From assembly GCA_002067365.1 (NCBI GenBank), contig MVRK01000105.1, positions 1 to 39,925 of the forward strand: 39,925 bases of DNA. The letters are read 5' to 3'. Made by a program: the position numbers and the translations under genes. The notes beneath the pieces were generated by a model, which saw nothing but the letters and a program-made list of their open reading frames with translations, did no database searches and had not been told where the DNA came from. How positions within the stretch are numbered: the stretch's first letter is position 1; each line of letters starts with the position of its first letter. Shown one piece after another: positions 1 through 39,925 of this stretch. The DNA comes from Methanosaeta sp. PtaU1.Bin060. GTDB taxonomy: Archaea; Halobacteriota; Methanosarcinia; Methanotrichales; Methanotrichaceae.

Positions 1-18
1 GGCATATTTCAGATCTCT

Positions 19-942
19 CTAAATCCCCAACTGCGGTATGCACGCCAGATAGGCCTCCTTCAGCTCCTTGTGGTCTATGTGGTCGTAGATGTCTATGGCC
101 TCCTTCCTGACATCCCCCCGCAGCTCCTGGATGAATTCCCTTCGCATCCCGGCCCGTCTCAGGTGAGTAGTGAACCAATGACGGCAACAGTGTGCAGTAA
201 AGCGATCTTCCGTCCTCTCTGATTCTGGTTTGTGCAGGCCTACACGCACCGCGGCCTCAATCACCAATCGAGAAACGCCGCCGCGATCAAGCCTGTTCCC
301 CTTGGAATTGATGAATAACGCCTTGATGCCCTTCCGGTTCTGTTCCTCCCTTATACGAAGCCAGCGCCGCAGGATGAAGGCCGCCTCAGCATCAAAAAAC
401 ACGGTTCTATTGGTTCTTTTGGGAGTCGGCTTGAGCTTGATTTTCATCTCCACCAGGTCGAGGTCGTCTATGTCCAGGGTGATGAGTTCATTGCGGCGGA
501 TACCCGTCTTCGCTAGCAAAGCAAGGACTGCCTTGTTCCTGATATCCATCTCTGAATTGATGAGCCTGGCCATGTCCTCAATAGAAATAAGCTGTCGCTC
601 TTGTGCCGATCCATTGTCTTTATAGCGTCTCAGGTAGCGCCGCCTGATCGGGAGGACTGGGTTTGAGGAAACAATCCCTTCAAATGCCAGGAAGTCATAG
701 AACGTGGACAAGACCGCAAAATAATTTTCAAGAGTCTTGCCAGTCACTCCTCTTTTCACTCTCAGAAATTCGATGAATCCCCGGAGATGATCCTTATCCA
801 CGCCCTGGAAATTCGCGTTCTTGCCTTCCAGGTAGGCCTTGAAGACTTTAGGGATATGGCCATAGTTCGGGATAGATCTAGGCGACATGCCCCTGATGGC
901 ACAGTCCTTAACAAAATCCGCAATTAGCCCATCCATTTCCAT
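19..942 (-). CDS. Tyrosine recombinase / phage-type integrase
   Basis: Site-specific DNA recombinase of the XerC/XerD-integrase superfamily, 307 aa. The N-terminal part (about residues 5-95) is the SAM-like core-binding domain. The C-terminal catalytic domain shows the expected residues: Arg149 in TGIRRNEL, the HxxR box His251/Arg254 in HCCRHWF, and the nucleophile Tyr286 in IDIYDHID, so the protein looks catalytically intact. Its start lies inside the 3' end of the next upstream minus-strand gene (19-base overlap), so the two are translated together. It sits beside a decayed transposase, which fits a mobile-element remnant. No flanking attachment repeat or tRNA was found, so whether it moves an element or is a resident recombinase cannot be told. 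The family call is secure; the role is inferred. Confidence 0.93.
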   Translation of the reverse strand: MEMDGLIADFVKDCAIRGMSPRSIPNYGHIPKVFKAYLEGKNANFQGVDKDHLRGFIEFLRVKRGVTGKTLENYFAVLSTFYDFLAFEGIVSSNPVLPIRRRYLRRYKDNGSAQERQLISIEDMARLINSEMDIRNKAVLALLAKTGIRRNELITLDIDDLDLVEMKIKLKPTPKRTNRTVFFDAEAAFILRRWLRIREEQNRKGIKALFINSKGNRLDRGGVSRLVIEAAVRVGLHKPESERTEDRFTAHCCRHWFTTHLRRAGMRREFIQELRGDVRKEAIDIYDHIDHKELKEAYLACIPQLGI

Positions 943-1463
943 GATCGGCCATCCGTGGTTATCAATTTGTAAGCTTCAAGCTCTTCCAGCTGGGTAGTCA
1001 CAGCTTTAACCAGGTTGCTCTCGCGGGGATCAATCCCTAGTTCTTCGAGCAGCCTATAGCTGTCCACATGGCCGCGCGCTTTGAGGATCTTGACCAGCTC
1101 CTCAGAATATGGTCTCATGCCCTTGAAATCGGTATCTATGAACGGTTGGGCCCGGTATCTCCTCAGTTCCATCTCGTATTGCGCCAGAACAATCTCCTTC
1201 TGCCTGAGATCGTCGCGAAGGGCCTTATTTTCGGACTTCAAGGTTTCCATATCCTTGATAAGTTTTCGCCGTGGTTGGAATCCGTCCTCTTCGGACAGGC
1301 GCTCCTCGATAATCGATATGCACCACGTGGATAATGGGGTCTTTGCTTTATCTGCCAGGGCCTGCCATCGCTCTTTCTGTGCTCGCGAATTGGCATAGAC
1401 CCAAATGTACCGCGATCTGTCTGGTTTTACCACATCCTCACCCGATGTGGAAATGGCTTTCAA
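924..1463 (-). CDS. Integrase-partner hypothetical protein (coiled coil + winged-helix-like C terminus)
   Basis: Not a family I can name. It is a 179-aa soluble protein. Residues about 20-55 form a charged helical segment. Residues about 55-105 are heptad-like (MetLxSENKALRDDLRQKE type), predicting a coiled coil. The C-terminal 60 residues (SYRLLEELGIDPRE to TTDGRSWKWMG) resemble a small winged helix-turn-helix. The overlap with the recombinase suggests a DNA-binding accessory or directionality factor; that is inference. Start choice is uncertain. The longest reading begins at TTG 1463, but a TATA-like CTTATATA lies only about 4 bases before it. A GTG at 1433 is preceded by a GGTGAG ribosome-binding sequence and lies where transcription from that TATA box would begin, so 1433 may be the real start. 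Confidence 0.75.
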   Translation of the reverse strand: MKAISTSGEDVVKPDRSRYIWVYANSRAQKERWQALADKAKTPLSTWCISIIEERLSEEDGFQPRRKLIKDMETLKSENKALRDDLRQKEIVLAQYEMELRRYRAQPFIDTDFKGMRPYSEELVKILKARGHVDSYRLLEELGIDPRESNLVKAVTTQLEELEAYKLITTDGRSWKWMG

Positions 1464-1475
1464 GGTATATAAGCA

Positions 1476-1829
1476 TTACCTGTAAAACCCTATTAGAATC
1501 CCATCCCCCGCACCTATGTATATCGATTTGTTCAATGTAGAGTCGCCAGCCGACGCCATCCTGGAAGCATCATCCAGGATCACGCAGACCTTGATATTGG
1601 TTTCGTTCTGTTCACGCCAGTCGATATGCTCAGCCGGGCTGTGCTTTCGCTCGTAGCGAACCCATTTCCTGCGTTTCTGCATCTTTACGTCTTCCGGCCA
1701 GTCCTTTGCTCCGTCAGATACATGTGATCTGCTCCTGGACACCTTGATGTCCCGCGCGATATCTTTTGTGGCCCTATGCTTGCGATTTTGACGAAGGATG
1801 TGGCGAACCTTCGTCCTGTTCAATTTCAT
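1476..1829 (-). pseudogene. Decayed IS481-type transposase remnant
   Basis: The 117-aa reading frame keeps two recognisable pieces of an archaeal IS481/rve-type transposase. One is the N-terminal helix-turn-helix (KLNRTKVRHILRQNRKHR, then KDIARDIKVS). The other is the lead-in to the DDE integrase core (KRRKWVRYERKHS, EHIDW, KVCVILDDASR). Intact members run to about 280-330 aa; here the linker between the pieces is deleted and everything after the first catalytic-Asp region is replaced by an unrelated tail ending IGAGDGILIGFYR. Two of the three catalytic acidic residues are therefore missing and the protein cannot transpose DNA. I saw no clear terminal inverted repeats. The family assignment is from memory of the conserved KWVRYERKHS...IDWHE region. 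Confidence 0.7.
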
Positions 1830-2020
1830 ATCCCTGGCTATGCGTCCGATTTTAGTTAAGAGGCGAAATAATTCATGGACTCTGCACGATTCTGCAGATC
1901 GGGAAATCCGCCGACTAATTGAAATACATTGAGAAGATAATATCCGTTATCCGGCTCATCAGGATGGCTGGCAAAGGCCCAAGATGATCCAATCGAAGGC
2001 ATCAAGTCGAGGCATAAATC

Positions 2021-2251
2021 ATGGCGAGACTACCAGAAGAGACCGCGCCGTCCAGGGCGGTGCAGCGTGAGTCCGACAACCCCATCGTCGAGGAGTTCAA
2101 GGAAGAGCTTCTGAGGAGGCCAAGCTACGGCACAGCTTCGACTTTGGAGAGCGAGGAGCGGCTATGCCGCTTGGAGGGACTGCTGGCCGAGCTGCTGAGA
2201 AGGGTCGATGCTCTGGAGAAAGCTGTCGAGGCTGTAACCGCAAGAAAATAG
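2021..2251 (+). CDS. Small acidic/charged hypothetical protein
   Basis: A 76-aa frame not recognised as a known family. The N terminus is polar and probably disordered. From about residue 43 the sequence is a regular leucine-rich helix (ESEERLCRLEGLLAELLRRV, continuing to DALEKAVEAV), so a short coiled coil and self-association are likely. It starts at ATG with a weak GAGGC sequence just upstream. GC-rich third positions match neighbouring genes, which favours a real gene over chance. It ends 22 bases before the convergent YHS gene. Function unknown. Confidence 0.55.
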   Translation: MARLPEETAPSRAVQRESDNPIVEEFKEELLRRPSYGTASTLESEERLCRLEGLLAELLRRVDALEKAVEAVTARK

Positions 2252-2273
2252 GAATAAGAATAGGGGATTAATC

Positions 2274-2459
2274 CTAGCGGCAGCCGCATCCGCAGCCTGT
2301 CTTATGCTGAGATTCGGGGCGCAGATACTTCGCGGGGTTCTCGTCGAAGGCCTTCTTGCACCCCGGCGCGCAGAAGTAATAGGTCGTCCCCTTGTAATCG
2401 CTCTTCAGCTTCGCAGTCTTCTCGTCAACTGTCATCTTGCAAACTGGGTCTACAGCCAT
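2274..2459 (-). CDS. YHS-domain metal-binding protein
   Basis: Small YHS-domain protein (about 61 aa from the chosen start). The YHS signature is plain: DPVCKMTVDE, then the aromatic YYFCAPGCKKAFDENPAKY. In this family the paired cysteines bind metal, and such domains occur in heavy-metal ATPases and in free-standing metal carriers. The C terminus carries GCGCGCR, an extra cysteine cluster that could hold copper or zinc. A longer reading from TTG 2492 is possible, but ATG 2459 begins directly at the conserved MAVDPVCKM. A TATA-like GGTATATACTTC lies at about 2515-2526 on this strand. It stands alone, with no metal ATPase nearby, so the metal and partner are unknown. Confidence 0.85.
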   Translation of the reverse strand: MAVDPVCKMTVDEKTAKLKSDYKGTTYYFCAPGCKKAFDENPAKYLRPESQHKTGCGCGCR

Positions 2460-2568
2460 AGTCTTCCCGGGCTCCCTCACTATTCTCGTCAAGAGTATCC
2501 TGGGGCACTGCCGAAGTATATACCTTTTGACTCCGATCTCATTTCATCCTTTTGTTCCTGCATTCCAG

Positions 2569-3015
2569 TCACAGCCTCTTCTCCAATGATAGCAGCTGAA
2601 GCCCTGTCCTTTCATCCAGCTCTCTATGGGCAGATAGACCCGAGAACTCGAATAGGACGGCCTCGACGACCAGATAGATAGTTGCCCTCTCCCGGATGCA
2701 GCCCGTCAGGGCTTCGCGCCCCCTGCCGATAGCCGAGTGAATGTGCAGCTTAGGCCCTTCCGATGAGGGGTAGATGGTGGCCATGCCGAAGACCTCCCAG
2801 GCGCTCTCGAAGCCCTCAAAATGCGTCACTGGCGGGACCACAGGTGCCTCAGGTCCCGTGACCATCCGACCGTCCCGCAAGGCTCCGATGAATAGAGCAT
2901 AGCAGGAGGCGATCTCCTTCTCCCCCACGAACTTCTGAAGCGCTGATATCAGGTCTTCGCCGTGGTCGATCCTCAGCACGAAGACCCTCCCTAAACATCC
3001 TTCCGAGTATTGCAC
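2569..3015 (-). CDS. PPC (DUF296) domain protein
   Basis: Single-domain PPC/DUF296 protein of about 148 aa. The family is found alone in prokaryotes and fused to AT-hooks in plants, and forms trimers. Visible family features are the opening GRVFVLRIDHGEDLISAL, the ALRDGRM strand, and the metal-site-like PKLHIHSAIGRG near the middle. The molecular role of bacterial and archaeal members is not established. Start: the frame is open to GTG 3024, but GTG 3015 has GAGGTG six bases before it, an ideal archaeal ribosome-binding site, so 3015 is preferred. It is divergent from the synthase gene to its right. Confidence 0.85.
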   Translation of the reverse strand: MQYSEGCLGRVFVLRIDHGEDLISALQKFVGEKEIASCYALFIGALRDGRMVTGPEAPVVPPVTHFEGFESAWEVFGMATIYPSSEGPKLHIHSAIGRGREALTGCIRERATIYLVVEAVLFEFSGLSAHRELDERTGLQLLSLEKRL

Positions 3016-3193
3016 TGCCAACACCTCGCAATTGTCATGACTGGACAGATCCCGTCACGTCTCCGGTCTGTCAGAGGATATTAATGAGATGGCTATTTAA
3101 TGTGGTCCACCGGGATGAACTGCTCTTGGATAACATCAAGAGATCGGGAGCTGATATCTCTGGATGTGCCCTGGCCCTTCTTGCAGGCGGCAA

Positions 3194-3205
3194 AAGATTT
3201 ATAGG
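3194..3205 (+). promoter_or_regulatory. TATA box for the alpha-IPM/citramalate synthase gene
   Basis: AAGATTTATAGG reads as an archaeal BRE/TATA element. Its centre lies about 26 bases before ATG 3228, which would make the transcript leaderless and mark 3228 as the true start of the following gene. Confidence 0.6.
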
Positions 3206-3227
3206 GCTGGTGGCCGTCTCTCGAATC

Positions 3228-4788
3228 ATGTCGCAAGAAACCTCTGTGGGGAATCGTCTTCTACGACGTAAGATCGCTTGTTGGTGAAAAAGTCAAGATT
3301 TTTGATACCACCCTTCGTGATGGTGAGCAGACTCCCGGTGTCTCCCTCACTCCTGATGAAAAGCTCCTGATCGCAAGACAGCTTGATCGTCTCGGCGTGA
3401 GTGTGATCGAGGCGGGCTTTCCCGTCTCCTCGAAGGGCGAGTTCGAGAGCGTCCGGCAGATCGCAAGAGCGGGCCTCTCGGCCCAGGTCTGCGGCCTCTC
3501 AAGGATCGTCAAGAAGGATGCACAGGCATGTATTGATGCAGAAGTGGGATTGGTGCACGTCTTCACTCCCACATCTGACATACAGATAGCCCACACCATC
3601 AAGAAGAGCCACGATGAGATAGTTGCTGAGGCTGTCGAGACAGTCGAGTTCGTAAAAGAGAGCGGCCGAACCTGCCTCTTCTCAGCCATGGACGCCACAA
3701 GGACGTCGCCAGAGTTCCTGAAGAGGATCTTCAAGGCCGTTGAGGCTGTAGGCTGCGATATCATCAACATCCCTGACACTGTGGGGGTTGCTGTCCCCTC
3801 GACCTTCTACGGCTTTGTGAAGGAGATCTGCGATCATGTCGATATGGTTGTCGATGTCCACTGCCACAACGACTTCGGGCTCGCCGTCGCCAACAGCCTG
3901 GCAGCCGTCGAGGCGGGCGCGAGGGAGGTCCAGGTCTGCGTGAACGGCCTTGGTGAGAGGGCGGGAAATGCCAACCTCGCAGAGACTGTGATGGGCCTTC
4001 ATGCGATCTACGGGGCCAAGACCAGCATAAAGACGCAGTATCTCGTAGAGACCTCTAAGCTCGTCGAGCGACTGACGGAGGTCAGGATACCTATAACTGC
4101 ACCCATCGTTGGGGAGAACGCCTTCTCCCACGAGAGCGGAATACACAGCCACGGGGTGATCGAGGACAGCAAGACCTTCGAGCCCGGAATCATGACTCCT
4201 GAGATGGTGGGCCACAAGAGGCGAATAGTTCTCGGCAAGCACACGGGCCGCCATGCAGTCAAGAAGGTCCTGGAGGAGGCTGGATATAAGCCTGCAGAGG
4301 ATCAATTGCAGGATATCCTCGATAGGATCAAGGATCTGGGCGACAAGGGGAAGCAGATCACTGACGCAGACCTTCAGGCCATCGCAGAGGCCGTGATGGG
4401 CGAGGTGGCCAAGGGCAGCCAGGCGATGGTGCTGAAGGAGGTCTCCGTCATGACGGGGAACATCATCACCCCCACGGCGACTGTGAAGGCGCTGGTGAGG
4501 GGCAAGGAGAAGGTGCTGGCCAACACAGGAGTCGGGCCCGTGGACGCCGCAGTCAATGCTGTCCAGGGACTTCTTGATAGCGATACATCGATCCACCTCT
4601 CCGATTTCAGGATCGAGGCGATATCAGGCGGCTCCGATGCCCTGGCAGAGGTGATCATCGGAGTCGAGGATGATCGGGGAAGGAAGGTCAGCGCCCGCTC
4701 AGCGCGTGAGGATATAGTCATGGCCTCGGTGGAGGCCCTGGTAAGCGCCATCAACAGGTTGATACTTCTGGAGGAATCTCGTCGTTGA
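3228..4788 (+). CDS. 2-isopropylmalate / (R)-citramalate synthase family enzyme, start region frameshifted
   Basis: LeuA-family acyltransferase that condenses acetyl-CoA with a 2-oxo acid, for leucine or isoleucine synthesis. The HMGL-like TIM barrel begins with [13 protein letters not shown] and carries the metal-binding HCHND and NGLGERAGN motifs. A linker with [15 protein letters not shown] and [10 protein letters not shown] leads to the C-terminal allosteric domain ([21 protein letters not shown]). The barrel-start motif is in the main frame at about 3300, but that frame has no ATG, GTG or TTG between its upstream stop (3202-3204) and GTG 3397, which would remove the catalytic start of the barrel. 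Removing one G from GGGG (3248-3251) joins ATG 3228 to the frame, giving about 519 aa, a normal family length. LeuA and CimA cannot be separated by eye. The next gene overlaps its stop codon. Confidence 0.9.
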
Positions 4789-5555
4789 GCGAGCATATAG
4801 CGGGGGCGATCGATTCCCATTGCCACCTCGATTTCAAGCAGTTCAACAAAGATCGAGATGCAGTGATGCAGAGGGCGAGGGAATCCGGCGTGGTCCTGAT
4901 GATCAACTCCGGCGTGGACTTCGCCACAAACCAGAGGTCCTTGGAGCTGGCAAAAGAGCATGATTTCATCTTCGCCACCCTGGGCCTCTCTCCAAACTTT
5001 CCCGACGGCTTTAGCGACGCCGACTTGAACAGGCTGCTGAAGCATATCGAAGAGAATGCAGGCGAATGCATCGGCATAGGCGAGGCGGGCCTCGACTACT
5101 ACCACTGCAAGGACGCGAGCGGCAGGGAGCGCCAGGCCCGGGTCTTCCTAAAAGTCATAGACCTGGCCTCCTCCCTTGGTCTTCCCCTGGTGATCCACTC
5201 GCGCGATGCCGAGGCCCAGGCCCTGGAGATGGTGAAGCACCTGGATAAGGTCGTCCTTCACTGCTACAGCGGCTCTCTTGGGACGATGAAGGAGGCTGTG
5301 GACAGGGGGTTTTATGTCTCTTTGGCCACAAATCTCTGCCATTCGGCGCGCCACCAGATCCTGGCCAGGAACGTCCCCCTGGATCACCTGCTGGTGGAGA
5401 CTGACAGCCCATTTCTCTCTCCCCGAAAGGGCAGAAACGAGCCGGCCTTCATCCTGGACTCTCTTAGGCTCATCGCCAGGATAAGGGGCATCGAGCCCCA
5501 AGAGGTGGCAAGGATAACATCAGAGAATGCAAAAAGGATTTATAACATTCGTTGA
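4785..5555 (+). CDS. TatD-family metal-dependent hydrolase
   Basis: TatD-like nuclease/hydrolase of the amidohydrolase superfamily, 256 aa, the usual length. The metal ligands are visible: His12 and His14 in DSHCHLDF, Glu in [10 protein letters not shown], His in VIHSRDAEA, His in VLHCYSG, and Asp in [10 protein letters not shown]. Family members have 3'-5' DNase activity on single-stranded DNA, and archaeal roles are poorly defined. The TTG start shares bases with the TGA stop of the synthase upstream, so translation is probably coupled. The two functions are not obviously related; co-transcription is the simplest explanation. Family confidence is high, substrate unknown. Confidence 0.93.
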
Positions 5556-5633
5556 ATGTCTTAAAATGGAAATCGTGCAAAGAAAATCATGTGAATAAGA
5601 CGAAGAAGGCCAGCGATCGCGAAAAGGATCAAA

Positions 5634-6128
5634 ATGGATAGGATGCCAATACATTTCGAGCATATCATGAAATATTTGGGCTCCAAGAAGGAAAAAGGGC
5701 GCAAAAAGATTGGCCTTCTTGTGGACGGCCCGAACATGCTTCGCAAGGAGTTCCAGATGGACCTGGAGGAGATAAGGGACATCCTGAAGGACTATGGCGA
5801 CATAAAGATGGGCAAGGTATTTCTGAATCAATATGCATCGGAGAAGCTCGTCGAGGCCGTCGAGAATCAGGGGTTTGAGCCCGTGATCTGCACGAGCGAC
5901 GTGGACGTGCGCATGGCAGTGGAGGGGGTCGACATGATCTACAATCCAGTGATAGATACGCTTGCCCTCGTGACGAGGGATGCGGACCTGAAGCCTGTGC
6001 TCATGAAGGCCATGGAGCATGGGAAAGAGACGATAATCTTCGGGGCAGAGCCTGGGTTCTCAGTGGCCCTCAGGAACTCGGCGGACTATGTCATTGTGCT
6101 GCGCGACGGGCAGTATGTGACGGAATAG
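5634..6128 (+). CDS. NYN-domain protein (TIGR00288-like, predicted RNase)
   Basis: A 164-aa NYN/PIN-like domain protein of the archaeal TIGR00288 type. The acidic positions of this fold are present: IGLLVDGPNMLRKEF near residue 26-40 (first Asp), VCTSDVDVRMAVEG-like segment ICTSDVDVRMAVEGVDM in the middle, and LALVTRDADLKPVL for the later Asp pair. NYN domains usually cut RNA, with metal held by these acids; that activity is inferred from the fold. The ATG start follows AAAAGGATCAAA. A TATA-like GATTTATAAC (about 5536-5545) inside the end of the TatD gene may give it its own promoter. Confidence 0.88.
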   Translation: MDRMPIHFEHIMKYLGSKKEKGRKKIGLLVDGPNMLRKEFQMDLEEIRDILKDYGDIKMGKVFLNQYASEKLVEAVENQGFEPVICTSDVDVRMAVEGVDMIYNPVIDTLALVTRDADLKPVLMKAMEHGKETIIFGAEPGFSVALRNSADYVIVLRDGQYVTE

Positions 6129-6231
6129 CGATCGAAGTCGTGATGATCGACCTCATGCTGCCATATAAAATTGCCTTTTAGCCGAATAAATTGCATGATA
6201 AGCGCAAAACAATGATGGAGCAGGTGTCAAT

Positions 6232-6975
6232 TTGCATCCTTTAGCTGGCCTCCGGGGGAGGAGTGGTTTTGAGGTCTGCGGCAAAGAGATCCGCGGCCTG
6301 GCGGAGCCTCTCCTTGCACAGATTGGGCGCAGGGAAGACTACCGTCGGCGGGACGAATGGGGCCACCCGCAGGTCTACGAGAGCGGCTGGCGGGAGAGGA
6401 TCTCTTCCGCACTGCCAGTACCCCTTTCAGCCGCCATCATAGCGCTCTGCGTTGCAGTCTACTTCCTGAGCCTGATTGCTCCCGGCCTGGTCTATAACTA
6501 CCTGGCTCTGAATCCTGATCATCTAGTTGCGATGCCCTGGACCCTCATCACCCACATGTTCGTGCATGCCAATTTTGATCATCTTTTCTGGAATATGCTC
6601 TTTCTCTTCTTCTTCGGACCTGAGCTTGAGCGCAGGGTTGGTGATACGAGGTTCCTGGAGATCTACATGCTCTCGGGAATCGTGGCAGCCGCTGCACAGC
6701 TTCTGATCTTCCCCGGTGTCCTGGTGGGAGCAAGCGGCGCTCTTTACGGAGTGCTGGGCTGCCTGGCCATGATAGCCCCCGAGATTCGTGTGTTCATCTT
6801 CTTCGTCTTGCCTCTGAGCATCCGGGCTTCTGTCGTAGTCTTTGCCCTGATAGACTTCCTGATGATCGGCTCAGCGGACAACATCGCTCACATGGCCCAC
6901 ATAGTGGGGCTCCTGGTAGGGCTTGTCATTGGATATGCCATGCAGAAGAGGCCGAGATACTATTACGAACTTTAG
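6232..6975 (+). CDS. Rhomboid-family intramembrane serine protease
   Basis: Membrane protease that cuts transmembrane substrates within the bilayer, about 247 aa. After a 60-residue polar N terminus come six hydrophobic segments. The rhomboid hallmarks are all present: the conserved Asn121 in HLFWNM, the catalytic Ser168 in VGASGALYG, and the catalytic His223 in MAHIVGLLVG, so it should be active. The WTLITHMFVHANFDH stretch matches the family's first conserved loop and helix 2. The start is TTG 6232, the first start codon after an in-frame stop; GGTG lies about 6 bases upstream, and a TATA-like CATATAAAA lies at about 6162-6170. Substrates unknown. Confidence 0.92.
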   Translation: MHPLAGLRGRSGFEVCGKEIRGLAEPLLAQIGRREDYRRRDEWGHPQVYESGWRERISSALPVPLSAAIIALCVAVYFLSLIAPGLVYNYLALNPDHLVAMPWTLITHMFVHANFDHLFWNMLFLFFFGPELERRVGDTRFLEIYMLSGIVAAAAQLLIFPGVLVGASGALYGVLGCLAMIAPEIRVFIFFVLPLSIRASVVVFALIDFLMIGSADNIAHMAHIVGLLVGLVIGYAMQKRPRYYYEL

Positions 6976-7014
6976 ATCTCCCGGATAAACTTATTTTGCA
7001 GGAGCCATAATACA

Positions 7015-7536
7015 ATGACGATGGAGACACTTCTCGATATCCTCAGAAAGAGGCGAAGCATTAGGAGATACAAGGAGAGTGCAATTGAGGAGGAGGTCGT
7101 AGACATTCTGAAGGAGGCAGCCCTGAGATCGCCCTCGTCACGCGGCATAAATCCCTGGCGCTTCTTCTTCATCACCGACAAGTCTCTGCTGGAAGAGCTC
7201 TCCATGGCAAAAGAGCAGGGCTCGAGCTTCTTGAGAGGTGCCGGCCTTGGTGTGGTGGTCTGTGCCGATGAGAAAGAATCTGATGTCTGGATCGAGGACT
7301 GCTCCATAGCATCCATAATAATTCAGCTTGCGGGCATAAGCTTGGGGCTTGGCTCCTGCTGGATTCAGATCCGAAATAGGATGCATCGGGATTCTCTGTC
7401 TTCCGAAGACTTTGTCAGATCGGTGCTCCATCTGCATGAGAAGATGAGGGTGGAATCTATCATATCCTTTGGCTATCCTGATGAGGATGCGTCACCCATT
7501 CCGGCGGACCAGCTTGAGTACGGCAAGATCCTGTAG
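7015..7536 (+). CDS. Nitroreductase-family flavoprotein
   Basis: FMN-dependent nitroreductase-like oxidoreductase, 173 aa, the length of the short single-domain forms. FMN-binding family features are RRSIRRYKE at the N terminus, SPSSRGINPWRFFFI for the phosphate/isoalloxazine region, and the C-terminal GYPDEDA. Physiological substrates for archaeal members are rarely known. The ATG lies about 25 bases after an AAACTTATTTTG element (around 6985-6996), so the transcript is probably leaderless and monocistronic. There is no linked electron-transfer partner gene. Confidence 0.9.
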   Translation: MTMETLLDILRKRRSIRRYKESAIEEEVVDILKEAALRSPSSRGINPWRFFFITDKSLLEELSMAKEQGSSFLRGAGLGVVVCADEKESDVWIEDCSIASIIIQLAGISLGLGSCWIQIRNRMHRDSLSSEDFVRSVLHLHEKMRVESIISFGYPDEDASPIPADQLEYGKIL

Positions 7537-7606
7537 GGCTTTAATGGCGGTGCCATGCGATGGCTGCATTGAGTCGGAGATAATCAAGGCCTGCAGCCAT
7601 CCACCA

Positions 7607-8176
7607 TCATGATGCTGCCTGGTTTTGTTGGCTGCTGCAAGTTGCTTGAGTGCTATTCTCCACTGGCAGATAAATCCCCGACCCCAGCCACCATGTCTCG
7701 TCCACAGACATCACATAGCTGACCTTGGGCTGTGTCTGGTTGGTGACAGGGTTTCTGTAGAGATAATGGCAGTACCCGCTGCCGTTCCTGGCGATGGCCT
7801 GCAGGTCTCTGTTGATGTATCTTCCCTCTGCGTCCTGCATGTTCGTGCGGTCTGTTCCAACTGCTGAAGAAAGATAGGGAAGGACCAGGGTGGTGCCGTT
7901 GAAGTCGTGGGCGAAGATATAAGTCTCAGCCTGCACCCAAGGGCCCTGGAGGTCCATGAAGTCCCTCATGGCCTGCGTCTTTCCCACCTCACGGGCGTGC
8001 GCCACAGCCGCTTCGACGAAGGCCGCAAGCTCAGTCTCGCCGGATGTGGGCCGAAAAGAGGCATTGTCGGTGATACGGGAATCTCTCTGATCCATCTCAG
8101 CCTCATTGCGGATGGCGAGGAGAGGTATGGCGCTGCATAGGAGCAGCACGAGTATGAGGACATTCCCAGTCTTCAC
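7607..8176 (-). CDS. Secreted single Cache-domain protein
   Basis: A 189-aa exported protein. It has a basic N terminus and a hydrophobic signal segment (VLILVLLLCSAIPLLA). After a polar linker comes a Cache_2-like ligand-binding domain: AFVEAAVAHAREVGKTQA, TYIFAHDFNGTTLVLP, then SYVMSVDETWWLGSGIYLP. Cache domains normally form the extracellular sensor of kinases and chemoreceptors; here no transmembrane exit or signalling domain follows, so it is a free or lipid-free ligand-binding protein. The GTG start at 8176 lies right where transcription from the TATA box at 8198-8207 would begin. Ligand unknown. Confidence 0.85.
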   Translation of the reverse strand: MKTGNVLILVLLLCSAIPLLAIRNEAEMDQRDSRITDNASFRPTSGETELAAFVEAAVAHAREVGKTQAMRDFMDLQGPWVQAETYIFAHDFNGTTLVLPYLSSAVGTDRTNMQDAEGRYINRDLQAIARNGSGYCHYLYRNPVTNQTQPKVSYVMSVDETWWLGSGIYLPVENSTQATCSSQQNQAAS

Positions 8177-8472
8177 AAAAATTTGAGGTATCTACTACTA
8201 TATAACACCACGCTTGAAGGAAATTCATCAAGCTAGAGATCGGCGAAAGCCTCTTGCTGATATCATTCATCGAACTTCGACTATCGCTATCATCGAATCT
8301 GCTTCATCTAGCCCCTGTGGCGATCTTCACAAAAATGTATCTCTTGTGCCGGACGAGAAAGCTGCTGCCTTCAGGCCCCTCGTTCCGCCAGTGGTCTTAT
8401 TAGTTAGTTAGATATGTCTGAGCGATGATAGAGCTACCGCAGCGCCCAGGCAGGAGGGACTGAAGGAATGAT
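8177..8472. other. Divergent intergenic region with a duplicated 13-mer and small hairpin
   Basis: This gap between divergent genes holds the Cache-gene TATA box. It also has a 6-base-pair hairpin (GCTTGA/TCAAGC, 8212-8233). A second copy of the 13-mer TCTTCACAAAAAT lies at 8324-8336; the first copy, 8170-8182, overlaps the Cache gene start. I see no credible gene in it. Confidence 0.5.
8198..8207 (-). promoter_or_regulatory. TATA box for the Cache-domain gene
   Basis: On the minus strand this reads GTTATATAGT. Its centre is about 26 bases before GTG 8176, predicting a leaderless transcript. Confidence 0.6.
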
Positions 8473-9726
8473 GTGCACATGAAGATAATCTGCGCCTACC
8501 CTGTGAATCTCGATGCTGTTCATGACGTCAGGGGCGAGGAGATCGCAGGGCTCTCTTGCGAAGCCGAGCCGAAGATCTGTGAGAAGATAAACAGCCTTGA
8601 TGACCTCGTCTCTTCCTTGCTCTTCTGCATGCAGAGCGGCTCGGGAGCCGAGCTTCTCATCGAGCGGGAGGAGGTGGCGAGGTGGATCGAGGCCTCTTTC
8701 TCGTGGCACCACCGTCTGGGGGGAAACGCCGGGATCATGGCCAATGTCCTTGCTGCCCAGGGGGCCATGCCCGTCCTGAATGCTCCTGCTTTGAGCAAGA
8801 GGATGGCTGGCATGCTTCACCCGCGCGTCCAGTTGCCCCTTCAGGGGAGGCTCGTCGGGCCGCTTCATGCAGCGAGGGAGAGGGAGATGTCCCATTTCGT
8901 CTTCGAGTTTTCCCAAGGGACTGCTGTGAGAAGAGGGCGGCTCAGGGTCGTGGCTGCCAGGAGCAACAGGCTGATAGCCACATTCGATCCTCTGAACTCC
9001 CGCCTCTTCACAGACCCCGATTTCGATTCATTCTGCAGCAAGAACATCAGGAGCTTTGATGGCGCACTCATCTCTGGGTTTCACCTGGTCTCCTTCTCCG
9101 GGTTCAGGGAGATCTACGAGGAGAAGATAGCTCAGATCGCATCCTGGAGGGATGGCAATCCAGAACTCTATATCCATGCGGAGATGGGGAGCTTTCAGAG
9201 GCCTGAGATGATGAAGTACCTCGTGGCGCGCCTTCCTGCCGATAGCCTCGGATTGAATGAGGACGAGCTGGCGATGATCTGCGGGCCGGCATCAGGCTGG
9301 CGATCGACTCTCGCTGCAGCCGAGCGCCTCAGGAGGAGCCTCGGCCTGAAAAGGGTGGCTGTTCACACCAGGGACTACATCCTCAGCGTCATGCTGGATC
9401 AGATTTCAGCTGAGGAGGCGAGGGCCCTGACATGCGGGGCAGATGCCGCAGCAACCCTCGCCTCCACAGGGTCCCTGGAGGGGATGCTGCCTGAGGGTGT
9501 GAGCCCTGGAGGGCTTATAGCCCGCGATGAGTTCATAGATGAGGGGGCGACGCCCTCGGGCCGCGGCGCTCACCTGGCCCGCAAAGAGACCATAGAAACC
9601 CTCGTGCCCTCCCTGCTGGTCGATCATCCAAGGTTCACAGTGGGGCTGGGTGACACCGCCACAGCAACCATTTTTCATGAGGAGCTAAAGGCGAGAGTCA
9701 GAGAAAAGAAGCTTCGAGGCCCTTGA
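8473..9726 (+). CDS. pfkC: ADP-dependent phosphofructokinase/glucokinase
   Basis: Archaeal ADP-dependent sugar kinase of the ribokinase superfamily, which uses ADP rather than ATP as phosphoryl donor in the modified Embden-Meyerhof pathway. Family marks are the sugar-binding LGGNAGIMAN, SGFHLVS near mid-protein, the NEDEL (NxxE) metal motif around residue 272, and the catalytic GLGD box (GLGDTATATIF) with Asp394. At 417 aa it is slightly shorter than the usual 450-460. Whether it prefers fructose-6-phosphate or glucose cannot be read from the sequence; methanogen enzymes can be bifunctional. The GTG 8473 start has GAAGGA five bases upstream; ATG 8479 is the alternative. It is convergent with a broken gene. 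Confidence 0.9.
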   Translation: MHMKIICAYPVNLDAVHDVRGEEIAGLSCEAEPKICEKINSLDDLVSSLLFCMQSGSGAELLIEREEVARWIEASFSWHHRLGGNAGIMANVLAAQGAMPVLNAPALSKRMAGMLHPRVQLPLQGRLVGPLHAAREREMSHFVFEFSQGTAVRRGRLRVVAARSNRLIATFDPLNSRLFTDPDFDSFCSKNIRSFDGALISGFHLVSFSGFREIYEEKIAQIASWRDGNPELYIHAEMGSFQRPEMMKYLVARLPADSLGLNEDELAMICGPASGWRSTLAAAERLRRSLGLKRVAVHTRDYILSVMLDQISAEEARALTCGADAAATLASTGSLEGMLPEGVSPGGLIARDEFIDEGATPSGRGAHLARKETIETLVPSLLVDHPRFTVGLGDTATATIFHEELKARVREKKLRGP

Positions 9727-9730
9727 ACTC

Positions 9731-10511
9731 TCAATACCAGTCCATGTGAACTATGAGGTCTCCTGCCATCTCCATCACGCGCTCGACTAGATAGCCAGCC
9801 CTGGAGATCTGCCCTGCTCTCTCCCAAAAAGACCTCGCCGCTGCACTCCCGGAGCCTCGGCCTGGAAGGGGTTCGCCTTATCTTACCGCTCCTGACTATG
9901 GCATTCTCCAGATCCACAGAGGAGAGCTTCGCCAGGTCGTGCATCTTCGGCTCTGCTCCCTTGATCTCGATTATTCTGCCGCCACTGGCCACGATCTCCA
10001 CAGATCCGGACGTCATGAACAGCATTGAGATCGGCTCACCCGGCAGAACACCTGTCAGGGCGCGCCTTACCATCTCTTTGTCCCTTGTGAGGGCCGGGTA
10101 TTTTGGGTGGCTCAAGGATATCGAGGCCGAGATCGCTGGCCACCTGGATAGAGAGATCGCTTCTCTCCACGTCGGCCACGAACCTGCCACCGCAATTCGA
10201 TCTGGATCAGTGGCTTGGAGATCATGGCGGCTGCAGCGACATTGGAGCCAAAGGCGAGCCCAGTCTCGCGGGTCTTGGACTGGGTCAGGAGGAAGAGTTG
10301 ATCTGATGCAGTCTCAAGATCCCTGAGGGATTCGCTTGGCCTTCTGCGAGGGCTGATGGCGATAGCAATCCTGCATCGATGACAGCCAGCCGTCCCATAG
10401 TCCTGCCCAGGACGGCGACGACATCGCCAGACTTTTTTCAAATATTCGATGAGCTTCAGGGCCGAGCCCGAGTCCACTATCTCAGGGCCGTGTAAATACG
10501 ACTCCTATCCT
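9731..10511 (-). pseudogene. Multiply frameshifted DUF2117-like conserved archaeal gene
   Basis: No single frame spans this region, yet conserved-looking pieces of one protein follow in order across all three minus-strand frames. From the 5' end: RIGVVFT, HGPEIVDSGSALKLIEYLKK, SGDVVAVLGRTMGRLAVIDAG, ISPRRRPSESLRDLE with LLTQSKTRETGLAFG, GGRFVADVERSDL with LGLDILEPPK, ALTRDKEMVRRALTGVLPGE with GGRIIEIKG and LENAIVRSGKIRRT, then AGQISRAGYLVERVMEMAGD ending at 9731. That needs about six frame changes in 780 bases. One sits at an A6 run (10433-10438), where five As would restore LKKSGD. The first piece starts within the stop of the DUF2098-like gene, with no normal start codon. I associate the pieces with DUF2117, an archaeal family of unknown function, from memory. 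It is either a true pseudogene or a cluster of sequence errors. Confidence 0.72.
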
Positions 10512-10788
10512 AGCCGCCCGTCTCGAGGTTCTCATCCTGCATCTTGGCCTTGTCCATCATCTCCTGCTGAGCCTTGAACCTCTCCTGGATCTGCTCCAGC
10601 GTCATGCCCTCTAGCTCCTTTCTCTCAGGAGCGTGCTCGATGGGCTCCAGGGTATCGAGCCGATAGTAAAGCCCTGTGCTGTCCAGGTAGGCCCATTTCT
10701 CGCCATCCTCCTCCTTGAGCACCTTCACAGTCCCAATGGTGCCAGTTCCCTTGTACCTGACAAGGCTGTCTTCTCTTATCTCCGCCAC
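10510..10788 (-). CDS. DUF2098-like conserved archaeal protein
   Basis: Short protein of about 92 aa resembling the methanogen family DUF2098, function unknown. The first 50 residues form a small beta-rich domain with the family pattern SLVRYKGTGTIGTV, then KWAYLDSTGLYYRLDTLEPI. The C-terminal 35 residues are a charged helix (MTLEQIQERFKAQQEMMDK). The frame extends to GTG 10797, but GTG 10788 has GGTGA five bases upstream, so 10788 is preferred. It follows the unknown 154-aa gene by 41 bases on the same strand, and its stop touches the first fragment of the broken DUF2117-like gene. Confidence 0.85.
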   Translation of the reverse strand: MAEIREDSLVRYKGTGTIGTVKVLKEEDGEKWAYLDSTGLYYRLDTLEPIEHAPERKELEGMTLEQIQERFKAQQEMMDKAKMQDENLETGG

Positions 10789-10829
10789 GCGAATCACCGA
10801 TCAATTTCAATTTATCATTGCTATCATCT

Positions 10830-11291
10830 TTACAGTTTCTCTACTATTATCTCACCCGAGAATTCTTCATAGCCCGCTATCTCTGCCCCTCCGGGATTCG
10901 CCAGCACCTCCATGCCGTGGAACTCCTCTGGGCCGCAGAGGACATCCTGCTCGGGATGCGTTCCCGGCTGGATCCGGCAGCTAAACGTCGTTCTCGGGCC
11001 GATGGAGATCACACTCTTGAGCCGCGGTGATGCGGGATGGCCTTTGGGAAGCACTATCAGTGGCGCATCCAGCTCTCTAAGCTGATAGATTGTACACCGG
11101 AGACCTCGCCGAATCTTCTTTCCGACTCCAAAGGATGAGGCCACCATAAGGTCCTCAGGCTCAGTGAATAGGACTATCTCATCCGCCTGGGTCTCAAGAT
11201 AAAAAAATTTCCCCAGAGCCTTGGCCACTGCGAAGGTTCCTGTCCTGCCACAGAGGTAGGCTACCTCATCTGCGCCAAGCGGGATCTGCAT
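10830..11291 (-). CDS. Conserved archaeal protein of unknown function
   Basis: About 153 aa from ATG 11291; not recognised. It is a compact mixed alpha/beta sequence with no membrane segment. Recognisable features are TGTFAVAKALGKFFYLETQ, a GVGKKIRRGLRCTIYQLREL stretch and a Pro/Gly-rich half with few charged runs. The frame is open to 11345, but that would put 40 bases inside the zinc-ribbon gene upstream; ATG 11291 leaves a natural 14-base gap. Position second in a run of four small archaeal genes suggests one transcript. Function cannot be inferred beyond that. Confidence 0.75.
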   Translation of the reverse strand: MQIPLGADEVAYLCGRTGTFAVAKALGKFFYLETQADEIVLFTEPEDLMVASSFGVGKKIRRGLRCTIYQLRELDAPLIVLPKGHPASPRLKSVISIGPRTTFSCRIQPGTHPEQDVLCGPEEFHGMEVLANPGGAEIAGYEEFSGEIIVEKL

Positions 11292-11305
11292 GCCTAAGAA
11301 TGAGC

Positions 11306-11458
11306 TCAGGCCGGCTTGACGTTTCTCGATTTGCAGGAGGGACACCTGGGCCTGCTGCCCATGCCCTTGAATTTGTTATTGCAGTCCAGGCATTCATAAT
11401 CCTTAGCAACTATCTGCTCGACCTCTCCGATATCTGGCCCGCCGCCAACAGTACACAT
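11306..11458 (-). CDS. Small zinc-ribbon protein
   Basis: A 50-aa protein with a four-cysteine zinc ribbon: CLDC near residue 24 and CPSC near residue 39, separated by NNKFKGMGSRPR. The ribbon fills the C-terminal half; the N terminus begins MCTVGGGPDIGEVEQ. The start is decided by a strong ribosome-binding sequence, AGAGGTGAAGG, seven or so bases before ATG 11458. The open frame continues much further upstream, but only as antisense of adenine deaminase. It leads the minus-strand run of small archaeal genes. Such ribbons often bind nucleic acid or join larger complexes; no specific role can be given. Confidence 0.8.
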   Translation of the reverse strand: MCTVGGGPDIGEVEQIVAKDYECLDCNNKFKGMGSRPRCPSCKSRNVKPA

Positions 11459-11491
11459 GAAGCCTTCACCTCTTCTCTTTCTATATCCATT

Positions 11492-11506
11492 TTGGATATT
11501 TAAATC
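11492..11506 (-). promoter_or_regulatory. TATA box for the zinc-ribbon operon
   Basis: The minus strand reads ATTTAAATATCCAAA, about 40 bases before ATG 11458. That leaves a short leader carrying the AGGTGA ribosome-binding site. Confidence 0.5.
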
Positions 11507-11639
11507 AGGCGGCAAGCGCCTGGGGCGTCTCCATGTCCTCGGGGCGACGACCCATATAGTCTTCAAAATCGAAATCTGGTGCTTTCGCTTTCCGGTACTA
11601 CCGTAGCAACTTAAGTAATGCCTGGCTGAATCATCTCTC

Positions 11640-13346
11640 ATGGATCGCCTCGAAGAGCACATAGCCGCTGCACATGGCGAGATTGAGGTGGACCTGCTCC
11701 TGGAGGGCGCTGAGATCGCCAACCTCCTATCCGGTGAGGTCCAAAGGGCCGACGTTGCAGTGAACAAGGGGTTTGTCGTCGGTTTTGACGCCTGCAGCGC
11801 AAGGCAGGTCATCGACCTGGACGGCCTCGTCCTCACGCCCGGCTTCATCGACGGACATGTCCACATCGAGAGCGCAATGGTCACAGTTCCTGAGTACGCC
11901 CGCGCAGTTGTTCCGAGGGGAACGACATCTGTCGTCATTGATCCCCACGAGATCGCCAACGTCTGGGGAATGCAGGGCATCAGGTACATGCTCGACTCTT
12001 CGAGGGATCTCCCTCTGGACGTCTGCGCCATGCTCCCCTCCTGCGTTCCAGCGACTGCCATGGAGACTTCGGGCGCATCTCTTGATGCCTCGGACCTCGC
12101 CGGGCTGATGGAGGATGAGAGGGTTCTTGGCCTAGCTGAGGTCATGAACTATCCTGGCGTCTTCTGCCGGGATCATGCAGTCCTGGAGAAGATAAGGCTG
12201 GCAGGGACGAAGCGCATTGACGGCCACGCCCCGGGATTATCAGGAAGGGATCTCACTGCCTATATAGCCGCAGGGATCGGGTCGGATCACGAGTGCATAG
12301 CGATCGACGAGGCCAGGGAGAAGCTTTGCCAAGGGATGCGCATCATGCTTCGCGAAGGCAGCGCAGCCAAGAATCTGCGAGATCTTCTGCCCCTCGTCAC
12401 TGCCCGCAATGCTCGCCGTTTCCTCTTCGTCTCCGATGACAGGCATCCAGCCGACATCCTGAAAGAAGGCCACATCGACTTCATGGTCAGGACAGCGATC
12501 GAGGAGGGCCTCGATCCCATCCTGGCGCTTCAAATCGCCAGCCTGAATGCGGCCGAGTACTTCGGCCTGAGGGGCATTGGGGCCATCGCCCCAGGGTACA
12601 GGGCTGACATCGCAGTTCTCGACGGTCTGGAGCATCCGGGCGTGGTGAAGGTCCTCAAAGGCGGGAGCGTGGTGGCTGAGGACGGATGCCTAACAGCCCG
12701 CCTCAAGAGCATTCCTGCCCCGAAAAAGACGGCGATGAATATTGGAAAGATCGGAGCTGACTCTTTTAGGATCATGGCCGGGCCTGGCGTGGCGAGGGTG
12801 ATGGGTGTCGTTCCCCATCAGATCATCACGAGATCGCTGCTTTTGAAGCCGAAGACTGCTGCGGGGCAGGTCGTGGCCGACGTGGAGAGGGACATCCTGA
12901 AGATGGCTGTCGTGGAGAGGCACAAAGGGACGGGGAACATCGGCCTCGGCCTGGTGCAGGGCTATGGACTAGTCTGCGGTGCAATCGCCACGTCTGTGGC
13001 TCACGATTCTCACAACATCGCAGTGGTGGGAGTGGATGATGAAGAGATGCTCGCAGCAGTTCTTGCCGTCAAGGAGATGGGGGGCGGGCTCTCTGTGGTG
13101 GGAAGCGGCAGAGTCAGGGCCAGCCTGCCCCTCCCTGTGGCGGGCCTTCTCTCCGAGAGATACATGCGGGACGTAGCAGAGGGCATCGACGAATGCATTG
13201 ACGCCGCCCGCGATCTTGGGTGCGCCCTTGAGGACCCCTTCATGACGCTCTCCTTTCTCTCTCTGCCAGTCATCCCTGAGCTGAAGCTGACAGATATGGG
13301 GCTGGTGGATGTGAGATCATTCCGGTTCGTCTCCCTCTTCCTCTGA
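11640..13346 (+). CDS. ade: Adenine deaminase
   Basis: Deaminates adenine to hypoxanthine in purine salvage; 568 aa, as usual for the bacterial/archaeal Ade family. The amidohydrolase metal site starts with His73 and His75 in GHVHIES, followed by DPHEIANVWG, GLAEVMNYPGV, IDGHAPGLSG, the catalytic SDHEC and FVSDDRHP. The C-terminal beta-rich domain with GLGLVQGYGL, AHDSHNIAVVG and the MGGGL segment is also typical of Ade. The ATG lies about 26 bases after a weak TATA-like CTTAAGTA, which suggests a leaderless transcript. Only 2 bases separate it from the radical SAM gene, so the two share an mRNA. Confidence 0.96.
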   Translation: MDRLEEHIAAAHGEIEVDLLLEGAEIANLLSGEVQRADVAVNKGFVVGFDACSARQVIDLDGLVLTPGFIDGHVHIESAMVTVPEYARAVVPRGTTSVVIDPHEIANVWGMQGIRYMLDSSRDLPLDVCAMLPSCVPATAMETSGASLDASDLAGLMEDERVLGLAEVMNYPGVFCRDHAVLEKIRLAGTKRIDGHAPGLSGRDLTAYIAAGIGSDHECIAIDEAREKLCQGMRIMLREGSAAKNLRDLLPLVTARNARRFLFVSDDRHPADILKEGHIDFMVRTAIEEGLDPILALQIASLNAAEYFGLRGIGAIAPGYRADIAVLDGLEHPGVVKVLKGGSVVAEDGCLTARLKSIPAPKKTAMNIGKIGADSFRIMAGPGVARVMGVVPHQIITRSLLLKPKTAAGQVVADVERDILKMAVVERHKGTGNIGLGLVQGYGLVCGAIATSVAHDSHNIAVVGVDDEEMLAAVLAVKEMGGGLSVVGSGRVRASLPLPVAGLLSERYMRDVAEGIDECIDAARDLGCALEDPFMTLSFLSLPVIPELKLTDMGLVDVRSFRFVSLFL

Positions 13347-13348
13347 GC

Positions 13349-14485
13349 ATGGCGGATCGCAGGGTCTGGTTTCGCTGGAACAGCAGGAACTCCTACAGCA
13401 TAGCTGCGCTCTATCCCCTGGTCGAAGCAGAGCTTACAAGAGAGCCCAAGCCAGGGATTATGCTCTACAGCTTTGCTACGCCACAGGCTGAGGAGATCTA
13501 CGAAGAGGTCTCGACTGCAGAAGTGGATGCTCTCTTCGTCGCAGGAGGGCCGCACCCCTCGGCTCTGCCGGAGGAGGTCCTGGAGCACTTCGACTTCGTT
13601 GTGATCGGCGAGGGGGAGGAGACTCTGCCTGAGCTGGTCGATGCGCTAGCCGAGGGCCGAGATCCTGGAAGCGTCAGAGGGATCGCATTCAGGACCGCCT
13701 CCGGGGTGAAGTACACCGAAAGGAGGCCAAACGTCGACCTCGATCTCTATCCTGCATTCGAGCGCCCGATCCTTGCGCCAGTGGAGATCTCCCGCGGCTG
13801 TCCCTGGGGATGCACCTACTGCCAGACTCCGCAGCTCTTTGGATGCGGGATGCGTCATAGGTCTATCACTGCTATCACAAAATATGCCCGAATGCATAAA
13901 GATATCAGATTCACCTCCCCGAACTCCCTGGCTTATGGGTCAGATGGGCGAAGGCCGAGGCTTGAGAAGGTCGAGGCTCTCCTGAAGGCTCTGGCCGAGC
14001 TGAAGAGGCCCATATATTTCGGGACATTTCCCTCGGAGGTCAGGCCCGATTTCATCTCCGATGAGGCGCTCGAGCTGATAACAGGGTACTGCGCCAACAG
14101 GAGATTGAGCCTCGGGGGGCAGTCGGGGAGCGAGAGGATCCTTGAGGCAGTTCGAAGGGGTCACAGCGTGGCTGAGATCGAGAGGGCATGCGAGCTGGCT
14201 CTGGAGCATGGGCTGGTGCCCCAGGTGGACCTGATCTTCGGCCTGCCGACGGAGTCGGAAGAGGACCAGCATAAGACGCTGAGCCTGGCCCGATGGATCG
14301 TCGGAAAAGGGGGAAATGTCCGGGCACATCGCTTCATGCCGCTTCCAGGGACGCCGCTCGCGGGCGCAGAGCCCACCCCCCTCGGGCCGGAGGTGGAGGC
14401 GGAGCTTGGGCGGCTGGCCCTGAATGGAAAGCTGAAGGGCACCTGGTCTGGCGGTCCGCAGTTCGCTAGAGATAAAACTGCTTGA
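13349..14485 (+). CDS. B12-binding-domain radical SAM protein (MJ_1487/TIGR04013-like)
   Basis: Radical SAM enzyme, 378 aa, with an N-terminal cobalamin-binding-like region (about 1-110, including LFVAGGPHPSA and FVVIGEGEET). The radical SAM core holds the 4Fe-4S cluster through Cys151, Cys155 and Cys158 (SRGCPWGCTYC). Order and length match the archaeal MJ_1487 family (TIGR04013), whose reaction is not known. It follows adenine deaminase by 2 bases, but a purine link is only a guess. Its last 20 bases overlap the convergent gene. The fourth ligand-like DGRRP and GLVPQVDLIFGLP segments are normal for the superfamily. Confidence 0.9.
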   Translation: MADRRVWFRWNSRNSYSIAALYPLVEAELTREPKPGIMLYSFATPQAEEIYEEVSTAEVDALFVAGGPHPSALPEEVLEHFDFVVIGEGEETLPELVDALAEGRDPGSVRGIAFRTASGVKYTERRPNVDLDLYPAFERPILAPVEISRGCPWGCTYCQTPQLFGCGMRHRSITAITKYARMHKDIRFTSPNSLAYGSDGRRPRLEKVEALLKALAELKRPIYFGTFPSEVRPDFISDEALELITGYCANRRLSLGGQSGSERILEAVRRGHSVAEIERACELALEHGLVPQVDLIFGLPTESEEDQHKTLSLARWIVGKGGNVRAHRFMPLPGTPLAGAEPTPLGPEVEAELGRLALNGKLKGTWSGGPQFARDKTA

Positions 14486-14804
14486 AGGGCTTGCGATATT
14501 CTTCCTTCGGCTCGTATTTTATCACTATCTTCTCCGGCAGGATCTGGATCTCCTTCACTGCCTGGGAGAAGAGAAACCAGATGAATCCCCTTTCAGGTAG
14601 CCTGTATCTGTCCGGGAGAGTGGAGGTGAACTCCGTGGCGCCGAGGATGTAAGTGCGCAGAAGCTCGCTTCCGGATGCGAAGAGGTAGGGGAAGCTCAAG
14701 GATTCGATCTCTCTCTGGCAGGTGCCCTGCAGTCGCAGGCGCTCTGCCAGGAACTCAAGATAATCTTCTTTGGTAATCACAAGTTCTCTTGGCTCACTCA
14801 TTTG
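14466..14804 (-). CDS. Hypothetical archaeal protein
   Basis: About 112 aa, not recognised. It is a soluble, mostly helical sequence with aromatic residues in the second half: KEDYLEFLAERLRLQG, SFPYLFASGSELLRTYI, RGFIWFLFSQAVKEIQ and a basic C terminus ending FKQFYL. The frame reaches GTG/ATG codons to 14819, but ATG 14804 fits a normal start (MSEPREL). It overlaps the radical SAM gene tail-to-tail by 20 bases. Its leader region contains short A-rich direct repeats. Confidence 0.7.
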   Translation of the reverse strand, partial: QMSEPRELVITKEDYLEFLAERLRLQGTCQREIESLSFPYLFASGSELLRTYILGATEFTSTLPDRYRLPERGFIWFLFSQAVKEIQILPEKIVIKYEPKEEYRKPFKQFYL

Positions 14805-14863
14805 TACCATCCGATTCATAATTTCCTGATTTTTTCGCCCTGATTCTGATTTTGTTCCGATTT

Positions 14864-14925
14864 TGATTCCTGCTATTTTTGAATCTTGATTCTTGCTATT
14901 TTTGATTCCTGCTATGATCCCTGAT
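14864..14925. repeat. Short imperfect direct repeats in an intergenic leader
   Basis: TGATTCCTGCTATTTTTGA at 14864-14882 recurs with one change at 14887-14905, and its first 13 bases again from 14903. The copies overlap at the last step. Flanking sequence is made of the same GATT/TTTT words. On the minus strand this becomes an A-rich leader before the 14804 gene. Confidence 0.75.
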
Positions 14926-15794
14926 TAATCGATCTGATTTGGCCCTGCATCGGCACAGCTGCAATTGAAGACCCTCTCCTCGCTGATCGCCCAGGGGTGT
15001 GGCCTTGATGAGCTGTACCAGGAATGGTGGGGCCAGGAGCCTTGTGGATACCCATCAAGGCAATCGCCGCCGCAGAAGTCAAGCCAGCTGTCGGTTCTCC
15101 GCACCTCCGTGAGGGGTGTATTGATGCTCATATTCTTATAAATGTGATATGTCCCTGTGTAGTCCTCTTCCATCTCCACAACGGGTTTCTTCAGTGCAGT
15201 GGCCGTCGGTCCTCTCCTCTCGCCGCCTGAATCCAGATTCGAAGTGTCCCCCTGAAGGACTCCTATGTGCACCTGGCCCTGTGTGACATTCTCGTTCACC
15301 ATCATGTGGGTCTCGGAGGTTCTGCTCGATCTGAGGTCTCCCAGATGGTAGCTGCCATCGCTGGCCTCGACCTGAGTCTCCCCGTCGATCCCGTGAGCGT
15401 ATAAGATGGAGTGCTGCATCGACGTCGAAGCACCTTTATTTTTCAGCAGTGTCTCGCTGCTGATCCCATTGCTGTAGCTGATGGGGTGGGATGAGTAGTA
15501 GCCATTCCCGACGGAGACGCTCGCTGGCGCTCGGGCGATCCTGCTCTTGCTCTCCCATCGGATCGAGGAGTTATTCTGTGAGGTGCAGCCGGGATTATCG
15601 CTGAGATTTGCATCGAGATTTGCGGCGCAAGAGGCTCCTTCGCCGTCGTATGTGGACCTCGACGCCCCCGGCTCCGTCAGGCTGGCCGCAGCAGATACAG
15701 TTGCTGCGAACGCGATTAGCATCAACATCAGCATCGCAAACTTCAGGCACATCACCCGGGATGTCTCAGACGATCCATATTTCCCGCTCTTCAT
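14925..15794 (-). CDS. Secreted hypothetical protein
   Basis: A 289-aa exported protein, family not recognised. The N terminus has a signal peptide: a basic region, then FAMLMLMLIAFAATVSAAAS with an Ala-x-Ala cleavage site. The mature part is polar, rich in Ser, Thr, Gly and Asn, with many NxS/T glycosylation sequons (for example DNPGCTSQNNSS), and carries six or so cysteines toward the C terminus (FCGGDCLDG, FNCSCADAG), which suggests disulfides. It looks like a cell-surface or sheath protein; Methanothrix-type organisms have a proteinaceous sheath, but a link is only speculation. No membrane anchor is visible at the C terminus. Confidence 0.75.
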   Translation of the reverse strand: MKSGKYGSSETSRVMCLKFAMLMLMLIAFAATVSAAASLTEPGASRSTYDGEGASCAANLDANLSDNPGCTSQNNSSIRWESKSRIARAPASVSVGNGYYSSHPISYSNGISSETLLKNKGASTSMQHSILYAHGIDGETQVEASDGSYHLGDLRSSRTSETHMMVNENVTQGQVHIGVLQGDTSNLDSGGERRGPTATALKKPVVEMEEDYTGTYHIYKNMSINTPLTEVRRTDSWLDFCGGDCLDGYPQGSWPHHSWYSSSRPHPWAISEERVFNCSCADAGPNQID

Positions 15795-15984
15795 CGGGGG
15801 CTCAATCCATTGAAGGCTCCACCTTCCGGGGCCGATCCTCCTTGAAGCCGATCACATTTTGGAGGCGATCTCATATTTCATCCTTACTGCTTGCAGGCGG
15901 CAGCCTCGATATAGCGATTCGATCCAGTGAAGATCTCTTCGTCCGCGCCTTTTGTCCTCCATTTTGCAACAGGCACAAGATCGT

Positions 15985-16350
15985 TCAGCGTCTGACCTCT
16001 TCGTCCTCCCTTCTCCAGTAGGGATAAACGATGCACAGGAATTTCAAATCATCGCTCCCTATGTTCCTGATCTGCTGCCAGGAGCCCCTGGGAATGAGGA
16101 TCGCTTGCCCCTGTCCAACCCGCGACCGCTCAGCCTCGATCGTCATCAGCGCCTCACCTTCGAGGATGAAATATACCTCAGAAGAGCCCTTCAGCCTGTG
16201 AGGGAGTGATTCGCACCCGGGCTTAAGGACGGCATGAGCGATGCTGTAGGGGATCTCCACCCCCTCCCTGACTGGATGGAGAAGCTCGCAGATCTGAGTG
16301 TTGTCGGCTGCATCGAAGCGCTCGCAATCCAGCAGATTTCGTATGATCAT
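15985..16350 (-). CDS. Cupin-domain protein
   Basis: Single cupin of about 121 aa. The two cupin motifs are clear: GCESLPHRLKGSSEVYFILEG (metal-ligand His and Glu) and later QAILIPRGSWQQIRN, followed by LKFLCIVYPYW. Proteins of this type are mannose-6-phosphate-isomerase-like or regulatory small-molecule binders. One usual His in motif 1 appears to be replaced by Arg/Leu neighbours, so catalysis is unsure. The frame extends to 16389, but ATG 16350 follows GAGAGGGATTTGCG, a good ribosome-binding site. It is divergent from queE. Confidence 0.88.
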   Translation of the reverse strand: MIIRNLLDCERFDAADNTQICELLHPVREGVEIPYSIAHAVLKPGCESLPHRLKGSSEVYFILEGEALMTIEAERSRVGQGQAILIPRGSWQQIRNIGSDDLKFLCIVYPYWRREDEEVRR

Positions 16351-16573
16351 CGCAAATCCCTCTCCTGTCGTCTCATAGATCAAGAACAAGAACTGGGCGT
16401 CGTCTATTCTATTTGTCCCTTGCTGTGAACAGGAAAATATACTATGCTATATGATATCAGTCCACAGCCATGCAGATCATGAATCATCAAATTTATCATC
16501 GAGGGGAAGAACTAGATCTCGTTTCACATCGGATCGGCCATACAGATGTTTGCGTTCGAGGATGATCGAGTAG

Positions 16574-17173
16574 ATGCGAATAGCTGAGATCTTTTATTCA
16601 ATCCAGGGCGAGGGCCCGGCGATGGGAAGGCCTGCGACTTTTGTGAGGCTCGCGGGCTGCAATCTCAGGTGCGAGGGGTGCGACACCCCCATCGATCGCT
16701 GGGAGGAGATGCAGTCAGAGGCGGTCTTAAAAGAGATCGTGGGCGATAGGGTCGTGATCACGGGGGGGGAGCCGACCCTGCAGATGGATGAGCTTCTGGG
16801 GCTGATCTCTCTTCTCCACGAGGCCGAGAAGGAGATTCACATCGAGACCAATGGATTGCAGCCGATCCCTGAGGGGATCCTAAAAATGATCGACTGCATT
16901 GTTGTAAGCCCGAAGCAGGGGTCTGACATAGATCTAGATTACTGGTCAGCGCACAAGAACGTCCATCTCAAGTTCGTGATAGGTCCGGCTCCCTGGTGCT
17001 GGCCCCCCGGAATCTTGCGGGAGATTGTCCCCTCGCTCCCCCGCGAAAGGGTCTGGATCATGGCCTTCGGAGTGGGCCCGGAGCTGAAAGGCTCACGGGG
17101 GGCTTGGGATCTGGCGATGCGCCTTGGCTGCAACTACTCGGATCGACTGCACATTCGGGTAGGCGGGAGATGA
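16574..17173 (+). CDS. queE: 7-carboxy-7-deazaguanine synthase
   Basis: Radical SAM enzyme that turns 6-carboxy-tetrahydropterin into 7-carboxy-7-deazaguanine, the precursor of archaeosine in tRNA. At 199 aa it is a compact QueE. Signature features: EIFYSIQGEGPAMGRPATFV (the usual start), Cys29, Cys33 and Cys36 of CNLRCEGCDTP binding the 4Fe-4S cluster, and VITGGEPTLQ for SAM binding. KNVHLKFVIG and the C-terminal DRLHIRVGGR close the partial barrel. The ATG at 16574 sits directly after an in-frame TAG, so no longer start exists. No queC or queD lies in the window. Confidence 0.95.
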   Translation: MRIAEIFYSIQGEGPAMGRPATFVRLAGCNLRCEGCDTPIDRWEEMQSEAVLKEIVGDRVVITGGEPTLQMDELLGLISLLHEAEKEIHIETNGLQPIPEGILKMIDCIVVSPKQGSDIDLDYWSAHKNVHLKFVIGPAPWCWPPGILREIVPSLPRERVWIMAFGVGPELKGSRGAWDLAMRLGCNYSDRLHIRVGGR

Positions 17174-17485
17174 TCTGCCCCTCTAAGGTCATCGAGGATC
17201 AAATCCGGCGGACATGACCTGCAGGAGTATGCTGTGCATAATGGTGCAGCGAAGCTGTTTTGAAAATATTGAATTTCGGCAAGGGTCCGCCGCATCCCAG
17301 GCGGCCTTCGGAACTACTGTCTTCTTTTTATTATCATCTGGATCCTGTCAAATTTCATATCCTGAAAATCAACAGATATTACTTTATGATAGAGTATATA
17401 GCTTATTGATGTGGTTCTATACAGATGTGTATATTGTAAGTGTCTATTAATACTATGATCCATACTATAGAAGATTGAGGATAAT
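17174..17485. other. AT-rich intergenic region holding the DUF1699 promoter
   Basis: No convincing gene. From about 17320 it becomes AT-rich. TATA-like sequences are GTATATAGC (about 17395-17403) and TCTATTAATAC (about 17443-17453); either could serve the downstream gene, the second giving a leader of roughly 15 bases. T-rich CTTCTTTTTATT at about 17322-17333 could end queE transcription. Confidence 0.5.
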
Positions 17486-17893
17486 ATGAGACTGAGAGTT
17501 GTCAGTTCCAAGAATGAGATCCAAAATCTCAATTCCAACGAGAAGCTGGTTCATCTGGCCTTCAGGGCCAGCAATGTGGATTTCCTCAGCCTGATGCAGA
17601 AATGCCCCAGATTGAGGATGATCCAGGTGCCACCCTCCTACCGCAAGACCATGTCAAACGCCATAGAGGTCTTCCTGGACATGCAGGGCATCGAACTCCT
17701 GGAGGGCGATGTGTGGGGCCACAGGAAGGACCTGGACGAGTACTTCACAGTGGACGATGCCACCATGGAGGAGATTCGCACCCTCGCGGCCAGCGGAGCA
17801 GCGATGGACGATCTCGCCAGCCAGTTCCAGAAGAAGGCCAGGCTCGGCCCGGATCTTATCAAGTACATCGCCAAGACCAAGATCACCGCCTGA
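17486..17893 (+). CDS. DUF1699 family protein
   Basis: A 135-aa protein matching the archaeal DUF1699 family, known mainly from Methanosarcinales and of unknown function. It opens MRLRVVSSKNEIQNLN. A Leu-rich mid-section follows (LMQKCPRLRMIQVPPSYRKT), with LDMQGIELLEGDVWGHRKD next, and a helical C terminus (ATMEEIRTLAASGAAMDDLA) that resembles a small DNA-binding or regulatory helix bundle. The ATG follows TTGAGGATAAT, a plausible ribosome-binding site. It is flanked by long AT-rich gaps and is probably monocistronic. Confidence 0.88.
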   Translation: MRLRVVSSKNEIQNLNSNEKLVHLAFRASNVDFLSLMQKCPRLRMIQVPPSYRKTMSNAIEVFLDMQGIELLEGDVWGHRKDLDEYFTVDDATMEEIRTLAASGAAMDDLASQFQKKARLGPDLIKYIAKTKITA

Positions 17894-18052
17894 GCAGATC
17901 GGGACCTGCACGGCTCAGACGCTCGAATCAGCTATAAATCGATAGATGACAGCGAATCGGACCTCGGCTCGGGAAGGACTGGTGTGGAGGTCCTATTCAT
18001 CTTTCATTTCACTATGCTTATTATGCAGCGTATATCTTCTGAAGCATTGAAA

Positions 18053-18673
18053 CTAATTAAATAATTTCATCAGCTCCTCGGCGATGATCCTGTACCCAGC
18101 CTCATTCGGATGATCGAGCCCCGGCAGGATCAAAGAGGCGAGCGGAGTTCCCTGGCGCACCCTCTCCATCCAGGCACCGTAAACGTCCAGGAACCCGACT
18201 TCCAGCTCCCTCGCCACGCGCTCGATCGCCTGATAGTAATCCAGCACCATCCTGTCGTAGGGCGGCGTCTCGAGGGGCTGCGACGACAATAGCAGTATCT
18301 CAGACCCCGGCCCGGCCCGGATGCGTCTGATCATCTCCACGAAGTTCATCTCGAACTCTTCAAGCCCGAGGCCTAAGACGCAGTCGTTTATGCCGAAGTT
18401 GATGGTCACAAGATCTGGCTCGTAGGAGAGGACAGACCAGTCCAGCCTGGCCAGGCCTTCCATGCTCGTCTCCCCGGATATGCCGGAGTTGATGAGCTCT
18501 ATTCTGGCATCTGGGTACCTCCTCTCCAGCATCTCCTTCCAGAAGCTCGGAAAGCCGCGGCGAACCGCATAACCGGCTGTGATGGAGTCCCCGAAGACGA
18601 CGATGGTAACGCCACAGCCATCTTGCAGATCAGCGACAGTTCTCTTGATAAACCTCTTCTGCTCCATATCCAT
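18053..18673 (-). CDS. SGNH/GDSL-family hydrolase
   Basis: Probable esterase or lipase of the SGNH fold, 206 aa. The four blocks are visible: Ser30 in FGDSITAGY, Gly in NSGISGETS, Asn in NFGINDC, and the Asp187-x-His188 region in GLDHPNEAGY. There is no signal peptide, so it acts in the cytoplasm. It starts only 11 bases after trpA on the same strand, so it belongs to the trp transcript, although no tryptophan role for an SGNH hydrolase is known. Substrate unknown. Confidence 0.92.
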   Translation of the reverse strand: MDMEQKRFIKRTVADLQDGCGVTIVVFGDSITAGYAVRRGFPSFWKEMLERRYPDARIELINSGISGETSMEGLARLDWSVLSYEPDLVTINFGINDCVLGLGLEEFEMNFVEMIRRIRAGPGSEILLLSSQPLETPPYDRMVLDYYQAIERVARELEVGFLDVYGAWMERVRQGTPLASLILPGLDHPNEAGYRIIAEELMKLFN

Positions 18674-18684
18674 GCCCGAGATCT

Positions 18685-19470
18685 CTAGCAGACTATAGGA
18701 TTTTTATCTTTCTCTGCCTCTGTGATGGCCTCTTTCATCTCCCTGACCAGCTGCATAAGCTGCTCGATCTCGCCCCTGGCGATCAGGTCCACACAGGCAG
18801 ATCCGACGATGGCCGCATCCGCACCCGCCCGGATGACCTCTGCAGCCTGCTTTGGGGTGGAGATGCCGAAGCCCACTGCCCTTGGAACGCCCTGTGGCAC
18901 GCGGGCGATGAAGTCTCTCGTCCCCTGCAGGATATCGCTTCGCGCTCCAGTCACCCCCGCGCGGGCCACAAGATAGAGGAAGCCGGATGTCTGAGCCCTG
19001 ATCATCTCAAGGCGCTCCTGGGGGGTGTTCGGAGCCGCCAGGAAAATCAGGTCCACGCCCGCGCTGCGAGATGCTTCCTGCAGAGGCCCCGCCTCCTCGG
19101 GCGGCAGATCTGGGACTATCATGCCAGTGATCCCGGAGGATGCGCAATCCCGGACGAACCTCTCCAGGCCGCGGGCGTAGATCATGTTGTAGTAGCCCAT
19201 GAAGACCTTGGGGATATCCACATCCGCCTCGGCTGCCGCCTTGAAGTAGATGTCAGTGTTCATGCCTGCTGCAATCGCCCTCTGCGCAGCAGCCTGGATG
19301 GTCGGGCCGTCTGCGACAGGATCCGAGTGTGGCAGCCCTAGCTCAATTATGTCTGCCCCAGCCCTCGCCAGCCGCCTCACCAGATCCGGTGTGGCTTCAG
19401 GTGTCGGGTCTCCAGCGCAGATGTAGACGATCAGCAGTGGCTTCTTCAAGAATGCCTCAGAGATTCTCAT
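18685..19470 (-). CDS. trpA: Tryptophan synthase alpha subunit
   Basis: Cleaves indole-3-glycerol phosphate to indole, which passes to the beta subunit. At 261 aa it has the normal length. The catalytic pair is present: Glu43 in IELGLPHSD and Asp54 in PVADGPTIQ (Glu49 and Asp60 in the E. coli enzyme). Phosphate-binding glycines are in [10 protein letters not shown] and AIVGSACV. The ATG overlaps the end of trpB by 14 bases and follows ATGGAGTATGAG, so the two are translationally coupled. No other trp genes are in the window. Confidence 0.97.
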
Positions 19471-20650
19471 ACTCCATCACCGTCTGCAGGTCCTTGTCTC
19501 CGCGTCCTGAGATGTTTATGATCGCCATCTCGCCCAGCTCCTCGGGGTTCTGCAGGGCATAGCCCACTGCGTGGGCAGACTCGAGAGCCGGTATTATGCC
19601 CTCAAGACTCGAAAGCTCCCTGAAGCCGCGAAGAGCAGTCTTGTCGTCTGCCATCCTGGGAATGACCCTGCCCTTCTCAGTCAGATATGCCAGCTCCGGC
19701 CCTACGCCTGGATAGTCCAGGCCAGCAGCCAGGGAGTAGGACTCAAGGATCTGGCCGAAGGGGTCCTGAAGTATCCTGGTCAGGGCGCCGTGCAAGACTC
19801 CATCCGTCCCGCAGCCGAGTGATGCTCCGTTGTCAGCAGTCCTCTCAGTTCTGCCCCTGCCACGGCCACCAGCCTCCACGGCTATGAGCCGAACGTCGTC
19901 CTTCAGGAAAGGCGCGAAGATGCCCATGGCGTTGCTGCCCCCGCCCACGCAGGCTGCAATGCTCTCAGGCAGCTGGCCATCCGCCTCCCGGATCTGCTCC
20001 TTCGCCTCGCGGCCTATCACGCTCTGAAAATCCCTGACCATTGCGGGATATGGATGCGGCCCGGCAGCAGTGCCGAAGAGGTAGTAGGTGTGGTCGAATG
20101 TCGCCGCCCAGTCCCGAAACGCCTCGTTGATGGCGTCCTTCAGGGTGCGCGAGCCGGAGCGCACGGGGATGACCTCTGCCCCCATCAGCTCCATGCGGTA
20201 GACATTCATCTTCTGGCGCTTGATATCCACCTCTCCCATGTAAACCTGCACATCGAACCCGAGGTTCGCTCCAACGATCGCCGTGGCCACGCCATGCTGC
20301 CCCGCTCCCGTCTCGGCGATCAGCCTCGTCTTGCCCATGCGTTTCGCCACCAGGGCCTGGCCCAGGGTGTTGTTGAGCTTGTGCGCCCCGCCATGGACCA
20401 GGTCCTCTCGCTTCAGGTAGATCTGCCGCCCGAGCTTCCTGCTCAGATTCCTCGCGTGGTAGAGGGGCGTCGGCCTCCCAGCGAAGCTCTTCAGCAGGCC
20501 GTCCAGGTCGGCCCTGAAGTCCTGGCTTGTGCGAAGCCGCTCGTAGGCCTCTGCCACCTCCATTACGGGCGGCATGAGTATCTCAGGCACGAAGCGCCCG
20601 CCGTATCTCCCGAACTTGGTATCGTCCGCGTCGTAAGTCTGACTGATCAA
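19457..20650 (-). CDS. trpB: Tryptophan synthase beta subunit
   Basis: PLP enzyme that joins indole to serine. It is the TrpB1 type, coupled to trpA. The PLP lysine lies in [12 protein letters not shown], with the preceding KREDLVHGG. The phosphate loop is VGGGSNAMG, and the catalytic Glu is in the AETGAGQHG segment. [14 protein letters not shown] and [10 protein letters not shown] are standard. The open frame reaches GTG 20671, but GCTGGTGGTCC immediately precedes TTG 20650, and the TATA box at about 20685-20692 would place transcription start near 20662. TTG 20650 is therefore the likelier start (protein about 397 aa). Confidence 0.96.
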
Positions 20651-20665
20651 AGGACCACCAGCTAA

Positions 20666-20703
20666 ATGCACTATTTAGTACTATGATGTATAGAAAAGTG
20701 CAT
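20666..20703 (-). promoter_or_regulatory. trpBA promoter with inverted-repeat operator candidate
   Basis: ATGCACT (20666-20672) and AGTGCAT (20697-20703) form a perfect 7-base inverted repeat. Between them are a TAGTACTA palindrome (20677-20684) and, on the minus strand, the TATA-like CTATACAT (20685-20692). The dyad therefore frames the TATA box. A repressor of the TrpY kind is known in other methanogens; whether one binds here is inference. Confidence 0.55.
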
Positions 20704-20751
20704 CAAAGTTATACTTAAGCTTTTTCTCCGCCTCCTCCCTGCACAGCAGCC

Positions 20752-20961
20752 TCAGCAAAGGTCAGATGGAAGCTCGCCCGTCAGGCTCTCAATCCTCTGC
20801 TCAGCGCTTTGCAGCCTGGCGTTGCAGAGCCTGACCAGGCTCATCCCCCTCTCGAAGAGAACCAGGCTCTCCTCCAGGCCAAGCTTTCCCTCCTCCAGCT
20901 CTGCCACAATCCTCTCGAGGTCGTCCAGCGCCTCCTCCAGGTCCATCTCCTTTCCGCTCAA
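20752..20961 (-). CDS. xseB: Exodeoxyribonuclease VII small subunit
   Basis: XseB, the short helical subunit that packs around XseA; about 69 aa. The family pattern is EEALDDLERIVAELEEGKL, continuing GLEESLVLFERGMSLVRLC and ending NARLQSAEQRI. TTG 20961 overlaps the TGA of xseA by four bases; ATG 20946 is the alternative, five codons later. The pair is co-translated. Exonuclease VII degrades single-stranded DNA; it is widespread in bacteria and patchy in archaea, so transfer from bacteria is plausible. Confidence 0.92.
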   Translation of the reverse strand: MSGKEMDLEEALDDLERIVAELEEGKLGLEESLVLFERGMSLVRLCNARLQSAEQRIESLTGELPSDLC

Positions 20962-22160
20962 TGAGTCACATCCTCGTCTTTCTTGCACTCCAGAACTCTG
21001 GCGAGGACTCTTCCCTTCGCCAGCAGCAGCTCGACCAATTCTCCGGGCTGCACATCATCCGCCCGAAGGATTAAGCCGTTCTGAGACCGGGCGATGGCAT
21101 AGCCCCGCGAGAGGGTGGCCATGGGGCCAACGGCCTCCAGGCGGCCCTGCGCGAGTTCCAGCCTTGCTCTTTGCGATTTAAGCCTCTCCTTCTGGGCAGT
21201 GCCCATGCGCTCTGCTATGTAGTCCAACCGCTGCCTGGCCTCGGCTGCCAGGGAGTACATCCTGCGGGCGGATATGGCTCTGGAGAGGTAATCCAGCCTC
21301 TCGCGACGTCTCTCAAGGCCAGACCACAGAGCCCGCGCCATCCTGACCTCCGCCCGAAGGATTTCAGAGCGCAGCTCCTCCAGGTCAGGCACGGCCATCT
21401 CGGCCGCAGCCGTCGGCGTGGCCGCCCGAACGTCGGCCACGAAATCTGCGATGGTGACATCAGTCTCGTGCCCAACCGCGGAGATCACTGGCGCATCGCA
21501 CTCGAAGATCGCGCGGGCAACCATCTCGGAGTTGAAGCACCAGAGGTCTTCAGCCGATCCGCCGCCCCTGCAGACTATAACAACGTCAGTCCGGCCTCGC
21601 AGGGCTCGCAATGCCAGGACGATGCTCTTCTCTGCGCCGTCGCCCTGCACCTGGGCCGGGCTGAGAAGGATAAGCGCAGGGTAGGGGCCGATGATGCGCA
21701 GCACATCGCGCAGCGCCGCCCCGTCGGGCGATGTCACTATCCCGATTCGATCCGGGTACTTCGGAAGGTCTCTCTTGCGCTCCAGATCGAAGAGGCCCTC
21801 CGAGGCGAGCCTTTTCTTCAGGGCCTCGTACTCCATCTGGCGAATTCCGAGGCCCGCATCAAGCCTGATCCCCCTGACGATGAGCTGAACCCTTCCCTGC
21901 GGTCGGTAAACGCCCACGTCGCCAAAGACCAGGACGTTCTGGCCGTCACGCATCTCGAAATTCGGGGACCCCTGGCTCCTGAAGAGGACGCAGGAGAGCT
22001 GGCTGTCCCTGTCCTTGAGGGTGAAGTATCTGTGGCCTGACCTGTGGTTTACGACGTTGGAGATCTCTCCACGCGCCCAGAGGTCATGCAGGCGGGCATC
22101 GTCCTCCAGGCGGTCCTTAATCCTCTCGTTCAGCTCTGTGACTGTGAATATCTGAGTCAA
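20958..22160 (-). CDS. xseA: Exodeoxyribonuclease VII large subunit
   Basis: Catalytic subunit of the single-strand-specific, bidirectional exonuclease VII; 400 aa. The N-terminal OB-fold is about residues 1-100 (SGHRYFTLKDRDSQLSCVLF). The catalytic domain follows with the family's hallmark GIVTSPDGAALRD, VVIVCRGGGSAEDLW, and ISAVGHETDVTIADFVAD. A long coiled coil (about 250-340) and a short C-terminal beta segment (LSRGYAIAR) end it. TTG 22160 is preceded by GGGAGATC, a reasonable ribosome-binding site. It lies 103 bases after the GCS2-type gene on the same strand. Confidence 0.96.
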   Translation of the reverse strand: MTQIFTVTELNERIKDRLEDDARLHDLWARGEISNVVNHRSGHRYFTLKDRDSQLSCVLFRSQGSPNFEMRDGQNVLVFGDVGVYRPQGRVQLIVRGIRLDAGLGIRQMEYEALKKRLASEGLFDLERKRDLPKYPDRIGIVTSPDGAALRDVLRIIGPYPALILLSPAQVQGDGAEKSIVLALRALRGRTDVVIVCRGGGSAEDLWCFNSEMVARAIFECDAPVISAVGHETDVTIADFVADVRAATPTAAAEMAVPDLEELRSEILRAEVRMARALWSGLERRRERLDYLSRAISARRMYSLAAEARQRLDYIAERMGTAQKERLKSQRARLELAQGRLEAVGPMATLSRGYAIARSQNGLILRADDVQPGELVELLLAKGRVLARVLECKKDEDVTH

Positions 22161-22263
22161 GCCGATCTCCCATGGGGGCCAGCATATTTAATACCTCTTC
22201 GGGCAGGCCGCAACTGAAATGAAGCTAGACGGATAAAACCACACTCTGCATCCCATCCTCGCA

Positions 22264-23385
22264 CTATCCGCAGTGCTCCGGGCCCGTTGAATACGGCCTG
22301 TTCTCCCTCAGGGCCCATTCCATCTCTGCCAGCGTCGGCTCGATCCTGCCGCACTCGCGGTACCTGCGGGCCATCAGCTCTGCCAGGCTGCCCTCCTCGA
22401 TTCGCTTTGCGACCAATGGCAGGTAGCGCTGCTCCTCCTCTGTGGCGCTCCTCAGGGCGGCCCTGTAAAGCTGCTCCAGCTCAGGCCTCAAGCCCTGGAC
22501 GCCGTGCCGCATGGCGGTCTCCAAGAGGCCTCGAAGCACCCCCTCGTCCTCTTCAAGCTCCAGGTCGCTATGCAGCAGCGCCAAGAGAAAGGCGGTGACG
22601 GCCATATCCGAGTGCAGGCACTCCTGTTCATCTATGGCCTTAACCTCCAGACACCTCCTCGTGAAGCGCACTATCACTCCCCGGGAGTTCACCCATTCCC
22701 TGCATAAGATGTCGGCCCCACATGCCTTCAGTTCGGAGTAGATGCTGCGGTTTATGCGGATGTAGTCGTCTATGCTTTCTAGACGCTCGGGCAGGATCTC
22801 GTGACAGATCTGGGGCATCCTTGCCTGGTTTTCGCGGTAGTAGACGAGCCTGTTGTCCATATAGCCAGTCAGATGACCCTCCACCATCGGCGAGGAGGCC
22901 GAGACTGCCACCAGGTAGGGCATCAGCGCGCGTATCCTGTTGAAGATCTGGGCGATCTCTTCATTGCTCTTATAGGGTATATTGATCTGCAGAGCCTGGA
23001 TGTTCAGCCAGCCGTGCTGCTTTATATCGAAGAGCCGATCGTAAGCATGGTAGTACTCCTGCTCATCATGATCCCAGTAGGTCGTCTGGTCCAGTCTCAG
23101 GAGGGGATGCATCCCGAGCCCCAGGAACTTGTATTCGTAATTCAGAGCCCTATAAATGCTCGATAGGCCCTGGAAGAGGGATTCTTCGAGGAAGCTCAAT
23201 GTGCCAGGCTCCGAGGGTATCAGCTCTATCACATGCTTCTGCAGCTCTTTTGAGACCTTGATTCCGCCGAACCGAACCTCATGCTCCAGCGCCCCGCTGA
23301 TCCTCTCGATGATCCTATCGGAGATGGGCTGCGGCCTCCAGTCTGCGTCGCTTATGGAGTACTCGTGCTCTGTGCCTATCTTCAT
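22264..23385 (-). CDS. GCS2-type glutamate-cysteine ligase homologue
   Basis: Carboxylate-amine ligase of the GCS2 (glutamine synthetase-like) family, 373 aa. It opens with the strand KIGTEHEYSI, where the Glu residues hold ATP-bound magnesium. ELIPSEPGTLSFLEESL, LGMHPLL and INIPYKSNEE follow, and the basic VNSRGVIVRFTRRCLEVKAIDEQEC matches the family's C-terminal substrate and metal region. Family members attach a glutamate gamma-carboxyl to an amine such as cysteine. Methanogens generally lack glutathione, so the product here may be different. It lies 15 bases after the cysteine-cluster gene, and close to a RimK-like ligase, so a shared peptide-forming role is possible. Confidence 0.85.
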   Translation of the reverse strand: MKIGTEHEYSISDADWRPQPISDRIIERISGALEHEVRFGGIKVSKELQKHVIELIPSEPGTLSFLEESLFQGLSSIYRALNYEYKFLGLGMHPLLRLDQTTYWDHDEQEYYHAYDRLFDIKQHGWLNIQALQINIPYKSNEEIAQIFNRIRALMPYLVAVSASSPMVEGHLTGYMDNRLVYYRENQARMPQICHEILPERLESIDDYIRINRSIYSELKACGADILCREWVNSRGVIVRFTRRCLEVKAIDEQECLHSDMAVTAFLLALLHSDLELEEDEGVLRGLLETAMRHGVQGLRPELEQLYRAALRSATEEEQRYLPLVAKRIEEGSLAELMARRYRECGRIEPTLAEMEWALRENRPYSTGPEHCG

Positions 23386-23400
23386 GACCTTCGCCTATCA

Positions 23401-23928
23401 CTATGCGATCTCTTTTTTGCCATCTCCGCCCGGCCTCCAGTCCTTCAGCCTGATCTCTGCCACCAGCTCAGTCTCAGGCTCCTCGATCTTCAGGACCTCC
23501 TCCAGCTCGGGGCCAGGCAGGGCCTTCACCAGCTCCACTATCTTCCCGACGGAGATCTCGAAGAGACCATCGTAGATCTCTTTGTTCTCCTTCAGGAGCC
23601 GGACCATGGGGCATATGCTCTCCTTCTTCAGGAAGATCTGCAAAATTGAGCCTTTCATGTCGAATGTGAAAGGCCCTGCGACGCAGGTCTCCGGCTTGAT
23701 GGAGTGAATGCTGCACCTGCCTTCCTCGAAGAGCACACAGAAGCCATCGGGCTTCAGACGCAGCCTGTGGTATCCTGCAAACTCCACCTGTTCAGGGCTG
23801 ACTCCGCCGGCCAGCAGCGTATCTATCCGCTCTTTTGTCAGGGGCGGCCTGGCCTCGAAGCAGCAGCCTCCCTCAAGGAGGCATTCTTTGCATGCCTTGC
23901 CCAAAGCTGAAGCTATGGATTCATCCAT
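23401..23928 (-). CDS. YkgJ-type cysteine-cluster protein
   Basis: A 175-aa protein of the YkgJ/Fe-S or zinc-chelating cysteine-cluster family. Conserved cysteines are in CKECLLEGGCCFEARPP, GFCVLFEEGRCSIHSIKP, ETCVAGPF and SICPMV, so eight or so Cys are in family position. The C-terminal 50 residues are acidic and probably variable. Function of the family is unknown; metal binding is inferred from the cysteines. GTGAGATGATG lies just before ATG 23928. It heads the unit that continues to the GCS2 gene, and perhaps to xseAB. A TATA-like CTATTAATATC is at about 24046-24056. Confidence 0.87.
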   Translation of the reverse strand: MDESIASALGKACKECLLEGGCCFEARPPLTKERIDTLLAGGVSPEQVEFAGYHRLRLKPDGFCVLFEEGRCSIHSIKPETCVAGPFTFDMKGSILQIFLKKESICPMVRLLKENKEIYDGLFEISVGKIVELVKALPGPELEEVLKIEEPETELVAEIRLKDWRPGGDGKKEIA

Positions 23929-24120
23929 TGAAACATCATCTCACGAAATTCGATCAAATACCGACTGAGGGTTCTGATAAAAGCCATGATGCCATCTCCA
24001 GATTTTCCGCACCTCGATGAAAAGAGACCCGATGCGAATGCAGATATTAATAGATCTCCCGGATTAACAGATCGCCCTAGACCTTCTCATTCGAAGCAAA
24101 GGAAAAAAGATTATGCGGGC

Positions 24121-25149
24121 CTACCTCTCCGAGAAGTCGATTTTGTACAAATAGGCATCGTTCTCCATCATGGCATACTCCTGAGGGATGACGGCGGACG
24201 AGCCCAGGCCATACTCGCCCTTGATTCCATGGGGGCCGTAGACCTGGTCCGAAAGCACCTCAACCTGGGGGCAATTGTCGCCAGACGTCAGGTAGGTGAT
24301 GATCTTGCGAAACATGTCGGGGTAGTGGGAATCCTCTCCGCCTTCCAGAGATGGATTGTCATTGACCTCGATGACGTAGAGCTTCCCGTTGCTCTCCTTT
24401 ATGTCAACGCCGTACAGCCCGCTGCCTATCGCCTTTCCTGCAGCGATTCCGAGGGAGACGACTTCGGCGGGCACCTGGTCGGCAGGAACGCTCTCGACAT
24501 CGCAGTAGACGATGTGGCCGTTGACGGAAGCCTGGATCTTGAATGTCTCCGAGGGTATGATGTACCTGCAGGCATATAGCAGCTCACCATTCAGCACCCC
24601 GATCCTCCAGTCGAACCTGCTCTCGATGTACTCCTGGGCCACAATCCAGTCTGAGAGCTTGAAGAACCTCTTCGCCGTCTTCAGCAGCTCTGAGATCGTG
24701 GATACCTTCTCCACGCGAACCGAGAAGGAAGTAGACGGCTCCTTCAGCACCAGGGGTGATCCGAGGTCCCTGAAGAGCCGCTTGGCCTGCTCTGGTCCAA
24801 ACTCCTTGTTTTTCAGGAATCTGGTATTAGGGATGGAGATGCCCTTCTTCATGAGATGCATGTACATGTTGATCTTATCTGCACAGATCTGGATGGAGAG
24901 GGGATCGTCTATCACTGGCACCCCATAAAGGCTCGCGATCTTGGCTGCCACATATGTCGCGTTCATCGGATCTGTATTGGCCCGGATGAACAGCGCATCC
25001 AGCTTCGGTATTTTCTTGATGTCCACGGGAAAGATGAACTCCACTGTGTGGCCCATGCTCTCCCCCACGTCCCTGCACTTGACCAGGGCGGTCAGCTGCT
25101 CAGAGCTGCTCAGAGTCTGTCTATTGACGAAGATGCCTAGCTTACTCAA
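24121..25149 (-). CDS. RimK-like ATP-grasp ligase
   Basis: ATP-grasp carboxylate-amine ligase, 342 aa, related to RimK, CofF and MptN. The pre-ATP-grasp region (about 1-110) has LFIRANTDPMNATY and VIDDPLSIQICADKINMYM. The ATP-grasp fold has LVLKEPSTSFSVRVE, WIVAQEYIESRFDWRIGVL, and the metal-binding C-terminal GVDIKESNGKLYVIEVNDNP with Asp, Glu and Asn. The TTG start overlaps the upstream RLAN gene by 8 bases, so the two proteins are coupled and probably act together; in many organisms they are one fused protein. Alternatives such as glutamylation of F420 or of a pterin cofactor cannot be excluded, but their enzymes are near 290 aa and lack an RLAN partner. Confidence 0.9.
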   Translation of the reverse strand: MSKLGIFVNRQTLSSSEQLTALVKCRDVGESMGHTVEFIFPVDIKKIPKLDALFIRANTDPMNATYVAAKIASLYGVPVIDDPLSIQICADKINMYMHLMKKGISIPNTRFLKNKEFGPEQAKRLFRDLGSPLVLKEPSTSFSVRVEKVSTISELLKTAKRFFKLSDWIVAQEYIESRFDWRIGVLNGELLYACRYIIPSETFKIQASVNGHIVYCDVESVPADQVPAEVVSLGIAAGKAIGSGLYGVDIKESNGKLYVIEVNDNPSLEGGEDSHYPDMFRKIITYLTSGDNCPQVEVLSDQVYGPHGIKGEYGLGSSAVIPQEYAMMENDAYLYKIDFSER

Positions 25150-25795
25150 AGCGATTCACCCTCTTGTTCAGAAGGTCCTGTAACATCTCTGTTTCGTCCT
25201 TGGATAATTGCGAATAATTTGCTGGCGCTATGGCTGAGAGGCGGTAATGACCCTCATCCCTGACCAGCACCAACTCCACCAATGGTACCCTGAATACCTC
25301 ATAGACCCTCTCGGCGAGGGATGACACATTCTCGCAGCAGTTGATGGTCTTGCCGAAGATGGAGATGCATTTCGTGATCTGTGAGGTGTCGCTGATCTTT
25401 TGGTAGCAGAAGGGATACCTGCCATGGTTGGTGATGTGCTTGATTGCGGTCTTCGCGCCTTCTGTGTCCCGAACCACGAAGTAGTCCGAAGGGGTGGAGA
25501 AGTAGTTCAGACCATAGACTATCGCCGGAAGAGAGACGTACTGCTCGGATATAGTCCAGTCGCAGACTGGAATGCCTGCAAGCTTCGCCTTTTCCAGGCA
25601 TATGGGAACTATGTAAGCGTCCAGAACATCGCTGCTGCTCGGCGTGGTCTTGACGCCATCGTTCTCGTTCTTGACTATGGTGTAGTAGGGCTCAGTCTTG
25701 TAGAAGTAATTCTCATTAACTATATATTGAGAGTCATCTTCCTTCAAGGTATACATTATATCCTTTTTCAGAACATGATCTTTTCGTTTGTTCAT
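25142..25795 (-). CDS. RLAN (RimK-like ATP-grasp N-terminal) domain protein, stand-alone
   Basis: A 217-aa soluble protein that I match to the RLAN domain, an alpha+beta region normally found fused before a RimK-like ATP-grasp. Recognisable parts are the YIVNENYFYKTEPYYTIV beginning, LEKAKLAGIPVCDWTI, FSTPSDYFVVRDTEGAK and the C-terminal VFRVPLVELVLVRDEGHYRL, with AIAPANYSQLSK after it. In other genomes RLAN-RimK fusions occur in predicted pathways making or attaching peptides; no product is known. Here the domain is split off and sits directly upstream of its partner with an 8-base overlap. Identification rests on pattern memory plus that context. Confidence 0.75.
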   Translation of the reverse strand: MNKRKDHVLKKDIMYTLKEDDSQYIVNENYFYKTEPYYTIVKNENDGVKTTPSSSDVLDAYIVPICLEKAKLAGIPVCDWTISEQYVSLPAIVYGLNYFSTPSDYFVVRDTEGAKTAIKHITNHGRYPFCYQKISDTSQITKCISIFGKTINCCENVSSLAERVYEVFRVPLVELVLVRDEGHYRLSAIAPANYSQLSKDETEMLQDLLNKRVNRFE

Positions 25796-26244
25796 TTAGA
25801 TCATCACCGCTGGACCAGCGCGTGTGAAAATAGACATGAAAGTGGGATGAAAATCGCTCTCCTTAGGTCCCCTCTGAGGCGATCTTGAGGATTTTGCTGC
25901 TCTTGAATCCCTACGGTATTTGCTGAGACTACGGTGCCTCTCAGGCTCCGCGGCATTTTCATTCTCAGAAATTTGGATCTCCTCTAAATGCTAATACTTA
26001 TTGGTAGTATTTATCCCTGACGACCTGAGGGCCTGAAGGCACGAGCCAGAATGATCCTTGCTGAAAGATCAACGTTCTGATTGCTAGCGATTTCGATAAA
26101 TCGCATATGAGGCTGGAGATGCCGTATGGCGAAGCTCGTCGCCTCCATGCCGATCGATGTAAAATCGTCGAACAAGGTCGTCTGATGCTGGAGGAATGTT
26201 TAAATTCAAGAAAACTATTAACCTTTTTTAAGGATGCCGGCACA
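25796..26244. other. Intergenic region with probable promoters, no gene seen
   Basis: A 449-base gap between divergent genes. TATA-like elements include ACTTATTGG/AGTATTTATCCC (about 25995-26016), and TTTAAATTC (about 26199-26207) lies some 40 bases before ATG 26245. The open frame upstream of 26245 has no family features and is not called. Confidence 0.5.
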
Positions 26245-26712
26245 ATGAAAAAAATTATCGTATCTATTATTATAATAATTGCAATGGGATGCTGTGTGCA
26301 CGCCATGAAGCCCTATTATGGCAGTGTGATCAATCAATGGGACAGACAGTTCGAACTTGGCAGAGGAATTGATCACTATGTCATCCTGGGAAAGGAGAAG
26401 CCCACGACTCTTGAGCTGAGCCGACTGCCGAAAAGCGCTCCGCCTTACAGGCCAGCGAATCTCGATGAGGTGGCAGCATCGAAAGAGACAGCTCATTTTG
26501 AGCAAAATACAATACAGAAAGCATCATCATCAGGCGGAAATAGTCCACAGATTTCCTTCATCGAGGCCGAGGAGCCTGCCGCCCTCATGGAGTTTCACCG
26601 CCTCAGCTCTCTCGCCCAGAATTTCATGAATCTGCCCTGCGAAGAGGAACTCTTTCGCTCATCTGATGTTTGGAGATCCATTGGGACCTCTCCAAGGTCT
26701 TGCGGTTGCTGA
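26245..26712 (+). CDS. Small secreted hypothetical protein
   Basis: A 155-aa protein with a strong signal peptide, KKIIVSIIIIIAMGCCVHA, and a cleavage site near residue 20. The mature part is polar, Ser/Glu rich and has no recognised domain; it ends FRSSDVWRSIGTSPRSCGC. A longer open frame runs upstream to 26107, but the Lys-Lys-Ile signal start at ATG 26245 is clear. It ends 5 bases before the convergent scpA. Function unknown. Confidence 0.65.
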   Translation: MKKIIVSIIIIIAMGCCVHAMKPYYGSVINQWDRQFELGRGIDHYVILGKEKPTTLELSRLPKSAPPYRPANLDEVAASKETAHFEQNTIQKASSSGGNSPQISFIEAEEPAALMEFHRLSSLAQNFMNLPCEEELFRSSDVWRSIGTSPRSCGC

Positions 26713-26717
26713 TCCGT

Positions 26718-27425
26718 CTACGGATGCCTTCTCACGAAAAGCTCCCCATAGATCTCCTCCTGCTCCAGCCAGACCTGCTTCCTGTGGGCCATGAAGAGGA
26801 GCGAGACATAGTTCGTCACCGCCCCCTCGCTCCTGCTGTTGACGTCTGTGAAAGAAATCTGCTTGCTGCTCGTGAACATATCGTCCAGGATCGGCCCGAG
26901 CTTCTTGATCCCGTCCTCGATCCCCTCGTCGTGGGAGAGATCCAGAGCCTTCTCCACCGCAGTCGGCCACCTGTCCCTCATGGCCTTCCTTCTGCCTACC
27001 ATCTCGGCGTTCTTCAGCTCGGAGATCAGCTCGTCCAGGGTCACTGGCCGCTTCGCATGCCTCCTGACGGGCGGCTCTGGAAGCCTCTCCACCTTGACCT
27101 TCTCCGGGGCAGCCTCGATCTCCTCAGCAGGCTCGGGCTCCTCCTCGCGCGCCCCCTCGAGGAGGTCCGACTTCATCCGCAGGAGGATGCTGGCATACAG
27201 CAATGTTCGAGCGGGGATCCGCAGGTCGCGCTTCTCCAGGGAGTCGATGTACTCCAGGAACTTCTCTGTGGCGCGGGCTATGTCGATGTCCCAGGGATCT
27301 ATCTCTCCTTTCTTTGCCAGCTCCACAAGCACCTCGGCAGGCTCGCCGAACTCGAACTCCGCCTCCCTCTGCCGCTCTTGGCCTTGCCGGCCAGCCTCAT
27401 CCGGTGGCTCTTTTGTCAGGGGCAT
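26718..27425 (-). CDS. scpA: Segregation and condensation protein A
   Basis: Kleisin subunit of the Smc-ScpA condensin that organises the chromosome; 235 aa. The N-terminal helical bundle that contacts the Smc neck includes VLVELAKKGEIDPWDIDIA and KFLEYIDSLEKRDLRIPAR, the family signature, followed by LLYASILLRMKSDLL. An acidic, Pro/Glu-rich linker follows (about 95-130), then the C-terminal winged helix that binds the Smc head (FTDVNSRSEGAVTNYVSLLF). It starts 14 bases after smc, with GAGGTGAGC before ATG, so they share a transcript. No scpB is in the window. Confidence 0.94.
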   Translation of the reverse strand: MPLTKEPPDEAGRQGQERQREAEFEFGEPAEVLVELAKKGEIDPWDIDIARATEKFLEYIDSLEKRDLRIPARTLLYASILLRMKSDLLEGAREEEPEPAEEIEAAPEKVKVERLPEPPVRRHAKRPVTLDELISELKNAEMVGRRKAMRDRWPTAVEKALDLSHDEGIEDGIKKLGPILDDMFTSSKQISFTDVNSRSEGAVTNYVSLLFMAHRKQVWLEQEEIYGELFVRRHP

Positions 27426-27439
27426 CTTTTCAGCTCACC

Positions 27440-30400
27440 TCAGGTTGCGCCCTCAGTGCAGATGCCAGTCACGCTGGAGATGTTGTTCTCCTGCATAGTC
27501 ACTCCCAGGGTGTACTTCGACTGCAGTATCATGGGTTTTCTGAGGGATACCACTATGAACTGCGCATTGCCCGAGATCTTCTTGATTAGCTTCGCCACCC
27601 GCTCGACGTTGGCCCCGTCAAGGAACATGTCTATCTCATCCATGGCGTAGAAGGGCGCGGGCCGAAACATCTGGATCGCGAAGATGAATGAGAGCGCCGT
27701 CAGGCTCTTCTCGCCGCCGGACATCGCCTCAAGCCTGTGGAAGGGCTTGCCGGCTGGCCGTGCCTTGATGGTCATCCCGCCATCGAGCGGGTCTTCGGGG
27801 ATCTCGAGGATCAGATCCCCGTCGCCGCTCGAAAGCTCCTGGAAGATCTGCTTGAAGTTCTTGTTGATCTCAGTGTAGCATGCGAGGAATGCCTCGCGCT
27901 TCATCTGGTCGTACTTCTCCAGTTTTGTCAAGATCGCCCCGCGCTCGTCTGAGAGCGTAGTCCTCCGCTGGTTGAGGATATCATGGCGCATCTTCACGCG
28001 GTCGTACTCCTCGATGGCGAGCATGTTCACCGGCTCAAGATCCTTCATAGCCTTCTCAAGGGCGCGGATCTTCTCTGCCACAGTCTCGCTCTGGGGCGGC
28101 TCCTCCGAGGCGTCGACCCCGCAGGCCTCGATCTCGGATCTCAGGGCTGCCACCTTTGGCTGGATAGAGTCCCTGGCTGCCGTGGTGGCTGCCGCCCGTG
28201 CCTCGATCCTGTCCATCTCGCGGTCCGTCAGGTCCATCTCTCGCTGCAAGGCGAGGACCTTCTCGAGAAGCTCGCCCCTGGCACCCTTCAGGCCGTGCAG
28301 CTCCTTCTCGATCTCGGCCTCTCGCACCTGCGCCAATGTGAGCTGCTCGCGCAGCTTGGCCATCCTCTCGCATGCAGCCTGCTTTCCCTCAGCTGCCTCG
28401 GCCTTTTTCTCCAGGGCCTCCTCCCTCCTCTGCGAGAGCTCCTTCTGCCTCTCGGCAAGGCCCTCCTCCTTGATCTTGTCCTTGAGGACCTCGGCATCGA
28501 TCTCCGTCAGCCTCTCCTTCAGCCGCCTGATCTCGGCCTCCAGGGAATCTTCCTGCCTGTTCAGCCCGGGGATCTCAGAGCCCTTCAGCTCGTCCTCTAT
28601 CACCTCGATCTTCTTCTGAAGCTCCTTCTCTGCCTTCTCCACCTCGGAGATCTCGCCCTCCAGGGCGTCGAGCCTCTCCTTGAATACCAGAGCCTCGCCC
28701 TCCATCTGGGCCAGACGCTCTCGTTTCTCCTTGATCGACGCCTCGATCCTCGGCCCGGCAGCCTGCAGCTCATCTAGGCGGAAGGTCCTCTTGGAGATGG
28801 CCTTGTCAAGCTCCTCGACCTCGCGCCCCAGCCCTGCTATCTGGCCCTCTATCTCATCCAGCCTGTCCATCCTTGTGCTGCGCTCGCCCTCAGCCTTGGA
28901 GATCCTCTCTGAGAGCTCGACCAGCCTCTTGTTCTCCTCTGCTGCGAACTTCATCCTGGAGCGGTAGTGCCCTCCTGTCATCGCCCCGGACCTCTCGACG
29001 AGGTCTCCTTCGAGGGTGACCATGCGGTACCTCCCCATCAGCTGACGCGCATGGGAGAGCGTCTCCACGACCAGAGTATCCCTGAAGGCATGCCAGAAGG
29101 CAGGAGAGAACCTCGGGTCGTAGCTCACAAGGTTCAGTGCATAGTCCACCACCCCCGGATGCTTCGGTTTCAGGCCCGGGCTTCCGCTCTCCAGTCTGTT
29201 CAGCGGAAGAAACGTCGCCCTGCCGATCTGAGACCTCTTCAGGTACTCAATCGCATTGGCTGCATCCTCGTCTGTCGAGGCGACGATGCTCTGCATGCGG
29301 GCACCCGCTGCCACCTCAAGCGCTGCGGAGTACTGGGACTCCACGTGGCCCAGCTCAGAAACAGTTCCGAAAAGCCCTCTCAGCATCTGGTGCTTCATGG
29401 CAGATCTGACAGCCTCAACAGCCCTGCTGAAACCGGACTTCTCCTCTACGGCCCGAAGCCTGCCGTCCGCCCGGGCATACTCGCCCTGCAGCTTCTGCAG
29501 CTCCCTCTCTGTCTCTGCGATCTCACGGCGCAACCTCAGACGAGCGCCCTCTAGGTCATCTCTGTCGCGCTCCAGTTCCATCGCCTTGACGTTCTGCGCC
29601 TCCAGCTCGGCCTTGATCTGATCCGATTCGCTCTCTGTCGTGGCCAGGGCATCAGCTGCCTCCTTGATACCCTTGGAGATCTCCTCTTTTTCCAGATCGG
29701 CCCGCCGCGTTGCATCCAGCAGCCTGTCCCTCTCCCGCACCAGCTCCCCGAGCCTAGATCTAGCCTCCTCGTGAAGCTTCCTCTCCTGGGCGAGGTCGTC
29801 CCTCTGCTGGGAGAACCGGGCATCAGCCAGGGCGAGCCTCTGCTGGACGCCTTCGAGCGCCTTCGTCTGGTCTTCCAGCTCTCCCTTGATGCTCGCGCCC
29901 CACAGCCCGACATCCCCCATCTTCTCCCTGAGCGCCTCCGCCTCCTGCTTGAGGTTCCCTGCCTGGATGAAGCACGCCTGCTGCTGCTGTTCCATCTCTG
30001 CGATCGACTTCTCCAACAGCTCAGCGCGGCTCTCATCGCGGGCGATCTCGCCCTTAAGCTCCTCGATCCTGCGCTTAACCTGGATCTGCTCATCCTCGCC
30101 CTTGTGTGTGATCTCGTCGCTGAGGGTCTTTTGCTGCCCCTCCAGGGCCTGCAGCTCGCCCTTCTTGCTCTCAGACCTCTGGAGAAGCTCTCCCTTCTTC
30201 AGATCGAGGTCGCATAGCTCCTTCTCCAGGCCCGCCAGCTCCGAGGAGGACTCCTTGAGGCGAGCTAAGAGCAGAAAAGCCTCCTGCCTTCTCATCTCCT
30301 CGCGGTGGGCCTGATAAGAGTGGGCCTTGTCCCTCTCCTCCTTGAGCCTGGCCATCTGGGCGCCGACCTCCTCCAGGATCACGTCCACCCGATCTATTCT

Positions 30401-30964
30401 CTCCCGGACGACATCGAGCTCTTCAAGCGCCTTCCTCTTCTTCTCGTCGAACTCCGAGACGCCCGCGATCTCGTCAATGATCTTGCGCCGCTCGACGGGC
30501 GTCATCTCGATGATGCGCGTCACATCGCCCTGCATGACGATGTTGTAGCTCTCGGGAGTTATGCCCGCCTTGGAGAGCTTGTCCTGAAGCTCAGCCTGGC
30601 CCAAAGATTTTCCGTTGAAATAGTAAGAAGAAGCGTATTTGTTGTTGTTTATCTTGATCTTCCTTGAGACCTCGACTATGTCCTGCTCGATGGGAAAGAG
30701 CCTGCTGGAGTTGTCGAGCCTGACTGTGACCTGGGCGAAGTCGGGGTTCTTGCCGTTGTCGCCCTTGTATATGAGGTCGGGAAGCCGCTCGGCTCTCATG
30801 GCCCGCGATGAGGACAGGCAGAGGGCGAAGAGCAGGGCATCGACGATGTTCGATTTGCCGCTGCCGTTTGGACCCGTTACAGTGACGAAGTCGTTCTTCA
30901 GAGGTACTCTGATGCTCTTCCCGAAGGATTTGAAGTTCTTGAGCTCTATCTCCTTGATGTACAA
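27440..30964 (-). CDS. smc: Chromosome segregation protein SMC
   Basis: Structural-maintenance-of-chromosomes ATPase, 1174 aa, full length. Walker A is GPNGSGKS (residues 31-38), and the Q-loop is near GKSLGQAEL and YNIVMQGDV. Long coiled coils run from about 170-500 and 680-1010. The hinge lies between them (GLFGTVSELGHVESQYSAAL to VTLEGDLVERSGAMTGG). The C-terminal head has the signature AMSGGEKSLTALSF and Walker B FYAMDEIDMFLDGANV. The TTG start is preceded by GGAGGTAGCTC, a strong ribosome-binding site. It moves DNA loops with ScpA. Confidence 0.97.
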   Translation of the reverse strand: MYIKEIELKNFKSFGKSIRVPLKNDFVTVTGPNGSGKSNIVDALLFALCLSSSRAMRAERLPDLIYKGDNGKNPDFAQVTVRLDNSSRLFPIEQDIVEVSRKIKINNNKYASSYYFNGKSLGQAELQDKLSKAGITPESYNIVMQGDVTRIIEMTPVERRKIIDEIAGVSEFDEKKRKALEELDVVRERIDRVDVILEEVGAQMARLKEERDKAHSYQAHREEMRRQEAFLLLARLKESSSELAGLEKELCDLDLKKGELLQRSESKKGELQALEGQQKTLSDEITHKGEDEQIQVKRRIEELKGEIARDESRAELLEKSIAEMEQQQQACFIQAGNLKQEAEALREKMGDVGLWGASIKGELEDQTKALEGVQQRLALADARFSQQRDDLAQERKLHEEARSRLGELVRERDRLLDATRRADLEKEEISKGIKEAADALATTESESDQIKAELEAQNVKAMELERDRDDLEGARLRLRREIAETERELQKLQGEYARADGRLRAVEEKSGFSRAVEAVRSAMKHQMLRGLFGTVSELGHVESQYSAALEVAAGARMQSIVASTDEDAANAIEYLKRSQIGRATFLPLNRLESGSPGLKPKHPGVVDYALNLVSYDPRFSPAFWHAFRDTLVVETLSHARQLMGRYRMVTLEGDLVERSGAMTGGHYRSRMKFAAEENKRLVELSERISKAEGERSTRMDRLDEIEGQIAGLGREVEELDKAISKRTFRLDELQAAGPRIEASIKEKRERLAQMEGEALVFKERLDALEGEISEVEKAEKELQKKIEVIEDELKGSEIPGLNRQEDSLEAEIRRLKERLTEIDAEVLKDKIKEEGLAERQKELSQRREEALEKKAEAAEGKQAACERMAKLREQLTLAQVREAEIEKELHGLKGARGELLEKVLALQREMDLTDREMDRIEARAAATTAARDSIQPKVAALRSEIEACGVDASEEPPQSETVAEKIRALEKAMKDLEPVNMLAIEEYDRVKMRHDILNQRRTTLSDERGAILTKLEKYDQMKREAFLACYTEINKNFKQIFQELSSGDGDLILEIPEDPLDGGMTIKARPAGKPFHRLEAMSGGEKSLTALSFIFAIQMFRPAPFYAMDEIDMFLDGANVERVAKLIKKISGNAQFIVVSLRKPMILQSKYTLGVTMQENNISSVTGICTEGAT

Positions 30965-31543
30965 GAGCTACCTCCTCTGTCTCGCCGCGTCTCCTTCATC
31001 GTCTCTCATCCTGAGTCAATTCACTTCCAGAGAGTCCGGATCGTCTCACTTTGCTGATCAAGCCATCCCTCAGGGACGCCCCAAAGTCCACACAGCTTTT
31101 CATGGACTATTCAACCAACTCAACTTAAGCATGTATTCTAGGAGGTATATATCGTTTTCCCATTTTTAATGTGCTGTCCAAATCATGCCTTTCCTTCTTT
31201 AGTGTAAAAAATATTTATTAAGAATGTTAAATCCTCGGTTGTTGTTGCAAATTGTCATAGCGAATGAAGATTTTGAATACTCTACCTTGATTGAGGTGAG
31301 GTGCCTCCCCGTCTCCTTTGCGCCCTTCATGGCGCTGCCAAGCCAGCGACCTGGCGAAGAGGATCTATGGCTCTTCTCTGAGACGATGGAGGACCGAAAT
31401 TACCTGAGACCCATCGCCTCTCAGGTTATTCAGGAGCTGCCTGTCTGTTTCTGAGAAGCCCGTCTTCATGACTGATATCTGGGATCGATATCTTCTTTCC
31501 CCTTCCCAAAACTATTTACATCCGCCGAAGCCCTTCCCAGGGC
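30965..31543. other. Divergent smc/mmp10 intergenic region with strong hairpin
   Basis: A 579-base gap. It holds AAATATTTATTAAG (31208-31221), a TATA-like element facing right, and an inverted repeat: AATTACCTGAGA (31398-31409) and TCTCAGGTTATT (31419-31430), 12 pairs with one mismatch around a 9-base loop. A 76-codon frame (31224-31454) spans the hairpin but has no domain, and its ATG would precede the predicted transcription start. The mmp10 TATA, AAACTATTTA, is at about 31507-31516. Confidence 0.6.
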
Positions 31544-32761
31544 ATGGAGATACTTGCCGATGTAGGGGGAAGGCCCGGCCTTGACTGCAAAGGCTTCTGC
31601 AGCTACTGTTACTTCAAAGGTGTAAAGGAGTTCCGCCCCTTCGGCTGCAAGTACTGCATGCCCTTTCAGAAGGGCTGTGACTATTGCTCCCGAGCCATCG
31701 CAGAGGGCTATCCCGGCTTCAAGCCCATTGAGGCGGTCGTCTTCGATGTCGCCCAGAAGGCATATGGATCTGTGCCCGACAAGGTCACCATCAGCGGCGG
31801 AGGGGACCTGAGCTGCTACCCTGACCTCCTGGAGCTGGCACGGACTGTGAGCCAGGGGATTGTCCCCCTTCATCTCGGCTACACCAGCGGCAAGGGCTTC
31901 ATCCGTGGCGATGAGGCGTCGGACCTCGTGGACGCAGGCGTCCGGGAGGTGACATTCACAGTCTTCTCGACGAGGCCTGAGCTGAGGCGCAAGTACATGG
32001 GTGATAGGCATCCAGAGGCCGCCTACTCTAACCTCGAGATCTTCTGCGAGAGCTGTGATGTCTACTGCGCCGCGGTGCTGATTCCCGGAGTGAATGACGG
32101 CCCTGAGCTCGAGAAGACATGCAGTGATCTGGAGGAGATGGGTGCCAAGGGACTGATCCTCATGAGGTTCGCAAACACCAGAGAGCAGGGGCTGATACTC
32201 GGAAACGAGCCGATAATTCCAGGCATCATTCCCCATACAGTCGAGGAATTCCGGCAGATCGTCACGAAGATGAGCGAAGAGCACAGCCTTCGCATCACAG
32301 GAACCCCCCTCTGGGACCCGGAAACAGGCGCTCCCTTTGCCCTGGCATCCCACAAGAGCGAGATTTGTCGGCTGCCCTCGGTGAGACGGGGCGCAACAAT
32401 CGTCACCAGCTCTGTGGCTCAGCCGTTGATCTCTGCCATCTTCCAGGAGCTCGGAGGCGATGTGAATGTCGTTGCAGTGAAAAAAGATGTGGGATGCCTC
32501 ATAACCCTCGATGACCTGAGGGATCTTGACCTTGGTGGTGTCAAGGAGACAGTCATCATCCCGGGGAGGACCATGGCCCACGAGAAGGAGATCAAGAGTG
32601 TTCTCTCTCGCGACGGCAGGGACCGCCTGATAGTCCGCGGGCCGGAAAGTCTCACTGTAGATGGCGAGATGTCCATCTCCATGAGCGAAGAGGAGATCCT
32701 CGATCTGGAGGTCGAGGCCTTTGGAGAGCTGATCGAGGCCATCAATGCCCTCGGCGAGTAG
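31544..32761 (+). CDS. mmp10: Methanogenesis marker 10: B12-dependent radical SAM methyltransferase
   Basis: Matches Mmp10, which methylates the C5 of an active-site arginine in methyl-coenzyme M reductase; 405 aa. The radical SAM cysteines are Cys15, Cys19 and Cys22 in DCKGFCSYC. A second set, Cys35, Cys38, Cys45 and Cys48 (FGCKYCMPFQKGCDYC), is characteristic of the family and can hold another metal. TISGGGDLSCYP binds SAM. The C-terminal half (from about residue 250) is the family's conserved region. The start is ATG, about 30 bases after a TATA-like AAACTATTTA, so the leader is absent or very short. Its presence implies a methanogen with MCR. No MCR genes are in the window. Confidence 0.95.
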   Translation: MEILADVGGRPGLDCKGFCSYCYFKGVKEFRPFGCKYCMPFQKGCDYCSRAIAEGYPGFKPIEAVVFDVAQKAYGSVPDKVTISGGGDLSCYPDLLELARTVSQGIVPLHLGYTSGKGFIRGDEASDLVDAGVREVTFTVFSTRPELRRKYMGDRHPEAAYSNLEIFCESCDVYCAAVLIPGVNDGPELEKTCSDLEEMGAKGLILMRFANTREQGLILGNEPIIPGIIPHTVEEFRQIVTKMSEEHSLRITGTPLWDPETGAPFALASHKSEICRLPSVRRGATIVTSSVAQPLISAIFQELGGDVNVVAVKKDVGCLITLDDLRDLDLGGVKETVIIPGRTMAHEKEIKSVLSRDGRDRLIVRGPESLTVDGEMSISMSEEEILDLEVEAFGELIEAINALGE

Positions 32762-32923
32762 CAGAAGGCTCAGATGCTGATGATTCTCTCTTTGAACATT
32801 TTGAGAGCGCAGCCATCCCTCGTATAGACCCTGCAGTCGCCACCTTGCGGCCAGCTACGGCAGCAAGCTTTATCTATAGATCGACAGCTATCGTTTGTAT
32901 CGAATTAAACATGAGGATCGGCG

Positions 32924-32935
32924 GTCACATGTGAC
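32924..32935. promoter_or_regulatory. 12-base palindrome at the thiM start
   Basis: GTCACATGTGAC is a perfect palindrome ending 1 base before ATG 32937. It lies about 50 bases after a TATA-like CTTTATCTATAG (about 32869-32880). The site could be an operator or simply coincidence. Confidence 0.45.
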
Positions 32936-32936
32936 G

Positions 32937-33725
32937 ATGGAAGTCTCTGATATACTGAAACGAGTTAGAGCCCAGAAGCCAGTAGTTCACCACCTGACGA
33001 ACTGGGTGACAATCTACGATTGCGCAAACATCGTGAAGGTATTCGGGGCGTCGCCCGTAATGGCCCACGCCAAGGAGGAGGTCGCAGACATGGCCGGGAT
33101 CGCCTCGGCCGTGGTCCTCAACATCGGCACCCTGACCCCTTATCTCGTCGAGGCGATGAAGCTGGCAGCTGCAGGTGCCAACCGCAGGGGCATCCCTGTT
33201 GTCCTGGATGCATGTGGTGCAGGTGCCACCAGGCTCAGGGACGATGCTTGCTTCGAGATCCTCGATGGCGTGCGGGTGGATATAATCAAGGGAAATGCCT
33301 CAGAGATCGCGCGGATCGCTGGGGAGAAGGTCCAGACAAAGGGCGTCGATGCGGCGGCGGTCGACAAGAACATGCAGGAGCTGGCAATGAGGCTCGCGGG
33401 GAAGAGGAGCTGCACAGTCGTCGTGACAGGTGTCGAGGACATAGTGGCCGATGGAAGAAGGATGGTGCAGGTCCTAAACGGCCATCCCATGATGGCTGAC
33501 ATCGTCGGAACGGGATGCATGGCCTCATCTGTGATCGGGACCTTTGCAGCCGTCGAGAAGGATCTTGTCAGCGCCTCAGTGGCGGGTCTTGTCTGCTATG
33601 AGATCGCCGCAGAGATGGCCGCGAAGGAGGCGCATGGGCCCGGCACCTTCAAGGAGAAGCTGTATGATGCAGTTTACGGCCTTGACGCCGATACTGTGGA
33701 AAGGATGAAAAAGATAAAAGAGTGA
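32937..33725 (+). CDS. thiM: Hydroxyethylthiazole kinase
   Basis: Phosphorylates the thiazole alcohol of thiamine in salvage; 262 aa. The ribokinase-like family motifs are VVHHLTNWVTIYDCANI near the start, ASPVMAHAKEEV, VLDACGAGAT, IIKGNASEI and the catalytic DIVGTGCMASS. The start is ATG 32937; the open frame extends to 32895, but conserved sequence begins at MEVSDIL. It is followed by thiE at 43 bases on the same strand, which makes a thiamine salvage pair. Confidence 0.95.
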   Translation: MEVSDILKRVRAQKPVVHHLTNWVTIYDCANIVKVFGASPVMAHAKEEVADMAGIASAVVLNIGTLTPYLVEAMKLAAAGANRRGIPVVLDACGAGATRLRDDACFEILDGVRVDIIKGNASEIARIAGEKVQTKGVDAAAVDKNMQELAMRLAGKRSCTVVVTGVEDIVADGRRMVQVLNGHPMMADIVGTGCMASSVIGTFAAVEKDLVSASVAGLVCYEIAAEMAAKEAHGPGTFKEKLYDAVYGLDADTVERMKKIKE

Positions 33726-33768
33726 AGGGCATCAAGAAGGAGATCTGTGAAGAATTTAATGAGATGCC

Positions 33769-34416
33769 GTGGCGAAGGCTGGTAAGGGGTTTCTGGTGAA
33801 GGGTTACTATTTCATCACCGACTCGGGCCTGAGCCGGGCTGGAAACATCAGCGATGTGCGGCAGGCGGAGGCTTATGGCGTCAGCGTCGTGCAGTACAGG
33901 AATAAAAACGCCGAGACGATACAGATGTATGAGGAGGCCCTGCGGCTCAGGGAGATCTGCAGACGCGCTGCCTTCCTGATCAACGACAGGATAGATATCG
34001 CCCTGGCAGTGAAGGCCGATGGCGTTCACCTGGGGCAGTCGGACATGCCCTATGCTGCAGCACGAAGGATACTCGGGCCCGAGAAGATCATAGGGATCAC
34101 AGTGCATAACCTATCCGAGGCGCTGGAGGCAGAGGCAGCGGGCGCTGACTATCTGGGTGTCTCGCCCATCTATCAGACGGCGACGAAACCCGATGCCGGA
34201 AAGCCCGCGGGGATCGCGCTGATGGAGGGGATCAGGGCTCGCGTGAAGATTCCGCTGGTGGGAATCGGCGGGATAAATCTCGCCAATGCGCCCGATGTGA
34301 TCCAAGCGGGGGCGGACGGGGTCTGCGCCATCTCGGCTGTCGTTGCGAAGGAGAACGTCGGCGAGGAGATCCGCAGGTTCCAGGAGCTGTTCGCGGCGGC
34401 GGAAGATACTGGTTGA
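33769..34416 (+). CDS. thiE: Thiamine-phosphate synthase
   Basis: TIM-barrel enzyme that joins hydroxymethylpyrimidine diphosphate to thiazole phosphate, making thiamine phosphate; 215 aa. Features: YYFITDSGL, VVQYRNKNA (pyrophosphate site), FLINDRIDIALAVKADGVHL, LGQSDMP, and SPIYQTATKPDAG. The C-terminal VGIGGINLANA and GADGVCAISAV bind phosphate. The GTG 33769 start is chosen; GTG 33799 just before KGYYFITD is the alternative. It uses the product of ThiM next door. Confidence 0.95.
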   Translation: MAKAGKGFLVKGYYFITDSGLSRAGNISDVRQAEAYGVSVVQYRNKNAETIQMYEEALRLREICRRAAFLINDRIDIALAVKADGVHLGQSDMPYAAARRILGPEKIIGITVHNLSEALEAEAAGADYLGVSPIYQTATKPDAGKPAGIALMEGIRARVKIPLVGIGGINLANAPDVIQAGADGVCAISAVVAKENVGEEIRRFQELFAAAEDTG

Positions 34417-34570
34417 GATCTGTTCAGAAGGATGCTCTCATTTCGAATAGAGCTCGGCTTGACTGTATCTCAAGGTCTCTTTGGTACAGCATCGGCAGCC
34501 ACTGTATGATCGAATAGCATTATTGCCAGGTACGAAGGCGTTCTCAGGAAGATGGCATGAGGCGGCACTA

Positions 34571-36439
34571 ATGTGCGGAATCAACGGATTTACCTGGAAA
34601 GATGAAGAACTGATAGAGAAGATGAACGAGGCCCTGAAACATCGAGGGCCGGATGATGAGAGCACCTACATCGACGAAGAAATATCCCTCGGCCACCGAA
34701 GGCTCTCGATCATCGACCTCTCTACGGCAGGGCGACAGCCCAAGGCCAACGAGGACGGAAGCATCTGGGTAGTCTTCAATGGAGAGATCTACAATTTCCA
34801 GGAGCTAAGAAAACCGCTGGAAGAGCGCGGCCATGTCTTCTCGTCGAACACGGATACTGAGGTGATCCTTCATGCTTATGAGGAATGGGGCACGGATTGC
34901 GTCGAGAGATTCAATGGAATGTGGGCCTTTGCGATATACGATAAAAATAAAAAGATTCTATTTCTTTCCAGAGACCGATTCGGAGTGAAGCCGCTCTACT
35001 ACTATCAGGATGTGCTGGGGTTTGTATTCTCCTCTGAGATCAAAGGTATTCTTCAGCATCCTCTGAAAAGAGAGCCCAACGATATGAGGATCTACGACTA
35101 TCTTGTCCTGGGGTTCGTGGATCATTCGCCTGAGACCTTCTTTTCGGGGATATGCAGGCTTATGCCTGGAGAGAGCCTGATCTATGACTTGGGCCAGAGG
35201 TCGATGAGGAGAATGAAGTGGTACGATCTAGGCAAAATAACTGAGGCGACAGAGAAGATCTCCGAAGAAGAGGCGATAAAAAGGATAAGGGACCTGTTTG
35301 AGGATGCCGTAAGGTACCGGCTGATCTCCGACGTCCCAGTAGGATCGTGTCTGAGCGGTGGCATCGACTCTTCGTCCATAGTCTATGCCATGAGAAAGCT
35401 GAAGGAGACGGGTGAGATCAAGACGTTCTCCATGGTCTTTCCAGGGAAGAAGCTCGACGAATCGGCTTACATAAGAGAGGTGGTGAGGGCCACCAGAGTC
35501 GATGCGCATGAAGTAAGCCCTACGACAGACGATCTGATGAAGGATCTAGGCGACCTAATATTGACACAAGAGGAGCCCTTCGGGTCGCTGAGCATTTATG
35601 GGCAGTACAGGGTGATGGAGCTGGCTCACAAGACCGGCATGAAGGTGTTGCTGGACGGCCAGGGCAGCGATGAAATTTTTGCGGGATATTTTATTTATTA
35701 TAAATATTATCTTTTTGAGTCTTTGCGACATCTCAGGCTGGCAGAGTTCTTGCAGACAGCAAAGTCCATGAAGAACAGGCTCAACGATATGGTTCTCTTC
35801 CCTGCGATGACCATCCTCAGCAAACTGGGGCTTTCTCAGGGCTTTCTCGAGAACCTCTGGTTAGGCAGATTGAAGTACCTGAAAGGGCTTGGGGGAACAT
35901 CCCTGTCAAACCCGCTGATCGAGAGGGGATTCGACCTGAACCTGGCCTTGCAAAGCGACCTGGAGCGGTACAGCATCCCGCAGCTTCTGAGGTATGAGGA
36001 CAAGAACTCCATGCGCTGGTCCATTGAGTCCAGGGTGCCTTTCCTCGACTACAGGCTGGTGGAATTGGCGATGGCGCTTCCTTCGAGCTACAAGATCCGT
36101 GATGGTGGGACGAAATATATCCTGAGGAAGGCGTTGAAGGGACTCGTCTCGGAGAGGATACTGGAGCGAAGGGACAAGATCGGATTTGCGACGCCTGACG
36201 ATGATTGGCTGAAGGTTCCCGGATTCTCGGAGCTGGTGGAGAATCTGCTGGACTCCGAGGTGTTCAGGGCCAGGAAGTACTGGAAGCAGGATGAGGCAAA
36301 AAGGCTGTTCAAAGAGCACAAGAGCGGAAGACATAATCACATGGAAGCCCTGTGGAGGATCATCTGCCTTGAGCTGTGGATGAGAACATTTATCGATGAA
36401 CCTCATTTGTTTCCAGGAGGGCTACGGACATTGAGGTAG
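34571..36439 (+). CDS. asnB: Glutamine-hydrolysing asparagine synthase-like amidotransferase
   Basis: About 622 aa, class II glutamine amidotransferase plus ATP-pyrophosphatase domain. Choosing ATG 34571 leaves the catalytic nucleophile Cys as residue 2 (MCGINGF); a longer frame to 34481 is ruled out by this. RHRGPDDE-like KHRGPDDES and FNGEIYNF form the glutaminase site. SGGIDSSSIVYAM is the synthase P-loop. The textbook product is asparagine, but here the gene leads a run of surface-polysaccharide genes, where AsnB-like enzymes often amidate a sugar carboxyl. That is inference. The stop codon is within the ribosome-binding site of the next gene. Confidence 0.92.
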   Translation: MCGINGFTWKDEELIEKMNEALKHRGPDDESTYIDEEISLGHRRLSIIDLSTAGRQPKANEDGSIWVVFNGEIYNFQELRKPLEERGHVFSSNTDTEVILHAYEEWGTDCVERFNGMWAFAIYDKNKKILFLSRDRFGVKPLYYYQDVLGFVFSSEIKGILQHPLKREPNDMRIYDYLVLGFVDHSPETFFSGICRLMPGESLIYDLGQRSMRRMKWYDLGKITEATEKISEEEAIKRIRDLFEDAVRYRLISDVPVGSCLSGGIDSSSIVYAMRKLKETGEIKTFSMVFPGKKLDESAYIREVVRATRVDAHEVSPTTDDLMKDLGDLILTQEEPFGSLSIYGQYRVMELAHKTGMKVLLDGQGSDEIFAGYFIYYKYYLFESLRHLRLAEFLQTAKSMKNRLNDMVLFPAMTILSKLGLSQGFLENLWLGRLKYLKGLGGTSLSNPLIERGFDLNLALQSDLERYSIPQLLRYEDKNSMRWSIESRVPFLDYRLVELAMALPSSYKIRDGGTKYILRKALKGLVSERILERRDKIGFATPDDDWLKVPGFSELVENLLDSEVFRARKYWKQDEAKRLFKEHKSGRHNHMEALWRIICLELWMRTFIDEPHLFPGGLRTLR

Positions 36440-36445
36440 AAAGCC

Positions 36446-37651
36446 TTGAAAGATATGAAGAATTCAAGACTGCTTGTGGTCTCGGATAGATTTCCACATG
36501 CCAGGGACCCGATCAGCTCCTCTTTCGTAAAGAGCCAGGTGGAATATATCAAGAACCACTTTGGAAGGGTGTATGTCATAGCCCTCAGCCCTTGGGTGCC
36601 AAAATTTCTGTCACGCTTCTCCTTCATGGATAGCAAGGGACGGTGGGACGGGTACGCAGAGGATTACAGCTACGATAATGTCGAAGTTTATTTCGCTAAG
36701 CCTCTCGCACTTCCCTTTGACTTCTCCCGCAGGAGGCGGGGGGATGACTCCTTCAAGAGTGCTGTGAGGGTCATAGAGAAGAACAAGATAGATTTCGATC
36801 TGATCCATGCCCACTTCACTATGCCTTCGGGATATGTGGGTGCGAGGTTGAAAGAGGCTTATGGGAAGCGATTGATACTGACGGTTCACGAGGACAGAGA
36901 ATGGTTTCACAGGGAAATGGCCTCCAAGGATGACAAGATCCTCTATGCATGGAAGAGCTCTGACAGGATAATCCGGGTCAACAGGGCGGACCTGAAGGAG
37001 TTCGAGAGGATCGGCATCGAGAGATCCAAGCTGGTCTATCTGCCTAATGGCTTCTCTCCCAGGTTATTTGAGCCCGTGGACAAGAGGAAAGCCCGGGAAG
37101 TGCTCGGCCTTCCTCAGAATAAGAAGATCCTGGTGAATATTGCTGCGCTGCAGCCGTACAAAGGCCAGAAGTACCTGATCCGGGCCATGAAGAGGGTATC
37201 AACAGAGAGAGAGGACGTGCTCCTGTACATAGTGGGCAAGGGCTCGGAGAAGGACCATCTTCAGAAGGAGATCGACAGATGCGGTCTATGTGATAGCGTC
37301 GTCCTGGCTGGTGGGGATAAACCTGCGCAAGAGATCGCTCTGTGGATGAATAGCTGCGATATTTTTGTCCTGTCAAGCTTGAGCGAGGGGAACCCAACAG
37401 TCATGTTCGAGGCCCTCGGTTGCGGAAAGCCTTTTGTTGGTACAAATGTCGGTGGAATCCCTGAGATCATAAATGACGATTTAGGGATGCTAGTTGAGCC
37501 AGGGAATACCGATGGCCTGGTGACTGCAATATTAGAGGCGCTGGATAGAAAATGGGATATAAAATATATTCTCGATTATTCCAGCCGGTTTACATGGGAG
37601 AGAATAACTGTGGAGGTCATCAAGCTGTATGAAGCGGCTCTCAGGGAATGA
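36446..37651 (+). CDS. Family 4 glycosyltransferase
   Basis: Retaining glycosyltransferase (GT4, GT-B fold), 401 aa. The N-terminal Rossmann half has SDRFPHARDPISSSFVKSQVE and LIHAHFTMPSGYVGA. The C-terminal nucleotide-sugar half has NIAALQPYKGQKYLI and the E-x7-E motif EGNPTVMFEAL, followed by CGKPFVGTNVGGIPEII. TTG 36446 has GAGGTAG six bases upstream; ATG 36455 is a second choice. It follows asnB by 6 bases. Donor and acceptor sugars are unknown; it fits cell-surface glycan or glycoprotein assembly. Confidence 0.93.
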   Translation: MKDMKNSRLLVVSDRFPHARDPISSSFVKSQVEYIKNHFGRVYVIALSPWVPKFLSRFSFMDSKGRWDGYAEDYSYDNVEVYFAKPLALPFDFSRRRRGDDSFKSAVRVIEKNKIDFDLIHAHFTMPSGYVGARLKEAYGKRLILTVHEDREWFHREMASKDDKILYAWKSSDRIIRVNRADLKEFERIGIERSKLVYLPNGFSPRLFEPVDKRKAREVLGLPQNKKILVNIAALQPYKGQKYLIRAMKRVSTEREDVLLYIVGKGSEKDHLQKEIDRCGLCDSVVLAGGDKPAQEIALWMNSCDIFVLSSLSEGNPTVMFEALGCGKPFVGTNVGGIPEIINDDLGMLVEPGNTDGLVTAILEALDRKWDIKYILDYSSRFTWERITVEVIKLYEAALRE

Positions 37652-37734
37652 GCACAAGAAAACAGGCTGGAAAAAGGCAAATGGCCGAGAAAATATCTGA
37701 AACCCTAAAAGAATATTCGAACCATTGATAACTA

Positions 37735-39147
37735 CTATTTCTTCCTTTGGTCATTTATGTAAATCAATAATAAATCTTTCATCTTCTTGATATTATCTTC
37801 ATCATAAAAATGATAATAATCATATTGCAGAGTGGACTCCAGAAGTGCAATCGTCTTTTCCTTCAAGCCTCTTGACAGCTCTTCCCTCTTGCAGCTTATC
37901 AAACCGTCATCTGTCAATATTTTATATAACTCTGAAACATCTCGAATTTTTATCACGCCCGGGAAGTCGTCATAGAAAGAATTGCCCATGGTGATCACAA
38001 TTTTGTCGTAGAACAAAGCCTCATAGCCCACCGTAGAATTTATGGTAATTACATAATCGCTGTAATTGAAGATATCTTTTGAGGATATCTTCGGGTCGAT
38101 CACAACTATATTTGGCAGTTTGGATAGATCGTGCAGCTCTCCAATTGAATACTTCCCAACATATGCGGGATGCTCTTTGACAAGCAGCTTGAAGCTCACT
38201 GGAATGTTTCTTGCTATATTTCTGATTAGTTCATATTGGTTGTATCCTTCAGGATACTTCAGCCTGACCTGTGCATCATCTGTAAAATGAAATGGGTAAT
38301 ATATATATCTTTGATCTTCATCTATCTGACCATATGCTAAGGCTTTTGTCAGCCTTCCCTTGATGCCATTCGACCATAGTTTTTTTGTTAAAATTGGCAA
38401 CAACTTGATATTATGGTCCTTATATATATTATCTTTATCCTGCCAGTTTATCTTTTCTATCTCCTGGAGTCTTCTGAAGAGCCGACCTGCATTGGCATAT
38501 TTATAATAATCAATCCTATTTATGGTGGCTGGATTAAAGTATACTTTATTTTCTTTAATATGTTTTTTATAATCCTCGAAGTTCGCTTTGTTGATTTTAA
38601 TATTATAATCGTGCGTGAATCTGCCGAAGAAGTCATTGGTATATGTGACACCATAGTAGGGCACAATTCTGACGAGATACGACCTGCCGCCACGGTTTTT
38701 TATCAGGTAATAGGGGACAAGATCGTGCAGCCTATCCTCGCCGAAACAGAAATGGTGCATGACATCATTTTCTTCTATGATCTTTCTGAACCTCTCCCAG
38801 ACCTTTATGAACCAGGCAAGGCATGTTAGCTCATTTTTTTTGTATATTCTATAAAACTCTCTGTCTCCGAAGAAGACTTTCTCGAGAGGCATCCCCACTT
38901 CTTGCTCTATTGACTGCAACTTATCATCGATCTCAGCTCTATTCGTCGGGACTTCTGTATCCTTCAAAAATGGGATATGATGGAGGCTAATGCCAGACCT
39001 TGCCGCTGCATTATAAAGCAGCTCTGATTCGGCGAAAGTAGAATAGACCACATTGAAATCTTTTTTAAATTCTTCAACATATTTAATAGTATTGATCGAG
39101 TCAGTCAGATCCATTTGTGAGAATAAAATTGTCTCTTTTTGCGTCAT
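37735..39147 (-). CDS. Capsule-type polysaccharide biosynthesis protein
   Basis: About 470 aa, cytoplasmic and without membrane segments. It resembles capsule polysaccharide synthesis proteins of the KpsC/KpsS-like or CDP-glycerol-transferase-like GT-B type: IYYPFHFTDDAQVRLKYP, LLVKEHPAYVGKY, and the late ITINSTVGYEALFYDK, which is the usual nucleotide-sugar region. It is clearly AT-rich (AAT, ATA and AAA codons) against the GC-rich neighbours, which suggests recent acquisition. ATG 39147 follows GAGGGAAGACTGAA; the frame reaches 39177. It is convergent with the GT4 gene. Confidence 0.8.
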   Translation of the reverse strand: MTQKETILFSQMDLTDSINTIKYVEEFKKDFNVVYSTFAESELLYNAAARSGISLHHIPFLKDTEVPTNRAEIDDKLQSIEQEVGMPLEKVFFGDREFYRIYKKNELTCLAWFIKVWERFRKIIEENDVMHHFCFGEDRLHDLVPYYLIKNRGGRSYLVRIVPYYGVTYTNDFFGRFTHDYNIKINKANFEDYKKHIKENKVYFNPATINRIDYYKYANAGRLFRRLQEIEKINWQDKDNIYKDHNIKLLPILTKKLWSNGIKGRLTKALAYGQIDEDQRYIYYPFHFTDDAQVRLKYPEGYNQYELIRNIARNIPVSFKLLVKEHPAYVGKYSIGELHDLSKLPNIVVIDPKISSKDIFNYSDYVITINSTVGYEALFYDKIVITMGNSFYDDFPGVIKIRDVSELYKILTDDGLISCKREELSRGLKEKTIALLESTLQYDYYHFYDEDNIKKMKDLLLIYINDQRKK

Positions 39148-39185
39148 TTCAGTCTTCCCTCGGTGTCCATTGCGCATGATTCACG

Positions 39186-39605
39186 TCAAGTCTTCATTTT
39201 CGCCACTATGAAGAAGTCTTCAGCAAATATTAAGAATCGCCCTGGATTATACAGGTGCTCTATCAAATCGCCCGAAAAGATGACGTCAGATGTCCTATGC
39301 AGGCCGAAGTCTTCTGCATTTCCATAGGCTATCTCATCATAGCCAAGACCATTCAACCTCTCCACTTCAGCCTTATTGAGATCCAGGCCCTTTACAGGTT
39401 TCGCATGTCTTTTGATAAATCCATGGACCCAAAGCTCACTGGAATATGCTTCTGGATCACCGCCTGTACAGCCAACGTCCAGGACGCTCTTCCCAGAGAT
39501 GAACTTCCTAACTAACTGATATTTTTCACCCGCATGTATTTTAAAAAGGAACTTTCCGGGGCGTTTGCCTGAATGGAACAATCTATTTTTGCCTTCAATG
39601 ACCAT
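39186..39605 (-). CDS. SAM-dependent methyltransferase, C-terminally truncated
   Basis: Class I methyltransferase with only 139 aa. The SAM site motif I is SVLDVGCTGGD, the acidic loop LDLNKAEVERLN follows, and motif IV is VIFSGDLIEHLYNPGRFL. It then stops at FIVAKMKT, where full relatives continue with a strand and a PxGGxLxxxxPN-type region. No continuation is seen in the other frames before the next gene. It may be a decayed gene or a minimal form. It lies in the glycan locus, so a sugar methylation role would be expected, if active. Confidence 0.78.
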   Translation of the reverse strand: MVIEGKNRLFHSGKRPGKFLFKIHAGEKYQLVRKFISGKSVLDVGCTGGDPEAYSSELWVHGFIKRHAKPVKGLDLNKAEVERLNGLGYDEIAYGNAEDFGLHRTSDVIFSGDLIEHLYNPGRFLIFAEDFFIVAKMKT

Positions 39606-39637
39606 GATACCCTCAAAGGTCTTTCTGCCCTGCTATA

Positions 39638-39925
39638 TCAGAGCCTTACCATATTAAAACTTAGAGGTGTGCCCTTTGCCAAATCACAGGCTGCACGCTT
39701 GCCAAGCACGTCCTTAAGGTACCTCGTATGAAGACCGCAGCCGGGACGTATCGACCTGATATTATCTTCAGTAAACTTCTCACCCATCTTAATATCCTTA
39801 ACCACGAATAAAGATCTTCTGAATACCCTGCTCTTCGCCTCCTGCTCGCCCACCCCGTAGTGCACCCTGCCAAGGGCCTTCTCTGCGATGCGCACAGCTC
39901 TGACCATGGACCTGAACTCCTCAGG
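39638..39925 (-). CDS. N-acetylneuraminate/pseudaminic acid synthase, C-terminal part
   Basis: The last 95 codons of a NeuB/PseI-type sialic acid synthase; the reading frame stays open to the window's right edge, where PEEFRS continues upstream. The SAF (antifreeze-like) domain is complete: SRVFRRSLFVVKDIKMGEKF and TEDNIRSIRPGCGLHTRYLK. GKRAACDLAKGTPLSF finishes it. The enzyme condenses phosphoenolpyruvate with a mannosamine-like sugar to form a nonulosonic acid. The TIM-barrel part lies outside the window. Which nonulosonic acid it makes cannot be told. Confidence 0.9.
   Translation of the reverse strand, partial: PEEFRSMVRAVRIAEKALGRVHYGVGEQEAKSRVFRRSLFVVKDIKMGEKFTEDNIRSIRPGCGLHTRYLKDVLGKRAACDLAKGTPLSFNMVRL

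Follow-up and report, generated by a model that had tools for sequence, protein, structure and literature searches.

The genes for an RLAN protein, a RimK-type ATP-grasp ligase, a YkgJ-type cysteine-cluster protein and a GCS2-fold ligase form a conserved, linked set in many methanogens and in Archaeoglobus. We put at about even the chance that they work as a unit, in a pathway that forms amide bonds with two ligases and is comparable to glutathione synthesis but uses other enzymes and probably makes another product. More tentatively, and at somewhat below an even chance, we propose that Methanothrix, Methanoregulaceae and Archaeoglobales have an unrecognised pathway to a new peptide or conjugate of gamma-glutamyl type, in which the ligations are carried out by GCS2 with its constant YkgJ partner and by a heterodimer of the ATP-grasp ligase with a dead RLAN subunit.

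Results

A four-gene locus on one strand

The window analysed here is the whole of positions 1 to 39,925 of contig MVRK01000105.1 (assembly GCA_002067365.1, Methanosaeta sp. PtaU1.Bin060). A preliminary description had placed the four genes on one strand at 22264-25795, and all of them were located there, each scoring above the cut-off of its family profile:

25142-25795, minus strand: RLAN protein, 217 aa (PF14401, 34.7 bits, cut-off 25)
24121-25149, minus strand: RimK-type ATP-grasp ligase, 342 aa, start codon TTG (PF08443, 45.8 bits, cut-off 21)
23401-23928, minus strand: CxxCxxCC (YkgJ-type) cysteine-cluster protein, 175 aa (PF03692, 36.5 bits, cut-off 23)
22264-23385, minus strand: GCS2-fold carboxylate-amine ligase, 373 aa (PF04107, 139.8 bits, cut-off 21, E 1.6e-40)

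The RLAN and ATP-grasp genes overlap by 8 nt and the GCS2 gene begins 15 nt past that for the YkgJ protein.

The four genes occur together across genera and orders

Co-occurrence of the four genes in relatives had been named beforehand as the test of this neighbourhood, and it was observed in Methanotrichaceae, in Methanoregulaceae/Methanolinea and in Archaeoglobales. Methanosarcina had been expected among the carriers, but there were none in the sample: the set was not found in the Methanosarcina-like genomes or in two Methanotrichaceae genera sampled, and most sampled methanogen genomes lack it. A scan of genome contigs with GCS2 gave archaea among its best 80 matches. In 59 of 80 named loci retrieved with GCS2 all four genes were grouped on the same strand, with intact loci in Methanothrix, Methanoregulaceae and relatives, and Archaeoglobales. 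In the Methanotrichaceae regions examined the four genes adjoin one another without exception (11/11). A scan across the phylum covered 393 genomes, 51 with this GCS2 subfamily and 342 without; the YkgJ subfamily was present in 48 of the former and none of the latter, and both RLAN and the ATP-grasp ligase were present in 50 of the 51. The corresponding Fisher p values, inflated by shared ancestry, were ~1e-58 for YkgJ with GCS2 and ~3e-37 for RLAN with GCS2. Because gene order and strand are kept between genera and between orders, and because the genes co-occur phylum-wide, the linkage is far above chance.

Departures from the standard arrangement were also found. Four Archaeoglobus-like genomes retain the full set even though GCS2 lies on a separate contig. 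At one Candidatus Methanoperedens locus (L208) the GCS2 branches with those of Methanoregulaceae (99/90) and directly abuts a resident RLAN/ATP-grasp pair, the members of which are 74-79% identical to those of other genomes in the same group (g22). RLAN and the ATP-grasp ligase occur without GCS2 in Methanocella-like and Methanoperedens-like genomes and in one genome of group f25, and Methanomassiliicoccales loci carry YkgJ-GCS2 without an adjoining RLAN/ATP-grasp pair; thus, each pair may act alone.

Flanking genes were considered as further members and rejected. The suspicion that the neighbouring xseAB genes were incidental was borne out, as xseA or xseB lay beside the set in none of the 11 Methanotrichaceae regions and the association was seen in the window genome only; the same was true of smc and scpA (0/11). 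A DUF255 thioredoxin-domain gene recurs upstream in Methanotrichaceae, but in Methanoregulaceae and Archaeoglobales unrelated genes occupy that place. CofE adjoins the set at one Archaeoglobales locus and does not recur at the remaining ones.

Both ligases retain their catalytic residues

GCS2 belongs to the PF04107 superfamily by profile score and by its GCS fold, and its model resembles YbdK and glutamate-cysteine ligases such as plant GCL (TM 0.73-0.75). However, it fell below all of the NCBIfam cut-offs for GCL, YbdK and EgtA (best TIGR02050, 47.2 against 176.4; TIGR02048, 27.2 against 249), and therefore it may act on a substrate other than glutamate or cysteine. Position 249 is a lysine in the archaeal family and an arginine in E. 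coli YbdK and in a Legionella relative. This GCS2 represents a distinct subfamily.

The ATP-grasp ligase combines the PF08443 match with the catalytic Lys, Asp and Glu-x-Asn of the RimK-like superfamily. Residues K92, K136, R182, D249, E261 and N263 are invariant in 28 relatives, catalytic residues are retained in both ligases, and the ATP-grasp protein is predicted to be active. It scored below the cut-offs for RimK (TIGR00768, 78.5 against 143.4 bits), LysX (64.4 against 275.6), MptN (63.8 against 350) and CofF (34.2 against 300). The nearest solved structures are ArgX 3vpb (ArgX/LysX) and RimK 7qyr.

RLAN is probably a degenerate ATP-grasp subunit

The RLAN match to PF14401 covers profile positions 83-149 only. 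Its AlphaFold model (pLDDT 90), when compared with the PDB, gave 425 matches with E ≤ 0.001, the top 50 of which were all ATP-grasp enzymes, and the resemblance was to ArgX, LysX and RimK (best E 3.7e-9, TM ~0.6). RLAN is thus predicted to adopt the ATP-grasp fold, its catalytic residues appear to have been lost, and it is probably a catalytically dead, pseudo-ATP-grasp partner of the ligase. In bacteria RLAN is found fused to ATP-grasp.

The kinship between RLAN and ATP-grasp is seen in structure only; hhalign comparison with ATP-grasp profiles gave probabilities of 2.7-3.0%, with one alignment collinear over 223 columns.

The YkgJ-type protein

Eight cysteines of this protein (C13, C16, C22, C23, C64, C72, C82 and C106) are invariant in 22 relatives, and it is predicted to bind metal. 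No meaningful match to a YkgJ relative of solved structure came from a profile search. The possibility that it serves as a LysW-like carrier was rejected, there being no conserved acidic C-terminus.

Discussion

A proposed two-ligase pathway and its possible products

The reading of the four genes as one unit draws on the grouped loci, the phylum-wide co-occurrence, the Archaeoglobus-like genomes with split contigs and the Methanoperedens locus in which a Methanoregulaceae-type GCS2 abuts the resident pair, and also on the bacterial RLAN-ATP-grasp fusion with GCS2 adjacent, the predicted RLAN fold and the retained catalytic residues. In the pathway that we envisage, two unrelated ATP-dependent ligases would build a peptide-like product. 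GCS2 would activate a carboxylate as an acyl phosphate and join it to an amine, with the YkgJ protein as a cysteine-cluster, metal-binding partner in this step; precedent in the family points to glutamate and its gamma-carboxylate. The ATP-grasp ligase, in complex with RLAN, would form a second amide bond on the GCS2 product or else supply the GCS2 substrate, and RLAN, as a degenerate subunit, might position the substrate or regulate the enzyme. Our best inference is that the product is a gamma-glutamyl-type conjugate made by a glutathione-like two-ligase route.

A thiol pathway of strictly glutathione type, in which GCS2 makes gamma-Glu-Cys, the ATP-grasp ligase adds the third residue and the YkgJ protein handles the thiol or metal, seems improbable. 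Glutathione synthesis does use a pair of GCS-fold and ATP-grasp enzymes, YbdK and plant GCL are the nearest matches of the GCS2 model, and in A. fulgidus AF2307, a glutamate-cysteine ligase gene, is up more than 2-fold on CO (PMC4543118). AF2307 would correspond to the GCS2 gene of the set in a genome that is likely to be Archaeoglobus fulgidus. Against this stand the scores far under the GCL and YbdK cut-offs, the absence of a GshB family match at the locus and the presence of K249 in place of the arginine of the E. coli and Legionella proteins. On family assignment, then, the set is not glutathione biosynthesis as known.

Modification of a protein is a less remote alternative, although still an unlikely one. 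Here RLAN and the ATP-grasp ligase would add amino acids to a C-terminus or side chain, GCS2 would add or prepare the tag, and the YkgJ protein would be the target or its recogniser. The kinship of the ATP-grasp ligase to ArgX and RimK is compatible with a protein substrate too, since these solved relatives, like LysX, act on proteins; the Pup ligase PafA has the GCS fold and was recovered by the fold search; and the YkgJ protein is small, conserved and, in the phylum sample, confined to GCS2-bearing genomes. However, among the products of the operon there is no carrier whose acidic C-terminus is conserved, the YkgJ C-termini are not conserved, and the ATP-grasp ligase is under the RimK-family cut-off. 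We regard it as very improbable that the set extends a C1 cofactor with glutamates or end groups (the side chain of methanofuran, F420 or methanopterin), although the ligases adding the further glutamates and end groups of methanofuran had not been identified as of 2021 (PMC8141765). Carriers of the set are mostly methanogens or Archaeoglobales and CofE adjoins one locus, but CofE is non-recurrent, most sampled methanogen genomes, Methanosarcina-like ones included, lack the set, and relatives occur in Legionella and in Methanomassiliicoccales. The latter are not known to have methanofuran or methanopterin, and a cofactor role is accordingly disfavoured.

Methanothrix, an acetate-using methanogen, is a major biological source of methane, and the set would be a conserved four-gene pathway in this genus and in the likely Archaeoglobus fulgidus genome. 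If the product is peptide-like, the RLAN/GCS2 pair in archaea would acquire a function, and one of relevance to how methanogens cope with thiols, metals or stress in the absence of glutathione. Confirmation of the RLAN result would turn a domain known by its neighbour alone into an ATP-grasp pseudoenzyme and would suggest a testable explanation of why it constantly pairs with ATP-grasp.

Comparison with known systems

No account of the archaeal operon turned up in the literature searched. The earlier suggestion of an undescribed system is tempered by a bacterial pairing of RLAN-RimK with GCS2, and by a survey of amidoligase neighbourhoods of similar general type reportedly made by Iyer et al. 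in 2009, which lay outside the literature searched. Plasmid searches gave one GCS2-bearing relative only, in Legionella adelaidensis (NZ_LR134436.1), where the gene directly after RLAN-RimK is a relative of GCS2 (33.7% identity, E 9e-42). There, however, RLAN and ATP-grasp are one fused protein, genes for an N-formylglutamate amidohydrolase and a DUF4332 protein stand in place of YkgJ, and GCS2 has arginine for K249.

Glutathione and gamma-glutamylcysteine synthesis (GshA with GshB; YbdK; EgtA) likewise pairs an amide ligase of the GCS fold with one of the ATP-grasp fold, but the archaeal GCS2 lies below the corresponding cut-offs, the linked ATP-grasp protein matches RimK rather than GshB domains, and RLAN and YkgJ are additional subunits. 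With RimK, LysX, ArgX, MptN and CofF the ATP-grasp ligase shares the RimK domain and the conserved K, D, E-x-N active-site pattern; in contrast to them it has a PSTSFSxRVEK-type loop for the glycine-rich ATP loop and a constant RLAN partner. Finally, the YkgJ-type protein has the diagnostic cysteine cluster of PF03692 but belongs to a distinct subfamily, which in the phylum sample accompanies this GCS2 only.

Conservation of the four-gene set

The RLAN protein, the ATP-grasp ligase, the CxxCxxCC (YkgJ) protein and the GCS2 ligase were placed in the window by gene calls and Pfam:

22264-25795, minus strand: RLAN, ATP-grasp, CxxCxxCC (YkgJ), GCS2, in that order

All four genes exceed the Pfam cut-off. 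The RLAN and ATP-grasp genes share 8 nt, 192 nt separate ATP-grasp from YkgJ, and 15 nt lie between YkgJ and the start of GCS2. The NCBIfam models RimK, LysX, MptN, CofF, GCL, YbdK and EgtA all scored below cut-off with the set's ligases, and both are therefore treated as unnamed subfamilies. Between the set and scpA there is an orphan reading frame (26107-26712, plus strand), in which an inner start gives a small secreted-looking protein with a hydrophobic N-terminus MKKIIVSIIIIIAMGCC.

Eleven larger regions were fetched from the window's family, and each had the four genes side by side. GCS2 was present in 39 of 150 class genomes sampled, every carrier belonging to that family, and whenever one contig held both, RLAN was on the GCS2 strand at a distance of about 2-3 kb; GCS2 and RLAN were missing from 11/11 sampled genomes of the same-family genera g4 and g8. 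Outside the class, genomes of families f16 and f25 had the window's gene order and the Archaeoglobus-like family f9 had the set as two neighbouring pairs. The GCS2 alignment was also scanned against 84,980 species genomes and the best 80 named loci were taken; these came from methanogens (Methanothrix and relatives, Methanoregula, Methanolinea, other Methanomicrobiales and Methanomassiliicoccales), one Ca. Methanoperedens and Archaeoglobales. All four genes stood together on one strand in 59 of the 80, with the window's order in 55 and GCS2 before YkgJ in four (Archaeoglobales). Contig ends interrupt many of the remaining loci, and five Methanoregulaceae-type loci lacked YkgJ. The neighbourhood proposed in the preliminary description is thus conserved among relatives.

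The suggestion that the linkage to xseAB might be incidental was borne out, as xseAB, scpA and smc, all neighbours in the window, were near the set in none of the 11 family regions. The upstream neighbour in nine of these Methanotrichaceae regions (L062-L066, L068, L069, L071 and L072) was a DUF255 (DsbH) thioredoxin-domain protein of about 700 aa; it was not seen in L067 or in L070, a short, incomplete region, and has no counterpart within the window. The flanks change again outside the family, and only the four genes travel together. On one Archaeoglobales contig (L235:4618-6413), CofE (F420 gamma-glutamyl ligase) and an extra ATP-grasp gene lie directly upstream of RLAN; CofE was not found beside the set in the other Archaeoglobales loci.

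Two gene pairs

The GCS2 subfamily was present in 51 of 393 phylum genomes, and the YkgJ subfamily in 48 of these 51 carriers versus 0 of 342 non-carriers. Pfam RLAN was detected in 40 carriers; an alignment search of the other 11 for RLAN and ATP-grasp found both in 10, the single exception being a 73%-complete genome. Because shared ancestry inflates the p-values for this co-occurrence, two other cases weigh more. Four Archaeoglobus-like genomes (G204, G228, G293 and G301) carry GCS2 on a separate contig from the other three genes, and all four genes persist. At the Ca. Methanoperedens locus L208, GCS2 branches with Methanoregulaceae (support 99/90), RLAN and ATP-grasp share 74-79% identity with those of other genomes of genus g22, and a PF04107 search did not find GCS2 in eight of the nine other g22 genomes; the incoming GCS2 ends against the resident ATP-grasp gene with zero bases between, a pattern suggestive of transfer and later re-association.

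RLAN and ATP-grasp occur without GCS2 in Methanoperedens-like genomes, in genomes that we take to be Methanocella-like and in one f25 genome, and YkgJ and GCS2 occur without adjacent RLAN or ATP-grasp in Methanomassiliicoccales loci, so that the set consists of two tight pairs, usually combined. Some Methanomassiliicoccales (L204:6429-7298) have an APH-type phosphotransferase gene between the shared upstream flank genes and YkgJ-GCS2; in the related loci L191 and L193, ATP-grasp adjoins GCS2 at the corresponding place. The bacterial RLAN and ATP-grasp are a single fused protein, and this favours a complex between the two separate proteins of archaea.

Structure and active sites

The predicted GCS2 model (pLDDT 91) superposed on YbdK and plant glutamate-cysteine ligase with a TM of about 0.75, and its matches with E below 0.001 were only GCS-fold and Pup-ligase-type proteins. 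Residues E47, E54 and E247 are invariant, and E6 and E8 nearly so, among aligned relatives; by analogy these five would be the acidic GCS active-site residues, retained. K249 stands at a position that is arginine in E. coli YbdK and in the Legionella relative. In nearly all Methanothrix sensu stricto loci (among L158-L203; window 22264-22290) GCS2 ends in Cys-Gly (RCG, SCG or GCG), an ending absent from the other genera compared, which may be incidental.

The ATP-grasp, whose closest solved relatives are ArgX/LysX and RimK, retains the residues that PMC4431377 gives as the superfamily active site, namely two lysines, an aspartate and Glu-x-Asn, and its nucleotide loop is without the usual glycine motif. 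In Methanotrichaceae its C-terminus is a tail of some 50 variable residues (window 24121-24290) with a conserved (Y)KIDF(SER) end, missing in other families, which looks like a docking peptide behind a flexible linker.

For the RLAN model (pLDDT 90), the top 50 PDB matches were all ATP-grasp enzymes, including ArgX (E 3.7e-9), LysX, RimK, PsnB and Ddl (TM 0.5-0.6); the PDB search with the GCS2 model served as contrast. Profile-profile comparison of RLAN with the ATP-grasp gave a probability of about 3%, with one alignment collinear over the whole length, and in RLAN this low-probability alignment shows no equivalents of the catalytic lysines, the aspartate or Glu-x-Asn. From the predicted model we read RLAN as a putative pseudo-ATP-grasp subunit. 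Methanoregulaceae RLAN proteins (L158-L237) carry long variable N-terminal extensions and, in most cases, a conserved QEFL at the C-terminal end.

Proposed function and relation to known systems

Glutathione synthesis uses two amide ligases of different folds in one pathway, and glutamate is the carboxylate usually activated by GCS-fold enzymes. For these reasons we favour, at roughly an even chance, a gamma-glutamyl-type small product, to which the two ligases would contribute in one pathway; in it GCS2 would have YkgJ as its metal-binding partner. The main rival is that the set modifies a protein, as the ATP-grasp is closest to enzymes that act on proteins. That it builds a cofactor tail is unlikely, since both Methanomassiliicoccales and Legionella are among the carriers. 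A single expression result was found, in PMC4543118: the Archaeoglobus fulgidus glutamate-cysteine ligase gene AF2307, which we infer to be the GCS2 gene of genome G248, is up more than 2-fold on CO.

The preliminary description had called the system the most plausible undescribed one in the window. This seems to hold for the four-gene form of archaea, which has a YkgJ of its own, as the literature search found no description of that form, of its distribution or of the RLAN fold; it does not hold for the general kind, as ATP-grasp with GCS2 already exists in bacterial neighbourhoods. Legionella adelaidensis has an RLAN-ATP-grasp fusion followed by a GCS2 relative and N-formylglutamate amidohydrolase. 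Given this bacterial precedent and a 2009 survey of amidoligase neighbourhoods, cited in PMC8939145 and PMC4431377, we regard the archaeal set as a new form within a kind already known from bacteria.
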